From NCBI GenBank assembly GCA_902517275.1, contig CABYBQ010000003.1, positions 1 through 64,000 of the forward strand: 64,000 nt of DNA, given 5' to 3'. The notes beneath the pieces are model-generated. The model searched no databases. It worked only from the letters and a program-made list of their open reading frames with translations, and had not been told where the DNA came from. Numbering within the stretch: position 1 is the first letter of the stretch; the number at the start of each line of letters is the position of its first letter. Below, in pieces: positions 1 through 64,000 of the stretch. The DNA comes from an uncultured SAR116 cluster alpha proteobacterium (GTDB lineage: Bacteria; Pseudomonadota; Alphaproteobacteria; Puniceispirillales; Marisalimonadaceae). A program made the position numbers and the translations under genes.

Positions 1-608
1 GAGCAAGAAAACAAGCTCTCGTTCCTAACAGATTTCAGTCTCTAGTAGAAATGTCATACGAATTTGTAGCTAATATGGTTAAAGAGAATGCTGGTAAAGG
101 TAGTCAAGCTTATTTTCCGTTTATATTCACTCTATTTATGTTTATTTTATTTGGTAATTTACTTGGTATGATTCCATACAGTTACACTTTTACTTCACAA
201 ATAGCAGTCACTTTTACATTAGCAGCTATCATATTTATTGGAGTTACAATTATCGCACTTTTTAAGCATGGATTTAAATTTTTTACATTTTTCTTCCCAT
301 CAGGGGTGCCTATTGGTTTAGCGCCATTGCTTATTCCAATAGAAATAATATCTTACTTTATTCGTCCTATTAGCCTATCAGTAAGATTATTTGCCAATAT
401 GTTAGCTGGGCACACTATGATGAAGGTGTTTGCTGGTCTTATAATAATGATGGGATCTGCGAGTGGTTTTTTAAAGGTTGGTGCAATTTTACCACTGATG
501 GCCGTTATAGGATTAACTGGGCTTGAATTCCTAGTTGCAGCCTTGCAAGCCTATGTCTTTAGTATTCTAACATGTATGTATCTTCATGATGCACTGCATT
601 TACATTAA
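1..608 (+). CDS. atpB: F0F1 ATP synthase subunit a (5' end lies outside the window)
   Basis: The reading frame continues upstream of the 51 ATG (ARKQALVPNRFQSLVEMSYEF...). Conserved subunit a motifs SVRLFANMLAGH and GLEFLVAALQAYVFSILTCMYL. Confidence 0.97.
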   Translation, partial: ARKQALVPNRFQSLVEMSYEFVANMVKENAGKGSQAYFPFIFTLFMFILFGNLLGMIPYSYTFTSQIAVTFTLAAIIFIGVTIIALFKHGFKFFTFFFPSGVPIGLAPLLIPIEIISYFIRPISLSVRLFANMLAGHTMMKVFAGLIIMMGSASGFLKVGAILPLMAVIGLTGLEFLVAALQAYVFSILTCMYLHDALHLH

Positions 609-647
609 TTCATGACTAAATTATATAATTAACGAAAGGAAAATAAA

Positions 648-875
648 ATGGAAATGGATGCCGCAAAATTAATAGGAGCAGGTCTAGCAGTTATAGCGCT
701 AGCCGGTGTGGGAGTTGGAATTGGTAATATCTTTGCTTCTTTAGTTACTGCTGTTGGTCGAAATCCAGCTGCAAAAAATGAAGTTTTTGGTATAGCTATT
801 CTAGGTTTTGCTTTAACTGAAGCCGTTGCTTTGTTCGCACTTGTTATTGCACTTTTGTTATTATTTACATTCTAA
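648..875 (+). CDS. atpE: F0F1 ATP synthase subunit c
   Basis: 75 aa, two TM helices, [22 protein letters not shown] loop, acidic residue in helix 2 ([19 protein letters not shown]). Confidence 0.98.
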
Positions 876-886
876 ATAATAAATTT

Positions 887-919
887 TTTTGCCTGTAGCA
901 CAATAAGCTATAGGCAAAA
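887..919 (+). repeat. Intergenic hairpin between atpE and atpF' (13-bp stem with one G:U, 7-nt loop)
   Basis: TTTTGCCTGTAGC-ACAATAA-GCTATAGGCAAAA read directly. No T-tract follows, so not a classical terminator. Confidence 0.7.
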
Positions 920-939
920 TATAGTTTAGAAAATTAAAA

Positions 940-1524
940 ATGTTATATTTTAAAAAATTATTTTTAACTTCAATATTTATTATTAATGTTGAAACTGTTA
1001 TTGCTTCAGAATCAAAAACAGGTCTTCCCCAATTGGATCTTAACACTTATCCATCTCTAATGTTTTGGTCAATTATTTCTCTTATACTTGGTTTTGTATT
1101 GATGAAATATTTGGTAACTCCAAATATAAAATCAATCTTAAACTCTAGAGAAACCTCCATACAAAATGATTTAGTTAAAGCCAAGACTTCAAATCAAGAA
1201 TCTGAAAAAATCAGACAATCAATTATAAAAAGCCAGGAAGACATTAAATCAAAGTCACAAAAAATTATTTCTGACGCCATATTGGAGTCAAAACAAAGTA
1301 TTGAAAAAAAAGAAAAAGAGATTTCTGCAAAATTAGAATTGAAGGTTTCGGAAGCAGAAAAGAAAATAATTGATACACAAAATACTGTTATTAACGATGT
1401 TATTAATGTTGCTGAAGAAATAACAGCTGATGTAGTCAGAAAATTTACAGATATAAAATATGATAAAAGCAATATCAAAAAAGCAATAAAGCTAGCTTCG
1501 AATAATATATTGATGGAGAAATAA
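940..1524 (+). CDS. atpF': F0F1 ATP synthase subunit b' (alphaproteobacterial split b subunit)
   Basis: N-terminal TM followed by a long charged coiled coil; located between atpE and a second b subunit. Confidence 0.88.
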   Translation: MLYFKKLFLTSIFIINVETVIASESKTGLPQLDLNTYPSLMFWSIISLILGFVLMKYLVTPNIKSILNSRETSIQNDLVKAKTSNQESEKIRQSIIKSQEDIKSKSQKIISDAILESKQSIEKKEKEISAKLELKVSEAEKKIIDTQNTVINDVINVAEEITADVVRKFTDIKYDKSNIKKAIKLASNNILMEK

Positions 1525-1525
1525 A

Positions 1526-2011
1526 GTGTACCTTGATGAAACCGCTTGGGTTGCAACAGCATTTATTATATTCATTGCCTTGGTTTGGAAAAAAGCAAGT
1601 AAGGCAATAGTGTCCATATTAGATGATAGATCCTTATTAATACAGAATGAATTACAGGAAGCTAAATCTCTCAAAGAAGAGGCTTTAGAAGAGCTTAGAA
1701 AATCTTTGCAAACCCAAAAAAAAGTTTCAGAAGAAGCCGAAAATATAATCCGTGAAGCAAAAGAGACAGCAAAAAAGATACAAGAAGAAGCCTATTCCAA
1801 ATCTTCAGATGTTATAAAAAGAAAAGAGGATCAGGCTAAACAAAAGATTATCTCGTTAGAAACTGATGCAATTAAAAATATAAAAAAAATAACTGGTAAC
1901 GTTATAATCGAATCCTCAAAAATATATATAGAATCTAATATTGATAAAAAAGAAAACGTAAATTTAATAACTAAATCATCTAATGAGATAAAGCCATCCT
2001 TGTTGGTTTAA
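1526..2011 (+). CDS. atpF: F0F1 ATP synthase subunit b
   Basis: N-terminal TM (TAWVATAFIIFIALVWKKASKAI), coiled coil, GTG start directly after atpF'. Confidence 0.9.
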   Translation: MYLDETAWVATAFIIFIALVWKKASKAIVSILDDRSLLIQNELQEAKSLKEEALEELRKSLQTQKKVSEEAENIIREAKETAKKIQEEAYSKSSDVIKRKEDQAKQKIISLETDAIKNIKKITGNVIIESSKIYIESNIDKKENVNLITKSSNEIKPSLLV

Positions 2012-2440
2012 TTATCTCAGCCCTAAATAAACTTGACCGCCGTTAGGTATTTTTATATCAAAATCTGTTTCTCTATCAACTATTTTACTTCCCTTTAAGA
2101 GAAACTGCGAGTATTTAAAACTATCTCTATCATATTCTTTGTTATTCATGTCAGTTGAAACTAATGTGATATTTACAGGGACAAAATCTTCAATATTATT
2201 GTCTTTTCTAATAGCTCTTACGTTTACCGAAATTTCCATTTCAATATTATCGTTATCTTTAGTACAGTATGTTTTTATACCTCTCAAACCAATATAAACA
2301 GGTAATTTATTTTCAGATTTAACAATAACTTCTACGGCCTTTTTGGGTGCTGTTACTTTAGGACAATCTACAACATCCTTTTTGAGAGATGAGCAACCAT
2401 TTAGAATTAAAAAAAAACAAAGGATAATAAATTTAACCAT
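2012..2440 (-). CDS. Putative lipoprotein of unknown function
   Basis: Signal peptide with lipobox-like ILNGC; no family recognised. Confidence 0.7.
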   Translation of the reverse strand: MVKFIILCFFLILNGCSSLKKDVVDCPKVTAPKKAVEVIVKSENKLPVYIGLRGIKTYCTKDNDNIEMEISVNVRAIRKDNNIEDFVPVNITLVSTDMNNKEYDRDSFKYSQFLLKGSKIVDRETDFDIKIPNGGQVYLGLR

Positions 2441-2524
2441 TAATAATTACCTTTTAGCATAAAAAACTTTAAAACAAGATTAATCTTTATTGACGTAATC
2501 AATGTAATACATCAAAAGTAAATT

Positions 2525-3478
2525 ATGAAGAAACAAAAAATAAATTTATATTTAGCTTCTCCTAGAGGTTTTTGTGCTGGTGTTGATAGAGCAGTAAAAA
2601 TAGTTGAAGAATCTATTAAAAAATTTGGAGCCCCAGTTTACGTCAGACATGAAATAGTTCATAACAAAGATGTTGTGAATTCACTGGCACGAATTGGCGC
2701 TATTTTTGTAGATGAGGTGAAAGAAGCACCAATAAATCGACCTATAATATTCTCTGCACATGGTGTCGCTAAATCTGTTGTTAATGAAGCTAAAAAAAGA
2801 AAAATGATATCCATTGATGCAACTTGTCCGTTAGTCACTAAAGTTCATAATGAAACAATACGTCATTATAATATAGGTAGACACGTTTTATTAATAGGTC
2901 ACAAAAATCATGTTGAAGTGATAGGGACCATGGGACAAGTTCCTGAAGGTAGTATTACATTAATTGAAACTGAAGACGATGCTCATAAAGTAAAAGTTTC
3001 TAATCCTGATAATTTAGCTTTTGCCACACAAACAACTTTATCATTAGATGATACTAGTAAAATTTTAAATATATTAAAAAATAGGTTCCCTAACATTAAG
3101 GGACCAAGCTCTGAAGATATATGTTACGCAACTACAAATAGACAGTTAGCTGTTAAATCAATGTCAAAAATATGTGATTACATTTTGGTAATAGGAGCAG
3201 AAAATTCTTCAAACTCAGTTCGCTTAGTTGAAGTGGCATTGTCACATGGTATTCAAAAAGCTATTTTGATTCCAAATGAAGAAAAATTAGATATGTTTCT
3301 AAATAATTTTAATCCAAAAAAATATCCTAATATTGGATTGACAGCAGGTGCTTCCGCCCCTGAAACTTTAGTCCAAGTTTTAATATCAAAACTAAAAAAA
3401 GATTTTGACGTTAATCTCATAGATCATGAAGTCACAAAAGAAGATGTAAAATTTAATTTACCAAAAATGTTAAGATGA
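2525..3478 (+). CDS. ispH: 4-hydroxy-3-methylbut-2-enyl diphosphate reductase
   Basis: SPRGFCAGVDRAV, HEIVHNKDVV, ATCPLVTKVH, TAGASAPETLV motifs. Confidence 0.98.
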   Translation: MKKQKINLYLASPRGFCAGVDRAVKIVEESIKKFGAPVYVRHEIVHNKDVVNSLARIGAIFVDEVKEAPINRPIIFSAHGVAKSVVNEAKKRKMISIDATCPLVTKVHNETIRHYNIGRHVLLIGHKNHVEVIGTMGQVPEGSITLIETEDDAHKVKVSNPDNLAFATQTTLSLDDTSKILNILKNRFPNIKGPSSEDICYATTNRQLAVKSMSKICDYILVIGAENSSNSVRLVEVALSHGIQKAILIPNEEKLDMFLNNFNPKKYPNIGLTAGASAPETLVQVLISKLKKDFDVNLIDHEVTKEDVKFNLPKMLR

Positions 3479-3495
3479 GAAATTAGGACACTAAG

Positions 3496-4482
3496 TTGGC
3501 AGTTTATACTAATTTAAATGATGTACAAATATCTGATTTTTTAAAACTATACAGAATTGGTAAGTTAATTTCATTTACTGGGATTACAGAAGGAATAGAA
3601 AATAGTAATTTTCATTTAAAAACTACCAATGGTGAATTTATACTTACAATTTTTGAAAAGAGAGTTAACAAAAAAGATTTACCATTTTTTATAAATGTAA
3701 TGAAACATCTCAGTAAAAAAAAGTTTTTTTGCCCAAGACCAATTAGTGATGCAAAAGATAATTATCTTCAGGAATTACGTGGAAAACCCGCAATAATTGT
3801 AAACTATTTACAAGGAAAATCTAAAACTAGAATAACAATAGAAGACTGTTATAAAGTCGGATCTAAAATAGCCTTAATGCATATAAAAACTAAAGATTTC
3901 TCTTCTGAAAGAGAAAATTCCCTTTCAATAAATGGATGTCAAAATCTTATTAAAAAATGTAATGTTTCAATTCCTAATGATATTTTAAATAAAATTGAAC
4001 CTAACATTTTAAAAGAAATACAAAATTCATTTAATTACTGTGTAAAGTTTTGGCCATACAATTTACCCAAAGGTTTTATTCACGCAGATATTTTTCCCGA
4101 TAATGTATTTTTTCATGAAAATAAATTATCAGGCATAATAGATTTTTACTTTTCTTGTACTGATATTTTATCTTATGACTTAGCTATAGCCATAAATGCT
4201 TGGTGTTTTGATCAAGAAAAAATTTTCAACCAAAAAAAATATCAATCTTTAGTTGATGGATACAACTCTCAAAGAAGATTAAGTAGTGATGAAATTTTTT
4301 ATTTGCCTCTTTTGTCTAAAGTTGCATCTATGAGGTTTTTACTTACTAGATTATATGATTGGGTACACACTCCAAAAGATGCGGATGTTCTTCCTAAAAA
4401 CCCTGCAGAATATATAAATAAGTTAAAACACTTTAGGGAAGTAGTCGAAAAAATAAATTATCACGAAACTTACCAACTATGA
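3496..4482 (+). CDS. thrB: Homoserine kinase (ThrB, APH-fold type)
   Basis: [24 protein letters not shown]..., [14 protein letters not shown] and GIIDFYFSC kinase motifs; ispH-thrB-rnhA order common in alphaproteobacteria. TTG start. Confidence 0.93.
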
Positions 4483-4913
4483 ATGAGGTAACAATTTATA
4501 CTGATGGCGCGTGCTCAGGTAACCCAGGTAAAGGTGGATGGGGTGCTATATTAATATACGCTAAAGAAGAAAAGTATATGTCAGGATCAAAACAATTAAC
4601 AACAAATAATCAAATGGAGTTAACTGCTACTATTGAAGCCCTCAAAGCAATTTTAAAACCTAGCAATATAGCTTTATATACTGACTCGCAATATGTAAAA
4701 AATGGCATAACATCTTGGATTTTTAATTGGAAAAAAAATGGATGGAAGACAGCAAATAAGAAACCCGTTGCCAATAAAGATTTGTGGATTGAGTTAGAAA
4801 AGTATGTTGATTTTCATTCAGTAAACTGGTTTTGGGTTAAAGGTCATTCGGGAGATCACTATAACGAAATAGCAGACAAATTAGCCGTAAAAGCTATGAA
4901 CGAGAGATCTTAA
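4479..4913 (+). CDS. rnhA: Ribonuclease HI
   Basis: [50 protein letters not shown]. Confidence 0.98.
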
Positions 4914-4917
4914 GAGA

Positions 4918-5397
4918 TTACAAATGTTTTAACATATTCTCGGCTGAGGAAACTTCAAAGGCTCCTATCTCTTCAACAAATAATTTAGATATAATATTAT
5001 TTTCAACGACCATAGAAAACCTTCTTGACCTTCGTCCCATAACTTTTCCAAAGTCCATATCTAGCCCTAAAGCTTCTGAGATTGAACAATCAGTATCTGC
5101 AAGCATGTCTATTTTTCCGACTACACTATTCGCTTCACCCCAGGCACGCATAACATGTGGATCATTAACTGCCATACATGCAAGTACAGATACGCCTTTT
5201 TCTATAATCTGTTCATAATTCTTAATGTAACTAGGTAAATGTTTAGCAGAACAAGTAGGAGTAAAAGCACCAGGTAATGCAAAAAGTACTACTTTTTTTG
5301 ATTTAAAATATTCTTCAGTACTAATATGCTTGACACCTTCATGATCTTTTATAAGAAAAGTACCAGATGGGAAACTATTTCCTGCACCTATTGACAT
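4918..5397 (-). CDS. Peroxiredoxin (Prx5-like, AhpC/TSA superfamily)
   Basis: ALPGAFTPTCSAKHLPSYI active-site motif. Confidence 0.93.
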   Translation of the reverse strand: MSIGAGNSFPSGTFLIKDHEGVKHISTEEYFKSKKVVLFALPGAFTPTCSAKHLPSYIKNYEQIIEKGVSVLACMAVNDPHVMRAWGEANSVVGKIDMLADTDCSISEALGLDMDFGKVMGRRSRRFSMVVENNIISKLFVEEIGAFEVSSAENMLKHL

Positions 5398-5458
5398 ATA
5401 AACTCCTTAATTTAAATAAGTCCATATAATAAACAAATACAAATTATTTTAAACAGAT

Positions 5459-7423
5459 TTATTTAGCTGTATCTAAATATTCTTTAATCAAATTAACAGT
5501 TAAAAGTTCAGGAAAAATTTTACCATCGGGTATTAGAGGACTATATATCTCATTAAAGGGTATACCATAGCGTCCTTTTAAAACTAAAAACTGCTTGATT
5601 TTTTCATTTGGCTTTGTCCAATCTAATCTTAAAATTATAACATTATTTTTCTTGAATAGTTCTGAAACTTCTTTGGTATCAATAACAAAAAGTTTATTTA
5701 CCTTACACGTTAAACACCAATCAGCTGTAATATCTATAAAAACAGTTTTACCTTCTTTTACTAATTGATTAGGTAAATTAATATTATCACTTATATTCCA
5801 ATTAATTATTGATTTGTCAGAGGTATTTGTTTCACTAAATTTGTTAGTATTACTTTGTAATTCTACTAAAACATTAATCAACCATAGAGAGGTTATTAAA
5901 AGTAAAAGGGCCATTAGTTTTTTAAAGATTATTAACCAATTACCAGGCTTGGGAATAAATGATATCATCCTTGGAAATAAGCCAAATAAAATTAATGGTA
6001 AAGAAAAGCCAAATCCCATTATTAAAAGGACAGAATAAATTTCAATTGTGCTCCCTGAAAGAGCAAAACCAATTGCTGTTCCTACTAGGGGGGCTGTACA
6101 AGGCGTTGCCAAGAAAGTTAAAAACATTCCCGTTAAGAAATCACCAAAAAAACCTTCTCCTTTGTAAGACAAAATTGACAAAAGTTTTGCAGGTAGAAAA
6201 TAATGAAATATTCCTAATAGATTTAAGGCAAAAAAAGACGTTAATATAATCATAAATATAAGGAAATATAGATTTTGAAATTGTATGCCCCAACCAACAA
6301 GATTGCCAGAAGCTTTGATGAAATACGTTATTGTCGCTAATAAAAAAAATGTAGTCAGAATTCCAAATATATTAAAAAATAATTTCTTATTATAAACTGT
6401 TCTACTCTTAGAACTTAGGCTCACTAGTTGTATCATTTTAAGCGACAATACAGGTAAAACACATGGCATAAAATTCAATATAAGCCCACCTATGAAGGCT
6501 ATAAGTAAAATTTGAAAACCTAGAGGATTATCAATATTGTTTAAAACATTATTTGTTTTTAATGTTGTCAAGTTCCTAATGGATGCTTGATAGCTATAAT
6601 TATCAGTAAGAAAAGTAAATTTCAAACCAGTAAAATTATATTTATTTTTATTGGTAAGATTTATCGATAAATTTAATAAATTTTCTTTCGACGAGTAGTA
6701 TGGCTTAGAATAAATATGCCCTTTGCTATCCTCAATAATTATATCATATGGTTTTATATTTAAGTTATTTTCAAAAGTTATTTTTAATTTATTCTCTTCA
6801 AAATTAGATGAAATTAACTTTAAGTTTTGTTCTGCTAATCTTGGCACTTGATTTTTATACTTAATTATTTCTCTTAATTGGATTTTACTTTCATTATCAA
6901 GATTGAGTTCATTTAAGTTAAACTTATGAGTTACAGGCACACAAATATCTGAGCAAACTTGAGCATTCAATTCCAGAACACCTGACATAACTTGTTCCTG
7001 TTGTTCAAGTATGATTTCTAATGGAAAAATAACTTTTTTTTCATAACCAAATGTTTCTATACCAAAAAAATCAAATCTTTTCGGATTTGGATATAGGAGT
7101 TTTGCTGATTTAATATTATTGGCATTGTTAAAGTTTATTTCAGGAGGTAAACCTGCATCTCCTGGATTTCGCCAATATATTTTCCATTTTGGTAAAAGAT
7201 TAACTTTTAAGCCAAGTAAAATTTCAGACGGGTTACTTTCAGATTTTTTTCCAAACAAAAGTTCGAAATTAACAAAATTGTAATTTTCATTAATTTCTAA
7301 AGTGTTACTAGAAGGTAAAATATTTGAGAAACACTTGTTAATATTTAAAAAGTTAACAAAAAATAAACAAAAACAGATTAATGCAATTTTATGATATTTT
7401 AAACTCACTACATTATTGTACAT
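5459..7423 (-). CDS. DsbD/ScsB-family thiol:disulfide reductase, membrane-embedded
   Basis: N-terminal periplasmic region, multi-TM core (GGLILNFMPCVLPVLSLK, TFLATPCTAPLVG), C-terminal thioredoxin-like domain with DWCLTCKVN. Confidence 0.88.
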   Translation of the reverse strand: MYNNVVSLKYHKIALICFCLFFVNFLNINKCFSNILPSSNTLEINENYNFVNFELLFGKKSESNPSEILLGLKVNLLPKWKIYWRNPGDAGLPPEINFNNANNIKSAKLLYPNPKRFDFFGIETFGYEKKVIFPLEIILEQQEQVMSGVLELNAQVCSDICVPVTHKFNLNELNLDNESKIQLREIIKYKNQVPRLAEQNLKLISSNFEENKLKITFENNLNIKPYDIIIEDSKGHIYSKPYYSSKENLLNLSINLTNKNKYNFTGLKFTFLTDNYSYQASIRNLTTLKTNNVLNNIDNPLGFQILLIAFIGGLILNFMPCVLPVLSLKMIQLVSLSSKSRTVYNKKLFFNIFGILTTFFLLATITYFIKASGNLVGWGIQFQNLYFLIFMIILTSFFALNLLGIFHYFLPAKLLSILSYKGEGFFGDFLTGMFLTFLATPCTAPLVGTAIGFALSGSTIEIYSVLLIMGFGFSLPLILFGLFPRMISFIPKPGNWLIIFKKLMALLLLITSLWLINVLVELQSNTNKFSETNTSDKSIINWNISDNINLPNQLVKEGKTVFIDITADWCLTCKVNKLFVIDTKEVSELFKKNNVIILRLDWTKPNEKIKQFLVLKGRYGIPFNEIYSPLIPDGKIFPELLTVNLIKEYLDTAK

Positions 7424-7475
7424 TATTTCTTTTCGGTTATTATTTATTTGTTAATAATATATTGGAATACCACAT

Positions 7476-8036
7476 ATGGATCAAGAATTGTTAGGTAAAC
7501 TTTTGATTGCATCTCCAGGACTTGAAGATGTAAGATTTCAAAATTCAGTTATACTAGTCTGCGAACATACTAATGAAGTTACTATGGGTTTGATTTTAAA
7601 TAAACCTCTATATAATTTTGACACCTCCCAATTTTTAAAAAAGATGAAAATAAAAAATGATCTTAAAATTAAATCCAATCCAACTTTTTTTGGAGGTCCT
7701 GTGCATCTAAATCAAGGTTTTATTATACACTCTAATGAAAAAAAATATCCCACTTCAGAACATATTCTTGAAGGAGTAATGATTACTAGTTCTGAGGAAA
7801 TTTTACAAGATATTTCAAAAAATCAACCACCAGAGAATGCTAAAATTTTTCTAGGTTGTGCAGTATGGGATAAGGGACAACTAAATAATGAAGTGCTTGA
7901 AAATTCTTGGATTATTACAAATTCTTCAAAGGATTTAATATTCCACAATAATTTAGAAATATCTTTATGGAAAGATTCACTTAAAAAGATGGGGATTGAT
8001 CCTAAAAAGCTTGTATCATACTCGGGGAGAGCCTAA
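7476..8036 (+). CDS. YqgE/AlgH family protein (UPF0301)
   Basis: GKLLIASPGLEDVRFQNSVILVCEHTNEVTMGLILNKPL, FFGGPVHLNQGF, FLGCAVWDKGQL. Confidence 0.95.
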   Translation: MDQELLGKLLIASPGLEDVRFQNSVILVCEHTNEVTMGLILNKPLYNFDTSQFLKKMKIKNDLKIKSNPTFFGGPVHLNQGFIIHSNEKKYPTSEHILEGVMITSSEEILQDISKNQPPENAKIFLGCAVWDKGQLNNEVLENSWIITNSSKDLIFHNNLEISLWKDSLKKMGIDPKKLVSYSGRA

Positions 8037-8041
8037 ACAAT

Positions 8042-9298
8042 CTAATTAAGCAAGTTATTAACGTTTAATTTCTTTAATGATGACGCATCTGGACCTATTA
8101 CAGATAAGACTGGATTAGCTGAAGCAAACAATTTTTCTAGAACATCATAGATAGAAGTAATAGATATATTTTCAATTTTTTTTATTACTTCATTAGTTTC
8201 TATTAGTTTACCAAAATTAATCATACTTTTTGCGTAATATTCAGCTCTTGCACCGTTACTTTCTTGCCCCATAATAAAGGCTGAACGCATTTGAGCTTTA
8301 GCTCTAGTTAATTCATCATTAGAAATAGAGTTTTTGATATTTTTCCATTCGTTTAAACTTGCTTCAAGTAATTCATTTAAATCATTTGGTGAAGTGCCCG
8401 CATAAAATCCAAACACTCCTGAGGAATTTTGCATTTGTGTAAAAGAAAAAATAGAATAACATAATCCTCTTTTTTCTCTTATTTCTTGGAATAACCTCGA
8501 CGACATGCCACCACCTAGTATAATAGTGAGTGCTCGTAACGAATAACGATCAATATCAGTATTTTTAAGACCCTCAATACCAAAAACTAATTGTGTTTGT
8601 TCTAAATCTCTATCTTCTCCACAAAAACCCGAATTCCATCTTGCTAAATTTTTTCTACATTTAAAACTATTTTTTATATTTGAAAATTTTTCTTCCACAG
8701 TTCTAAAAAACCTATCTCTATCTATATTACCAGACGAGGCAATAACCATATTTTCTGGAGCATAATTAGCTTTCAAAAATAACTTTAAATCACATTGTTG
8801 AAAATTACTTACGGTCTCTCTTGTTCCAAGAATTGGCCTTCCTATAGATTGATTTTTAAAAGCTGTTGAAGTAAAATTTTCAAACACCTTATCATCTGGA
8901 GCATCGTATGACTGACCTATTTCCGAAATAATGACCCCGCGTTCCCTTTCAATTTCCTCTCTTGGAAAAATAGAGTTTTTAATTATGTCAGATAAAATAT
9001 CAATACCAAGGTTTGTGTCTTCTTTTAAAACTTTTAAATAATAAGCTGTGACCTCTTTGCTTGTGTATGCATTTATATCACCACCAACATCTTCTATTTC
9101 CCTAGCTATTTTTTCTGCATTTCTGTTTTCAGTTCCTTTGAATGCCATATGTTCTAGCATATGTGCTATTCCACATTCATCCTCAGCCTCTTGCGAACTT
9201 CCAGATCCAATATAAACCCCAACTGACGTACTATGAACATCCATCTGGTCGTGCAATAATGTAAGACCACTATCTAAGATTTTGAATTCTACATCCAT
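8042..9298 (-). CDS. M16 family zinc metallopeptidase (processing-peptidase-like)
   Basis: HMLEHMAFKGT (HxxEH) and RLFQEIREKRGLCYSI motifs. Confidence 0.94.
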   Translation of the reverse strand: MDVEFKILDSGLTLLHDQMDVHSTSVGVYIGSGSSQEAEDECGIAHMLEHMAFKGTENRNAEKIAREIEDVGGDINAYTSKEVTAYYLKVLKEDTNLGIDILSDIIKNSIFPREEIERERGVIISEIGQSYDAPDDKVFENFTSTAFKNQSIGRPILGTRETVSNFQQCDLKLFLKANYAPENMVIASSGNIDRDRFFRTVEEKFSNIKNSFKCRKNLARWNSGFCGEDRDLEQTQLVFGIEGLKNTDIDRYSLRALTIILGGGMSSRLFQEIREKRGLCYSIFSFTQMQNSSGVFGFYAGTSPNDLNELLEASLNEWKNIKNSISNDELTRAKAQMRSAFIMGQESNGARAEYYAKSMINFGKLIETNEVIKKIENISITSIYDVLEKLFASANPVLSVIGPDASSLKKLNVNNLLN

Positions 9299-10713
9299 TA
9301 GTTTCTCATATTAGATTTAATAAAATTTTGAACATCATTTTTGCTTGGATCCATTATATTAAAATATTCTTTACTGCTCATTATATTTTCCAAATGAGAA
9401 GGTTTTTCTGGCATAACATTTATACTTTTACTAATTATCTCTGGAAACTTAGCCGGATGAGCACATGCAAGGGAAATCACAGACATGTCTTTTGATATAA
9501 TATTGTTATCGAGTGCCTTTTGAGCTGCTCCATATCCAATTGCACTATGAGGGTCAAGAATGTAATTATAGTCTGTGTAGACCTTGTTTATTATCTCTAA
9601 AGTTTCCTCGTTTGAAATCATATATGCAGAAAATAAATTATTGATTTTTTGAAGTTGATTTTTTGTGATTTCAAAATTACCATTATTTTTGAACTCTTTC
9701 ATTTGTTGCTTAACTTTATCTGTATCTCTCTCGTTTATCTCGTATAAGAGCCTTTCAAAATTACTAGAAACTTGTATATCCATACTTGGACTATAGGAAG
9801 GAAGCACATTTTTTCTCTCCATTAATCCATTATTAAAAAACCTTGTTAATATATCGTTTTGATTTGATCCACATATTAATTTTGATATAGGCAAACCAAT
9901 TTTTTGGGCCATCCATCCTGCTAATATGTTGCCAAAATTCCCTGTAGGAACTGAGAATACAATCTCTTTATCTGGCACACCTATTTTTAAAGCTGAGTAA
10001 AAATAATATACAATTTGAGGTAAAAGTCTTACCCAGTTTATAGAGTTTATAGCTGACAATGAAGTTTCATCTTTAAATTTCAAGTCTTCAAAACAATCTT
10101 TTACTATTTCCTGACACCCATCAAAATCTGTTTTAACCGATAAAGCGTAAGCTCCTCTTTCATTAATCCAAGTCATCTGCTTTTGTTGAACACTTGAAAC
10201 TCTTTTATGTGGGAAGAGTATAAAGATATCTATATTTTCTTTTCCCTTAAAAGCCTCTAAAGCAGCAGATCCTGTATCACCACTAGTCGCTCCCAAAATT
10301 ACGCCCTTTTGAGCTCTTTTGTTTAGTGCTTGATTAAAAGCTCTAGCTAAAAACTGCATGGCATAGTCTTTAAAAGCTAAGGTAGGACCATGAAATAATT
10401 CAAGCACATGTAAGTTCTTATCAAGTTGATATAATGGGGCAACATCTTTGTTAAATACAGAGTATGTATCTTTGGAGATATTTAATAATTCGTTTTCACT
10501 TGAACAAGGTTCTACGAAAGGTCTTATAATTTTTGCTGATAATTCCGCATAATTTAAATGCTTCATTTCATTTAAATCAGAATGGCTAAATTGGGGCCAT
10601 TCTTCTGGCATGAACAAACCTCCATCCCTTGCTAAACCAGACAAAAGAACATCTTCATAAGAAAGGGATGATTCTCCACCTCTTGTACTTGAATATTTAA
10701 TCGAATTACTCAT
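9298..10713 (-). CDS. thrC: Threonine synthase
   Basis: MSNSIKYSSTRGGESSLSYEDVLLSGLARDGGLFMPEEWP, ELFHGPTLAFKDYAMQ, ATSGDTGSAA. Confidence 0.97.
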   Translation of the reverse strand: MSNSIKYSSTRGGESSLSYEDVLLSGLARDGGLFMPEEWPQFSHSDLNEMKHLNYAELSAKIIRPFVEPCSSENELLNISKDTYSVFNKDVAPLYQLDKNLHVLELFHGPTLAFKDYAMQFLARAFNQALNKRAQKGVILGATSGDTGSAALEAFKGKENIDIFILFPHKRVSSVQQKQMTWINERGAYALSVKTDFDGCQEIVKDCFEDLKFKDETSLSAINSINWVRLLPQIVYYFYSALKIGVPDKEIVFSVPTGNFGNILAGWMAQKIGLPISKLICGSNQNDILTRFFNNGLMERKNVLPSYSPSMDIQVSSNFERLLYEINERDTDKVKQQMKEFKNNGNFEITKNQLQKINNLFSAYMISNEETLEIINKVYTDYNYILDPHSAIGYGAAQKALDNNIISKDMSVISLACAHPAKFPEIISKSINVMPEKPSHLENIMSSKEYFNIMDPSKNDVQNFIKSNMRN

Positions 10714-11449
10714 TGTTGTCTTTCTTTTTGAAACTTAATCTACCAGAAGACACGTGATATGAAAAATATACAAATAACAAAGACAAAGCCAAGCCATACC
10801 AGGTTACAGCATATGATAGGTGTTGATTTCTTAATTTTGGTTTACCTGTAACTCCTATTGGAAGAGTTAGCTTTTCTCCTTGTCGAAGAGCATCTATATA
10901 ATAATTACTTATTACTTGATTTGATGTTAAATTTAAAAATTTAATAATTTCATTTGGCTTTATTGTAAACCAAAAACCATTATTGCCGTCATTTTCTGGG
11001 ACAAAATAACCTTTTTTTTGTGGGAACCTTATTATTCCTTTCAAAACAATTTGTCCCTCAACTAAACTAAACTTTCTCTTTTTAGGATTTCTGTAGCCTT
11101 CAGATACCCAACCTCTATTTATTAAAATTATTTTATTATTACTAAGGTTAAATGGAGTTATTACATGAAATCCAGCATTACCTTCATAAGTTTTACCAGT
11201 AATATAAACTTCGTCTTTATGTAAAAATGATCCTGAAAGCTTTACGGATTTAAATTCATTAATATTTGAAAAATCTAATTTAGATGGATTCTTAATTGGA
11301 TTAGACTGACTTTGTGTAATGTATCTTTCTATTAATGCTTCTTTCCAGAATAATCTTTTAACCTGCCAAGTACCAAAGCTGAACAAAAGAGCAAAAATTA
11401 ATATAGAAAATATTGTTGGCCAAAGTAGAGGCCTAAAGTAAATATTCAT
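10706..11449 (-). CDS. SURF1 family cytochrome c oxidase assembly protein
   Basis: FGTWQVKRLFWKEALI, INRGWVSEG, YAVTWYGLALSLL; adjacent to coxC. Confidence 0.94.
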   Translation of the reverse strand: MNIYFRPLLWPTIFSILIFALLFSFGTWQVKRLFWKEALIERYITQSQSNPIKNPSKLDFSNINEFKSVKLSGSFLHKDEVYITGKTYEGNAGFHVITPFNLSNNKIILINRGWVSEGYRNPKKRKFSLVEGQIVLKGIIRFPQKKGYFVPENDGNNGFWFTIKPNEIIKFLNLTSNQVISNYYIDALRQGEKLTLPIGVTGKPKLRNQHLSYAVTWYGLALSLLFVYFSYHVSSGRLSFKKKDNNE

Positions 11450-11473
11450 TAGTTGTATGTAATCTCCAAATTT

Positions 11474-11498
11474 TTGATAAGTTTAATACACTTATCAA
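11474..11498 (-). repeat. Perfect 9-bp inverted repeat spanning the coxC stop codon (coxC/surf1 junction)
   Basis: TTGATAAGT-TTAATAC-ACTTATCAA read directly; no U-tract on the cox strand. Confidence 0.65.
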
Positions 11499-12280
11499 CC
11501 ACCCCACCAGTATATACACACAAATAAAAACAACCAAACCACGTCAACAAAATGCCAATACCATGCAGCAGCTTCGAAACCAAAGTGGTGTTCAGAAGAA
11601 AAATGACCCTTCAAACCTCTAAACAAACATACAGTTAAAAAAATTGTACCAACTAAAACATGAAATCCGTGAAATCCTGTGGCCATATAAAAGGTTGATG
11701 CATAAATTCCATCGGTAAACGCAAATGTGGCGTGTTGATATTCATAAGCTTGAACGGCTGTGAAAATTGCACCTAGTATTATCGTAAGAACAAGACCCCT
11801 TATAAAATCTTTTCTATTGTTATGCTGTAATGCATGATGAGACCACGTTACAGTACAACCTGACAGAAGAAGAATTAAAGTATTGATTAGTGGTAAATCA
11901 AAAGGATCTAGAGCTACAATGTCAGCTGGAGGCCAAACACCTGTATCAGGATATAAACTGGAATCAAAGAAAGCCCAAAAAAATGCTACAAAGAACATTA
12001 CCTCAGAGCAGATGAAAAATATCATACCATATCTCATACCTATTTGTACAATTGGTGTGTGATGACCTTGATATTCAGCCTCTCTGACCACATCTCTCCA
12101 CCAATAAAACATGGTTGCTATTACCATAAACAAACCAGCTCCTAGCACGTAAATTGAATATGGATATTCATGCATAAACAGAGTAAGACCCAAGAACAAA
12201 GTAAAACCAGCAGCAGACCCTAGTGCAGGCCATGGACTTGGTTCAACTAAATGATATTGATGCTTTTGATCACCGCTCAT
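11495..12280 (-). CDS. coxC: Cytochrome c oxidase subunit III
   Basis: HQYHLVEPSPWPALGSAAGF, FICSEVMFFVAFFWAFFDSSL, TGFHGFHVLVGTIFL, WYWHFVDVVWLFLFVCIYWWGG. Confidence 0.98.
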   Translation of the reverse strand: MSGDQKHQYHLVEPSPWPALGSAAGFTLFLGLTLFMHEYPYSIYVLGAGLFMVIATMFYWWRDVVREAEYQGHHTPIVQIGMRYGMIFFICSEVMFFVAFFWAFFDSSLYPDTGVWPPADIVALDPFDLPLINTLILLLSGCTVTWSHHALQHNNRKDFIRGLVLTIILGAIFTAVQAYEYQHATFAFTDGIYASTFYMATGFHGFHVLVGTIFLTVCLFRGLKGHFSSEHHFGFEAAAWYWHFVDVVWLFLFVCIYWWGG

Positions 12281-12329
12281 TAAATCCTCCTAATCTATTT
12301 TAATATATTTAAACTTATAATTTCAACAC

Positions 12330-12869
12330 CTAAGTTTCAGCATTGAAGAATGTATAAGATAAGGTAATTTCTTCCAAATTCTTCGTGTTGTCGTCATCAT
12401 TTATACTTGGATCAACGTAAAATGATACAGGCATTTTAACTTCTTCTCCTGGCTGTAGTGTTTGTTTTACAAAACAAAAACAATCAACTTTCATAAAAAT
12501 ACTACCTGCTTTAGGTGGAGAAACATTAAAAACAGCTGTACCTGTGGTTGCTTTATCAGATAAGTTTTTGGCTGTATAATAAATTACTTCTTGTACACCT
12601 GGTTGAACTATAATCTCTTTTTTAGGGGCTGAAAATTCCCAATTCAAATCTGAAGATATATTTGAGTCAAATCTTATTTGAATATTTTTGTATTGACCGC
12701 TTGATCCTGGTGCTAAGGACGCCCTTTGAACAGTTCCTGCATAACCAGTTACCCTACAAAACAAATCATATAAAGGAACTGATGCAAAGGATAAGCCAAG
12801 CATAAAAACGGCAATCAGAAGTGTCCATATAAGAAAGTTATTATTTTTTTTTGATAAACTAACAGCCAT
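12330..12869 (-). CDS. ctaG: Cytochrome c oxidase assembly protein CtaG/Cox11
   Basis: ASVPLYDLFCRVTGYAGTVQ, DCFCFVKQTLQPGEEVKMPVSFYVDP. Confidence 0.97.
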   Translation of the reverse strand: MAVSLSKKNNNFLIWTLLIAVFMLGLSFASVPLYDLFCRVTGYAGTVQRASLAPGSSGQYKNIQIRFDSNISSDLNWEFSAPKKEIIVQPGVQEVIYYTAKNLSDKATTGTAVFNVSPPKAGSIFMKVDCFCFVKQTLQPGEEVKMPVSFYVDPSINDDDNTKNLEEITLSYTFFNAET

Positions 12870-13013
12870 CTACCCTGTAATATCCATTCTTAAAATAGTA
12901 ATAAAAAAGAAAAGAACTACCATACTAATAATTATACCCAAAACTGCAAAATTTTTCGATTTTCTATTTTCATAAAATGTTTTGATATTTTCGTCATCTT
13001 TATTGGTATTCAA
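12870..13013 (-). CDS. 47-aa CtaF/CoxF-like single-TM protein (not in supplied ORF track)
   Basis: TTG start at 13013, TAG at 12870-12872 directly abutting the ctaG ATG. Translation MNTNKDDENIKTFYENRKSKNFAVLGIIISMVVLFFFITILRMDITG: charged N-terminus plus one TM helix. Sits between ctaB and ctaG, where alphaproteobacteria carry a short CoxF/CtaF ORF. Confidence 0.8.
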   Translation of the reverse strand: MNTNKDDENIKTFYENRKSKNFAVLGIIISMVVLFFFITILRMDITG

Positions 13014-13028
13014 AATTTATCCTTTAAG

Positions 13029-13943
13029 TTAAATTATCTTATCTATGCAAATACCCGCAAAAACGATGCTTAGATAAAAAATTGAGTATATAAATAGACT
13101 TTTCTCGGAACCTTCCACCTTTTTTATAATTAAAAAGGATCTTCTTAAAAATTCTAAACCGGATATCGTAGCTATGAACAGGTATAAATTACCAGAATAG
13201 TCAAATATCCACGGTAAAAGTGAACATGGTACTAACAAGAAAGAATAAATTAATATGTTTTTTCTAGTTATTTTTTCACCAGCAACAATCGGAAGCATTG
13301 GAATATTAGCTGCTGCGTAATCGTCTTTCTTGATTAAAGCCAAAGCCCAAAAATGTGGGGGGGTCCATAAAAAAATTATCAAAAACAAAATTAATGATTC
13401 TATACCTATATTACCTGTTGCACAAACTTGTCCAATTACAGGTGGGAAAGCGCCAGCAGCACCACCAATTACAATATTTTGAACAGTGTATCTTTTTAAC
13501 CAAATTGTATAAACAACTGCGTAAAATAAAATTGTAAACGCTAACAAACTTGCAGCAAGCCAGTTGACTGACAAGCCTAAGATAATGATAGATAATAATG
13601 ATGTTATTACACCAAATGAAAGAGCATCAGCAGGCTGAATTTTTCCTTTTGGAATTGGCCTATCCCTAGTTCTTATCATTAACTGATCAATATCACTCTC
13701 GTACCACTGATTGAGTGCCCCAGAAGCTCCAGCTCCAAGTGCAATCGCAAATATTCCAATCAATGCTAATAAAGGGTGTGAGTTATAACTTTCAACTGGT
13801 TCTGCCGTGAAGTAACCAACAAAGGCTGTAAATACTACTAATGACATAACTCTAGGCTTCATTAGCCTAAAATAATCAAATGGTGAGCTCGATTTATTTA
13901 AGTTTTCGTCTATTCCACTAGTATTTACAGTTACAACAGACAT
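13029..13943 (-). CDS. ctaB: Protoheme IX farnesyltransferase (heme O synthase)
   Basis: LMKPRVMSLVVFTAFVGYF, NQWYESDIDQLMIRTRDRPIPKG, GGAAGAFPPVIG. Confidence 0.98.
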   Translation of the reverse strand: MSVVTVNTSGIDENLNKSSSPFDYFRLMKPRVMSLVVFTAFVGYFTAEPVESYNSHPLLALIGIFAIALGAGASGALNQWYESDIDQLMIRTRDRPIPKGKIQPADALSFGVITSLLSIIILGLSVNWLAASLLAFTILFYAVVYTIWLKRYTVQNIVIGGAAGAFPPVIGQVCATGNIGIESLILFLIIFLWTPPHFWALALIKKDDYAAANIPMLPIVAGEKITRKNILIYSFLLVPCSLLPWIFDYSGNLYLFIATISGLEFLRRSFLIIKKVEGSEKSLFIYSIFYLSIVFAGICIDKII

Positions 13944-13962
13944 AATTACACACTAATCATAC

Positions 13963-16454
<2,492 letters not shown>

Positions 16455-16644
16455 CTTGTTTGCTCCTCAACTTCAGCTTGAACAATTCCTATTTTAGAAA
16501 GAATTATAGTTATGGATTAGAATATATCTATTGTTAATTATTTAATTATTTAAAACTTTTTTAACCAAAATACTAGATCTAAAAGCAAAAAAAATTAATT
16601 ATTCAAGAAAAATGTTCTTATAATAAAAAATATTACTTTATTTA

Positions 16645-16687
16645 TTGTTAATCCTTGCGCAAAAGGTTTAAAATTGCCATTTTAAAC
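16645..16687 (+). promoter_or_regulatory. Candidate sigma70-like promoter with overlapping dyad upstream of tldD
   Basis: TTGTTA - 18 nt - TAAAAT (5/6 of TATAAT). The -10 lies in the left arm of a perfect 9-bp inverted repeat GTTTAAAAT-TGCC-ATTTTAAAC (16666-16687). Confidence 0.45.
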
Positions 16688-16697
16688 ATAATTTAAA

Positions 16698-18164
16698 TTG
16701 AACGAGATTTATAAAATGAATGAAAAGTCACCATTAGAAATTACTGATAAAATTTTTTACCATGATAACGATTTTGATTTAACCAAAGTTCAGTCCTTGC
16801 TATCGGATACACTTGAAAGCTCAGATGATGGAGAATTATATCTAGAGTCTACGAAATCAGAATCATTTTCTTTTGATGATGGTCGTATGAAAAACATTTC
16901 CTATGATAGTACAAAAGGTTTTGGATTAAGAGCTATAGCTGGAGAAGCTAGAGGATTTGCTCATTCAGGTGAAATTTCAGAGTCTTCTTTAAAAAGAGCT
17001 TCTGAGACTGTTAAATCTGTATCAAAAAATTACTCAGGTGTAATGTCTCCTGCACCGTCTCACGGTATAAATAAACCTTTATATACATCTCTAAATCCTA
17101 TTGAAGGAACATCATTTCAAATAAAAACAAATCTTCTAGAAGAAATAGATGCATATGCAAGATCTTTAGATACTAATGTTGTTCAAGTTTCAGCTTCAGT
17201 CTCAGCATCTCATCAAGCTATTCAAATACTTAGAGCTGACGGAGAGAGAGCTGCAGACATTAGACCTTTGGTAAGGTTAAATGTGTCACTCGTAGTTGAA
17301 AAAAAGGGTAGACGAGAAACTGGTAGTTCAGGCTGTGGTGGGAGAGGGAAATATGAAGAATGGATTAATTCCGATAGATGGAAAGGGCAAGTTAAAGAGG
17401 CACTAAGAATTGCCAACACTAACCTTGAATCAATTCCAACACCTGCAGGTGAAATGCCTGTAATATTAGGTCCTGGTTGGCCAGGTGTAATGCTTCATGA
17501 AGCAGTTGGACATGGGTTAGAAGGTGATTTCAATAGAAAAGGTACATCAATTTTTTCTGGTAAAATTGGTGAAAAGGTCACTGCTGATGGTGTAACAGTT
17601 ATTGATGATGGAACAATAGAAAATAAAAGAGGATCCATTACAATTGATGATGAAGGCACAAAATCATCAAAAAATATTTTAATTGAAAACGGTATTCTAA
17701 AAAATTATATGCAAGATAGACAAAATGCTCGATTAATGAAAATGGATCCTACCGGTAATGGCAGGAGACAATCTTATTCACATTATCCTATGCCGAGAAT
17801 GACTAATACTTATATGGATAACGGGAATGTTGATCCTAAAGAAATTATTAGCTCTTTAAAGAAAGGTATATATGCTGTTAACTTTGCTGGAGGACAAGTC
17901 GATATTACTAATGGTAAGTTTGTTTTTTCTGCATCTGAAGCCTATTTAGTTGAAAATGGTAAAATTAAACAACCACTTAAAGGCGCAACTTTAATAGGTA
18001 ACGGTCCTGATGCAATGTCAAAAATATCACTAGTTGGTAATGATTTGGCATTAGATGATGGTATAGGCACCTGTGGTAAAGATGGCCAAGGTGTACCTGT
18101 AGGAGTTGGGCAACCCACTTTATTGATGGGAGGTATTACAATTGGAGGTACTGATACAAACTAA
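16698..18164 (+). CDS. tldD: TldD metalloprotease subunit
   Basis: MLHEAVGHGLEGDFNRKGTSIFSGKIGEKV (HExxxH), GRRQSYSHYPMPRMTNTYMDNG. Start may be 16716. Confidence 0.97.
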   Translation: MNEIYKMNEKSPLEITDKIFYHDNDFDLTKVQSLLSDTLESSDDGELYLESTKSESFSFDDGRMKNISYDSTKGFGLRAIAGEARGFAHSGEISESSLKRASETVKSVSKNYSGVMSPAPSHGINKPLYTSLNPIEGTSFQIKTNLLEEIDAYARSLDTNVVQVSASVSASHQAIQILRADGERAADIRPLVRLNVSLVVEKKGRRETGSSGCGGRGKYEEWINSDRWKGQVKEALRIANTNLESIPTPAGEMPVILGPGWPGVMLHEAVGHGLEGDFNRKGTSIFSGKIGEKVTADGVTVIDDGTIENKRGSITIDDEGTKSSKNILIENGILKNYMQDRQNARLMKMDPTGNGRRQSYSHYPMPRMTNTYMDNGNVDPKEIISSLKKGIYAVNFAGGQVDITNGKFVFSASEAYLVENGKIKQPLKGATLIGNGPDAMSKISLVGNDLALDDGIGTCGKDGQGVPVGVGQPTLLMGGITIGGTDTN

Positions 18165-18172
18165 ATATTTAT

Positions 18173-19519
18173 TTAGAATGCGTTGTCAGTAAATATTTTA
18201 TTAATATCCCCATTCCAAGAATTATTATATTTTTGGAGTAATTTTTCTGCTCCAGTTTGTTTGTTTTTAACAATATCAAATAAAGGATCTAAAAACTGCC
18301 TTTCATCCATGCCCCTATTATCTAATTGATTACGTCTTGCAAGGCCTGAACTGGATATTGTTAACATTTCTAGAGCAATATCTTGAATTGATTTATTTCC
18401 AAGCTTGCCTCCTAGACCAAATTTAGCTGCAGAAATTCTACCTTCTTCAAGTAAGTTTGTATTCATAAGAGGTTTTGCAAGATTATAAGCTTCAGATTGA
18501 GATTCGCTGTCATAAAGTAATCCTACCCATAGCGCTGGTAAGGCACATATTATGTTCCAAGGACCACCATCAGCGCCCCTCATCTCTAAATATTGCTTTA
18601 GTCTTACTTCTGGGAAAGCAATTGTTATGTGATCTTCCCAATCTTTCATTGTAGGATATTCACCTTTAAAACCATCTAAATTTCCATCCATAAAATCTAA
18701 AAAAGATTTACCTGACACATCTATATATTTCCCATCTCTATATATAAAATACATCGGAACATTCAGAATATAATTTAACCAAGACTCATAGCCAAAATTA
18801 GGATCAAAAACAATTTTTGGAACACCTGTTCTATCAGGGTCTGTATCCGTCCAAACAATCGCTCTTGATGATAAATATCCACTTTCTTTGCCTTCAATAA
18901 AAGGAGAATTAGCAAAAAGAGCCGTTGCAACTGATTGCAGAGCAAGAGATATTTGGAATTTTTGAACCATATCTTTTTCGTTTAAATAGTCAAGGTTGAC
19001 TTGTATAGTACACGTTCGAAGCATCATATCTAATCCTAATTGACCAACCTTAGGCATATAATTCTTCATAATTTCATAACGACCCTTTGGCATCCACTTT
19101 TGATCTGAACGCGACCACTTAGGATCATAACCTAGACCAATCATTGACAAACCAAGCTCTTTCATAGCCTCTTTCATCATTTTAAGGTGTTTGCCAGTTT
19201 CCTTACATGTTTGATGTAAATTATCTAATGGTGTTCCAGATAATTCTAACTGACCTCCAGGCTCTAGTGAGATAGATGCACCAGTTTCATCTTTTAAGGC
19301 TATTGTGTTATTATTTTCTGATATTTTCTCCCAATTATTTTCTCTGGCAAGCTTATTTAACAAATCACTAATACCTGATTTACCGAAGTATCCAACTCTT
19401 TCTAAGTTATCTATATGAAAAACGAACTTTTCGTGTTCTGTTCCAATTTTCCAGTTTTCTCTGGGTTTGGCACCAGCTGCGAACCATTTAAGAAGATCTT
19501 GTTTTTGTATTCTCAGCAT
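18173..19519 (-). CDS. gshA: Glutamate-cysteine ligase (plant/alphaproteobacterial type)
   Basis: IGTEHEKFVFH, LEPGGQLELSG, MRGADGGPWNIICALPALWVGLLYD. Start placed at the internal Met (MLRIQKQDLLKWF) rather than ORF-track 19612. Confidence 0.94.
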   Translation of the reverse strand: MLRIQKQDLLKWFAAGAKPRENWKIGTEHEKFVFHIDNLERVGYFGKSGISDLLNKLARENNWEKISENNNTIALKDETGASISLEPGGQLELSGTPLDNLHQTCKETGKHLKMMKEAMKELGLSMIGLGYDPKWSRSDQKWMPKGRYEIMKNYMPKVGQLGLDMMLRTCTIQVNLDYLNEKDMVQKFQISLALQSVATALFANSPFIEGKESGYLSSRAIVWTDTDPDRTGVPKIVFDPNFGYESWLNYILNVPMYFIYRDGKYIDVSGKSFLDFMDGNLDGFKGEYPTMKDWEDHITIAFPEVRLKQYLEMRGADGGPWNIICALPALWVGLLYDSESQSEAYNLAKPLMNTNLLEEGRISAAKFGLGGKLGNKSIQDIALEMLTISSSGLARRNQLDNRGMDERQFLDPLFDIVKNKQTGAEKLLQKYNNSWNGDINKIFTDNAF

Positions 19520-19612
19520 TATGGCCTCATTTTTGATTAGCGTAATTATTAAAAAATATAAATTTAAAATACAATATAATTTTTCACCAACTACAATTGT
19601 AACTTTGATCAA

Positions 19613-20374
19613 TTAATAAAAAGAGTTTTTCATATCTCCATTTAAAGTGTGCCACAATACTAAAGCAGTAACCACCGCTGTATCAGATTTTAAAATTCTT
19701 GGACCAAAATTAATCGGGATCACAAACTTTTTTTGTTTTAAATAACTGATTTCTTTTGTTGTGAATCCACCTTCCGGGCCAACTAAAACAGCGCCACAAG
19801 ATGCATTAGTTGATTTATTAAAATTGTTTAAAGAATGCTTGTCATTTCTCATGGTTTCGTCACCATAATAAATGGTTCTTTTTTCTACCCAATTATCAAT
19901 AACATCATAGAGCTTTTGAAGGGGTAAGATTTCAGGTATAGTAATTCTTTCACATTGTTCTGACGCCTCAATAGCAATATCTTGAAATCTTTTTAAGTTT
20001 AGACTTTTAGTTACCGTTCGTTCAGTAATTAAAGGCACAATTTTTGAAGCTCCTAATTCAGTCGCCTTTTGGATTATATATTCTGAAGGTGTTTTCTTTA
20101 CAAGAGCAAACAGAACCCACAAGTCAGTTTGTTCTTCTCGATCTCTAATTTTTTTTATCACTTCAACTGTTATTAATTTTTTATTATTAGATTGTATTTT
20201 TGCTAAAAATTCACCATTATTGTGATTAAAAATCAAGAAAGTTCCATGTATTTTTTTTCTCATTACGTTCATTAAGTAATGAGATTGTTTTTTGTTTAAT
20301 TCTATTTTTTTTGTTAACATCAATTTATTAGGAACATACAACCTAATTTTAGCATGATACGATATATCTATCAT
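19613..20374 (-). CDS. rsmE: 16S rRNA m3U1498 methyltransferase
   Basis: HYLMNVMRKK, QKATELGASKIVPLITERTV, ASEQCERITIPEI, VGPEGGFTTKEI, LGPRILKSDTAVV-type motif (FGPRILKSDTAVVTAL). Confidence 0.97.
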   Translation of the reverse strand: MIDISYHAKIRLYVPNKLMLTKKIELNKKQSHYLMNVMRKKIHGTFLIFNHNNGEFLAKIQSNNKKLITVEVIKKIRDREEQTDLWVLFALVKKTPSEYIIQKATELGASKIVPLITERTVTKSLNLKRFQDIAIEASEQCERITIPEILPLQKLYDVIDNWVEKRTIYYGDETMRNDKHSLNNFNKSTNASCGAVLVGPEGGFTTKEISYLKQKKFVIPINFGPRILKSDTAVVTALVLWHTLNGDMKNSFY

Positions 20375-20415
20375 TTCATAAAACCATACTCTTAAAAAAT
20401 TAATTTCATAGTAGA

Positions 20416-21369
20416 TTGATTACCTTAAAGTATGATGATATTCCATTATTCATGAATATGCCAAAACTAAATAATTCAGATATTTTGGAAAATGGTTGGT
20501 GGTCTGTTTTTCCAAAAAGCTCCTTAAAATGGATAAGACTAGGGAGATTTGACAGGCCTATTGGTTTTTGGCTTCTTCTATTGCCTGGATGGTGGGTGCT
20601 TCCTTTGACAAGTTTGGATTTAATTACTTGTATTAAACTTATGTTCATATTTTTTATAGGTTCAATTGTTATGAGAGCTGCTGGATGTACAATTAATGAT
20701 CTGTGGGACAAAGATATTGATAAAAAAATCTCAAGAACTAAGAATAGACCACTTGCTAATGGAGAAATTTCAAACCTTAAAGCTTTGTATTTTTTAATAT
20801 TAATGTTGTTGATTGGTTTTTTTTGCTTATACCAGCTTAATGTTTACACATGGTTTGTAGCAATTGCTGCAATACCATTAGTTATAATATATCCTTTGGC
20901 AAAAAGATTTACAAAATGGCCTCAAATTTTTTTAGGGCTAACATTTAGCTGGGCTGTCCCAACCGCATGGTCTTCTGCTAATGAAGAATGGAATTTTGGT
21001 ATATTAATGATGTACATTGCTACGGTTTTCTGGATTATTGGTTATGATACAATTTATGGTTGTCAGGACAAAAATGAAGATGAAGTTTTAGATATTAAAA
21101 ATTCAGCTGTGTCAGCACAAAAATTTTTAAGTGTTTTTGTTGGTAGCTCGTATTTTATTACGTTTTTGCTGTTATTGTTTAGTGGTTATTTACTGAATGC
21201 AAATTATATCTGGTTCATTGGAGTTTTTCTATGTGGATTTCATTACGTAAGTCAAGTTGTTAAATTGAAAGATTTAGAAAAAAATAATCCGTTAAAAATA
21301 TTTAAATCAAATGTAACGCCAGGGTTAATATTAACAGCTTCCGCATTAAGTTCCCATTTTACTTTCTGA
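20416..21369 (+). CDS. ubiA: 4-hydroxybenzoate octaprenyltransferase
   Basis: RLGRFDRPIGFWLLLLPGWW, RAAGCTINDLWDKDIDKKISRTKNRPLANG, YDTIYGCQDKNED. N-terminal start uncertain (20416, 20452 or 20458). Confidence 0.95.
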   Translation: MITLKYDDIPLFMNMPKLNNSDILENGWWSVFPKSSLKWIRLGRFDRPIGFWLLLLPGWWVLPLTSLDLITCIKLMFIFFIGSIVMRAAGCTINDLWDKDIDKKISRTKNRPLANGEISNLKALYFLILMLLIGFFCLYQLNVYTWFVAIAAIPLVIIYPLAKRFTKWPQIFLGLTFSWAVPTAWSSANEEWNFGILMMYIATVFWIIGYDTIYGCQDKNEDEVLDIKNSAVSAQKFLSVFVGSSYFITFLLLLFSGYLLNANYIWFIGVFLCGFHYVSQVVKLKDLEKNNPLKIFKSNVTPGLILTASALSSHFTF

Positions 21370-21378
21370 ATATTATTA

Positions 21379-22200
21379 TTAAATTTTAAATTTTGATCTA
21401 AAAATACCATCCACTAAAATCATGTGTGGAAAGGTTAACGCTGCAAGCCCAACGAAAGTCACTTTTAATATTGTGTCCGGATAGGTGTTTAAATTCGACA
21501 AATAATAAAAAGCTATTCCACACCCAATCCAACTAAAAACAGAAAAAAATATCATGAGGAATATAGCTTTTTTTCTTTCCATAAAATCCAATAATATTGG
21601 TATAATTCTTCTTATATGATGAAAACTATGTATTAAACAAAAATAAATTGCGAAAGCAGGCAAAGGTGGAAGTACCAACAGTACTAACGAAATAGATAAT
21701 GCAATCTTAATGTAATGGCTTGAAATATTAATTTTATTATAGTTTAAACAAATATACGTTATCGCAATAATCCATAAAAATATTCCTAGATATAGACTTG
21801 TCCACAATAAATATAGTTGATCTCCTGACAATATTTCAAAAAAACGGTTTACCTCAATCTTGTTAAGAAATATGATACCTAAAATAATTAATCCCCCATG
21901 AACATACCCACCAATGAAGTAGAATCTACTTCTTTTCCAATCTAAATCTCCACAACCAAAATGAAAAATACTTGTAAATAGAAATGAAATTAAAGTAATT
22001 ACAGGTAAAAAATACCAAAGCATTATTACAAAACATGAAACAAATATATAGGTTAAGATAAAGTATAATTGTAATCTAACCTTTTTGGTATAACCCAGTG
22101 TAATGGAAATCGCACCATCCAGAGCTCCATGGGGAATGCCAATAAAGATTATTGAAAATAATGCAATATAATCCCACCAATTTAGTGAAAAGTTAATCAT
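21379..22200 (-). CDS. blh: Brp/Blh family beta-carotene 15,15'-dioxygenase (retinal-forming)
   Basis: GIPHGALDGAI, FHFGCGDLDW, HSFHHIRRIIP, FPHMILVD; multi-TM; overlaps the crtY end; next to proteorhodopsin. Confidence 0.95.
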   Translation of the reverse strand: MINFSLNWWDYIALFSIIFIGIPHGALDGAISITLGYTKKVRLQLYFILTYIFVSCFVIMLWYFLPVITLISFLFTSIFHFGCGDLDWKRSRFYFIGGYVHGGLIILGIIFLNKIEVNRFFEILSGDQLYLLWTSLYLGIFLWIIAITYICLNYNKINISSHYIKIALSISLVLLVLPPLPAFAIYFCLIHSFHHIRRIIPILLDFMERKKAIFLMIFFSVFSWIGCGIAFYYLSNLNTYPDTILKVTFVGLAALTFPHMILVDGIFRSKFKI

Positions 22201-23296
22201 TATTTAGTACAACAGAAAAAAAAGATTTGATAAAGGGTATCTTCGGCATAGAAAGAATAATCTTAAAGACCGTAGCAAAAGAGTATTTTCCAGACATAAA
22301 TTTTGCCATTTCGTCTCCATTGATACTTTTAGCTAAATTTAAAAATAGTTTTGGAGCAATTTCAGGAAATTTATTTAACACGTCTATTAGAATTTTATCT
22401 AAAAATAAATCAACGTTTTTATGAATTTTAGTATTAATTTTCTTTCTTTTGACTAATTGCTTTATAATTTGAGTTACTTGCTTTTGGATAAAAGTAAAAG
22501 CATATCCAGATGATGGCCTTACAGCACCTCCTCTTGTACCGATATTATATCTTCCCTGTGAATTTAAAGAAATATAGTGCATTGGTATAACACCCTTTTC
22601 GAAGTTACTTTTACGAAATTCCGTCAAATTAAAGTATTTTTTAAGATATTTTGAAATCTCACTTGAATAAAACTCTTTAGTTTCAATATTTTTTGAAAAA
22701 ATTGTCGACTCAACTAAAGCTTGTTTTGTACTAAACGGTAATAAGTAGATAAAATGGATACCTTTAGATTGATCACATCTAAAATCCATCAAAATAACTG
22801 TTTCTGGGTCAAAAATGTCTTTCTTTGAAGTGACTACAAACCCTTCAAAATGTTGTAATAAAATATTTGATAAGGTTTTAGGAGGTCTAGTATCAAAAAT
22901 TATATTACCTCGAATTTTCTTATTATTTGAAAACAAATCACCATTTCTTTCAAATATATTTTCATTGAATATTTTTACTTTTGAAGTTTTAAATTCACTT
23001 TTACAAAAATTTAACCATTTATGTCTTTTGATTACACAGTAAGGGTGATTTATAGAAGAAAGAACTTGGCTAGAAACATTTGTGTTAATCGCCCATTTTG
23101 TCCAAGTATGATTGGCATTGTTATAGGCATCAACATTCACATTAGTCTTCCAAAATCCCCAATAATGATCGTCATATACGTTAGAACTATCTCCTGAATA
23201 AATATTGAAACTATAATCTGGCAAATGAGCACTCAATCTGGCTAGTGACAAAGCTGCACATCCACCTCCAATAATATTAATTTTTTTATTTTCCAA
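22193..23296 (-). CDS. crtY: Lycopene beta-cyclase (CrtY type)
   Basis: INIIGGGCAALSLARLSAHLPDYSFNIY, DDHYWGFWKT, RGGAVRPSSGYAFTFIQ. Confidence 0.95.
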   Translation of the reverse strand: MENKKINIIGGGCAALSLARLSAHLPDYSFNIYSGDSSNVYDDHYWGFWKTNVNVDAYNNANHTWTKWAINTNVSSQVLSSINHPYCVIKRHKWLNFCKSEFKTSKVKIFNENIFERNGDLFSNNKKIRGNIIFDTRPPKTLSNILLQHFEGFVVTSKKDIFDPETVILMDFRCDQSKGIHFIYLLPFSTKQALVESTIFSKNIETKEFYSSEISKYLKKYFNLTEFRKSNFEKGVIPMHYISLNSQGRYNIGTRGGAVRPSSGYAFTFIQKQVTQIIKQLVKRKKINTKIHKNVDLFLDKILIDVLNKFPEIAPKLFLNLAKSINGDEMAKFMSGKYSFATVFKIILSMPKIPFIKSFFSVVLNND

Positions 23297-23297
23297 C

Positions 23298-24200
23298 CTA
23301 AAAAAGCTCTTTTAAAAATTTATGAAGTTCGAATTGGTGTTGTGTTACAACTTTTCTTCTGAATATTTCTTCTATAATTTTAATTATTGTTATCCTCGCT
23401 TTTGTCAAAATAGAAGTTACGTGTCGACCACTATACCAATTATAGCCATTACTCTTTAACTGGACACCTATTTGTCTGTAAACACCAGAAGCAACTGAAA
23501 TTGCGACCCTTGTTTTAAAGGGTAAGTATCTAAAACCCATTGCACCACTCATGTAATATTTATCAGCTAATGTTAATAATCTCTTTATACCGTTAGAGAT
23601 TATGTCATATTTTTTTGAGTCATTTTTTTTAACTGCTAAAACAATATCTTCTGGAGAAATATTATTAATCCAGCTAGCAGGTATATATCGCCTTCCCATT
23701 TTGGCATCCTCTAAGACATCTCTTGCTATATTTGTCATTTGCATAGCAATTCCAAGATCAATAGCAAATAGTTTAGCATTTTTATTTTCACATTTTAAAG
23801 CGTCACACATCATTAATCCAACTGTCCCTGCAACATGATATGAATATCTTATTAGTTCGGACTCATCTCTAAATAAAATGCTATTTTGATCTAAAATCAG
23901 ACCATCAATTAAATCGACTGCTGCTTTATTGGAAGAAGAATTAAAGAATTTTGGATATTTAATTGAGTAAGAATTTTCTATATCTGAATATAAATTATTA
24001 TTAAGATTAAACTTTATACCTTTAAGACATTTTAGCGACGAAGGATCACCGCTATCTGCAATATCATCTAAAGCTCTACAAAAACTATATAGTTCAGCGG
24101 CTCTGTTAATATATTCTTCTGATAAAAATTTACCTGCCCAATAAAAACTCTTACCATTTCTTTTGAGTGTTAATTTAGCATTATCGATATGGTTGTCCAT
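23298..24200 (-). CDS. crtB: Phytoene synthase
   Basis: FYWAGKFLSEEYINRAAELYSFCRALDDIADSGD, DLGIAMQMTNIARDVLEDAKMGRRYIP. Confidence 0.96.
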   Translation of the reverse strand: MDNHIDNAKLTLKRNGKSFYWAGKFLSEEYINRAAELYSFCRALDDIADSGDPSSLKCLKGIKFNLNNNLYSDIENSYSIKYPKFFNSSSNKAAVDLIDGLILDQNSILFRDESELIRYSYHVAGTVGLMMCDALKCENKNAKLFAIDLGIAMQMTNIARDVLEDAKMGRRYIPASWINNISPEDIVLAVKKNDSKKYDIISNGIKRLLTLADKYYMSGAMGFRYLPFKTRVAISVASGVYRQIGVQLKSNGYNWYSGRHVTSILTKARITIIKIIEEIFRRKVVTQHQFELHKFLKELF

Positions 24201-24212
24201 TAATGCACTCTT

Positions 24213-25709
24213 TTATTTTATTAGACTCTCTACAATTTTTGCTGATGATAAAACACCTGGGACACCTGCTCCAGGATGTGCTCCAGCAGCAGCAAAGTAT
24301 AAATTATTAATATGAGGGTCTTTATTGTGGTACCTAAACCACGCTGACTGAGAAAAATTTGGTGCAATTGAAAAACCAGCCCCATGAGTAGATCGATAGT
24401 TATTTTTAAAGTCAACAGGTGTCATGAAAAAATCATCTGATATGTTTTTTTGTAAATCAGGTAAAATGGTAAGTTCAAGGGCTTTAACAATTCTAGCTTG
24501 TAACTTACTACCTTCAACACTCCAGTCAACATTGCCTAATAAATTTGGAACTGGACATAAAACATAAAAACTATCACACCCCTTAGGAGCAAAGCTTTGA
24601 TCTGTTGCAGTAGGTCTATGGATATAAAGCGAAAAATCTTCGCTTAAAATTTTATTATCAAAAATATCTTTTAATAAGCCTTTAAATCTTTTTCCCAACC
24701 AAATAGTGTGATGAGCTATTTTGGGATACTGTTTTTTTGTTCCAAAAAACAAAACAAACATTCCCATGGAATAAGTAGTCAACTTCTCAGGTAAGAATTT
24801 TTTTCTTTTTTCGAATAAACTATTAGATTTCAAGATTTCTTTGTAAAAAGTTGGTGGATCTCCGTTAAAAACGATATTATCTGGAAGAAAAACTTCTCCA
24901 ACCATACTCTCCAATTTTTCAATTTTACCATTCTTCTGATATGCAGTTTTAATATCTGTATTATACTTCACTTCGACACCAGATCGCTTAAGTAGTTTTG
25001 TTAATTCTTCAACTAGTTTTCCAGTTCCACCCATACTGAAATACACACCCCAATTTCTTTCTAAAAAATGTATCAAGGCGTATATAGAAGTAGTTGAAAA
25101 TGGGTTCCCTCCCACTAATAATGGATGAATTGAAAATGCCGCTCTCAGATTTGAATTTTTGATATATTTGTTTACTAATTGGGAGACAGTTAAATAACTC
25201 TTTAATTTGAGAAGAGAAGGAATTTGTTTCATCATAAAAGAGAATGAATTGAATGGCTTGTCTGCAAGCTTTGTAAAGCCAACGTCAAAAATTGATTTTG
25301 ACGCGTTTAACAAACCTTCATAATTATTAGCATCTTCAACTGAAAATTTTTTCATTTCTTTTTTTGTTTTTTCAATCGTTTGAGAATAATCAAAAGTTTG
25401 ACCATCATGAAAATGAAATCTATACCATGGATCTAATGGTTTAAATTCAACATAATCCTTTCTGTTTTCACCAAATAACTCAAAAAGTTCGTCGAACAAG
25501 AAAGGAGCGGTTATTACTGTCGGTCCTGCATCATGTTTGAAACCATTTTTCTTAAAAACTTGTGCCCTACCTCCTAGACAACCTAATTTTTCTATTAATG
25601 TAACTTGGTGACCTAGCGCCCTTAATCTAAGAGCAGCAGCAATACCACCAAAACCACCACCAATTACAATACTTTTAATTTTCTTTTGTACTTTTACTGA
25701 TCCGTCCAT
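24213..25709 (-). CDS. crtI: Phytoene desaturase
   Basis: VIGGGFGGIAAALRLRALGHQVTLIEKLGCLGGRAQVFKKNGFKHDAGPTVITAP; C-terminal NLYFAAAGAHPGAGVPGVLSSAKIV. Confidence 0.97.
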   Translation of the reverse strand: MDGSVKVQKKIKSIVIGGGFGGIAAALRLRALGHQVTLIEKLGCLGGRAQVFKKNGFKHDAGPTVITAPFLFDELFELFGENRKDYVEFKPLDPWYRFHFHDGQTFDYSQTIEKTKKEMKKFSVEDANNYEGLLNASKSIFDVGFTKLADKPFNSFSFMMKQIPSLLKLKSYLTVSQLVNKYIKNSNLRAAFSIHPLLVGGNPFSTTSIYALIHFLERNWGVYFSMGGTGKLVEELTKLLKRSGVEVKYNTDIKTAYQKNGKIEKLESMVGEVFLPDNIVFNGDPPTFYKEILKSNSLFEKRKKFLPEKLTTYSMGMFVLFFGTKKQYPKIAHHTIWLGKRFKGLLKDIFDNKILSEDFSLYIHRPTATDQSFAPKGCDSFYVLCPVPNLLGNVDWSVEGSKLQARIVKALELTILPDLQKNISDDFFMTPVDFKNNYRSTHGAGFSIAPNFSQSAWFRYHNKDPHINNLYFAAAGAHPGAGVPGVLSSAKIVESLIK

Positions 25710-25748
25710 TATTCCTAATAATTTCTATCTTATGAATTTAAATATATT

Positions 25749-25782
25749 AAAAAAAAAGCCTGTAGTTTTACCTACAGGCTTT
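25749..25782 (-). terminator. Intrinsic terminator downstream of proteorhodopsin
   Basis: Minus strand: AAAGCCTGTAG-GTAAAA-CTACAGGCTTT followed by further Ts; perfect 11-bp stem, 6-nt loop. Confidence 0.88.
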
Positions 25783-25802
25783 AAGTTATTATAAATTTGA
25801 TT

Positions 25803-26570
25803 TTATGCGTCTGATTCTGCAGTAGCAGCAGCCCATATAGCTAAACAGAAAGCGATTTTGTTAACTACATCCGCTAAGTTATAGACAATATTTAAGCTGT
25901 TATCGTCTACACCACCAGCCATATATCCCATGAAATAACCTATAGGATAGATAGCCCATCCAATAGTCACAATCCATTTCATGGTGTTGTAAGCTGTTTT
26001 AACAGAATCTGGAGCTTCAGCAGCATTAACTTTGCTTGCTTCACCAGCAAAGATTTCATAAAGAATGAATATCCAACCAGCCATACCAATTACAAAACCT
26101 AATGTTGCGTTAATGAAACCTGCTTCACCAAGATATCCACCGATTAACATCACTAATGATCCAACAAATAATCTCCAAAATACTCCACCGGCAATAGCAG
26201 TACAAGCAGCTAGAATTAGGTAAAATTCAATCATTTGTAATGGAACTGTAATAATCCAGTCTACATATCTAAATACAGTAGGTGATGCACCTGTGGATAC
26301 CCACACATCTCTCATGTAAAAATAGTGAACAGCCGCAACTAAGGTAACGAGAGAACCAACAACTAGAGATGTTCTCCACTTGCCTTTAACTCTCAATGAT
26401 TCCATTAAGAAAAAAACAGTTGCTGCAACCATGGCAATAGATATTATCCAAAAACTTATACCAACAAAATCGCTTGGATCCAGGTTTCCACTCGCGTGAG
26501 ATCCTGCATAAGCAAGTGTTGGAAGTCCAGCTAATAATGTAGCCGGTATTAAATATTTTAAAAAAGACAT
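25803..26570 (-). CDS. Proteorhodopsin (light-driven proton pump; predicted blue-absorbing)
   Basis: Signal peptide; helix C RYVDWIITVPLQMIEFYLILAA (D97/T101/E108 equivalents, Gln at position 105 equivalent); helix G VVNKIAFCLAIWAAA with retinal-binding Lys. Confidence 0.98.
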   Translation of the reverse strand: MSFLKYLIPATLLAGLPTLAYAGSHASGNLDPSDFVGISFWIISIAMVAATVFFLMESLRVKGKWRTSLVVGSLVTLVAAVHYFYMRDVWVSTGASPTVFRYVDWIITVPLQMIEFYLILAACTAIAGGVFWRLFVGSLVMLIGGYLGEAGFINATLGFVIGMAGWIFILYEIFAGEASKVNAAEAPDSVKTAYNTMKWIVTIGWAIYPIGYFMGYMAGGVDDNSLNIVYNLADVVNKIAFCLAIWAAATAESDA

Positions 26571-26604
26571 TTATAAACTCCCCTTATACTTGTCATGTTT
26601 AATT

Positions 26605-26648
26605 TCTAGCAACTGCTAGATTCTATGCAAATTTAGCATAATTAGCAA
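26605..26648 (-). promoter_or_regulatory. Candidate proteorhodopsin promoter with internal dyads
   Basis: Minus strand: TTGCTA (26648-26643) - 17 nt - TAGAAT (26625-26620). Spacer holds near-palindrome ATGCTAAATTTGCAT; downstream TCTAGC-AGTT-GCTAGA hairpin. SD-like GGGGAG before the ATG. Confidence 0.6.
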
Positions 26649-26981
26649 AACAATAAATTGGAAATTAAAGTTAGGCAACAAATAAAAGTTAATAAAATAT
26701 GTTTTTTTTCCACCTTATTTGCTAACATATTGATTTTAATAGATTTAATTCTTGATAACAATTATCACTATAATTTAAAAAAGGCTCTATTTTACGGAAA
26801 TCGTGCTGATAAGCAGCATATATTTCTTAATTTTAATTGGTTTACGTATTTAAATATCAAAAAAGTAACTAATTCGTTTATAACATTTTGAAATAAAGAA
26901 TGCTTAACTATTTAGCTCTAAGCATATTATTAATAATAATTTTAATATAAAAAATGTATAAAGTAGTCCTTTTATATATGA

Positions 26982-27758
26982 TTAAATAATTAATTCACCT
27001 TTTAAATTTGTTTCAAGTACGTCCCAATTAGGATTTTGAGGTTTTATAGCTTTAGATTTAAGTATCTTATGAATTTCAAGCCTATAAATCCTGTCGTTTA
27101 TCACATCATCTAGCCACTGTGAAAAATTTTTATCTTTAACATCTAAAAAATTTTTGAGATAAGTAAGTGCCTCACTTTCATAGATACCTTTTAAATTAGT
27201 GTTTTGTGCTTTTAACGCCGATAATCTTTTGGGTTTATCTTCATTAAAAGAAAAAGCACCTGGTATTGACACATATCCATATATTTCTTTTTGCCATTCA
27301 AATTCTTTTATTTTTACAGTTCCTAATTTCAATTTTACAAAATTATAAGCAACTCCCAAGGCCTCACTTAAGTGCATTATATTTAATTGACTTTCATTGA
27401 GCCATAATACGTTAAGATCAACTTTTGCTCCTTCACAAGGCCATTGTGTAGCAGGCATTGATCCATAAGCTGATACAGACGCTGCATATACTATGTCAGA
27501 GTCATATAATGTTGCTGGAGTAACGCATATATCTTGAATCATAGAAAACTTTCTTTTTAATTGATAAGGTGACCTATTTGATCCGACAGACAAGATGGGT
27601 GTTCTTTTATCTAAATCAAAACATATTCCTCTCACAAATTGACCCTTATAAAAAGAAAAAGAATAATTGGGGGCAAAATATGGATAACTTACAGCTCTAT
27701 TGTAAAAAGATAGATTAGGAAATAATTCATCATTTTCATTTAGGTTATTTTTTCCCAT
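26982..27758 (-). CDS. Conserved-looking protein of unknown function, possibly divergent gamma-glutamylcyclotransferase fold
   Basis: 258-aa ORF downstream of argC in the same orientation. ILSVGSNRSPYQLKRKF resembles the YGSNxxPxQLxRR motif of GGCT-like proteins; family assignment tentative. Confidence 0.65.
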   Translation of the reverse strand: MGKNNLNENDELFPNLSFYNRAVSYPYFAPNYSFSFYKGQFVRGICFDLDKRTPILSVGSNRSPYQLKRKFSMIQDICVTPATLYDSDIVYAASVSAYGSMPATQWPCEGAKVDLNVLWLNESQLNIMHLSEALGVAYNFVKLKLGTVKIKEFEWQKEIYGYVSIPGAFSFNEDKPKRLSALKAQNTNLKGIYESEALTYLKNFLDVKDKNFSQWLDDVINDRIYRLEIHKILKSKAIKPQNPNWDVLETNLKGELII

Positions 27759-27779
27759 CTTATAAAATCACCTAGAGAT

Positions 27780-28724
27780 TTATAAACCTAAAGTTTCATC
27801 AAATCCAAGAGCTATATTCATGCATTGAATAGCAGCGCCAGAGGCTCCTTTGCCTAGATTGTCTAACCTTGATGATATTATTAGTTGATTATTATCATCA
27901 TTTCCAAAAACACTTATTTCTAAATTATTGGTGCCAACTAAATTATCTGGCCTAAAATAACCTTGTGGGCTAATTCCTTCATCCTTTTTCAAAACCTTTA
28001 TAAAATATGCACCTGAATAATAATCCTCCATACAGGACCGAACTATTTCGGTATTAATTTTCTTTTTAAACCAATGAAAATGTATTGGTATTGATACAAT
28101 CATACCTTGAATAAAATCTCCAACAGATGGGCTAAAAATTGGCGTTAACTCTAAATTATTATGATACATAATTTCAGGTAAATGCTTATGATTTAATTTT
28201 AATCCATAATTAAAAAAAGGCTCATGATCTTTTTCTTTAAAGTAATTTATCAATGCCTTTCCTCCACCGGAATAGCCACTTACAGCATTAATAACTATTG
28301 GATTTTTATGACTTATGAAGTTATTTTCTAAAAGTGGCTTTAAGATCACATTTGCACCAGTAGAATAACATCCAGGAGCAGCAATACGTTTAGAGTGTAA
28401 TAACTTTTTTCTAAATCCTAAGCCTAATTCTGGAAGACCGTATGCCCAATCAGGATTTGTCCTATGAGCGGTTGAAGCATCAATTATTATTGGAGATTTA
28501 TTTCCTAGTCGATTAGCTATTTGAACAGCTTCAATTGCACCATCATCCGGCAAACATAAAAAAGATACATCTGATGCTTTGAACATTTCTTTTTTATAAT
28601 CTAGGTCTTTTCTTTTATCTTGATTGACTGATAAAATATTAACATTAGGGTGTTTTGTTAATTTTTCATGAACTTGCAAGCCAGTAGTTCCAATTTCACC
28701 GTCTATAAAAACATTCTTTTTCAT
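27780..28724 (-). CDS. argC: N-acetyl-gamma-glutamyl-phosphate reductase (type 2)
   Basis: VFIDGEIGTTGLQVHEKL, DASTAHRTNPDWAYGLPEL, APGCYSTGAN. Confidence 0.96.
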   Translation of the reverse strand: MKKNVFIDGEIGTTGLQVHEKLTKHPNVNILSVNQDKRKDLDYKKEMFKASDVSFLCLPDDGAIEAVQIANRLGNKSPIIIDASTAHRTNPDWAYGLPELGLGFRKKLLHSKRIAAPGCYSTGANVILKPLLENNFISHKNPIVINAVSGYSGGGKALINYFKEKDHEPFFNYGLKLNHKHLPEIMYHNNLELTPIFSPSVGDFIQGMIVSIPIHFHWFKKKINTEIVRSCMEDYYSGAYFIKVLKKDEGISPQGYFRPDNLVGTNNLEISVFGNDDNNQLIISSRLDNLGKGASGAAIQCMNIALGFDETLGL

Positions 28725-28831
28725 TTTAACCTTTTTTAATACTTATAAATATTGCAACAACTCGAACAGTATATTAATAACTCAAGAATAATTTTTTTGT
28801 AATTTTTTATTTTTTATAGGACTTATTTTGA

Positions 28832-30190
28832 ATGTGTGCACAAAAACTTAATGACAAAGATATAATGAACCTTTTAATAGAAACAGCCATCTCAAATGGA
28901 GCAACGGCAGCCGATTGCGTTTTATCAAGAAGTAGAGGTGTTTCACTTACAAGAAGATTGGGTAAAGACGAAAATATAGAAAGATATGAAGATTTTGACA
29001 CTGGCTTACGAGTATTTGTTGATAATAAAATTGCCTCAGTTTCAACAAATGAAAACTCTGAGAATGCTATTAAAGATGTTGCAAAAAGAGCTGTTGAAAT
29101 GGCTAAAATTGCTCCTCAAGACGAATTCAGTTTTATTGCTGATAAAGAAATGCTTCATGAGTTCCCATTAAATAATAAAGCTATTATTGATAGCTATGAT
29201 GAAGTTGAGCCCAGCATAGATATTATAAGAGATAGAGCTTCTGAAGTTGAAGACGCAGCTTTAGGTGTCAAAGGCATAACCAATAGTGATGGAGCTGACG
29301 CCTCTTGGGGTGAAGGAGAGACACTTTTAATGACATCCAATGGTTTTTTTGGAAATTCAAAAAAATCTAATCACAGCGTTTCAGTTGTTGTAATTGCTGA
29401 AAAAGATGGAAAAATGGAAAGAGATTATGATTACTCTTCAAAAGTCTTTGGAGAGGATCTTACAAATTCAAAAAAAATTGGTCTTGAAGCTGCAAAAAAA
29501 ACATTGGCAAGAATTGGAGCCAAAAAACCTGTGACAGGTAAATACCCAGTTGTATTTGACCCTAGAGTGTCAAGGTCTATGGCAAGTCATTTTGCCTCTG
29601 CAATCAATGGCTCGTCTATAGCACGAAAAACAAGCTTTTTAAAAGATATGTTAAACCAACAGATAGCAAATAAATCTATTAGTCTAGTTGATGATCCATT
29701 TCTTAAAAGAGGTTTGGCTTCAAGATTATTTGACGGGGAAGGTCTAGGGTCTTCAAAAAATTTATTAATAAATGAAGGTGTTCTTCAACAATGGCTATTA
29801 GATTTATCTTCAGCAAAACAATTAAATATGTCACCAACAGGAAATGCAAAACGAGGTATTAGTGGACCTCCTGCTCCAGGTATTTCAAATCTAATTTTGA
29901 TGCCAGGCGAAGTTACTCCAGAAAAATTAATATCAAATGTAAGTGAAGGATTTTACGTAACTGACATGATTGGTAGCAGTGTATCAATGGTTACAGGTGA
30001 TTATAGTAGAGGTGCGAGTGGCTTTTGGATAAAAAATGGTGAATTTTCTGACCCAATAACTGAAGCTACTATTGCAGGCAATTTAAAAGAAATGTTCATG
30101 ACACTTCAACCTGCTAATGATATTGATTATTCACATTCTATAAATTGCCCAACTTTACTTATTGAAGGAATGACTATTGCAGGAAACTAA
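28832..30190 (+). CDS. pmbA: TldE/PmbA metalloprotease partner subunit
   Basis: ARIGAKKPVTGKYPVVFDPRVSRSMASHFASAINGSSIARKTSFLKDML; C-terminal GNLKEMFMTLQPANDI...CPTLLIEGMTIAGN. Confidence 0.96.
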   Translation: MCAQKLNDKDIMNLLIETAISNGATAADCVLSRSRGVSLTRRLGKDENIERYEDFDTGLRVFVDNKIASVSTNENSENAIKDVAKRAVEMAKIAPQDEFSFIADKEMLHEFPLNNKAIIDSYDEVEPSIDIIRDRASEVEDAALGVKGITNSDGADASWGEGETLLMTSNGFFGNSKKSNHSVSVVVIAEKDGKMERDYDYSSKVFGEDLTNSKKIGLEAAKKTLARIGAKKPVTGKYPVVFDPRVSRSMASHFASAINGSSIARKTSFLKDMLNQQIANKSISLVDDPFLKRGLASRLFDGEGLGSSKNLLINEGVLQQWLLDLSSAKQLNMSPTGNAKRGISGPPAPGISNLILMPGEVTPEKLISNVSEGFYVTDMIGSSVSMVTGDYSRGASGFWIKNGEFSDPITEATIAGNLKEMFMTLQPANDIDYSHSINCPTLLIEGMTIAGN

Positions 30191-30194
30191 TTAA

Positions 30195-30857
30195 TTGAAA
30201 GTAAGAGTTAAACAATTTAAGTTTAATAGATTTTTAGCTTGGTTTGACATGATTATCAAAGATCATGGATTTTTAAGATTTTGCTATAATAATTTTCATA
30301 AAATTGATGAAAACTTATATAGAAGCAATATGCCTACTCCGTCAAGAATTAGGGATTATAGAAAACTTGGTATTAAAACCATTGTGAATCTGAGGGGCGT
30401 TAGAAAAGATGGTGGTTGGTTATTGGAAAATGAAGCTTGTGGTAAATATAACATTAAGTTAATCGATTTTAGGGCAAGGTCACGAGCTGCCCCTGAAAAA
30501 GAAATGATTTTCAAGGCTGAAAAATTGTTTAATAGCATTAAATATCCAGCTTTAATTCATTGTAAATCAGGTGCAGATAGAGCAGGTATAATGTGTGCAT
30601 TGTATATGCTTATTTATAAAAAGCAGCATCCTGATATTGCTAAAAAACAACTTTCATGGAAATACTTGCACGTTAAATGGGCGAAACCTGGTGTTTTAGA
30701 TGCATTCGTTGAAAGTTATTCAATTGAATATAAAAAAAATAAATTTAAATTTATGGATTGGGTTAAAAATAAATATAATCCTGAAAAATTAGAGAGTAGT
30801 TTTAGATCAGTTTGGTGGTTAAATAGATTTTTAGACGATCTTTTACGAAGAGAGTAA
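30195..30857 (+). CDS. Dual-specificity/tyrosine phosphatase family protein
   Basis: HCKSGADRAG (HCX5R) active site; LYRSNMPTPSRIRDYRKLGIKTIVNLRG. Confidence 0.9.
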   Translation: MKVRVKQFKFNRFLAWFDMIIKDHGFLRFCYNNFHKIDENLYRSNMPTPSRIRDYRKLGIKTIVNLRGVRKDGGWLLENEACGKYNIKLIDFRARSRAAPEKEMIFKAEKLFNSIKYPALIHCKSGADRAGIMCALYMLIYKKQHPDIAKKQLSWKYLHVKWAKPGVLDAFVESYSIEYKKNKFKFMDWVKNKYNPEKLESSFRSVWWLNRFLDDLLRRE

Positions 30858-30860
30858 TTT

Positions 30861-32609
30861 TTAAACCTTATTCCCAGTATAATATAATTTTTTGTATAAT
30901 TTCGATTTGTTTATCAATTCTTCATGTTTACCAATGTCAACTACTTTACCTTTGTTAAATAAAATTATCTGATCAGAACTCACAATATTTGATAATTTAT
31001 GCGCAACAGTAATAGTAGTTTTATTTTTTGTTAATTTTTCTAAAGACTTATTGATCTCATTTTCTGTATCAGCGTCAAGAGAACTTGTTGCTTCATCCAG
31101 CAGTAGTATTGGTGCATCTTTAAGTATTGCTCTTGCAATGGATATACGCTGTTTCTGGCCTCCAGACAAATTATTGCCACCTTCCCCGACAATAGTTTCA
31201 TAACCATTTAATGAGTTACTAATAAAATCATGAATTCCAGCATTTTTGGCAGCTTCTTTAATTTTTTTATCAGTAGCTTTTAAATTTCCAAATTTTATAT
31301 TCTCCTTAAAGCTCTTATTATATATAATAGTATCCTGGCTTACTAGTGCAATATTATTTCTAAGCGAATTTATGTTTACATCTTTGATATTTTGTTTGTT
31401 GATAAAAATTTCTCCAAACACTGGATCGTAAAACCTTGAGATAAGATTAATTATTGAAGATTTTCCAGCACCACTCTGTCCTACTAACGCGACTTTTGAT
31501 CCTGCATCTACAAAGAAGTTAATATTATCTAAAACATTTGATTTTTTATTGTAAGAAAAACTTACATTTTTAAAAACAATTTTTGGAGCTTTGTTTTTTA
31601 GAATTTTTATATTAGAGGCAGAGGGCAAACTATTTATTTTAGCAGAGATATTTAATTGTAAATATATTCTTCCTAGCGCTGACAGAGCTTCTTGTAGAAC
31701 AGTATTAAAAGTTCCCAAAGCTCTTGCAGGCTGTGCAATCATTAGTAAAGCAGTAACGTATCCTACTACACTTCCTGGTGATAGTTCTCCTAAAGACACC
31801 CTATAACTTGCTAAACCAATGACACAAGCAGCTGCAATACCCCCTAAAATCTCTAAAATAGGTAATATTTTTGCTCTTCCAAGCACAAGGCTAAACATTT
31901 TTGAAAAAAGGTTGTTTAAAACACCTTCAGACCTTTTTATTTCCATATTTTCCAAATTATATGATTTAACCATTCTTATACCCTGCAACATTTCTGTTAA
32001 AGTAGAAGTAACAGTTTCCATTTGCTCTTGAAGAGAAGTCGCTATAATTTTCTGTTTTTTGCCAATTCTAAAAATGGGTCTAAGAGCTATAGGGTATATA
32101 ATGAATACCAATATTGATAGAAGCCAATCTAACCAAATGAGATAAGACATTAGTGCTATAATTGTCAGAGTGTCTCTAATTAAATTATTTATACTTCGCT
32201 CAAAACCATCTCTTATTAAATTGACATCATTCATTATTCTAGAAACATGGTTTCCAGAGGATAATTTATTAAGCTCTATTAGGTCAGTATTTATTAAATG
32301 CCTGCTTAATTTTTTTTGAATGTCAACTGAAATAGATAAAGAGATTTTAGATACTTGTTTTATTTGAAAAAACATTGCTATTCCCCTAATTACTGCGACA
32401 AATGCGATAATTATAGGTAATATTATCCAGTCATTATTTTTATTATCTAACAATCCATCAAAGACAAGTTGTATTAAATACGGGTAAACTGAAGCCGTAG
32501 CTGCAACTAAAATCAATAAAAAGAAGGCTGTAATTATGTCCAATTTATATCTTGATACAAAATCATTCCAAAAATTTTTGATTATTACTTTATTAACATC
32601 AGTAATCAT
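30861..32609 (-). CDS. MsbA-like ABC transporter (fused TM and ATPase domains)
   Basis: Walker A GQSGAGKSS, LSGGQKQRISIARAIL signature, Walker B ILLLDEATSSLD; N-terminal 6-TM domain. Confidence 0.94.
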   Translation of the reverse strand: MITDVNKVIIKNFWNDFVSRYKLDIITAFFLLILVAATASVYPYLIQLVFDGLLDNKNNDWIILPIIIAFVAVIRGIAMFFQIKQVSKISLSISVDIQKKLSRHLINTDLIELNKLSSGNHVSRIMNDVNLIRDGFERSINNLIRDTLTIIALMSYLIWLDWLLSILVFIIYPIALRPIFRIGKKQKIIATSLQEQMETVTSTLTEMLQGIRMVKSYNLENMEIKRSEGVLNNLFSKMFSLVLGRAKILPILEILGGIAAACVIGLASYRVSLGELSPGSVVGYVTALLMIAQPARALGTFNTVLQEALSALGRIYLQLNISAKINSLPSASNIKILKNKAPKIVFKNVSFSYNKKSNVLDNINFFVDAGSKVALVGQSGAGKSSIINLISRFYDPVFGEIFINKQNIKDVNINSLRNNIALVSQDTIIYNKSFKENIKFGNLKATDKKIKEAAKNAGIHDFISNSLNGYETIVGEGGNNLSGGQKQRISIARAILKDAPILLLDEATSSLDADTENEINKSLEKLTKNKTTITVAHKLSNIVSSDQIILFNKGKVVDIGKHEELINKSKLYKKLYYTGNKV

Positions 32610-32752
32610 TTGATACTTTTCATATTAATCTACTTAAATATTAACATAATAATAACTTATAATATAAATTATATGTATAGATAGTTATTTTGTTTTGTGT
32701 AAATTTAATTTAAATTCTAACTACGTTATCTATGGGTAAAATGGATCAATAA

Positions 32753-33424
32753 ATGCGTATTATAAAACGTTTTAGCAAAACTAATATTGGTCAGAAATTA
32801 ATAGGTTTTTTGTTTTATTCTATAACAAATTTAATATCACGTTCAATAAAGTGGGAATATTTAGTTGAGAATAAAAAATCAAACATATTTAACAGCGACG
32901 AAAAATATATTTTTTGTTGTTGGCATAATAGATTATTTTTAGGACCGCATCTTTTGCCAAGAAATAGAATTATTAATGCACTACAGTCTAGTCATTCTGA
33001 CGGTATGGTTACTTCTATAGCATTCAAGCATCTTGGTATGAATGTTATATTAGGGTCTTCAAAAAAAGGAGGAATGCAAGCTTTTAGAAAAATGATTAAA
33101 TGTATACAATTAGGTGAAAGTGTTGCAATTACTCCAGACGGACCCAAAGGTCCAAAAGAAAAAGTAAAAGAGGGTATAATTAAGTTAGCACAAATGACAG
33201 ACACGCCTATAATCCCACTTGTTTGGGCTACTAATAAGTTTAAGCTAGTTAATTCATGGGATAACTTTGTGATACCATATCCTTTCTCAAAAGGTATATA
33301 TAGTTTTGGTAAACCAATAAAAGTTACAAAAAAAATAAATGAAGAAGAGTTAGAAATCGTAAGGCAAAATCTTGAAAATGAAATCAAACGCCTAACAAAG
33401 CTAGTAAAGAATAGAGTTAACTGA
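32753..33424 (+). CDS. DUF374 lysophospholipid-acyltransferase-like protein
   Basis: IFCCWHNRLFLGP, SSHSDGMVTSIAFKHLG, ITPDGPKGPKEKVKEGIIKLAQMTDTPIIPL; upstream of waaA. Confidence 0.92.
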   Translation: MRIIKRFSKTNIGQKLIGFLFYSITNLISRSIKWEYLVENKKSNIFNSDEKYIFCCWHNRLFLGPHLLPRNRIINALQSSHSDGMVTSIAFKHLGMNVILGSSKKGGMQAFRKMIKCIQLGESVAITPDGPKGPKEKVKEGIIKLAQMTDTPIIPLVWATNKFKLVNSWDNFVIPYPFSKGIYSFGKPIKVTKKINEEELEIVRQNLENEIKRLTKLVKNRVN

Positions 33425-33450
33425 ATTAATTTTAATTAATGGAATATTAA

Positions 33451-34770
33451 ATGTCGCTAACTACTTACAATTTTTTCTGGGGGATGGTGAAATTTATTTT
33501 ACCTGGCTATTTAGAAAGGCGCCAGAAAAAAGGTAAGGAAGACATACATAGAATTAACGAAAGATTTGGAATTTCAAAAAATAATAGACCAGATGGCACT
33601 CTAGTATGGTTACATGGCACTAGCGTTGGTGAATCAGTTGCAGCACTAGCACTAGCTAATTCTATGAGTAAAAATGGTTATGGAATGAATAAAAAAGAAT
33701 TTTTTTTATTGACTACAAATACACTATCTGCAGCTAAACTTATTAAAAACAAAATAAAAAAAGGCTTACCTGCAATTCACCAATATCACCCTTATGATCA
33801 CCCAGATTTTGTATCTAAGTTTTTAGGACATTGGAAACCAAACATGGCAGTTTTTCTAGAGTCAGATTTTTGGCCTAATTTAATTTATTTAACTGCAAAC
33901 TCTAAAATTCCGACTGTATTAGCTTCATCTCAGATGTCTGACAAATCTGCTCGTTTCTGGACTGGATTAGGCTTTTTTTTAGCAAAAAAAATTTTTGGAA
34001 AAGTAACCAATGTTCTAGCAGTAGATCCAAAGCAAGAAGCACTTTTTAAGAAATTAGGTGCAAAAAATGTTAAAAGTTTAACTAGTTTAAAGTCTATTGC
34101 TGAAAAGCCACCTATTAACCAAAATTACATAATAAATTTGAGAAGAAATCTAATAAAAAAGAAAGTTATACTCGCTTCATCTACTCATCCTGGAGAAGAA
34201 GAGTTAATGATTAAACTGGCTGATTTATTAAGAAAAAATGCTCAAGATAATGTTTTAATAATTATTGCACCTCGGCATATAAGACGAAGTATGAGTATAC
34301 AAAATAGAGTAAAATCAGCAGGATTTGACATAAAATGTAGAAGCAAAGGAGATTACCCATCTAAAAATGATAAGTTTTACTTGTCTGATACGATGGGTGA
34401 AATGGGTTCTCTAATTGAAGTGGCAGATTTAGTTTATGTAGCAGGATCTATGGTTCCAGTTGGAGGTCACAGTCCTTCGGAAGCTTCTCAATTTGGCAAG
34501 CCAGTAATAATGGGGCCTCATTCAGAAAAATGTGACGCTCAAATAAAAGATCTTGTTTGGTCTGGAGGAGCAATACAGATAGAAAAAGGACCTAAGATGA
34601 ATGAAAAATTTCTTAATAATATTTTTGAATTGATTAGTAACAAAGAACTTCTAGAGGATATGGGAAAAAACAGCTTAATAGCGTCTGGTTATGCGCAACA
34701 ACGTGCGGACGAAGCAAGTATTCATTTACTTGGACTATTGAATCAAAATAATGAAAAAAATGTTGTTTAA
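33451..34770 (+). CDS. waaA: 3-deoxy-D-manno-octulosonic acid (Kdo) transferase
   Basis: LVWLHGTSVGESVAALAL, FLESDFWPNLI, VAGSMVPVGGHSPSEASQFGKPVIMGPH. Confidence 0.96.
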   Translation: MSLTTYNFFWGMVKFILPGYLERRQKKGKEDIHRINERFGISKNNRPDGTLVWLHGTSVGESVAALALANSMSKNGYGMNKKEFFLLTTNTLSAAKLIKNKIKKGLPAIHQYHPYDHPDFVSKFLGHWKPNMAVFLESDFWPNLIYLTANSKIPTVLASSQMSDKSARFWTGLGFFLAKKIFGKVTNVLAVDPKQEALFKKLGAKNVKSLTSLKSIAEKPPINQNYIINLRRNLIKKKVILASSTHPGEEELMIKLADLLRKNAQDNVLIIIAPRHIRRSMSIQNRVKSAGFDIKCRSKGDYPSKNDKFYLSDTMGEMGSLIEVADLVYVAGSMVPVGGHSPSEASQFGKPVIMGPHSEKCDAQIKDLVWSGGAIQIEKGPKMNEKFLNNIFELISNKELLEDMGKNSLIASGYAQQRADEASIHLLGLLNQNNEKNVV

Positions 34771-34772
34771 AT

Positions 34773-35762
34773 ATGTTTGAAGCACCAAAATTTTGGTTTC
34801 AAAAAAATTTATCTTCAAAAATTCTAAGCGTTCTATTTTTCCCGTTTTCATTATTATGGATTGTGATTTCATTATTAAAAAAAAAATTAATAAAAAAATA
34901 TAAATCAAAATTAAAAGTGATTTGCATTGGGAATCTTACTGTAGGTGGTACAGGAAAAACTCCATTTGCAATTTACACCTATAAACTGTTAAAAAATTTA
35001 GGTTACAAGCCAGTTTTTTTAACTAGAGGATTTGGAGGACTGCTTAAAGGTCCAATAGAAGTAACGGATAGACATGACTGTAAAAAAGTTGGAGATGAAG
35101 CATTATTATTGAATAAAATTGGCCCAACTATTGTCTCAAAGGATAGATCGCATGGGGCTAAATTAATTGAGAACCATGAAAATAATTTTAATATAATTAT
35201 AATGGATGACGGTCTTCAAAATTATCAATTAGAGCAAGATATTAAATTTTTGTTAGTTGATAAAAATTTAAAATTTGGTAATGAATTCTGTATTCCTTCA
35301 GGCCCCTTGAGAGAACCAATAGATCAAGGCCTCATAAGAATTGATGCTATAGTCCTAACTGGAAATAATAATAAAGATGCTGATTTTAACAATGTCCATA
35401 ATAAGACTATCTTTAATTCTAAAGTTAAAACTATAAAATCACCAAAAATCAAAAATAAAAAATTATTAGCATTTTGCGGACTGGCAAATTCAAATAAATT
35501 TTATGAAACTCTGAAAGAAAATGGGTTCAATGTTACTTCTACAAAAACTTTTCCAGATCATTACGAATATAAAAATGAGGACATTGATAAATTAATATCA
35601 GAAGCTAATAAACAAAACCTAAAATTAATTACCACAGAAAAAGATTATGTTAAAATCAAGGATAATAAAAACCTGATAAACACTCTACCAATAGAGATGG
35701 AATTAGACCTGAAAGATAAAGCTGTCTTTAATTCATTTTTACAGGAAAAACTAAATGGCTGA
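34773..35762 (+). CDS. lpxK: Tetraacyldisaccharide 4'-kinase
   Basis: CIGNLTVGGTGKTPFAIY, LTRGFGG, IMDDGLQN, FPDHYEY. Confidence 0.96.
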   Translation: MFEAPKFWFQKNLSSKILSVLFFPFSLLWIVISLLKKKLIKKYKSKLKVICIGNLTVGGTGKTPFAIYTYKLLKNLGYKPVFLTRGFGGLLKGPIEVTDRHDCKKVGDEALLLNKIGPTIVSKDRSHGAKLIENHENNFNIIIMDDGLQNYQLEQDIKFLLVDKNLKFGNEFCIPSGPLREPIDQGLIRIDAIVLTGNNNKDADFNNVHNKTIFNSKVKTIKSPKIKNKKLLAFCGLANSNKFYETLKENGFNVTSTKTFPDHYEYKNEDIDKLISEANKQNLKLITTEKDYVKIKDNKNLINTLPIEMELDLKDKAVFNSFLQEKLNG

Positions 35763-36642
35763 TCCTTTAAGTTTTCGACTTAAAAAACAATTTGATAGAT
35801 ATATACATGACCCGATAGCTGCAGCATTATCTATTCCACTTTTTATAATACTCAAGCTTCTGCCTTATAAGATTTCTTCTTATTTATGTGGAACTTTAAT
35901 GTACTTAATTGCTCCACTCACCTCTTATAATGGTCGTGTAAAAAAACATATGCATATTGCATTTCCTAAAAAATCAAAAAAAGAAATCCATAAACTTACG
36001 TCTCAACATTGGTTTATGCTTGGGCAAACCATAGGAGAAATGCCTCATATAAATAAATTAATAAAATTAGGCAATTTAGAAACAGAAGGTCTAGATAAAA
36101 TAAAAAAAGGTCCTGCCATCCTTGTGGGAGCTCACATGGGCAATTGGGAATTTCTATTGAGGGTTGGCGATCTTGCTGGGAGAAGAGCTGGATATGTTTT
36201 TAGACCTATTAATAATTGGATATTAAATAAAATTCAAATCTATAGAAATAAAGATGCAAATGCCGACTTTTACAGAAAAGGTCGTCTTGCTGCTATTGGA
36301 ATGGCCGGAAAAATTAAAAATGGTGAAGTAGTTGGTCTTACGGGAGATCAACTTTTACGAGAGGGAATAATAGTACCATTTTTTGGCATAGAGACACCAA
36401 CACCTCAGGCTGCAGCTGTTATGGCCTTAAAATGGAATGTTCCAATTTATATGGTCAGAGTTGAACGCTTTAAGGGAATAAAATTTAAAATGAGCGTGGA
36501 GAAAAAATTAAAAATTCCAAAGAATTTAGAAAAAGATAAAGCTATATTTGAGATAACTAGGTTAATTTCTTCTAGAATAGAAGAATGGATTATAGACAAA
36601 CCAGAACAATGGCTTTGGGCTCATAGGCGTTGGGGGAAATAA
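35755..36642 (+). CDS. Lipid A biosynthesis acyltransferase (LpxL/HtrB family)
   Basis: GAHMGNWEFLLRVGDLAG, LTGDQLLREGIIVPFFG, PEQWLWAHRRWGK; overlaps lpxK. Confidence 0.93.
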   Translation: MADPLSFRLKKQFDRYIHDPIAAALSIPLFIILKLLPYKISSYLCGTLMYLIAPLTSYNGRVKKHMHIAFPKKSKKEIHKLTSQHWFMLGQTIGEMPHINKLIKLGNLETEGLDKIKKGPAILVGAHMGNWEFLLRVGDLAGRRAGYVFRPINNWILNKIQIYRNKDANADFYRKGRLAAIGMAGKIKNGEVVGLTGDQLLREGIIVPFFGIETPTPQAAAVMALKWNVPIYMVRVERFKGIKFKMSVEKKLKIPKNLEKDKAIFEITRLISSRIEEWIIDKPEQWLWAHRRWGK

Positions 36643-36704
36643 CTAAAAATCATTTAATTTATTTATTAAATAATTTAAATTTCATTTTCATAAGGAAATA
36701 CATT

Positions 36705-39575
36705 TTGATAATTCTTTACAAAAGTAAAATGGCTACAAGCCTAGCATTATTTTCAATGTTAACGTTTGAACCAACTATTTCTTTTGCCAAGGAAAACCAA
36801 ATAAGTAATTTCTTTACCAAAATGTTTTCATCTAAGCCTATAACAGCAGATCAATCAATCAGTACCCAGATTTTTAAAACAGACATTAATTCATTAAACA
36901 TTAAAAACTTAAAAGATTTTAAAACATCAATTCAGGATATTTTAAAAAATTTTTTAGATAAAAAAACAGTTGATAATTTTCTGAATAATATATCAGATGA
37001 GGTTGATAAAAATTTAGATGCTAACAATCTTGATCAATTTGATAACTTCTTACCTAAATCTAAAATAGACAAAATAAAAGGTCCTGTTCTCATCAGGTTA
37101 GCAAATAAATTGAGTAAAAATGAGGCAACTGATTTTGAAATTAAAAAAAATATAATTTTTCAAATTTCAAATATTTATGGTGTTAGTCTTGCTCTCGAGA
37201 GTATAACTCCAAAATCAGAAAATATTGTTGCAAATGATAAAAAAACAACAAAAACAAAATCTACATCACCTGCTATGGGTTGGGTCGCAGGCATAGCAGG
37301 TGTTGGATTAGCAGGTGGGGGCGGTGGAGGCGGTGGTAGCTCATCATCACCTTCTTTAACAGCTTCAGATTTTGAAACTACTGAGTATAACAAGCAATAT
37401 GGATTAGGAAACATAAACGCCTCATCTGCCTATGCAAGAGGTTATACGGGGTCAGGTATTACCGTCTCAGTTTTAGACACCCCATATGACACTGATCATC
37501 CAGACTTAATAAATGTATTTGATACAGGTTATGACGGTTCAAGTGGAGGGACAGATGTTACCTGCACTGGAACTTGTTCAACTTCTCACGGAACCCATGT
37601 AGCGGGTATAATAGCTGCAAATAAAGATAATTCTGAAATGCATGGTGTTGCTTATAACGCAAAAATCAAACCAATAACAATTTTTAATAGTTCAGCAACA
37701 TTTGATGTGACCACTTCTCAGTTGGTAAATTCAATTAATGCAGGAAGTAGTTCGTCTATTACAGCCATGAATAATAGTTGGGGTTCTTCCACTACTGCAA
37801 CTATAAATGTTGGAGGAACAAATTATTACTATGCTAAGCCGGCTACCAGTTCTCTAGCAAGTTCAGAAACTACTGCATGGGAAAATGCTGTAGACACAAC
37901 AGTTGTAGTATGGGCTAATGGAAATGATGGATTAAATAATTCAACTGGAAGAATATACTATTACAATTCGGCTTCTAAAGCTCTTGCAGGTGGAAATGAC
38001 TACTCTGGCAGCGTTCTAAATGCTTCATCTTTAAATGTAAACACACCCTCAAGACGAGGTAGTTTAGCTGTAAGTAATAGTACTGTTGCTGGGAAATGGT
38101 TAACAGTAGTTGCGGTAGATAGTAACAATAATATAGCAAGTTATTCAAATGGGTGTGGAACAGCAAAAGCTTTTTGTATAGCTGCTCCTGGATCATCAAT
38201 ATATTCAACGGTTGATTTGGATGATACATCTGTTTCTGGAAGTTATAGTAATAAAAGTGGAACTTCAATGGCTGCGCCTCACGTTACTGCCGCTATAGCA
38301 ATATTAAAACAACAATTTCCAAATTTGACCCCAACCCAACTTGTGACACTTCTTACAAGTACTGCAACTGACTTAGGTACAAGTGGCAATGATGAAGTTT
38401 ATGGAGTAGGGCTTTTAAATTTAAGTGCAGCAACCACACCAAGCGGAATGTCTTACGTTGCTGCTAACAATGCTAATATAACTCAAGCAACTACAAATAA
38501 TACTTACATAAGAAGTTCTTCTGCTTTTGGAAACGTATTTGAATATTCTAATTTTGTGGTTGGTATTTTAGACGCATATGATAGAGCTTATGTTTGGAGC
38601 CCTATCCAAGAAAATTCAAATAATATCAAATTAAATGCATATAATTTCCTAAATCAATTCCAGAAAGAAAAAGTATCAAGAGCCAATATTGGATCTAACA
38701 GTTACTTTACTTATAAGACTAATGATGAAAATTTAGTTAATTATGATGAACTGAAATTCTCCTACAAAGAAGATGATTTAACCCAATCTATAAGTATCTT
38801 AAAGAATAATGAAAATTTTTACTTAAATAATAAAAATCAAATTCCACTACCAAAATTTACTTATATTTATTCAAATTTTGACAACATAAATCAATTTTGC
38901 AGTGAAATACAACTTACAGATGAAATTAAAATTTTGTCAAATATTGCTTCAGGTAAAACAGATGAAAATAACAAAATTAGAGAATTTTCTTTAAGTACTC
39001 AATATAATTCAAGTAGTTTTACAAGCAACGTCAGCATAGGAAATATAATTGAAAAAGATAAATTTTTAGGAGCAAGTTTTGCTGGTGCTTATGATTTATC
39101 TGATCAAACAATTTCATCCTACTTAAGTTTTAATTCAGAAAATTCAATTACTCAAAATATGATTTTCAACACAGGTTATATAAGAATGATAAGTAAAAAC
39201 AGTTTTACAAATTCAAGCTTTGCTAACATTTCTGATATTAAATCAGATACAATGCAAATAGGGTTTTCATTCAAAAATATTTTTGAAAAAAGTGATGAAA
39301 TGAGCCTTAATTATAAAAAACCTTTAGCAGTTATAAACGGCTCTTTAGACCAGTCGACAATAAAGGGATATAATTCCGATGGAGATTATAACTCTGTTAA
39401 TGAAAGATATTCACTAGTTAATAGTGCAAGACAAGAAACAATTTCAATAGGTTATAATTCAAACTTAGAAGAAAATTTTAATTTCTTTTCAAAATTACAT
39501 TTAACTGAAAATTGGGATAATAAAAAAAATAATGATAATTATGGCATTTTAGCTGGATTAAAAGTTAACTTTTAA
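36705..39575 (+). CDS. S8 (subtilisin-like) serine protease with poly-Gly linker and possible outer-membrane C-terminal domain
   Basis: Catalytic triad: VSVLDTPYDTDHPDL, SHGTHVAGI, SGTSMAAPHVTAA. Start likely TTG 36705 (AAGGA upstream) or ATG 36729 rather than ORF-track 36630, giving a signal peptide; C-terminal residue Phe. Confidence 0.9.
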   Translation: MIILYKSKMATSLALFSMLTFEPTISFAKENQISNFFTKMFSSKPITADQSISTQIFKTDINSLNIKNLKDFKTSIQDILKNFLDKKTVDNFLNNISDEVDKNLDANNLDQFDNFLPKSKIDKIKGPVLIRLANKLSKNEATDFEIKKNIIFQISNIYGVSLALESITPKSENIVANDKKTTKTKSTSPAMGWVAGIAGVGLAGGGGGGGGSSSSPSLTASDFETTEYNKQYGLGNINASSAYARGYTGSGITVSVLDTPYDTDHPDLINVFDTGYDGSSGGTDVTCTGTCSTSHGTHVAGIIAANKDNSEMHGVAYNAKIKPITIFNSSATFDVTTSQLVNSINAGSSSSITAMNNSWGSSTTATINVGGTNYYYAKPATSSLASSETTAWENAVDTTVVVWANGNDGLNNSTGRIYYYNSASKALAGGNDYSGSVLNASSLNVNTPSRRGSLAVSNSTVAGKWLTVVAVDSNNNIASYSNGCGTAKAFCIAAPGSSIYSTVDLDDTSVSGSYSNKSGTSMAAPHVTAAIAILKQQFPNLTPTQLVTLLTSTATDLGTSGNDEVYGVGLLNLSAATTPSGMSYVAANNANITQATTNNTYIRSSSAFGNVFEYSNFVVGILDAYDRAYVWSPIQENSNNIKLNAYNFLNQFQKEKVSRANIGSNSYFTYKTNDENLVNYDELKFSYKEDDLTQSISILKNNENFYLNNKNQIPLPKFTYIYSNFDNINQFCSEIQLTDEIKILSNIASGKTDENNKIREFSLSTQYNSSSFTSNVSIGNIIEKDKFLGASFAGAYDLSDQTISSYLSFNSENSITQNMIFNTGYIRMISKNSFTNSSFANISDIKSDTMQIGFSFKNIFEKSDEMSLNYKKPLAVINGSLDQSTIKGYNSDGDYNSVNERYSLVNSARQETISIGYNSNLEENFNFFSKLHLTENWDNKKNNDNYGILAGLKVNF
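37314..37343 (+). repeat. Low-complexity poly-Gly/poly-Ser coding tract
   Basis: GGTGGGGGCGGTGGAGGCGGTGGTAGC encodes the GGGGGGGGSSSS linker of the S8 protease. Confidence 0.85.
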
Positions 39576-39589
39576 TCAAAAAAGTTTTA

Positions 39590-40927
39590 CTAGCTATCTA
39601 GTTGTGCTGATCGAATTTCATCTGAAAACTTTATCTTAACTTTTGCATTTTTAGGTGCATCACTGCTCAGTTTAATCGGTTTTCCATTATTGTCCATCAC
39701 AAGTGAAAAGCCTCTATCAAGCACCCTATTAAAGCTCGATGCTTCTAATAACTGGCTTAATGAGTTTAAATTTGTTTCTTTATTAGTTAAAATATTTTCT
39801 AAATAATTTTTAAATTTTGTATCTAACAGTTGTTGTTTTGAATCAAGATTACTAATTAATACTTTTGGTGGTATTAATCTTTTAGTGAATTGAGTAATTT
39901 TATTTTTTTGCTCCACAAAAATATTCTTAAATAAATTTTCAATATCTTTATAAATAAAATCTAATTTTTGATTTTTATCATCAAATATCTGATCAGGTTT
40001 TCCTAAAAGTCTAATTAAATTGTTAAGTCGATCTCTATTATTATTTAATTTATTAGAAAATGAGGTTTTAAGTCTTAAGTTTAGTTCACCAATTCTAGCT
40101 ATTAATTCATCTCTTACGGGCACAGATTTTTCTGCAGCACCTGTTGGAGTTGGAGCTCTTAAGTCAGATACAAAATCAATTAATGTTGTATCAGTTTCAT
40201 GCCCTACAGCAGAGATGACTGGTATTGAACTATTAAAAACTGCTCTAACTACTATCTCCTCATTAAATGACCATAAATCCTCTAAGCTTCCTCCACCTCT
40301 AGCAACAATAAGTAGATCTGGTTTTTTGATATTTGTTTGATCTGTGAATTGATTAAACTTATCTATAGCATTAGCGATCTGTTCGGCAGATCCTTGACCC
40401 TGAACGGCTACAGGCCACAAATAGACGTGCAATGGAAAACGATCTGATAATCTATGTAGAATATCTTTTATTACAGCCCCTGAAGGACTGGTTATAACAC
40501 CAATTATTTGTGGTAGATAAGGTATTGATTTTTTATGTTCTTGTTTAAACAATCCTTCTGCAAGTAGTTTTTTTCTTCTATCTTCAAGCATTTTAAGAAG
40601 TGCGCCCTCACCTGCAACTTCCATATTATCTACAATAATTTGATATTTTGATTGTCCTGCGAAAGTTGTGATTTTCCCAGTACAAATGACTTCTATACCT
40701 TCTTCAGGTCTAATTGAAAGTCTTGGCATTATGTATTTCCAGATTATTGCTGCAATGGTACCGTCTGTATCTTTTAGGGTAAAGTAGACGTGACCTGATC
40801 CAGGAAATGAGGGACGTGATATTTCGCCTCTAATACGAACATAACTAAAATTTGTTTCTACTAGTTTTTTTATAACGTGAGAAAATTCACCGACAGAATA
40901 TATGGGATTATTAGTATTATTTTCCAT
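39590..40927 (-). CDS. xseA: Exodeoxyribonuclease VII large subunit
   Basis: YSVGEFSHVIKKLVE, VRIRGEISRPSFPGSGHVYFTLKD, VARGGGSLEDLWSFNEE, AVGHETDTTLIDFVSDLRAPTPTGAAE. Confidence 0.98.
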   Translation of the reverse strand: MENNTNNPIYSVGEFSHVIKKLVETNFSYVRIRGEISRPSFPGSGHVYFTLKDTDGTIAAIIWKYIMPRLSIRPEEGIEVICTGKITTFAGQSKYQIIVDNMEVAGEGALLKMLEDRRKKLLAEGLFKQEHKKSIPYLPQIIGVITSPSGAVIKDILHRLSDRFPLHVYLWPVAVQGQGSAEQIANAIDKFNQFTDQTNIKKPDLLIVARGGGSLEDLWSFNEEIVVRAVFNSSIPVISAVGHETDTTLIDFVSDLRAPTPTGAAEKSVPVRDELIARIGELNLRLKTSFSNKLNNNRDRLNNLIRLLGKPDQIFDDKNQKLDFIYKDIENLFKNIFVEQKNKITQFTKRLIPPKVLISNLDSKQQLLDTKFKNYLENILTNKETNLNSLSQLLEASSFNRVLDRGFSLVMDNNGKPIKLSSDAPKNAKVKIKFSDEIRSAQLDS

Positions 40928-41012
40928 TAAATTTCAAAAAACTTTATATTTATCATAAGTTGATACTATGGCATATTAAACAAAATCTAAAGCTTTTTGG
41001 AGTATATAATTT

Positions 41013-42275
41013 ATGAATATTTTAGTTGTAGGTGGAGGTGGCAGAGAACATGCTATTGCTTATTCATTATCAAAATCTCTATTAATAAAAAAGCTAATAG
41101 TTGCCCCTGGTAACCCTGGGATTGAAACTTTTGCTAAATGTTATCCCATAGCTGTAGATGATATTGATGGACAATGTAAGTTAGCAAAAGATATCAAAGC
41201 AGATATTGTTTTCATAGGACCAGAAATCCCCTTAGTGCTTGGCTTAAAAGATAAATTATCAGATATAGGCATTAATGCGTTTGGACCATCTAAAGAAGCT
41301 GCACAATTAGAAGGATCAAAAACTTTCTCACGAAATTTCTGCAAAAGATATAATATTCCACAACCAAATTTCAAATATTGTAGCGATCTAAATACTGCAA
41401 AAGATCAGATAGAATTGTTAAATGGATACTGTGTTGTAAAGGCAGATGGTCTTGCTGCAGGCAAAGGTGTTGTTGTTTGCGACACAGTTAATGAAGCAAT
41501 TGAAGCATCCACTCAAATGCTGGAAGACAATAAATTTGGCGATGCTGGAAAATCTATTCTAGTTGAAGAAAGAATAACCGGTATCGAAGCAAGTGTGTTT
41601 GCAGTATCAGATGGCAATACCGCAATTGTACTTGGGACTGCTCAAGATCATAAGAGAGCTTATGATAATGACCAAGGTCCAAATACTGGAGGCATGGGAG
41701 CCATATCTCCAGCACCAGCATTAAATGAAGAGTTAAATAAAAATATTTTTAATAATATTATAATGCCTACGATTAATGGAATGAGATCCGATGGTATCCC
41801 TTATGAAGGTATTCTGTATGCCGGTGTTATGCTTACTGATCAAGGACCTAAAGTGATTGAATTTAACTGCAGGTTTGGAGATCCCGAAACACAGGTGGTA
41901 CTTCCACGCCTTAGAACAGATTTAGTAGATATTATTCATAACACTGTTACAAACAATCTTGAAAATACTCCCATTGAACTTACTGACAACACTGCAATTA
42001 CTGTTGTAATAGCAAGTAAGGGTTATCCCAGAACATTTAAAAAGGGAATTGAATTACCATCACTAAATAATTTAAATAAGCAAGATGATATATTTATTTT
42101 CCATTCTGGTACTGCAAAAAATGATAATGAAAATCTTATTTCAAGTGGTGGAAGAGTTTTGTCTGTTACAGCAATTGGAAACAATGTCCAAGACTGCAGG
42201 CACAAAGCATATAAGGCTGTTGAGGAAATAAATTGGAATAAAGGCTTTTATAGAAGAGATATAGGTAAAGTCTAA
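41013..42275 (+). CDS. purD: Phosphoribosylamine-glycine ligase
   Basis: MNILVVGGGGREHAIAYSL, VKADGLAAGKGVVV, QDHKRAYDNDQGPNTGGMGA, EFNCRFGDPETQVVLPRL. Confidence 0.99.
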   Translation: MNILVVGGGGREHAIAYSLSKSLLIKKLIVAPGNPGIETFAKCYPIAVDDIDGQCKLAKDIKADIVFIGPEIPLVLGLKDKLSDIGINAFGPSKEAAQLEGSKTFSRNFCKRYNIPQPNFKYCSDLNTAKDQIELLNGYCVVKADGLAAGKGVVVCDTVNEAIEASTQMLEDNKFGDAGKSILVEERITGIEASVFAVSDGNTAIVLGTAQDHKRAYDNDQGPNTGGMGAISPAPALNEELNKNIFNNIIMPTINGMRSDGIPYEGILYAGVMLTDQGPKVIEFNCRFGDPETQVVLPRLRTDLVDIIHNTVTNNLENTPIELTDNTAITVVIASKGYPRTFKKGIELPSLNNLNKQDDIFIFHSGTAKNDNENLISSGGRVLSVTAIGNNVQDCRHKAYKAVEEINWNKGFYRRDIGKV

Positions 42276-42277
42276 AA

Positions 42278-42724
42278 TTACCTAATATTGTAAAAAAAAT
42301 CTTTTAAAAGTCTTTCTGACTGATCTGCAGAAAAACCTGAATAGATTTCAATTCTTGTTTTATTGTCTAAGAAAACTCTAACTCCATTGTCAATGGCACC
42401 ACCCTTCTTGTCCTCTGCTCCATAGTATAACCTTCTTATTCTAGTCTGTTTAATAAGTCCTGCACACATAACGCAGGGTTCTAAGGTAACCCAAATATCA
42501 CAATCATTTAAAAATCTTTGACCTGTTATTTTTAAAGCTTTTTCAATAACTAGTTTCTCAGCATGACACGTAGGATCATTTCTTGTTTCAACTAAGTTGT
42601 GTGCCTTAGCAATAACGTTTCCACATCCACCAACTATTATGGCCCCAACAGGCACTTCATCTTTGTTTTTAGCTTTAATCGCTTCCTTAATAGCTAAACT
42701 CATATAATCAATTTGATTTAGCAA
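42278..42724 (-). CDS. tadA: tRNA-specific adenosine deaminase
   Basis: EVPVGAIIV, DPTCHAEKLVIEKA, TLEPCVMCAGLIKQTRIRRLYYGAEDKKGGA. Confidence 0.95.
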   Translation of the reverse strand: MLNQIDYMSLAIKEAIKAKNKDEVPVGAIIVGGCGNVIAKAHNLVETRNDPTCHAEKLVIEKALKITGQRFLNDCDIWVTLEPCVMCAGLIKQTRIRRLYYGAEDKKGGAIDNGVRVFLDNKTRIEIYSGFSADQSERLLKDFFYNIR

Positions 42725-42784
42725 ATTTAATCCTTATTAGTCAGTTATGTTGCTAATAGTACTTAAAAGCTATAATACAAAACT

Positions 42785-43618
42785 ATGAAAAATACTTTTA
42801 AAAAAAATAATTCTGAAACATTATCCAATAAAACTGCTGCTAAAAAATCAAAAGCACTTGATACTGGACCAGAAAGAATTGCTAAAGCTATTGCAAGATC
42901 AGGCTTATGTTCCAGAAGAGAAGCTGAGCGATGGATAATTAATGGTCAGGTAAAACTAAATAGTAAAATTTTAACTGAATGTGGAGTAAATGTTAATTCT
43001 AAGGATGTCATTGAAGTCAATGGTAAACCGCTACCCAATAAAGTAATAACTAAGTTATGGATGTACCATAAACAGAGAGGATATTTGGTTACAAACTATG
43101 ATCCAGAAGGTAGATCAACAATCTTCGATCAATTGAAAAATAAAATGGAGACAAGATTTATTTCTGTTGGTCGTTTAGATATGGATTCAGAAGGGCTTAT
43201 ATTACTAACTAATGACGGTGATTTAGCTAGAAAACTTGAATTACCTGCTACAGGATGGCTGCGTAAATATAGAGTTAGAGTTCATGGCTATGTGGTACCA
43301 AAAGATTTAGCACCACTGAAAAACGGAATTATAATTGATGGTATAAGATATGGTAGAATAGATGCCACTTTAGATAGACAGCAAGGAAGCAATGCTTGGC
43401 TTACTCTTAGTTTTAGAGAAGGTAAAAATAGAGAAGTTAGAAAGGTTATGAACCATCTAGGCTATAATGTTAATCGTCTAATTAGAATATCTTTTGGGCC
43501 TTTTAATCTAAAAAACCTTCCCTCTGGAGAATTAGAAGAAGTTAAAAATAAAGTATTAAAAGATCAATTAGGTTTATCTAAACCAAAAAATTTAAAACAA
43601 AATAAAAATAGAAAATAA
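42785..43618 (+). CDS. Pseudouridine synthase (RluB/RsuA family)
   Basis: S4 domain RIAKAIARSGLCSRREAERWI; VGRLDMDSEGLILLTNDGDLARKL; EGKNREVRKVMNHLGYNVNRLIR. Confidence 0.95.
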   Translation: MKNTFKKNNSETLSNKTAAKKSKALDTGPERIAKAIARSGLCSRREAERWIINGQVKLNSKILTECGVNVNSKDVIEVNGKPLPNKVITKLWMYHKQRGYLVTNYDPEGRSTIFDQLKNKMETRFISVGRLDMDSEGLILLTNDGDLARKLELPATGWLRKYRVRVHGYVVPKDLAPLKNGIIIDGIRYGRIDATLDRQQGSNAWLTLSFREGKNREVRKVMNHLGYNVNRLIRISFGPFNLKNLPSGELEEVKNKVLKDQLGLSKPKNLKQNKNRK

Positions 43619-43638
43619 TTATTACAACATTAAAGTCT

Positions 43639-44220
43639 ATGAGAATAATAAGCGGTAAATTTAGAGGGTTAAAACTTCAACCTCCAGTTGATTTCAGCAT
43701 AAGGCCTACATCTGATAGATTAAAAGAATCACTTTTTTCAATTTTAGAATCTAATAAATATAATATAAGAATTCCTAATTCTAACGTTATAGATATTTGT
43801 AGTGGAACAGGAGCATTAGGCATCGAGGCATTATCCAGAGGTGCTGGATTAATCTATTTTATTGATAAAGAACCAAAAGCAATTGATGTTCTCCAAAAAA
43901 ATATTTCAAAGTTAAAGATTGATAACAAAGATAAAATTTACATAAAAATTATAAAAGAGGACGCCCTAAAAGCACTTCAGGATATAAAAATTGTTTTTGA
44001 TGTTGTTTTGATAGATCCTCCATATCATTCAAATGTCATTGAAGAATGCTTGGTTAAATTAAAACAATATAATTTGATTGATTTTAACAGCTATATTTTT
44101 TCTGAGAGTAGCAAAAAGGAAAACTTCAATTTTGATGGCTTTGATTTGTTAGATACAAAAATTTATGGAAAATCCAAACTAACTATACTCAAGTTATCTA
44201 ACTCAGGCTCTATTGAATAA
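43639..44220 (+). CDS. rsmD: 16S rRNA (guanine966-N2)-methyltransferase
   Basis: MRIISGKFRGLKLQPP, RPTSDRLKESLFSIL, VLIDPPYHSN. Confidence 0.95.
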   Translation: MRIISGKFRGLKLQPPVDFSIRPTSDRLKESLFSILESNKYNIRIPNSNVIDICSGTGALGIEALSRGAGLIYFIDKEPKAIDVLQKNISKLKIDNKDKIYIKIIKEDALKALQDIKIVFDVVLIDPPYHSNVIEECLVKLKQYNLIDFNSYIFSESSKKENFNFDGFDLLDTKIYGKSKLTILKLSNSGSIE

Positions 44221-45981
44221 TTTTTCAATATCTTTTAATGAAAGACTGATAGAAGTTGGGCGACCATGATTGCATTGTCCTGAGTTTGGCGTGCGTTCCA
44301 TCTCTCTTAATAATTCATTCATTTCATTTTCATTTAAACTTCTCCCAGACCTTACGGATCTATGACAAGCTATATTACCTAATATTAAATCAATTTTAGC
44401 ATTATAAGAAGATGGCAAACCAACTGATGAAATATCATCTCCAAGGTCAATAATTATTTGTTTAATATCAGCCTCTCCTATTAAAGCAGGAACCTCTCTA
44501 ACGACTATCATTCCGTCACCAAACGGCTCAATTATAAACCCAATATCAGCTAGCAATTCGATATTTTCTGTAATTGCAGCTAATGGTATGGGTTCAAGAT
44601 TAACAACCTCAGGAAGTAATAAAATTTGTTTTTCAATAGATTTATTTTGCCGTGCTAGTTTCATTCTTTCTAAAACTAATCTTTCGTGAGCGGCATGCTG
44701 ATCAATAATCACAATCCCATTAGAATTTCTCGAGATTATATAATTTTTGTTGAATTGTGCCAAAGCAACTCCTAGCGGAAAATCTTCTTGAACAAAAACA
44801 TTTGTGACTTCATTTTGATTATTCTCATTTTTAACCGTCTTCACAGACGGAATTACATCTCCATGTTCAAAAAAAGATTGTTTAGTTTTATTTTGAATAT
44901 TTGTACTTAACTCTGTTATATTATTAAATCTTTTCAAAGCCTCTTTGGAAAGGTCAGTAGTCGTTTCGCTATAACTAATATGTAACTCTCTACTGATTGA
45001 ACCCACAATCAAACTTCTTATTAAGGCATTATCTTGAAACCTTACTTCTGTTTTACCGGGATGAACATTTACATCAATAAATTCAGAAGGTACATTTATG
45101 AACAAACAAAAAACAGGAAATCTTCCTTTTGGAAGTGTATCCCCATAAGCCGCTCTAATTGCTCCAGACAAGTTTCTATCTTGTATAAACCTTCCATTTA
45201 TAAAAAGATGTTGTTGATTATAATTCGATTTATTTAGCGTTGGAAGACCAATAAAACCATAAATATTTGCAAATTCATTTTCTTTTATTAGCTTAGAATT
45301 CTCAATTTTTATAGCTTCATTAGAAAAATTCAATCCCATTATATTTCTTATTCTATTTAAATACGAATTTTCATCTTCTATTTCTGGTCTTATATTAAAA
45401 ATTTCTCGGGCATCCGCTTGAAATTTAAATCCTACAAGTGGGTTTGCGAGAGCCTGTTTTAAAATTATTTGATGACAGTAACTTTTCTCAACTTGCTCAG
45501 ATTTTAGAAATTTTAACCTTGCTGGAGTTGCATAGAATAATTTTTTTACTGATATAATAGTTCCTATTTGACGTGATGAAGGGTAAGCTTCATTAAAGTT
45601 CCCCGCTGCAACATCTAATGACCATGCTTGATTAGAATCTATGAACTTCGTCTGAATATTTAACTCACTTACAGCAGCTATAGAAGGGAGTGCTTCTCCT
45701 CTAAAACCCAAATAAGCTATTTTGTTTAAATCGTTATTGGGAAGTTTAGAAGTAGCGTGTCTTTCAATAGCCATAGGAATTAAATTTTTTTTAATTCCAA
45801 TACCATTATCTGAAACTGATATTAGATTTTTACCTCCATTATCAATAGTTATATCAATCTGGGTTGCGTCTGCATCTATAGAATTTTCTATTAATTCTTT
45901 TAATGCTGAAGATGGTCTTTCGACAACTTCTCCAGCAGCTATTTGATTTATAAGATTTTCAGGAAGCCGTCTTATGTCCAT
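44203..45981 (-). CDS. mutL: DNA mismatch repair protein MutL
   Basis: RRLPENLINQIAAGEVVERPSSALKELIENSIDA, FRGEALPSIAAVS, VHPGKTEVRF, GQCNHGRPT. Confidence 0.98.
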   Translation of the reverse strand: MDIRRLPENLINQIAAGEVVERPSSALKELIENSIDADATQIDITIDNGGKNLISVSDNGIGIKKNLIPMAIERHATSKLPNNDLNKIAYLGFRGEALPSIAAVSELNIQTKFIDSNQAWSLDVAAGNFNEAYPSSRQIGTIISVKKLFYATPARLKFLKSEQVEKSYCHQIILKQALANPLVGFKFQADAREIFNIRPEIEDENSYLNRIRNIMGLNFSNEAIKIENSKLIKENEFANIYGFIGLPTLNKSNYNQQHLFINGRFIQDRNLSGAIRAAYGDTLPKGRFPVFCLFINVPSEFIDVNVHPGKTEVRFQDNALIRSLIVGSISRELHISYSETTTDLSKEALKRFNNITELSTNIQNKTKQSFFEHGDVIPSVKTVKNENNQNEVTNVFVQEDFPLGVALAQFNKNYIISRNSNGIVIIDQHAAHERLVLERMKLARQNKSIEKQILLLPEVVNLEPIPLAAITENIELLADIGFIIEPFGDGMIVVREVPALIGEADIKQIIIDLGDDISSVGLPSSYNAKIDLILGNIACHRSVRSGRSLNENEMNELLREMERTPNSGQCNHGRPTSISLSLKDIEKLFNRA

Positions 45982-45995
45982 AACAGGTTTCCTTA

Positions 45996-46517
45996 TTATT
46001 TTATCAGTAAAGGCTTTCCAGAATTTATGTCTAGAGCATGAGAAGGAGTTGAATTAATTTTTTGTCCAGATGATTCATTTTTTCTAATTCTTAACGCTTC
46101 TTTTTTAGCGTCTATTACTACACCTGTTTCTGGAACATCTCCAAATAAGATTTGTATACCAGTCCTCTCACTTAATGATATACCAAGTGTCTCTTCGTCA
46201 ACTATCTTCCTAATATTTTTTGGAACATTCTTGGAACTAAATAACTCACCAAAACTATTCGCTTCGTTCTTATTTTCCATATTAATTTCGTTAGTAAGGT
46301 TAAAATCATTTTTATTATCTTCTGCATCATTGTTTTTAAGAACTTCGGGATCTATTTTATAACCTGGTGGTACAATAAGTGATGGTGTAAAAGCTATAGA
46401 AAATTCATCTGGTATAACCTTTTCTTTTCCTACAGCTTTTCGAAAATCAGAGCAACTAGACAATGACGTTGTTAAGGGTAATAAAAAAACAAATATTTTT
46501 ATAAATTTATTTTTCAT
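45996..46517 (-). CDS. DUF3035-like lipoprotein
   Basis: Lipobox-like TSLSSC; DEFSIAFTPSLIVPPGYKI. Start set at internal Met (MKNKFIKIF) by the signal peptide. Confidence 0.75.
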   Translation of the reverse strand: MKNKFIKIFVFLLPLTTSLSSCSDFRKAVGKEKVIPDEFSIAFTPSLIVPPGYKIDPEVLKNNDAEDNKNDFNLTNEINMENKNEANSFGELFSSKNVPKNIRKIVDEETLGISLSERTGIQILFGDVPETGVVIDAKKEALRIRKNESSGQKINSTPSHALDINSGKPLLIK

Positions 46518-46995
46518 AGTAAGAACTTTCAGCAGTAAAAAATTGATTAAAAAGAAATAAAAACGCACCAATAAAAATTATTGTATCAGCAAGATTAAAA
46601 GCTGGCCAGTGTAAATCGTCAATATAAAAGTCTATAAAGTCAACAACCTTACCGTAAATTATTCTATCAATTGCATTACCAATTGCTCCACTTGCAATTA
46701 AAATAAATCCCAAAGAAGAATATCTTGGCATTTTGAAAGAAGAAAAAATTAACCATATGCTCACCAAAAAAGCAAAAATAGTGAAACCGTATCTACCTAT
46801 TTCTCCAGAGTCCTGAAAGAAGCCAAAAGAGATGCCGCTATTCCAAACCGGGGTCATAGAAAGAAATGAAGTTAATTTTATTGACTGATATTTAATAAAA
46901 AGGTTTTCAATAGCCCATAATTTGGTAGCATAATCAAGAAAAATGAAGATTATCAAAATTAATAAAAGATTAAATATACCAATATTTTTTTTCAT
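46507..46995 (-). CDS. lspA: Signal peptidase II (prolipoprotein)
   Basis: DYATKLWAI, WNSGISFGFF, GAIGNAIDRIIYGKVVDFIDF, FNLADTIIFIGA. Confidence 0.97.
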   Translation of the reverse strand: MKKNIGIFNLLLILIIFIFLDYATKLWAIENLFIKYQSIKLTSFLSMTPVWNSGISFGFFQDSGEIGRYGFTIFAFLVSIWLIFSSFKMPRYSSLGFILIASGAIGNAIDRIIYGKVVDFIDFYIDDLHWPAFNLADTIIFIGAFLFLFNQFFTAESSYYEK

Positions 46996-46999
46996 TTAA

Positions 47000-49768
47000 C
47001 TATTTTTGTAAAACACTTGTGCATCTGTAACATACTTCAATATCGTCTTTCACTTCATTAACAACCTTCCAACACCTCATGCATTTGCCCCCAGATGCAA
47101 GTTCTACTTGAACATTGATTGTTGGTTTAGACAAATTTTTGTTAAGATTTATTTCAACATCAGAACAAATAAATATTTCTGGTAAATTAATACCTTCAAG
47201 CTTCTTATAAGCCTCATTATTAGCCTCAATAATAACCTTTGCTTGAAGGCTTGACCCTAATAACCCCTCTTTTCTTTTTTCTTCAATTGCAGTTGTTACT
47301 ACAGATCTTAATTCCCTGATCTCTGACCATTTATTTCCAATTAAATCATTTTGCCAATCTTCTTTTGGCTTAAAGTAAGTTTGGAGATGAATAGAGTTCT
47401 CTTGATCATTATATCTACTTTGCCATGCTTCTTCAGCGGTAAAACATATGATTGGAGCAAGCCAAGTAGTAAGTGATTTGAATAAAATATCCATTACAGT
47501 CCTACAAGACCTTCTTTCTATCCCTTTTAATTCTTCGCAATATAAAGTATCTTTTCTAATATCAAAATAAAAAGCAGACAAATCAACCGTACAAAAATTG
47601 TGTATGTCTAAATAAATATCGTGCAGATTAAAGTTTTCTGTGTTTTCTTCTATTTTTTTACTTAACTCAGATACTCTATGTAAAACCCATTGCTCTAATT
47701 CTGGCATCTCACTAAAGGTAATTTTTTCGTCATCCTCAAATCCATTTAAAGCACCTAAAAGATATCTAAGAGTATTCCTTAGTCTTCTATAATGATCGGA
47801 GTGTCTAATAAGTATCTCTTTTCCAATTCTTAGATCGTCATAATAATCTGACCCAACAACCCACAAACGTAATATATCAGCTCCGAACTCATTAATTACT
47901 TTTTGGGGTGCAGTTATATTACCTAAAGATTTAGACATCTTTCGGCCTTGCTGATCTAAAACAAATCCATGTGTTAATACGGCATCATAAGGTGCCCTTC
48001 CACGAGTTCCACAACTTTCCAACAAAGAAGAATGGAACCATCCTCTATGCTGATCCGTTCCTTCAAGATATAAAGATGCAGGCCAAAATAAATCATTTCG
48101 CTCTTCTAAGACAAATGAATGAGTTGAACCAGAATCAAACCAAACATCAGCAATATCAGTTACGGCTTCATAATCTTCAGACTTATATTTTGAACCTAGA
48201 AAATATGAAGAAGGTTTTTGAAACCAAGCATCAGCTCCCTCTTTTTTAAATGCCTCAACAACTCTATCAACAACTTCTTGATCCCTAAGAGGTTCTTGTG
48301 TTTTTTTATTTACGAAAATAGCTAACGGAACACCCCATGCTCTTTGCCTTGAAATACACCAATCAGGTCTATCCTCTATCATTTTTGTAAGTCTATTTTC
48401 ACCTTGAGGAGGAAAAAAATTAGTTTCTGATAAAGCCTTAAGAGCAGTATCTCTTAAATTATTGGTTTTCATTGAAATAAACCATTGGGGTGTAGTTCTA
48501 AAAACCAGAGGTGCCTTCGATCTCCAACTATGTGGATATGAATGGTTTAAAGTGCCTCTTCCAATTAGAGCATTATGCTCAGACATTATATCCGCAATTT
48601 TTTCATTATCTTTTAAAACACGTAATCCACCTAATAGAGGTAATTCATTAAATAATATTCCATTATCAGAAACAGTTTCGGGTATTGGCAAATTATGTTT
48701 TTTTCCTAATTCAAAATCATCTGCCCCATGTCCAGGTGCAATATGAACAAACCCTGTACCTTGGTCAGTAGTTACAAAATCAGCCTCTAGCAATAGAACA
48801 TCGTGATCATAACCGTAACCATTTAATGGATGAGCTAAAACTGATCCTGCGAATTCACTCCCTTTTAATTGCTTAGAAACGTTATAATCTAATATATAAA
48901 GCTCTTTTATCGCTTCTTCTAGCAATTGAGTGGCCACTACTATTTTATCACCAATTTTGGCTAGTGAATTTTCACTAACACTAGTAATTTCTAATAGAGT
49001 GTAATCTATGTCCTTTCCATAAGCGACAGCTCTATTGCCAGGCATCGTCCAAGGAGTTGTTGTCCAAATTATGATTTCATAATCGTCAAGTATTTCTATT
49101 GGGGCTTTTTTAATTGGAAATCTTGCAAATATTGTAGTGCTGACATGGTCATGGTATTCAATTTCAGCTTCAGCAAGAGCAGTTTTCTCTACAGGTGACC
49201 ACATTACAGGTTTGACACCTCTATATAAACTTCCATTCATCAGAAACTTACCAATTTCAGACATAATAATGGCTTCAGATTTATATTTCATTGTTGAATA
49301 TGGATCTTCCCAATCACCGTAAACACCTAATCTTTGAAATTCTTCTGATTGAATGTCCATCCACTTAGAGGCAAAATCACGACATTCTTTTCTAAACTCT
49401 ACAACTGGAATATCGTCTTTATTTTTTTTCTTTTTTCTATAATTTTCCTCTATTTTCCACTCAATTGGCAACCCATGACAATCCCAACCAGGTACATAAT
49501 TGGCATTTTTACCAAGCATTGACTGTGATCTATTAATTACGTCTTTGATAATTTTATTTAGGGCATGTCCTATATGTAAATTACCATTAGCATAAGGTGG
49601 ACCGTCATGAAGTATAAATGGCTTGGAATTCTTTCTTTGTTCTCTAAGTTTCTTAAATAACTTTGTATCTTCCCATATTTTTAATATTTGTGGTTCCTTA
49701 TTAGGCAAACCAGCTCTCATAGAAAAATCTGTTTTTGGTAAATAAACGGTATTTTTATAATCAGTCAT
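47000..49768 (-). CDS. ileS: Isoleucyl-tRNA synthetase
   Basis: HDGPPYANGNLHIGHALNK (HIGH), GWDCHGLPIEWK, GRKMSKSLGN (KMSKS), C-terminal Zn finger CMRCWK...CYRC. Confidence 0.99.
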   Translation of the reverse strand: MTDYKNTVYLPKTDFSMRAGLPNKEPQILKIWEDTKLFKKLREQRKNSKPFILHDGPPYANGNLHIGHALNKIIKDVINRSQSMLGKNANYVPGWDCHGLPIEWKIEENYRKKKKNKDDIPVVEFRKECRDFASKWMDIQSEEFQRLGVYGDWEDPYSTMKYKSEAIIMSEIGKFLMNGSLYRGVKPVMWSPVEKTALAEAEIEYHDHVSTTIFARFPIKKAPIEILDDYEIIIWTTTPWTMPGNRAVAYGKDIDYTLLEITSVSENSLAKIGDKIVVATQLLEEAIKELYILDYNVSKQLKGSEFAGSVLAHPLNGYGYDHDVLLLEADFVTTDQGTGFVHIAPGHGADDFELGKKHNLPIPETVSDNGILFNELPLLGGLRVLKDNEKIADIMSEHNALIGRGTLNHSYPHSWRSKAPLVFRTTPQWFISMKTNNLRDTALKALSETNFFPPQGENRLTKMIEDRPDWCISRQRAWGVPLAIFVNKKTQEPLRDQEVVDRVVEAFKKEGADAWFQKPSSYFLGSKYKSEDYEAVTDIADVWFDSGSTHSFVLEERNDLFWPASLYLEGTDQHRGWFHSSLLESCGTRGRAPYDAVLTHGFVLDQQGRKMSKSLGNITAPQKVINEFGADILRLWVVGSDYYDDLRIGKEILIRHSDHYRRLRNTLRYLLGALNGFEDDEKITFSEMPELEQWVLHRVSELSKKIEENTENFNLHDIYLDIHNFCTVDLSAFYFDIRKDTLYCEELKGIERRSCRTVMDILFKSLTTWLAPIICFTAEEAWQSRYNDQENSIHLQTYFKPKEDWQNDLIGNKWSEIRELRSVVTTAIEEKRKEGLLGSSLQAKVIIEANNEAYKKLEGINLPEIFICSDVEINLNKNLSKPTINVQVELASGGKCMRCWKVVNEVKDDIEVCYRCTSVLQK

Positions 49769-49805
49769 ATAACTTTCTCTATGTCAGTCAATTTATTGTT
49801 ACTTC

Positions 49806-49851
49806 TAAAATAACTTTTGTTTATTTTAAAAGTTTATAATTATAAACTTTT
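49806..49851 (-). repeat. Tandem AT-rich palindromes at the ribF/ileS junction
   Basis: TAAAATAA-CTTTTGT-TTATTTTA (49806-49828), then the perfect 24-bp palindrome AAAAGTTTATAATTATAAACTTTT (49828-49851) spanning the ribF stop codon. Confidence 0.75.
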
Positions 49852-50835
49852 TAACTTATGAAAGTCATAAGCCATTTTTGTATCAAGCTCGATCTGTTTT
49901 TTTAATTCAGATAAGGAATTAAATTTCGTTTCTGATCTTAAAAACTTTAAAAGTTCTACCTTTATTCTTTTACCATATAGATTTATATTAAGATCTTCAT
50001 TATTTAAATCAATTACATGAGTTTCTAAATTAACAGAATCTCCAGAGACAGTTGGTCTTGTACCTATGTTTGAGATAGATGGCAACCAGTCATTTGAGAT
50101 TTCTAATTCTTTCTGGTCTGTAATTTTCAACCTAGTTACATAAACTCCAAGTGGCGGTTTTAAAAATTTTTTTATATCTAAGTTTGCGGTTGGAAAACCA
50201 ATTTCTCTACCTTTTTGCTTACCCTGTTCCACAACACCTGTAATGCACCAATTTCTTCCAAGAAGAGAATTTGCTATATTCAACTGTCCATCTTGAATTA
50301 ATTTTCTTATTGTTTGAGAGCTTATAATTTCTAATTCTTTACCTTTTATAGAATGTGTTTGTTTTAAGTCCACACCTATAATTTCCAAACCTAATTTACT
50401 AGCAAAATTTCTATTTCCTTCAATCGTACCTTCCCTATTTTTTCCAAATCTAAAATTTGATCCTGCAAACATTTTAGTTACTTTGAGAGTTTCATTTAAT
50501 ATTTTGGATAAAAAGTCATTTGCACTACAATTTTTTAATTCTTCATTAAACTCAATTATAAATAAATAATTAACGCCGATCTCTCTTAACAAGTTCTCTT
50601 TTTCCAATGCATCTAAAAGCTTAAAAGAAGAATTGCCTGAACTAAAAAAATCTCTTGGATGAGGATCAAAAGTTACAACACCAAAAGCAAGATTATTTTC
50701 AAGAGCGCTTAATTTAGCTGTTTCTAGAAGTTTTACGTGGCCTTGGTGAATACCATCGAAATTACCAATTGCAATTGAAATGTTTTTGTCAATTTTAGGA
50801 GCGATACCACCAAATTTCCATTTAATAATTTTCAT
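49840..50835 (-). CDS. ribF: Bifunctional riboflavin kinase/FAD synthetase
   Basis: IAIGNFDGIHQGHVKLL, FDPHPRDFF, ETHVIDLNNEDLNINLYGKRIKVELLKFLRSETKFNSLSELKKQIELD. Confidence 0.97.
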   Translation of the reverse strand: MKIIKWKFGGIAPKIDKNISIAIGNFDGIHQGHVKLLETAKLSALENNLAFGVVTFDPHPRDFFSSGNSSFKLLDALEKENLLREIGVNYLFIIEFNEELKNCSANDFLSKILNETLKVTKMFAGSNFRFGKNREGTIEGNRNFASKLGLEIIGVDLKQTHSIKGKELEIISSQTIRKLIQDGQLNIANSLLGRNWCITGVVEQGKQKGREIGFPTANLDIKKFLKPPLGVYVTRLKITDQKELEISNDWLPSISNIGTRPTVSGDSVNLETHVIDLNNEDLNINLYGKRIKVELLKFLRSETKFNSLSELKKQIELDTKMAYDFHKLKSL

Positions 50836-50977
50836 AAAATTGTTATAACCTTTTTAAGATTTTAAACTCAAGCTGATATATAATAAATTTCAAAGTGTTT
50901 GTATCTTTTTTTGTTATATATGTTTGAATTATGTGAAATAGTATTGAATGTTAAAAAGCTACTTTGATTAGCCATCA

Positions 50978-51838
50978 ATGGAGATTAATTTTTTGGGTGA
51001 TAAAATAAATATAAATTTAGAAATTATTTCTAACTTAATTAATAGCTCCATACAAATATTCGTTGCCTATGCCGGCCAGGTATTAGGAGCTACTCTTATT
51101 CTTATTCTGGGTTTTTATTTTGCTGGTAAACTTAGTAAAGTTGCCCGCAAAAACTTAAGTCTTTTCAATAAAATAGATCCGTTAATTGTCCCAATAATCG
51201 GAAATATTATAAGATATGGAATAATAATAATTACATTAATAGCTGTTTTAGGACAATTTGGAGTCCAAACAACTTCTATTATCGCTGTCTTAGGTGCAGC
51301 TGGTTTAGCAATTGGCTTAGCATTGCAAGGAACTCTGTCAAACGTGGCGGCTGGTGTAATGTTATTACTACTTAGACCATTTACTACTGGTGATTGGGTG
51401 GAAACTGGTAATGTCTCTGGTACCATAAGAGAAGTAGGCCTATTTACTACAATTATAGACACATTTGATAATGTTTATGTATCAATACCTAATTCTAGTA
51501 TTTGGAATAGTACAATAACAAACCACTCACATTACGAAACCCGACGTATAGATGTTGATATTGGAATTCACTATGACACCGATTTGGAATTGGCTTCAGA
51601 GGTTTTATTAAAACTAGCTGACGATGATAGAGTTAAGAACAAACCCAAAGCACCTCAATTCCTTGTTATGAAATATGACGATAGCGCGATAGTGGTTAGA
51701 CTAAGACTATATTCACATACTAAGGATTGGTATACTTTGTATACTGATTTAATGCGTAAACTCAAACCTGCTCTTGACGAAGCAGGTATTGAAATTCCAT
51801 ATCCACATAGAGTTATTTCTTCAAAAAATACAGCTTAA
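50978..51838 (+). CDS. MscS-type small-conductance mechanosensitive channel
   Basis: AVLGAAGLAIGLALQGTLSNVAAGVMLLLLRPFTTGDWVE (TM3), YVSIPNSSIWNSTITNHS. Confidence 0.95.
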   Translation: MEINFLGDKININLEIISNLINSSIQIFVAYAGQVLGATLILILGFYFAGKLSKVARKNLSLFNKIDPLIVPIIGNIIRYGIIIITLIAVLGQFGVQTTSIIAVLGAAGLAIGLALQGTLSNVAAGVMLLLLRPFTTGDWVETGNVSGTIREVGLFTTIIDTFDNVYVSIPNSSIWNSTITNHSHYETRRIDVDIGIHYDTDLELASEVLLKLADDDRVKNKPKAPQFLVMKYDDSAIVVRLRLYSHTKDWYTLYTDLMRKLKPALDEAGIEIPYPHRVISSKNTA

Positions 51839-52539
51839 TGACGACTACAAAAAAAATTAATCATGGCTCAGTCAAATTAACAAGAGAAAATATAACTCAA
51901 GGTCGTCTGGGTGAAAAAATCAGAAGTATAAGTGGAAGTGATAAAGTTCTTTCTCAAAAAGAATTAATTAATGAGCGTAGAAAAATCATTCCAGATGATG
52001 GAATTGGAGAAGATATTTATATTTTCGCTTATGGATCTCTTTTATGGAATCCAACAGTAGATTATGAAGAACAATTTTTAGCAAAAGTATATGGTTTTCA
52101 TAGAAGCTTTTGTATGAAGACAAATTTAGGTAGGGGGTCTTTTGAAAATCCAGGTTTAATGTTAGCTCTAGACAACGGTGGATCATGTAGAGGATCCGCA
52201 TTTAGGCTAAATAGATATGATGCAATAAAAAATATTGATATTTTGTTTAAAAGAGAAATGGTAACTGGGGCCTATAAACCAAAATTAATAAAAACAAAAT
52301 TAGATAATAATAAAAACGTTTTATCACTTGCATTTACAGTTGATAAGAAGCACAAAAATTATTTTGCAAAAAAAAATACCTCTATAAAAGCTAAGATGAT
52401 TTTCAAAGCACACGGTTTTTTAGGAACTTGCCAAGAATATTTCGATAACACATTAGAAAGCCTTGAGGAGTTAGCTATTAAAGACCTCGAAATGAGAGCA
52501 ATATCAAGTCACTTAAAAAAGTTTAATAAAAAGTCATAA
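51838..52539 (+). CDS. ChaC-like gamma-glutamylcyclotransferase
   Basis: IFAYGSLLWNP, AKVYGFHRSFCM, GSCRGSAFRL, LFKREMVTGAY. Confidence 0.93.
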   Translation: MTTTKKINHGSVKLTRENITQGRLGEKIRSISGSDKVLSQKELINERRKIIPDDGIGEDIYIFAYGSLLWNPTVDYEEQFLAKVYGFHRSFCMKTNLGRGSFENPGLMLALDNGGSCRGSAFRLNRYDAIKNIDILFKREMVTGAYKPKLIKTKLDNNKNVLSLAFTVDKKHKNYFAKKNTSIKAKMIFKAHGFLGTCQEYFDNTLESLEELAIKDLEMRAISSHLKKFNKKS

Positions 52540-54126
52540 ATCTTTTTTTATAATATCAGAAGCTTTCTCTGCAATCATTAACGTTGCTGCATTTGTATTT
52601 CCTGATGGCATGGTTGGCATTATTGAGGCATCAGCAATTCTAATGTTACTTAATCCTTTTACTTTGAGGGATGGTGTTACGACTGCATTTTCATCTATCC
52701 CCATCCTACAACTTCCAATGGCATGGTAAACTGTAGCGCCATTGTTTCTGAGATAATTTAGTATTTCTTCGTCTGTCTGAATATTATCACCAGGAAGTGT
52801 CTCACCAATAGAAATTTTATCTATATTTGAAGTTTTAAGAAGTGCTCTACACATTTTAAAACCTGCAACCAATACATCTTGATCTATTTTTTCTTTTAGA
52901 TAGTTAGGTTGAATAATTGGAGCATCTCTAATGTTTTGAGATAGAGCTCTAACAAATCCTCTGCTCAATGGCCTAGATTGCCAAACACCACAAGTTATTC
53001 CGGGCACTTCTTGTAATTTGCCAATCATACCTTCAGTATATGACGCTGGCGTAAAAACAAATTGTAAATCAGGAAAATCTATTTCAGATGATGATTTTAA
53101 AAAAGCTCCAACATGCGCTGGACTGTAAGATATCAGACCTTTTTTCAAAAAAAACCATTTCATAATTTCTAAAAATAATTTATAGCCTCGAGCCTTTTCA
53201 TTAAGGGAAATTGGTAAATTAATTTTGTTTGCAACTCTTACTGCATAATGGTCTTGTAAACCTTCACCTACATTTTTAATTTCATATACGGGATCAATTC
53301 CTATTGATTTCAAGTATTTTCCATCACCTATTCCGGATACTTGAAGTAAATGAGGTGTACCAATTGCCCCAGCACATAAAATAATCTCTTTATTGGCAAA
53401 AATTTCCAAAATCTTATTATTTTTCTCATAAACTAATCCAACAGCTTTTTGATCATTGAATATAATTTTTAAGACAAGTGTATTTTTTTTTATTTTTACA
53501 TTTTTTCTTTTAAGTGCAGTTTTTAGAAAAGCGTCATAAGCACTATACCTCATCCCATTTTTAATTGTTCTTTGATAATAAAAGATTCCTTCTTGTTCAC
53601 CTGAATTATAGTCTTCTTGAACTGATATTCCCAACTCTTTAGAACCAGAAACAAATTCCTCACAAATAGGATGTTTTTCAACAACATCTGAAACAAACAA
53701 AGGACCGTTTTTACCCCTATACCTCTCATCTCCATTTTCTTTAAATTCTGACTTTTTGAAATATGGTAAAATATCATCATAAGACCAACCAATATTTCCA
53801 AGCTGTGCCCATTGATTATAATCATCTGGTTGTCCTCTAACGTACAAATGTCCATTAATAGAACTAGAGCCTCCAAAACCTTTTCCTCTTGGAAACAATA
53901 TTTCTCTATTATTAACGTTTTTGTTACTTTCAGTTTTAAAACACCAATTAAATCTTTTATCATTGATTGTTTTAATAAAACCAGCTGGCATTTTTATAAA
54001 TGGATGTTGGTTACTACCCCCAGCTTCAATAACACATATATTTATATTATTAATTTCAGATAGTCTATTTGCAACGACCGAACCTGAAGATCCTGAGCCA
54101 ACTATTATATAGTCAAATTTTTCCAT
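52534..54126 (-). CDS. GMC family FAD-dependent oxidoreductase (choline/alcohol dehydrogenase-like)
   Basis: YIIVGSGSSGSVVANRLSE, FPRGKGFGGSSSINGHLYVRG, VYHAIGSCRMG, NIRIADASIMPTMPSGNTNAATLMIAEKASD. Confidence 0.95.
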   Translation of the reverse strand: MEKFDYIIVGSGSSGSVVANRLSEINNINICVIEAGGSNQHPFIKMPAGFIKTINDKRFNWCFKTESNKNVNNREILFPRGKGFGGSSSINGHLYVRGQPDDYNQWAQLGNIGWSYDDILPYFKKSEFKENGDERYRGKNGPLFVSDVVEKHPICEEFVSGSKELGISVQEDYNSGEQEGIFYYQRTIKNGMRYSAYDAFLKTALKRKNVKIKKNTLVLKIIFNDQKAVGLVYEKNNKILEIFANKEIILCAGAIGTPHLLQVSGIGDGKYLKSIGIDPVYEIKNVGEGLQDHYAVRVANKINLPISLNEKARGYKLFLEIMKWFFLKKGLISYSPAHVGAFLKSSSEIDFPDLQFVFTPASYTEGMIGKLQEVPGITCGVWQSRPLSRGFVRALSQNIRDAPIIQPNYLKEKIDQDVLVAGFKMCRALLKTSNIDKISIGETLPGDNIQTDEEILNYLRNNGATVYHAIGSCRMGIDENAVVTPSLKVKGLSNIRIADASIMPTMPSGNTNAATLMIAEKASDIIKKDL

Positions 54127-54145
54127 GTTAATATCTCAAATCTGT

Positions 54146-54997
54146 TTAATGATTTAAAGTTGACGTTTCACCAGCAATGGTTGTTCTTACCATTAATCTT
54201 TTTTCTATTTTCCCTTTTATTGGCGTTGCTCTATGTAAAACAGCTCTGTTGTCCCACATTATTAAATCATATGGTTCCCAAGAATGAGAATAAACAAAGC
54301 TTTCATTATCAACATATTGATAAATCTCTCTAAAAAGCTTTTTACTTTCAGTTTTTGGCATACCTTCGACAGAACTACAATGTGCGCCTAGGTAAAGAGA
54401 TTTTCCGTGCTTATCATTATTTAATACTAACTTTTGTTTAACAGGAGGGAGTGCTTTTTTTTCTTCAGAGGTAACTAAATTTGGATCTATTTTTGATCTT
54501 CCATGAGAATAGTCGTGCCAACAAACTTTATCTTCAATTATTAATTTTAATTTTTTAGGTAATGCACTATAAACCGCTCTCATTGATAAGAACTCGGTAT
54601 TACCACCTATAGACGGTATCATTTTGGCAGAAAGAATTGACATTTTTGAAGGAATAACTTTGAAAGAACTGTCACTATGCCACTCTTGATTAGCTAAATT
54701 ATTTAATCTTTGCCTATCAGTAGCAGGAACAATGTTTCCATCTTCATCAAAGTTTCGAAGTATTATTAATTTTGAACCTGAGCCATCAGTGCCAGCTTTA
54801 GTTGTTTCTAAAGCACCAAAGTACTGACTAAATTTAATATGCTCATCGTTTGTTATATTTTGATTTCTAATTACAACTACTGAAAATTCAGACAAAAGAT
54901 CAGAAATTTTACTCTTTATTTTTTTACTTAGATCTACTTTTATATTTAAACCTGTAATTTCAATACCAATTGATTTTCCAAGTTTCTTTGTAAACAT
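54146..54997 (-). CDS. TauD/TfdA-family 2-oxoglutarate/Fe(II) dioxygenase
   Basis: NQEWHSDSSF (HxD), LIMWDNRAVLHRATP (distal His), VVIRNQNITNDEHIKFSQYFG. Confidence 0.93.
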   Translation of the reverse strand: MFTKKLGKSIGIEITGLNIKVDLSKKIKSKISDLLSEFSVVVIRNQNITNDEHIKFSQYFGALETTKAGTDGSGSKLIILRNFDEDGNIVPATDRQRLNNLANQEWHSDSSFKVIPSKMSILSAKMIPSIGGNTEFLSMRAVYSALPKKLKLIIEDKVCWHDYSHGRSKIDPNLVTSEEKKALPPVKQKLVLNNDKHGKSLYLGAHCSSVEGMPKTESKKLFREIYQYVDNESFVYSHSWEPYDLIMWDNRAVLHRATPIKGKIEKRLMVRTTIAGETSTLNH

Positions 54998-55102
54998 ATA
55001 TATCTCTTATTTTTAAATATATTTTTGTTTAATATTCATACAGCAATATGTTAAAAATGAAATCTAGTTTGTAAATAAAATATTTGAATATAATTAAAAA
55101 CA

Positions 55103-55924
55103 ATGGATGAAACTTTAAATATTAATGATGACATTAAATCCTTAAAGTTGGTAGTTTTAAAAGAAAATCTTAAGCAAAACTGGAAACTTGATACTGATTT
55201 ATGGAATGAGGAATTTCCTCATGACTTTAGATTTGAAGATACATATTTACAATTAAGCTTTGTTCTAAGAGATTTTAATATTGACGAATTAAAGCATTTA
55301 ATTTCTATAACAAATTTATTTGATGTTAAAAACTATAGTCATGATATCTCAACTTTAATAAACAATTATATCAAAAGTTGTGTTAATTATCTTAACCACG
55401 AAATAGATGGAAAAACTGACGAATATTTTCAAAAATTTAATAATAACAATAATTGTTTTTCATATGAAAAAAAAATCAAAAAATCTTTAACTAAATACCA
55501 AATTAATTATTCTTTATTCTTTTATGGAACACTTAGATCTCTAGAAGTTCGAAAAGCTGTAATTGGAGAAAGCATAGATAATCACAACATCTCATTAGGT
55601 TATTTGTTAAAGCATAAAGTCTTTAGAGTTAAAAATGCAAATTATCCTCTTATAAAATATACAAATAATCAAGTTGATGTTGTTAAAGGCTTGCTAATTA
55701 ATAATATAACTTTTGAAGAATTAAAAAAATTGGATAGATTTGAGGGAAAAAATTACTTTAGGCAATTTGTAAAAGTTAATGTTGATCAAATTCATCATGA
55801 TGCACAAATCTATATGCCTACTAAAAACATGGTATCAGAAGAACCTTGGGATTATGAAAAGTGGTACAAAAATGATATGAAAAAATTTTTTTTAAATGAA
55901 TTTAATTTAAATGGAGTGAAATAA
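55103..55924 (+). CDS. GGCT/AIG2-like C-terminal domain fused to an uncharacterised N-terminal domain
   Basis: C-terminal half SLFFYGTLRSLEVRKAV and KLDRFEGKNYFRQ; N-terminal ~135 aa not recognised. Confidence 0.78.
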   Translation: MDETLNINDDIKSLKLVVLKENLKQNWKLDTDLWNEEFPHDFRFEDTYLQLSFVLRDFNIDELKHLISITNLFDVKNYSHDISTLINNYIKSCVNYLNHEIDGKTDEYFQKFNNNNNCFSYEKKIKKSLTKYQINYSLFFYGTLRSLEVRKAVIGESIDNHNISLGYLLKHKVFRVKNANYPLIKYTNNQVDVVKGLLINNITFEELKKLDRFEGKNYFRQFVKVNVDQIHHDAQIYMPTKNMVSEEPWDYEKWYKNDMKKFFLNEFNLNGVK

Positions 55925-55947
55925 AGTCTAAATCAATTGTTAAATCT

Positions 55948-56673
55948 TCAATTATTTTTTAGCTTTTGTACTTGATCCCAGGCAGCATTGATAGCCCTCA
56001 TTTTATTCTTACTTTCATTAATAACTTCTATGGGCACACCTTTACTAATTAATAAATCAGGATGATGTTCTTTAGATAATTTTATATATTTTTTTCTAAT
56101 TGTTTGAAGATCATCAGTTGGTTGACTTTCTAATACAATATAAGGATTAAGTTTATCGGATGACTTTCTAGATTCTTTGATACTTTCATACTGTTTTTGC
56201 GTTAAACCAAATATATAAGCAATATTCGCAATCATTGATTCTTCTTCATTACTTATATGACCATCTGACTCGGCGATATAAAATAGAATATTTATAACCT
56301 CTTCTAAAACATTAATATTACCCCGAAAAATTTCACCAATTTGTTTTGCATATGGTTCATAACCAGTACTTTCGTCTTTTGCCTTATTAAAAATTTTAGC
56401 TACTTGATCAATTTCACTATCCGGAATTTGCAACTTATCTTTAACAGCAATCAACTCTTCTTTACTAACCTGTCCATCAGCCTTACTAAGCTTCGCTGAA
56501 AGAACTATAAGTGAAAGTGCAAAAATTTCTTGAGAATTTTGTTGTTTACCTAGAGTTTTAGTAGAGCTTAATCTTGAAATTTTTCCACCTAAAAAAGACC
56601 CCAATAAAGCTCCAAACGGACCTCCAAATGAAAAGCCAATAACACCACCTAATAAACTTCCCCAAATCGACAT
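55948..56673 (-). CDS. TerB-like plus J-domain protein (DjlA-like)
   Basis: Gly-rich hydrophobic N-terminus, TerB-like ADGQVSKEEL/SDGHISNEEE repeats, C-terminal J domain YIKLSKEHHPDLL (HPD). Confidence 0.92.
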   Translation of the reverse strand: MSIWGSLLGGVIGFSFGGPFGALLGSFLGGKISRLSSTKTLGKQQNSQEIFALSLIVLSAKLSKADGQVSKEELIAVKDKLQIPDSEIDQVAKIFNKAKDESTGYEPYAKQIGEIFRGNINVLEEVINILFYIAESDGHISNEEESMIANIAYIFGLTQKQYESIKESRKSSDKLNPYIVLESQPTDDLQTIRKKYIKLSKEHHPDLLISKGVPIEVINESKNKMRAINAAWDQVQKLKNN

Positions 56674-56779
56674 ATTTCTTTCTCACAAATTTTTAACAAG
56701 TTAGATATTTAATTAATGATATAATAATTATTAATATAAATAAAAAGCATTTAACAACTTATTTAAGTCTGAATTATAA

Positions 56780-57919
56780 TTACCAACCATTAGTTCTAGA
56801 CCAATTATCTATAATGCTACCATTTTCTAAAATATTGTAATTTTCGTAAGCAGCACAAGTTAAACATGCATGGTTTGGTAATATTCGAACTAGACTTCCT
56901 ATAGGTAACTTATCAAACCAATCTGTACTTTTTATCTTAATAGATCCATGTTCTTGATGTACTTCTGAAATATTAAGACCGTCAAAAGGTATTGCGGTAT
57001 GTGGATTACAAATTAAACCATAACCTGCTTCTGGCATGAATTTATTTGCACTTATATCTTTTGACAGTGCTAATGAACCTGCATCGATAATTATTCTTTT
57101 TCTTTGATGATTATGGCCTATGACACTGGCTAATACAGTTATTGCAATGTCTTCTATTTTACAAATTCCTTTAGAAGCTTGTGCTAAATCCCAGAACATA
57201 TAAATACCTGCCCTAACTTCAGAAATACCATCAAGATTTGAAGCCAAAAACATTGTTGGTGTAGACCCTATACTAATTATTTGAGACTTATTCTCAAAAT
57301 TTAAAATTTTTTTTAAAGAGGCCTTAGCCTCTTCGCGTTCAATGTTACTAATTGAAATAATTTCATTTTTGTCTTTGGAAGAATAACTATGTCCAGCGTG
57401 AGTTAAAACACCTAACAACTTTGTCTTGTGATTTGGTTCAAAAACTCTAGATATTTCTCCAATCATTTCGTCTTGATAATCTAGACCACTTCTTCCCTCT
57501 CCGCAGTCAATTTCTATAAGAATTTCAAAATTAGCATTATGCAATTTACTATACTTTAGAATTTCTTGGGCAACATAGGTTGAGTCTATAACTATACGAA
57601 TAATGCAACTATATTTTTGTTGAATAAAATTTAATCTTTTTAGTTTTTTAGGAATTATGCAAACAGCGTATAAAATATCTTTAAAACCCGCACCAGCAAA
57701 ATATTCTGCTTCGTTAAGAGTTGAAACTGTTATAGGTCCTATCTGATTATCAAGTGCTATTTTCGCAATTTCAATGCTTTTTGGTGTTTTTACATGTGGT
57801 CTTAAAATAGTATTTAATTCAAGACATTTTTTTCTTGCGCTAAAACAATTTTTTTCTAGAAGAGATTTATCTAAAATCAAGCATGGTGTATCTAATTCTT
57901 CTAAATGTTGTATTTTCAT
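56780..57919 (-). CDS. D-threonine aldolase / D-serine dehydratase-like PLP enzyme
   Basis: LDTPCLILDKSLLEKN, LRPHVKTPKS (PLP Lys), C-terminal LPNHACLTCAAY (metal-binding His/Cys). Confidence 0.9.
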   Translation of the reverse strand: MKIQHLEELDTPCLILDKSLLEKNCFSARKKCLELNTILRPHVKTPKSIEIAKIALDNQIGPITVSTLNEAEYFAGAGFKDILYAVCIIPKKLKRLNFIQQKYSCIIRIVIDSTYVAQEILKYSKLHNANFEILIEIDCGEGRSGLDYQDEMIGEISRVFEPNHKTKLLGVLTHAGHSYSSKDKNEIISISNIEREEAKASLKKILNFENKSQIISIGSTPTMFLASNLDGISEVRAGIYMFWDLAQASKGICKIEDIAITVLASVIGHNHQRKRIIIDAGSLALSKDISANKFMPEAGYGLICNPHTAIPFDGLNISEVHQEHGSIKIKSTDWFDKLPIGSLVRILPNHACLTCAAYENYNILENGSIIDNWSRTNGW

Positions 57920-57952
57920 TTTTAACTCACTTTATTTCAATTTTCTAAATTG

Positions 57953-59113
57953 CTATTTCACTAAATCTATTAGTTTTTCCCACCAACTTTCAGAAACAAT
58001 CAAATTTTCCATATCTATCACTTGACCTATAATTGGGGTTATTAAAGATATGTTTTGTTCTTTAGCTCTTTTTTCAATTTCAACTGGAGGATCAAACCAA
58101 TTATGCATCGCAAGAGTAAACATTCCCCAATGAATGGGTATGAGATTTTCTCCCTTAACATCTATAAAGCCCTTTATTACTTCATCTGGCATATTATGGA
58201 CCGACCTCCAACGAGTATTATATTGCCCGCTATCCATGAAAACTAGTTCCAATGGACCATATTTTTTGCCAATCTCTTTATAATGTTTGGAATATCCTGA
58301 ATCACCACTAAAATAAAAATTTCTTTTTCCTGACTTAACAACCCAAGATGCCCAAAGAGATTTTTGTGTTTCTACAAAACCTTTTCTTCCAGAAAAGTGT
58401 TGTGCAGGAGTACAAATGAAATTTATATCTTTAATTACTTTATTTTCCCACCAATCCATTTCTGTAATTCTAGCACTTGATACACCCCATTTTTTTAAAT
58501 GTGATCCAACACCTAAAGGCACAACAAATGAGACATCTTTATTTTTATTAAAGAACTTTATCGTATTCATATCTAAGTGATCATAATGATCGTGTGAAAT
58601 TAATATGAAATCAATTTTTGGTAATTCCTTCATTTTAAAAACAGGTGGCTGATATCTTTTTATTAGCCAACTGAATGGGGAAGCTGATGACGAAAAAACA
58701 GGATCAATTAAAATTATCTTATTATTTATAGACATTAAGATACTTGAATGACCTAACCAGGCGAATTTGATATTATTCTTACTTTTTATAAAATTTTCAT
58801 TTAAAGAATTTTTATCTTCTGGCAAAAGTGTCTCTGGCTTTGTAATATTAGAATTAAAGAAAAAATTATTAGCCATGTTTTTTCTTGGGTTTGCCCAAAA
58901 TCCACTATTTTTTTTCATTTCTTCAATAATTTCAGAATTCTGGTTTAAGAACTTATCTTTTGGAATATTATAGTTAGGAGATTTTTTCATTCTCAAATAA
59001 TCATTATCTTTTGGAATTGATCCAAACTGATCACAACTAGAAAGTTGAAAACTTATTAGTATTACGTATAAAATTAATATGAATTTATTTTTAAAATTAA
59101 TTAATTTCTTCAA
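57953..59113 (-). CDS. MBL-fold (NAPE-PLD/UlaG-like) metallohydrolase, predicted lipoprotein
   Basis: LISHDHYDHLD (HxHxDH), WLGHSSILM, FSGDSGYSKHYKEIGKKYGPLELVFMDSGQYN; lipobox-like QLSSC. Confidence 0.92.
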   Translation of the reverse strand: MKKLINFKNKFILILYVILISFQLSSCDQFGSIPKDNDYLRMKKSPNYNIPKDKFLNQNSEIIEEMKKNSGFWANPRKNMANNFFFNSNITKPETLLPEDKNSLNENFIKSKNNIKFAWLGHSSILMSINNKIILIDPVFSSSASPFSWLIKRYQPPVFKMKELPKIDFILISHDHYDHLDMNTIKFFNKNKDVSFVVPLGVGSHLKKWGVSSARITEMDWWENKVIKDINFICTPAQHFSGRKGFVETQKSLWASWVVKSGKRNFYFSGDSGYSKHYKEIGKKYGPLELVFMDSGQYNTRWRSVHNMPDEVIKGFIDVKGENLIPIHWGMFTLAMHNWFDPPVEIEKRAKEQNISLITPIIGQVIDMENLIVSESWWEKLIDLVK

Positions 59114-59128
59114 GATTTTTCCAACTAA

Positions 59129-61291
59129 TTATTTTTGATCTAAACGGTTGATTCCATCCCATAGGTCGAGAGGCATCCCTCCTTTAATTATTTTTTGACA
59201 TCGATTGATATAAATTTCTGTCACCTTATCATGTGGATTAATTTTATTAATTTTTAAAAATAGTTTTAATGCTTTTGTAAAGTTTTTTTGAAAGTAATCA
59301 CTAACTGCCTCTTTGAAATCCTCTAAAGTATCAATTTTTAAATGTTTTAATTTGTCTAAATCTGAATCAAAAATTTCAAATATTTTAACAGGTTTGTCTT
59401 TTCCTTTAACGGCCACAACATCTATAAATCTTGTGTTAAATAAATCTTTATTAATATTGTTGAAAGTTTCTTCAGAAATAATAATACCTACTTTGTAAAT
59501 TTTGGTTAACCCCTCAAGTCTAGACGCTAAATTTACAGCATCACTAATTACTGATCCCTCCATTCTATTCACATCACCTAATGTTCCTAACATCATTTCT
59601 CCAGTATTGATCCCAATACCTATATTAATTTTGTGTGTTTTATTTTTAAAAGAGTTGGAATTATATTGCTTCAAGTATCTCTGCATTCCTATGGCTGCCT
59701 TAATAGAGTCATTTGCTGAACTTTTAAACAATGCCATAACACCGTCACCCATAAATTTATCTATATAACCTTTATTTTCTCTAATTATTGGACTCATTTG
59801 ATTTAAATATGAGTTCAAAAATGAAAAATTTTCTTTGGGAGTCATTTTTTCTGATATCGAAGTAAAAGATCTTATATCAGAAAATAATATACTCATTTCA
59901 ACATTCACTTGGTCTCCTAATGAGACATCTAATATACTATCTTTACCAAGGTTTTTGAGTAATTGCTGTGGTACAAACCTTTGGTAAGCTTCTGTTAATT
60001 TTACTTGTTGTTGAAGAGCTAACAACTTCATATCATTTAATTGCTGAGCAACAGCAAATCCAAAAGTAATAAACATACCAAGAAATAAAATTCCTACTGC
60101 AGAATTTATGATTAACCAAGTAATCCAATTAAAATCATAGAATAAATATGCCAAACCCGAAATTGGTGCCGATAAAAAAGGTAACGCGAAGGATATACAT
60201 AAATATTTGGCGTAGGAGCTTCCTTTTTTCCAAAGTAAGAATGATATAATAGCAGAAGTTAGCAATAAAAATGTAAAAGGGGCAAATAAAAATTTTATTT
60301 TAACTAAGCCTGGTCCATTCATGTCAGGTGGATACAAATTTAAATCTAAATACATTATGCTCGGCCAAGATAAAGATGTATATAAATTTAAAAAAATCAT
60401 AACAATATAAAAAATTATAGTTGAAACAAAAATTTTATTAAAAACTGGATAATTTACTTTTAAATTAAGCGATTGTCTAAAAAATTGAAGTAATAGTAAA
60501 AATAATAGGGATATTGAAGCCAAAGAAAATTCACTTGCATAAAACCAGGAATTTATCCCAATAATTTTTCCAATAACTAAATTTGTAATGGACAGAAAAG
60601 AAATTTGAAAAAGGCTTAATGACAACCACAAATAGTTACCTTTCGAGACTAAAAAAATGAATAAATAATAAATAGCAAAAGTTATAGCTATTGCAAAAGT
60701 TGCAAGGTTTGCTGCAATTTTTACAAATTGATGAGTACTAATATTTTCCCATGAGCTAATAGTCATTCGGTGAAGACTATCTCTACCCATATAACGGTCA
60801 AATGGTTTTTTTCTAAAAAAACTATAAACTTGGGTGGTTTCATTAGGATTCATTATGACTTTATAACTTGCTCTAACTCTTCCATCATCAATCCATCTAT
60901 CATGTTTTTCATTCCAATATGGATACTCTATAACTGTCTTATTATTTAGACTAAAAACTTTCTTTTCGTTATTATAATTGAAAGTGACTCCAATATTTCT
61001 CTTATTCGTATTATTTTGAACACTAAATCGAACCCAATAACCATCAACGAATGATTGATCATTCTTTAATTTTTTTTTCCAGTCTAATTTAAATAATTTT
61101 TCAAAAGGAGTGTTTTGATCAAAGCCTTCAACAAATTCAAAATGTTTTGAGGGTATAGTTTCAAAATCGTCTGTATTAAGAATAAAAGTTATATTATCTT
61201 TATTATCTACATTTGCGAAAACATTTTCAAAACTAAAAAATAAAAAGCCTAATAAATTTAATAAGGTATAAATTTTATTTTTGATTTTCAC
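59129..61291 (-). CDS. 7TMR-DISM-like receptor fused to class III adenylate/guanylate cyclase
   Basis: Signal peptide, periplasmic domain, about 7 TM segments, then MSILFSDIRSFTSISEKM...DKFMGDGVMALF...GIGINTGEMMLGTLG...SDAVNLASRLEGLTK. Confidence 0.92.
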   Translation of the reverse strand: MKIKNKIYTLLNLLGFLFFSFENVFANVDNKDNITFILNTDDFETIPSKHFEFVEGFDQNTPFEKLFKLDWKKKLKNDQSFVDGYWVRFSVQNNTNKRNIGVTFNYNNEKKVFSLNNKTVIEYPYWNEKHDRWIDDGRVRASYKVIMNPNETTQVYSFFRKKPFDRYMGRDSLHRMTISSWENISTHQFVKIAANLATFAIAITFAIYYLFIFLVSKGNYLWLSLSLFQISFLSITNLVIGKIIGINSWFYASEFSLASISLLFLLLLQFFRQSLNLKVNYPVFNKIFVSTIIFYIVMIFLNLYTSLSWPSIMYLDLNLYPPDMNGPGLVKIKFLFAPFTFLLLTSAIISFLLWKKGSSYAKYLCISFALPFLSAPISGLAYLFYDFNWITWLIINSAVGILFLGMFITFGFAVAQQLNDMKLLALQQQVKLTEAYQRFVPQQLLKNLGKDSILDVSLGDQVNVEMSILFSDIRSFTSISEKMTPKENFSFLNSYLNQMSPIIRENKGYIDKFMGDGVMALFKSSANDSIKAAIGMQRYLKQYNSNSFKNKTHKINIGIGINTGEMMLGTLGDVNRMEGSVISDAVNLASRLEGLTKIYKVGIIISEETFNNINKDLFNTRFIDVVAVKGKDKPVKIFEIFDSDLDKLKHLKIDTLEDFKEAVSDYFQKNFTKALKLFLKINKINPHDKVTEIYINRCQKIIKGGMPLDLWDGINRLDQK

Positions 61292-61355
61292 CTACTGACC
61301 AATCAAGTTATTTTGTAATGTAACTTATGAGTTAGCTCTAATTTTTTCAATTAAA

Positions 61356-64000
61356 TTAAAAATGTGCTGATAAGGTATTCTGATTTTTTTCCACCAGTGG
61401 AGCAAATTTAGTTAGGTCAATTCCTTCTACAGCAATTTTATACTCTTCTATTGTTGGTGTTCTTCCTAATATTGCAGAAAGAACTACAACTGGGGTAGAA
61501 GCAAGTAATGATTCACCTTTTTTTTCTTCAGTGTCTTCTACTACCCTACCTTGGAACAATCTTGTTGAAGTTGCCAAAACCGTATCCCCTTTTGCAGCTT
61601 TTTCTTGGTTTCCCATACAAAGGTTACACCCAGGTCTTTCAAGATAAAGAATATTATCATATTCTAGACGTGCTGAATTTTTTGGATTTTTATCATCAAA
61701 CTCAAAGCCAGAGTATTTTTGCAAGATACTCCAGTCACCTTCTTCTTTAAGTTCATCTATTATATTATAGGTTGGTGCCGCTACAACTAGAGGAGCCTTA
61801 AAATTCACTTTACCTGACGATCTTTCAAGATTACGTAACATTTGTGCAACAATTTTTATATCCCCTTTATGAACCATACACGAGCCTACAAAGCCAAGAT
61901 CAACCTTCTTTTCTGCGTTATAATATGAAATTGGTCTTATAGTGTCATGAGTATACCTCTTAGAGACATCATGATTATTAACGTCTGGATCAGCAATCAT
62001 CGGCTCATCAATTAGGTTAAGATCTACAACAACTTCAGATGAATATTTTGCATTTGCATCAGGCCTTAATGCGGGTTTTTCCCCCGATTTAATTTGAGAA
62101 ATTCTTTTTTCTGCAATACCTATTAACTTATGAAGCATTTTGTCTTTATTCTCCATACCCTTATCAACCATTACTTGTATTCTATCTCTTGCAATTTCTA
62201 ATGATTTAACAAGTGTATTATCCTCAGAAATACAGATGGATGCTTTGGCCTTCATTTCAGCTGTCCAATCTGTAAAAGTAAAGGCTTGATCCGCAAGAAG
62301 AGTCCCAAGATGTACTTCTATAATTTTTCCTTGAAATACATTATCACCAAATTGTTTAAGCATCTGTGCTTGAGTTGCATGTACTACATCACGAAAATCC
62401 ATATGATCACTCATTTTACCTTTAAAGGTAACCTTTACTGATTCAGGTATAGGCATAGTTGCTTCACCAGTTGCCAAGGCAAGCGCAACTGTTCCGGAGT
62501 CAGCACCAAATGCAACACCTTTTGACATTCTGGTATGGGAGTCACCACCAATAATAATTGACCAATCATCAACAGTAATGTCATTTAAAACTTTATGAAT
62601 AACATCGGTCATTGAATGATAAGAATCTTTTGGATCACGTGCTGTAATAAGACCAAATTTATGCATAAATTTCATAAGTCGGGGCGTATTTTCTTGAGCT
62701 TTAAAATCCCATACAGAAGCAGTATGACATCCTGATTGATAAGCTCCATCAACATTTGGAGAAATTATAGTCGCAGCCATAGCTTCTAACTCTTGTGAAG
62801 TCATTAAACCTGTAGTGTCCTGAGACCCAACAATATTGACTTTTACGCGTACATCAGATCCTGCATGTAACTTGACACCATCTTCAACACCTACCGCATT
62901 TGCATTAAATATTTTTTCTACAGCAGTGAAACCTTGGCCAGAATTATATACTTGTTTTGAAGGTGCAAATGCAGATTTTAATTCTATATTTAGAGCTTTA
63001 CATGCAAAGCTCTGAAGTTTTTTTCCAAATACAATAGCATATGAACCCCCAGCTTTCATGAACTCAAGTTTTTGTGGTGAAAAAGAGGAAGACATATCTA
63101 CAAGCTCTTTGTCACCTGTTTCATCATATAGTTTTTGTTTTTTAGTATTGATGGTTAATACTGTCCCAGTATCAACACTGTATCTTTGCTCCAGTACTGG
63201 ATTATCGTCATTATTAATTATTGGATTTCCATCTGTATCAAGCTTTTTAGTCCAATTTTTTAGATCAACTCCTATACCCCCAGTAACACCCACTGTTGTT
63301 AAAAAAATTGGTGATATACCATTCGTTCCAGCCACTATTGGAGCAATATTTACAAATGGAACATATGGACTAGCTTGAATACCTGTCCACAAAGCAACAT
63401 TGTTAACTCCTGACATCCTTGACGAACCAACACCCATTGTTCCTTTTTCAGAAACTATCATCACACGTTTGTCAGGATTTTCTTTTTGCAATCTTCTAAT
63501 CTCTAATTGTGCTGCTTCTGATATCATACACTTACCATGAAGCTCACGGTCAGATCTTGAATGAGCCTGATTCCCAGGTGATAATAAATCGGTTGAAATA
63601 TCTCCTTCAGCTGCAACATACGTTACAACTTTAATCTCTTCCTCAATTTCTGGAAGCTTAGTAAAAAATTCTGCTTCTGAATAACTTTTAATAATATCTT
63701 CCGCAATTTTATTACCTTTACTGTAAGCATTCTCTAATCTAGAAGTATCAATCTCATAAAGAAAAACTTGGGTTTTAAGAATTTCTGCTGCTTCTAGAGC
63801 TACAGATTTATTTTCACTCAAAGCTAAATCAAGAAGCACTTCAATCGATGGGCCGCCTTTCATATGAGATAAAAGTTCAAATGCGAACTTTGGTTCAATT
63901 TCTTTTACAACAATTTGTTTTGTTATAATTTCTTTTAAAAACTTTGATTTTACTACTGCTGCAGTAGTTGTGCCTGGGATAGTATTGTAGATAAGAAAGT
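61356..64000 (-). CDS. acnB: Aconitate hydratase B (5' end lies outside the window)
   Basis: The frame continues past the 63863 ATG (...VVKSKFLKEIITKQIVVKEIEPKFAFELLSHMKGGPSIEVLLDLAL...). AcnB motifs ADGAYQSGCHTASVWD-like, IIGGDSHTRMSKGVAFGADSGTVALALATGE, ERPGCNLCMGNQ. Confidence 0.96.
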   Translation of the reverse strand, partial: FLIYNTIPGTTTAAVVKSKFLKEIITKQIVVKEIEPKFAFELLSHMKGGPSIEVLLDLALSENKSVALEAAEILKTQVFLYEIDTSRLENAYSKGNKIAEDIIKSYSEAEFFTKLPEIEEEIKVVTYVAAEGDISTDLLSPGNQAHSRSDRELHGKCMISEAAQLEIRRLQKENPDKRVMIVSEKGTMGVGSSRMSGVNNVALWTGIQASPYVPFVNIAPIVAGTNGISPIFLTTVGVTGGIGVDLKNWTKKLDTDGNPIINNDDNPVLEQRYSVDTGTVLTINTKKQKLYDETGDKELVDMSSSFSPQKLEFMKAGGSYAIVFGKKLQSFACKALNIELKSAFAPSKQVYNSGQGFTAVEKIFNANAVGVEDGVKLHAGSDVRVKVNIVGSQDTTGLMTSQELEAMAATIISPNVDGAYQSGCHTASVWDFKAQENTPRLMKFMHKFGLITARDPKDSYHSMTDVIHKVLNDITVDDWSIIIGGDSHTRMSKGVAFGADSGTVALALATGEATMPIPESVKVTFKGKMSDHMDFRDVVHATQAQMLKQFGDNVFQGKIIEVHLGTLLADQAFTFTDWTAEMKAKASICISEDNTLVKSLEIARDRIQVMVDKGMENKDKMLHKLIGIAEKRISQIKSGEKPALRPDANAKYSSEVVVDLNLIDEPMIADPDVNNHDVSKRYTHDTIRPISYYNAEKKVDLGFVGSCMVHKGDIKIVAQMLRNLERSSGKVNFKAPLVVAAPTYNIIDELKEEGDWSILQKYSGFEFDDKNPKNSARLEYDNILYLERPGCNLCMGNQEKAAKGDTVLATSTRLFQGRVVEDTEEKKGESLLASTPVVVLSAILGRTPTIEEYKIAVEGIDLTKFAPLVEKNQNTLSAHF

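Follow-up and report, generated by a model that had tools for sequence, protein, structure and literature searches.

The region upstream of the proteorhodopsin (PR) gene in the analysed stretch of 64,000 nucleotides (the window) is, with somewhat better than even confidence, the 5′ leader of the PR mRNA, transcribed from a promoter designated P1; its two dyads would act in cis after transcription as RNA stem-loops, and a Fur box would add a further tuning of expression. Comparison with relatives shows the properties on which this reading is built, namely the conservation of the segment, its uniqueness to PR, the promoter spacing, the replacement of one structure by another in sister lineages and the position of the Fur box. 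The above-chance feature of the site is the conservation that runs from the second dyad to codon 9, and the dyads alone are ordinary. The features discussed below are the following.

25755..25782, strong intrinsic terminator between the proteorhodopsin gene and crtI
25803..26570, minus strand, PR gene of 255 aa (open reading frame; Pfam Bac_rhodopsin, E = 4.6e-44)
26544..26621, minus strand, near-invariant block from ATCTAGC to codon 9 (58-nt and 19-nt invariant runs with one variable site between them)
26572..26588, minus strand, SL3, AU-rich stem UAUAAG/UUUAUA with the Shine-Dalgarno sequence in the loop (predicted fold)
26578..26583, minus strand, Shine-Dalgarno sequence (SD) GGGGAG (from sequence)
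26605..26620, minus strand, SL2, the earlier "TSS hairpin" UCUAGC-AGUU-GCUAGA, stem invariant in the genus
26625..26639, minus strand, SL1, the earlier "spacer dyad", a weak leader stem-loop AUGC/GCAU with the 4-bp stem kept in the genus
26650..26655, minus strand, −10 hexamer of candidate promoter P1, TATTGT (relatives: TACTAT, TATTCT, TAATCT or TAATGT)
26673..26678, minus strand, −35 hexamer of candidate promoter P1, TTGCCT (TTGMYT with the exact 17-nt spacer, kept in four genera)
26733..26761, minus strand, P2, possible distal promoter TTGTTA-N17-TAAAAT (9/12 consensus; its −35 lies inside the Fur box)
26753..26767, minus strand, putative Fur box TGATAATTGTTATCA, a 7-1-7 palindrome near TGATAATNATTATCA with one mismatch

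The PR locus and its candidate promoter

The PR gene of the window is most closely related, among named records, to those of the SAR116 cluster (85-98% identity). Within 25806-26570 the spectral tuning region reads PLQMIEF, and the Q at the tuning site presumably indicates a blue-absorbing PR. Beyond the 3′ end of the gene and the terminator lie genes matching the carotene desaturase-like, phytoene synthase, lycopene cyclase and beta-carotene dioxygenase families. On the 5′ side, a 411-nt intergenic gap harbours the dyads and the promoter candidates; upstream of it, on the same strand as PR, there is a 258-aa gene (26982-27758) with no Pfam match. The window belongs to a 1.21-Mb, 53%-complete genome assembly. 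Families (f1-f4) and genera (g1-g4) are referred to by anonymous labels, the window's own genus being g1.

The sequence-only reading had placed the PR promoter at TTGCTA (26648-26643) and TAGAAT (26625-26620), separated by 17 nt on the minus strand. Both hexamers are present and match 9 of 12 consensus positions, but they vary in relatives. Among 28 same-genus sequences the −35 is changed to CGCTAA or GGCTAA in most, and the −10 appears as TTGAAT, TTAAAT, TTATAT or CAGAAT, the A at its second position being lost in most members. Promoter-like sites in the surrounding 1.7-kb region numbered 7, against 9.2 expected. About 30 bp further upstream lies P1 (26678-26650), of the form TTGMYT-N17-TAnTnT, with a consensus match of only 8/12. 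All same-family sequences that extend this far keep a spacer of exactly 17 nt (g1 to g4; the TAATCT and TAATGT forms of L053 and L054 were read by eye), and one genome carries TACTAT in place of TATTGT, in register. As P1 is kept upstream with exact spacing, we place the predicted transcription start site (TSS) near 26643, which would put both dyads inside a 5′ leader of about 73 nt. The literature searched contained no TSS data for the SAR116 clade.

The first dyad, ATGCTAAATTTGCAT at 26639-26625 on the minus strand, had been read as an operator within the promoter spacer. The dyad exists, yet with 6 of 7 pairs, that is 13 and not 14 of 15 consistent positions, and dinucleotide shuffles of the 110-nt segment produced one as good with P = 0.34. 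In relatives its letters change and the spacing of the half-sites alternates between N6 and N7, the kind of outcome that the sequence-only reading had named as refuting it, and the operator reading is left unsupported. A search of the genome for further copies had been proposed as a check; with up to 2 mismatches it found 19 in 1.21 Mb vs. 18.5 expected. We thus rejected the dyad as a regulon motif, since its count equals the Markov expectation and its 19:2 excess over the reversed control reflects base composition. Across relatives SL1 is no longer a DNA palindrome and persists as a weak 4-bp RNA stem. All 4 pairs are kept in each of the 10 distinct variants of the genus, with the outer pair A-U, G-U or G-C, a covariation that hints weakly at a role as RNA.

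The second dyad, the perfect repeat TCTAGC-AGTT-GCTAGA (26620-26605), was confirmed in sequence. It had been assigned to the TSS; with P1 as the promoter it would instead fall inside the leader, some 24 nt in from where the mRNA is predicted to begin. Dyads of this type were equally good in shuffles of the same segment with P = 0.33. Its conservation, proposed earlier as a check, was borne out by the stem that is invariant in the genus. The pattern CTAGCNNNNGCTAGAAA occurs exactly once per genome, always in the PR leader, in 31 of 40 genomes of the genus. This dyad was likewise rejected as a regulon motif because it is present in a single copy per genome. Within the genus, covariation in SL2 is uninformative because the letters hardly vary. 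Across sister lineages the loop reads AGTT, TTTA, AATG, ATTT or AAAA, g1-II and g3 keeping the stem with other 4-nt loops.

Conservation and predicted structure of the leader

Among the 26 loci of the genus that were long enough, 98% of the 50 nt preceding the ATG are invariant, and a run of 58 nt from −31 to codon 9 is without any change. In the same genomes, 57 of 225 third codon positions of PR (25%) are invariant, as are 46-48% of the next 100 nt upstream of the leader. The control leaders of the same genus gave 54% for groES and 4% for amtB. No other stretch of the 3.7 kb is as conserved as the leader together with codons 1-9. When a covariance model was built from the leader, it recovered all PR leaders of this type; elsewhere in the family its best match was a single one with E = 0.08. 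Against Rfam the leader had no match above the gathering score, and what remained below the threshold was noise, most of it at the terminator. An overlapping upstream reading frame (ATG at 26596, with no SD) was considered and dismissed, as its frame is not kept: it is in frame with PR in L054 and stops early in L056. As a side observation, the groES leaders of the genus (L124-L153) carry a conserved palindrome, CAATAA..TTATTG, which lies downstream of a heat-shock-like −35, CTTGAAA.

In predicted folds of the genus the SD is 60-86% unpaired, and folding energies lie modestly below those of shuffles (z −0.2 to −2.6). SL3 comes from single-sequence folds, its invariant sequence allowing no covariation signal.

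In sister lineages the stems are built from other letters. The g2 leader has a stem AATTAG-N6/7/8-CTAATT with a variable loop, the g4 leader has AATTCG-N7-CGAATT, and SL1 of g1-II is GTACTA..TAGTGC. Variable spacing and changed letters with pairing kept fit RNA stems better than an operator for a dimer. In L053 (g3) both SL1 and SL2 are lost and AAACATGACAAGTATAAGGGGAG is kept. In the g2 genome with locus L058 the leader is of the g2 type and the PR coding sequence of the g1-II type, likely a swap of the coding sequence; a foreign-type PR under the resident leader suggests that the leader follows the host and not the coding sequence.

More distant leaders are structured as well. Several genera of f4 (L048-L052, L059-L068) have two strong stem-loops, the second of which pairs the SD and the start codon (GUAGGACGUUCU...GGGGAGUGUCCUAUG); other f4 genera (L072, L073, L074, L076) have a distinct leader in which GUACCUUU is paired with the SD GGAGGUAC. 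In the predicted folds of f4 and f4b the SD is unpaired at 0.03-0.38, with z down to −4.1. For SL1 of f4, 93.5% of cells were paired vs. 38-55% when the arms were slid, and 8 of 11 pairs had changed on both sides; this covariation was obtained from re-aligned arms, and RNAalifold on the MAFFT alignment, in which SL1 is misaligned, gave none. The SAR11/HIMB59-like PR leaders (L191, L194, L209, L211, L216, L219, L227, L230, L231) also place a conserved pair of stem-loops ahead of the SD; in two of the base pairs both partners have changed.

Proposed mechanism, alternatives and known systems

In the mechanism that we infer, transcription would proceed from TTGCCT-N17-TATTGT, with SL1 and SL2 folding in the mRNA leader in vivo and SL3 presenting the ribosome-binding site. 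The stem-loops may shield the 5′ end of the mRNA from decay, and the AU-rich conserved downstream part may load ribosomes, which would result in stable, high opsin synthesis; Fur, by binding further upstream, would tune transcription by iron. Stabilizing stem-loops at the 5′ end of an mRNA are represented by the E. coli ompA leader. The PR leader would resemble this type as a short stem-loop leader on the mRNA of an abundant membrane protein, with an open ribosome-binding site next to it. It differs in the distance of SL2 from the predicted 5′ end and in that much of its conservation resides in unpaired letters. Of the dedicated regulation of PR that the sequence-only reading had envisaged, there are signs in the PR-only leader element and the Fur box, and the second dyad is conserved; the pair of operators is not supported, and the spacer dyad is not kept.

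The main rival, which we consider possible though rather unlikely, describes the leader as a translational switch whose fold responds to temperature, an sRNA, an RNA-binding protein (e.g., a cold-shock protein) or a metabolite. The f4 leaders favour it: there a strong hairpin takes up both the SD and the start codon, as in SD-sequestering leaders (RNA thermometers, translational riboswitches). The extreme invariance of the unpaired leader letters also speaks for a switch, and translational control by cold-shock protein has been proposed in SAR11 (PMC2864753). Unlike in SD-sequestering leaders, however, the SD of the window's genus is predicted to be mostly open (0.60-0.86), and neither an alternative fold with good support nor a matching Rfam family was found. 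The preferred reading as a cis-acting leader has difficulties of its own, namely L053 with neither SL1 nor SL2, the modest z-scores of the folds and the 8/12 match of P1. Moreover, with SL2 and SL3 invariant in the genus, covariation is unable to prove their role as RNA, and invariant unpaired letters would also suit a binding site for a protein or an sRNA.

The same letters could also be conserved as DNA, with a regulator bound at TCTAGC-N4-GCTAGA just 3′ of the transcription start. The invariant letters and the 4-nt spacing fixed in the genus agree with this, but the site exists in a single copy per genome, only at PR, the 6-8 nt spacer of g2 would not be tolerable for a rigid dimer site, and conservation extends through the unpaired leader and codons 1-9; we regard this explanation as improbable. 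Much less credible still is the original model of a TTGCTA-N17-TAGAAT promoter whose spacer holds one operator and whose start site holds another: its 9/12 consensus and 17-nt spacer hold in the window genome, yet the hexamers vary, the −10 A is lost in most members, the spacer dyad shifts in letters and spacing, and its copies are as frequent as chance. We give equally little credence to a recent exchange of a short cassette among genomes as the origin of the invariance. Transfer of PR genes between lineages is known, and L058 suggests a swap under a resident leader, but both flanks have diverged in the same genomes, so that an exchange of about 77 nt would need to have recurred in 26-28 genomes.

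PR is among the most widespread marine light-harvesting proteins, and control of its gene is known for very few organisms. In Vibrio campbellii PR is controlled by RpoS1, reported in 2012 as the first identified regulator (PMC3380642). That system resembles the present one in placing a PR gene under dedicated control; it differs from the SAR116 case in belonging to a gammaproteobacterium and in acting through a sigma factor, with no described leader RNA or Fur box (PMC3380642). Our search of the literature on PR and SAR116 regulation found no description of the present leader or Fur box. Two concrete candidate controls are offered here for an abundant clade that is largely uncultured: the frozen leader, specific to PR, and the Fur box at its fixed position.

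The putative Fur box and possible control by iron

The Fur box is a separate, well-conserved candidate layer of iron control that was missed in the sequence-only reading. All 26 genus members whose upstream sequence reaches far enough carry it, with 0-2 mismatches, between −196 and −198 relative to the ATG; two of three g1-II genomes have it at −198 and −202. Named records carry it too, and it is absent upstream of PR in g2, g3 and g4. The exact palindrome is rare, occurring at 5 sites in the window genome (1.2 Mb) and at 0 in the control. Further sites are found beside genes for a ferritin-like protein, an Fe(III)-binder-like solute-binding protein, a VIT-family protein and an ABM monooxygenase, often a few kb from the fur gene. 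Fur itself (PF01475) was detected in 36 of 40 genomes of the genus and not in the 53%-complete window genome.

The PR site is like a Fur box (7-1-7 palindrome TGATAATNATTATCA) in that the same palindrome precedes PR and iron-related genes near fur. It differs in lying about 117 bp upstream of the predicted P1 start, over P2. The latter is a weak candidate for a distal promoter; the AT-rich TATAAAA/TAAAAT 3′ of the Fur box is kept in most genus members. Only tentatively do we propose that marine alphaproteobacteria (SAR116 families, SAR11/HIMB59-like) repeatedly evolved lineage-specific structured leaders for the control of PR translation, usually two stem-loops ahead of the SD, and that the window's genus added Fur, by which an iron-free light pump would be raised when respiratory iron is short. 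In diatoms, rhodopsin is known to be induced in an iron-driven manner (PMC10627834); if the Fur box works, its presence on a bacterial PR would be the direct bacterial counterpart.
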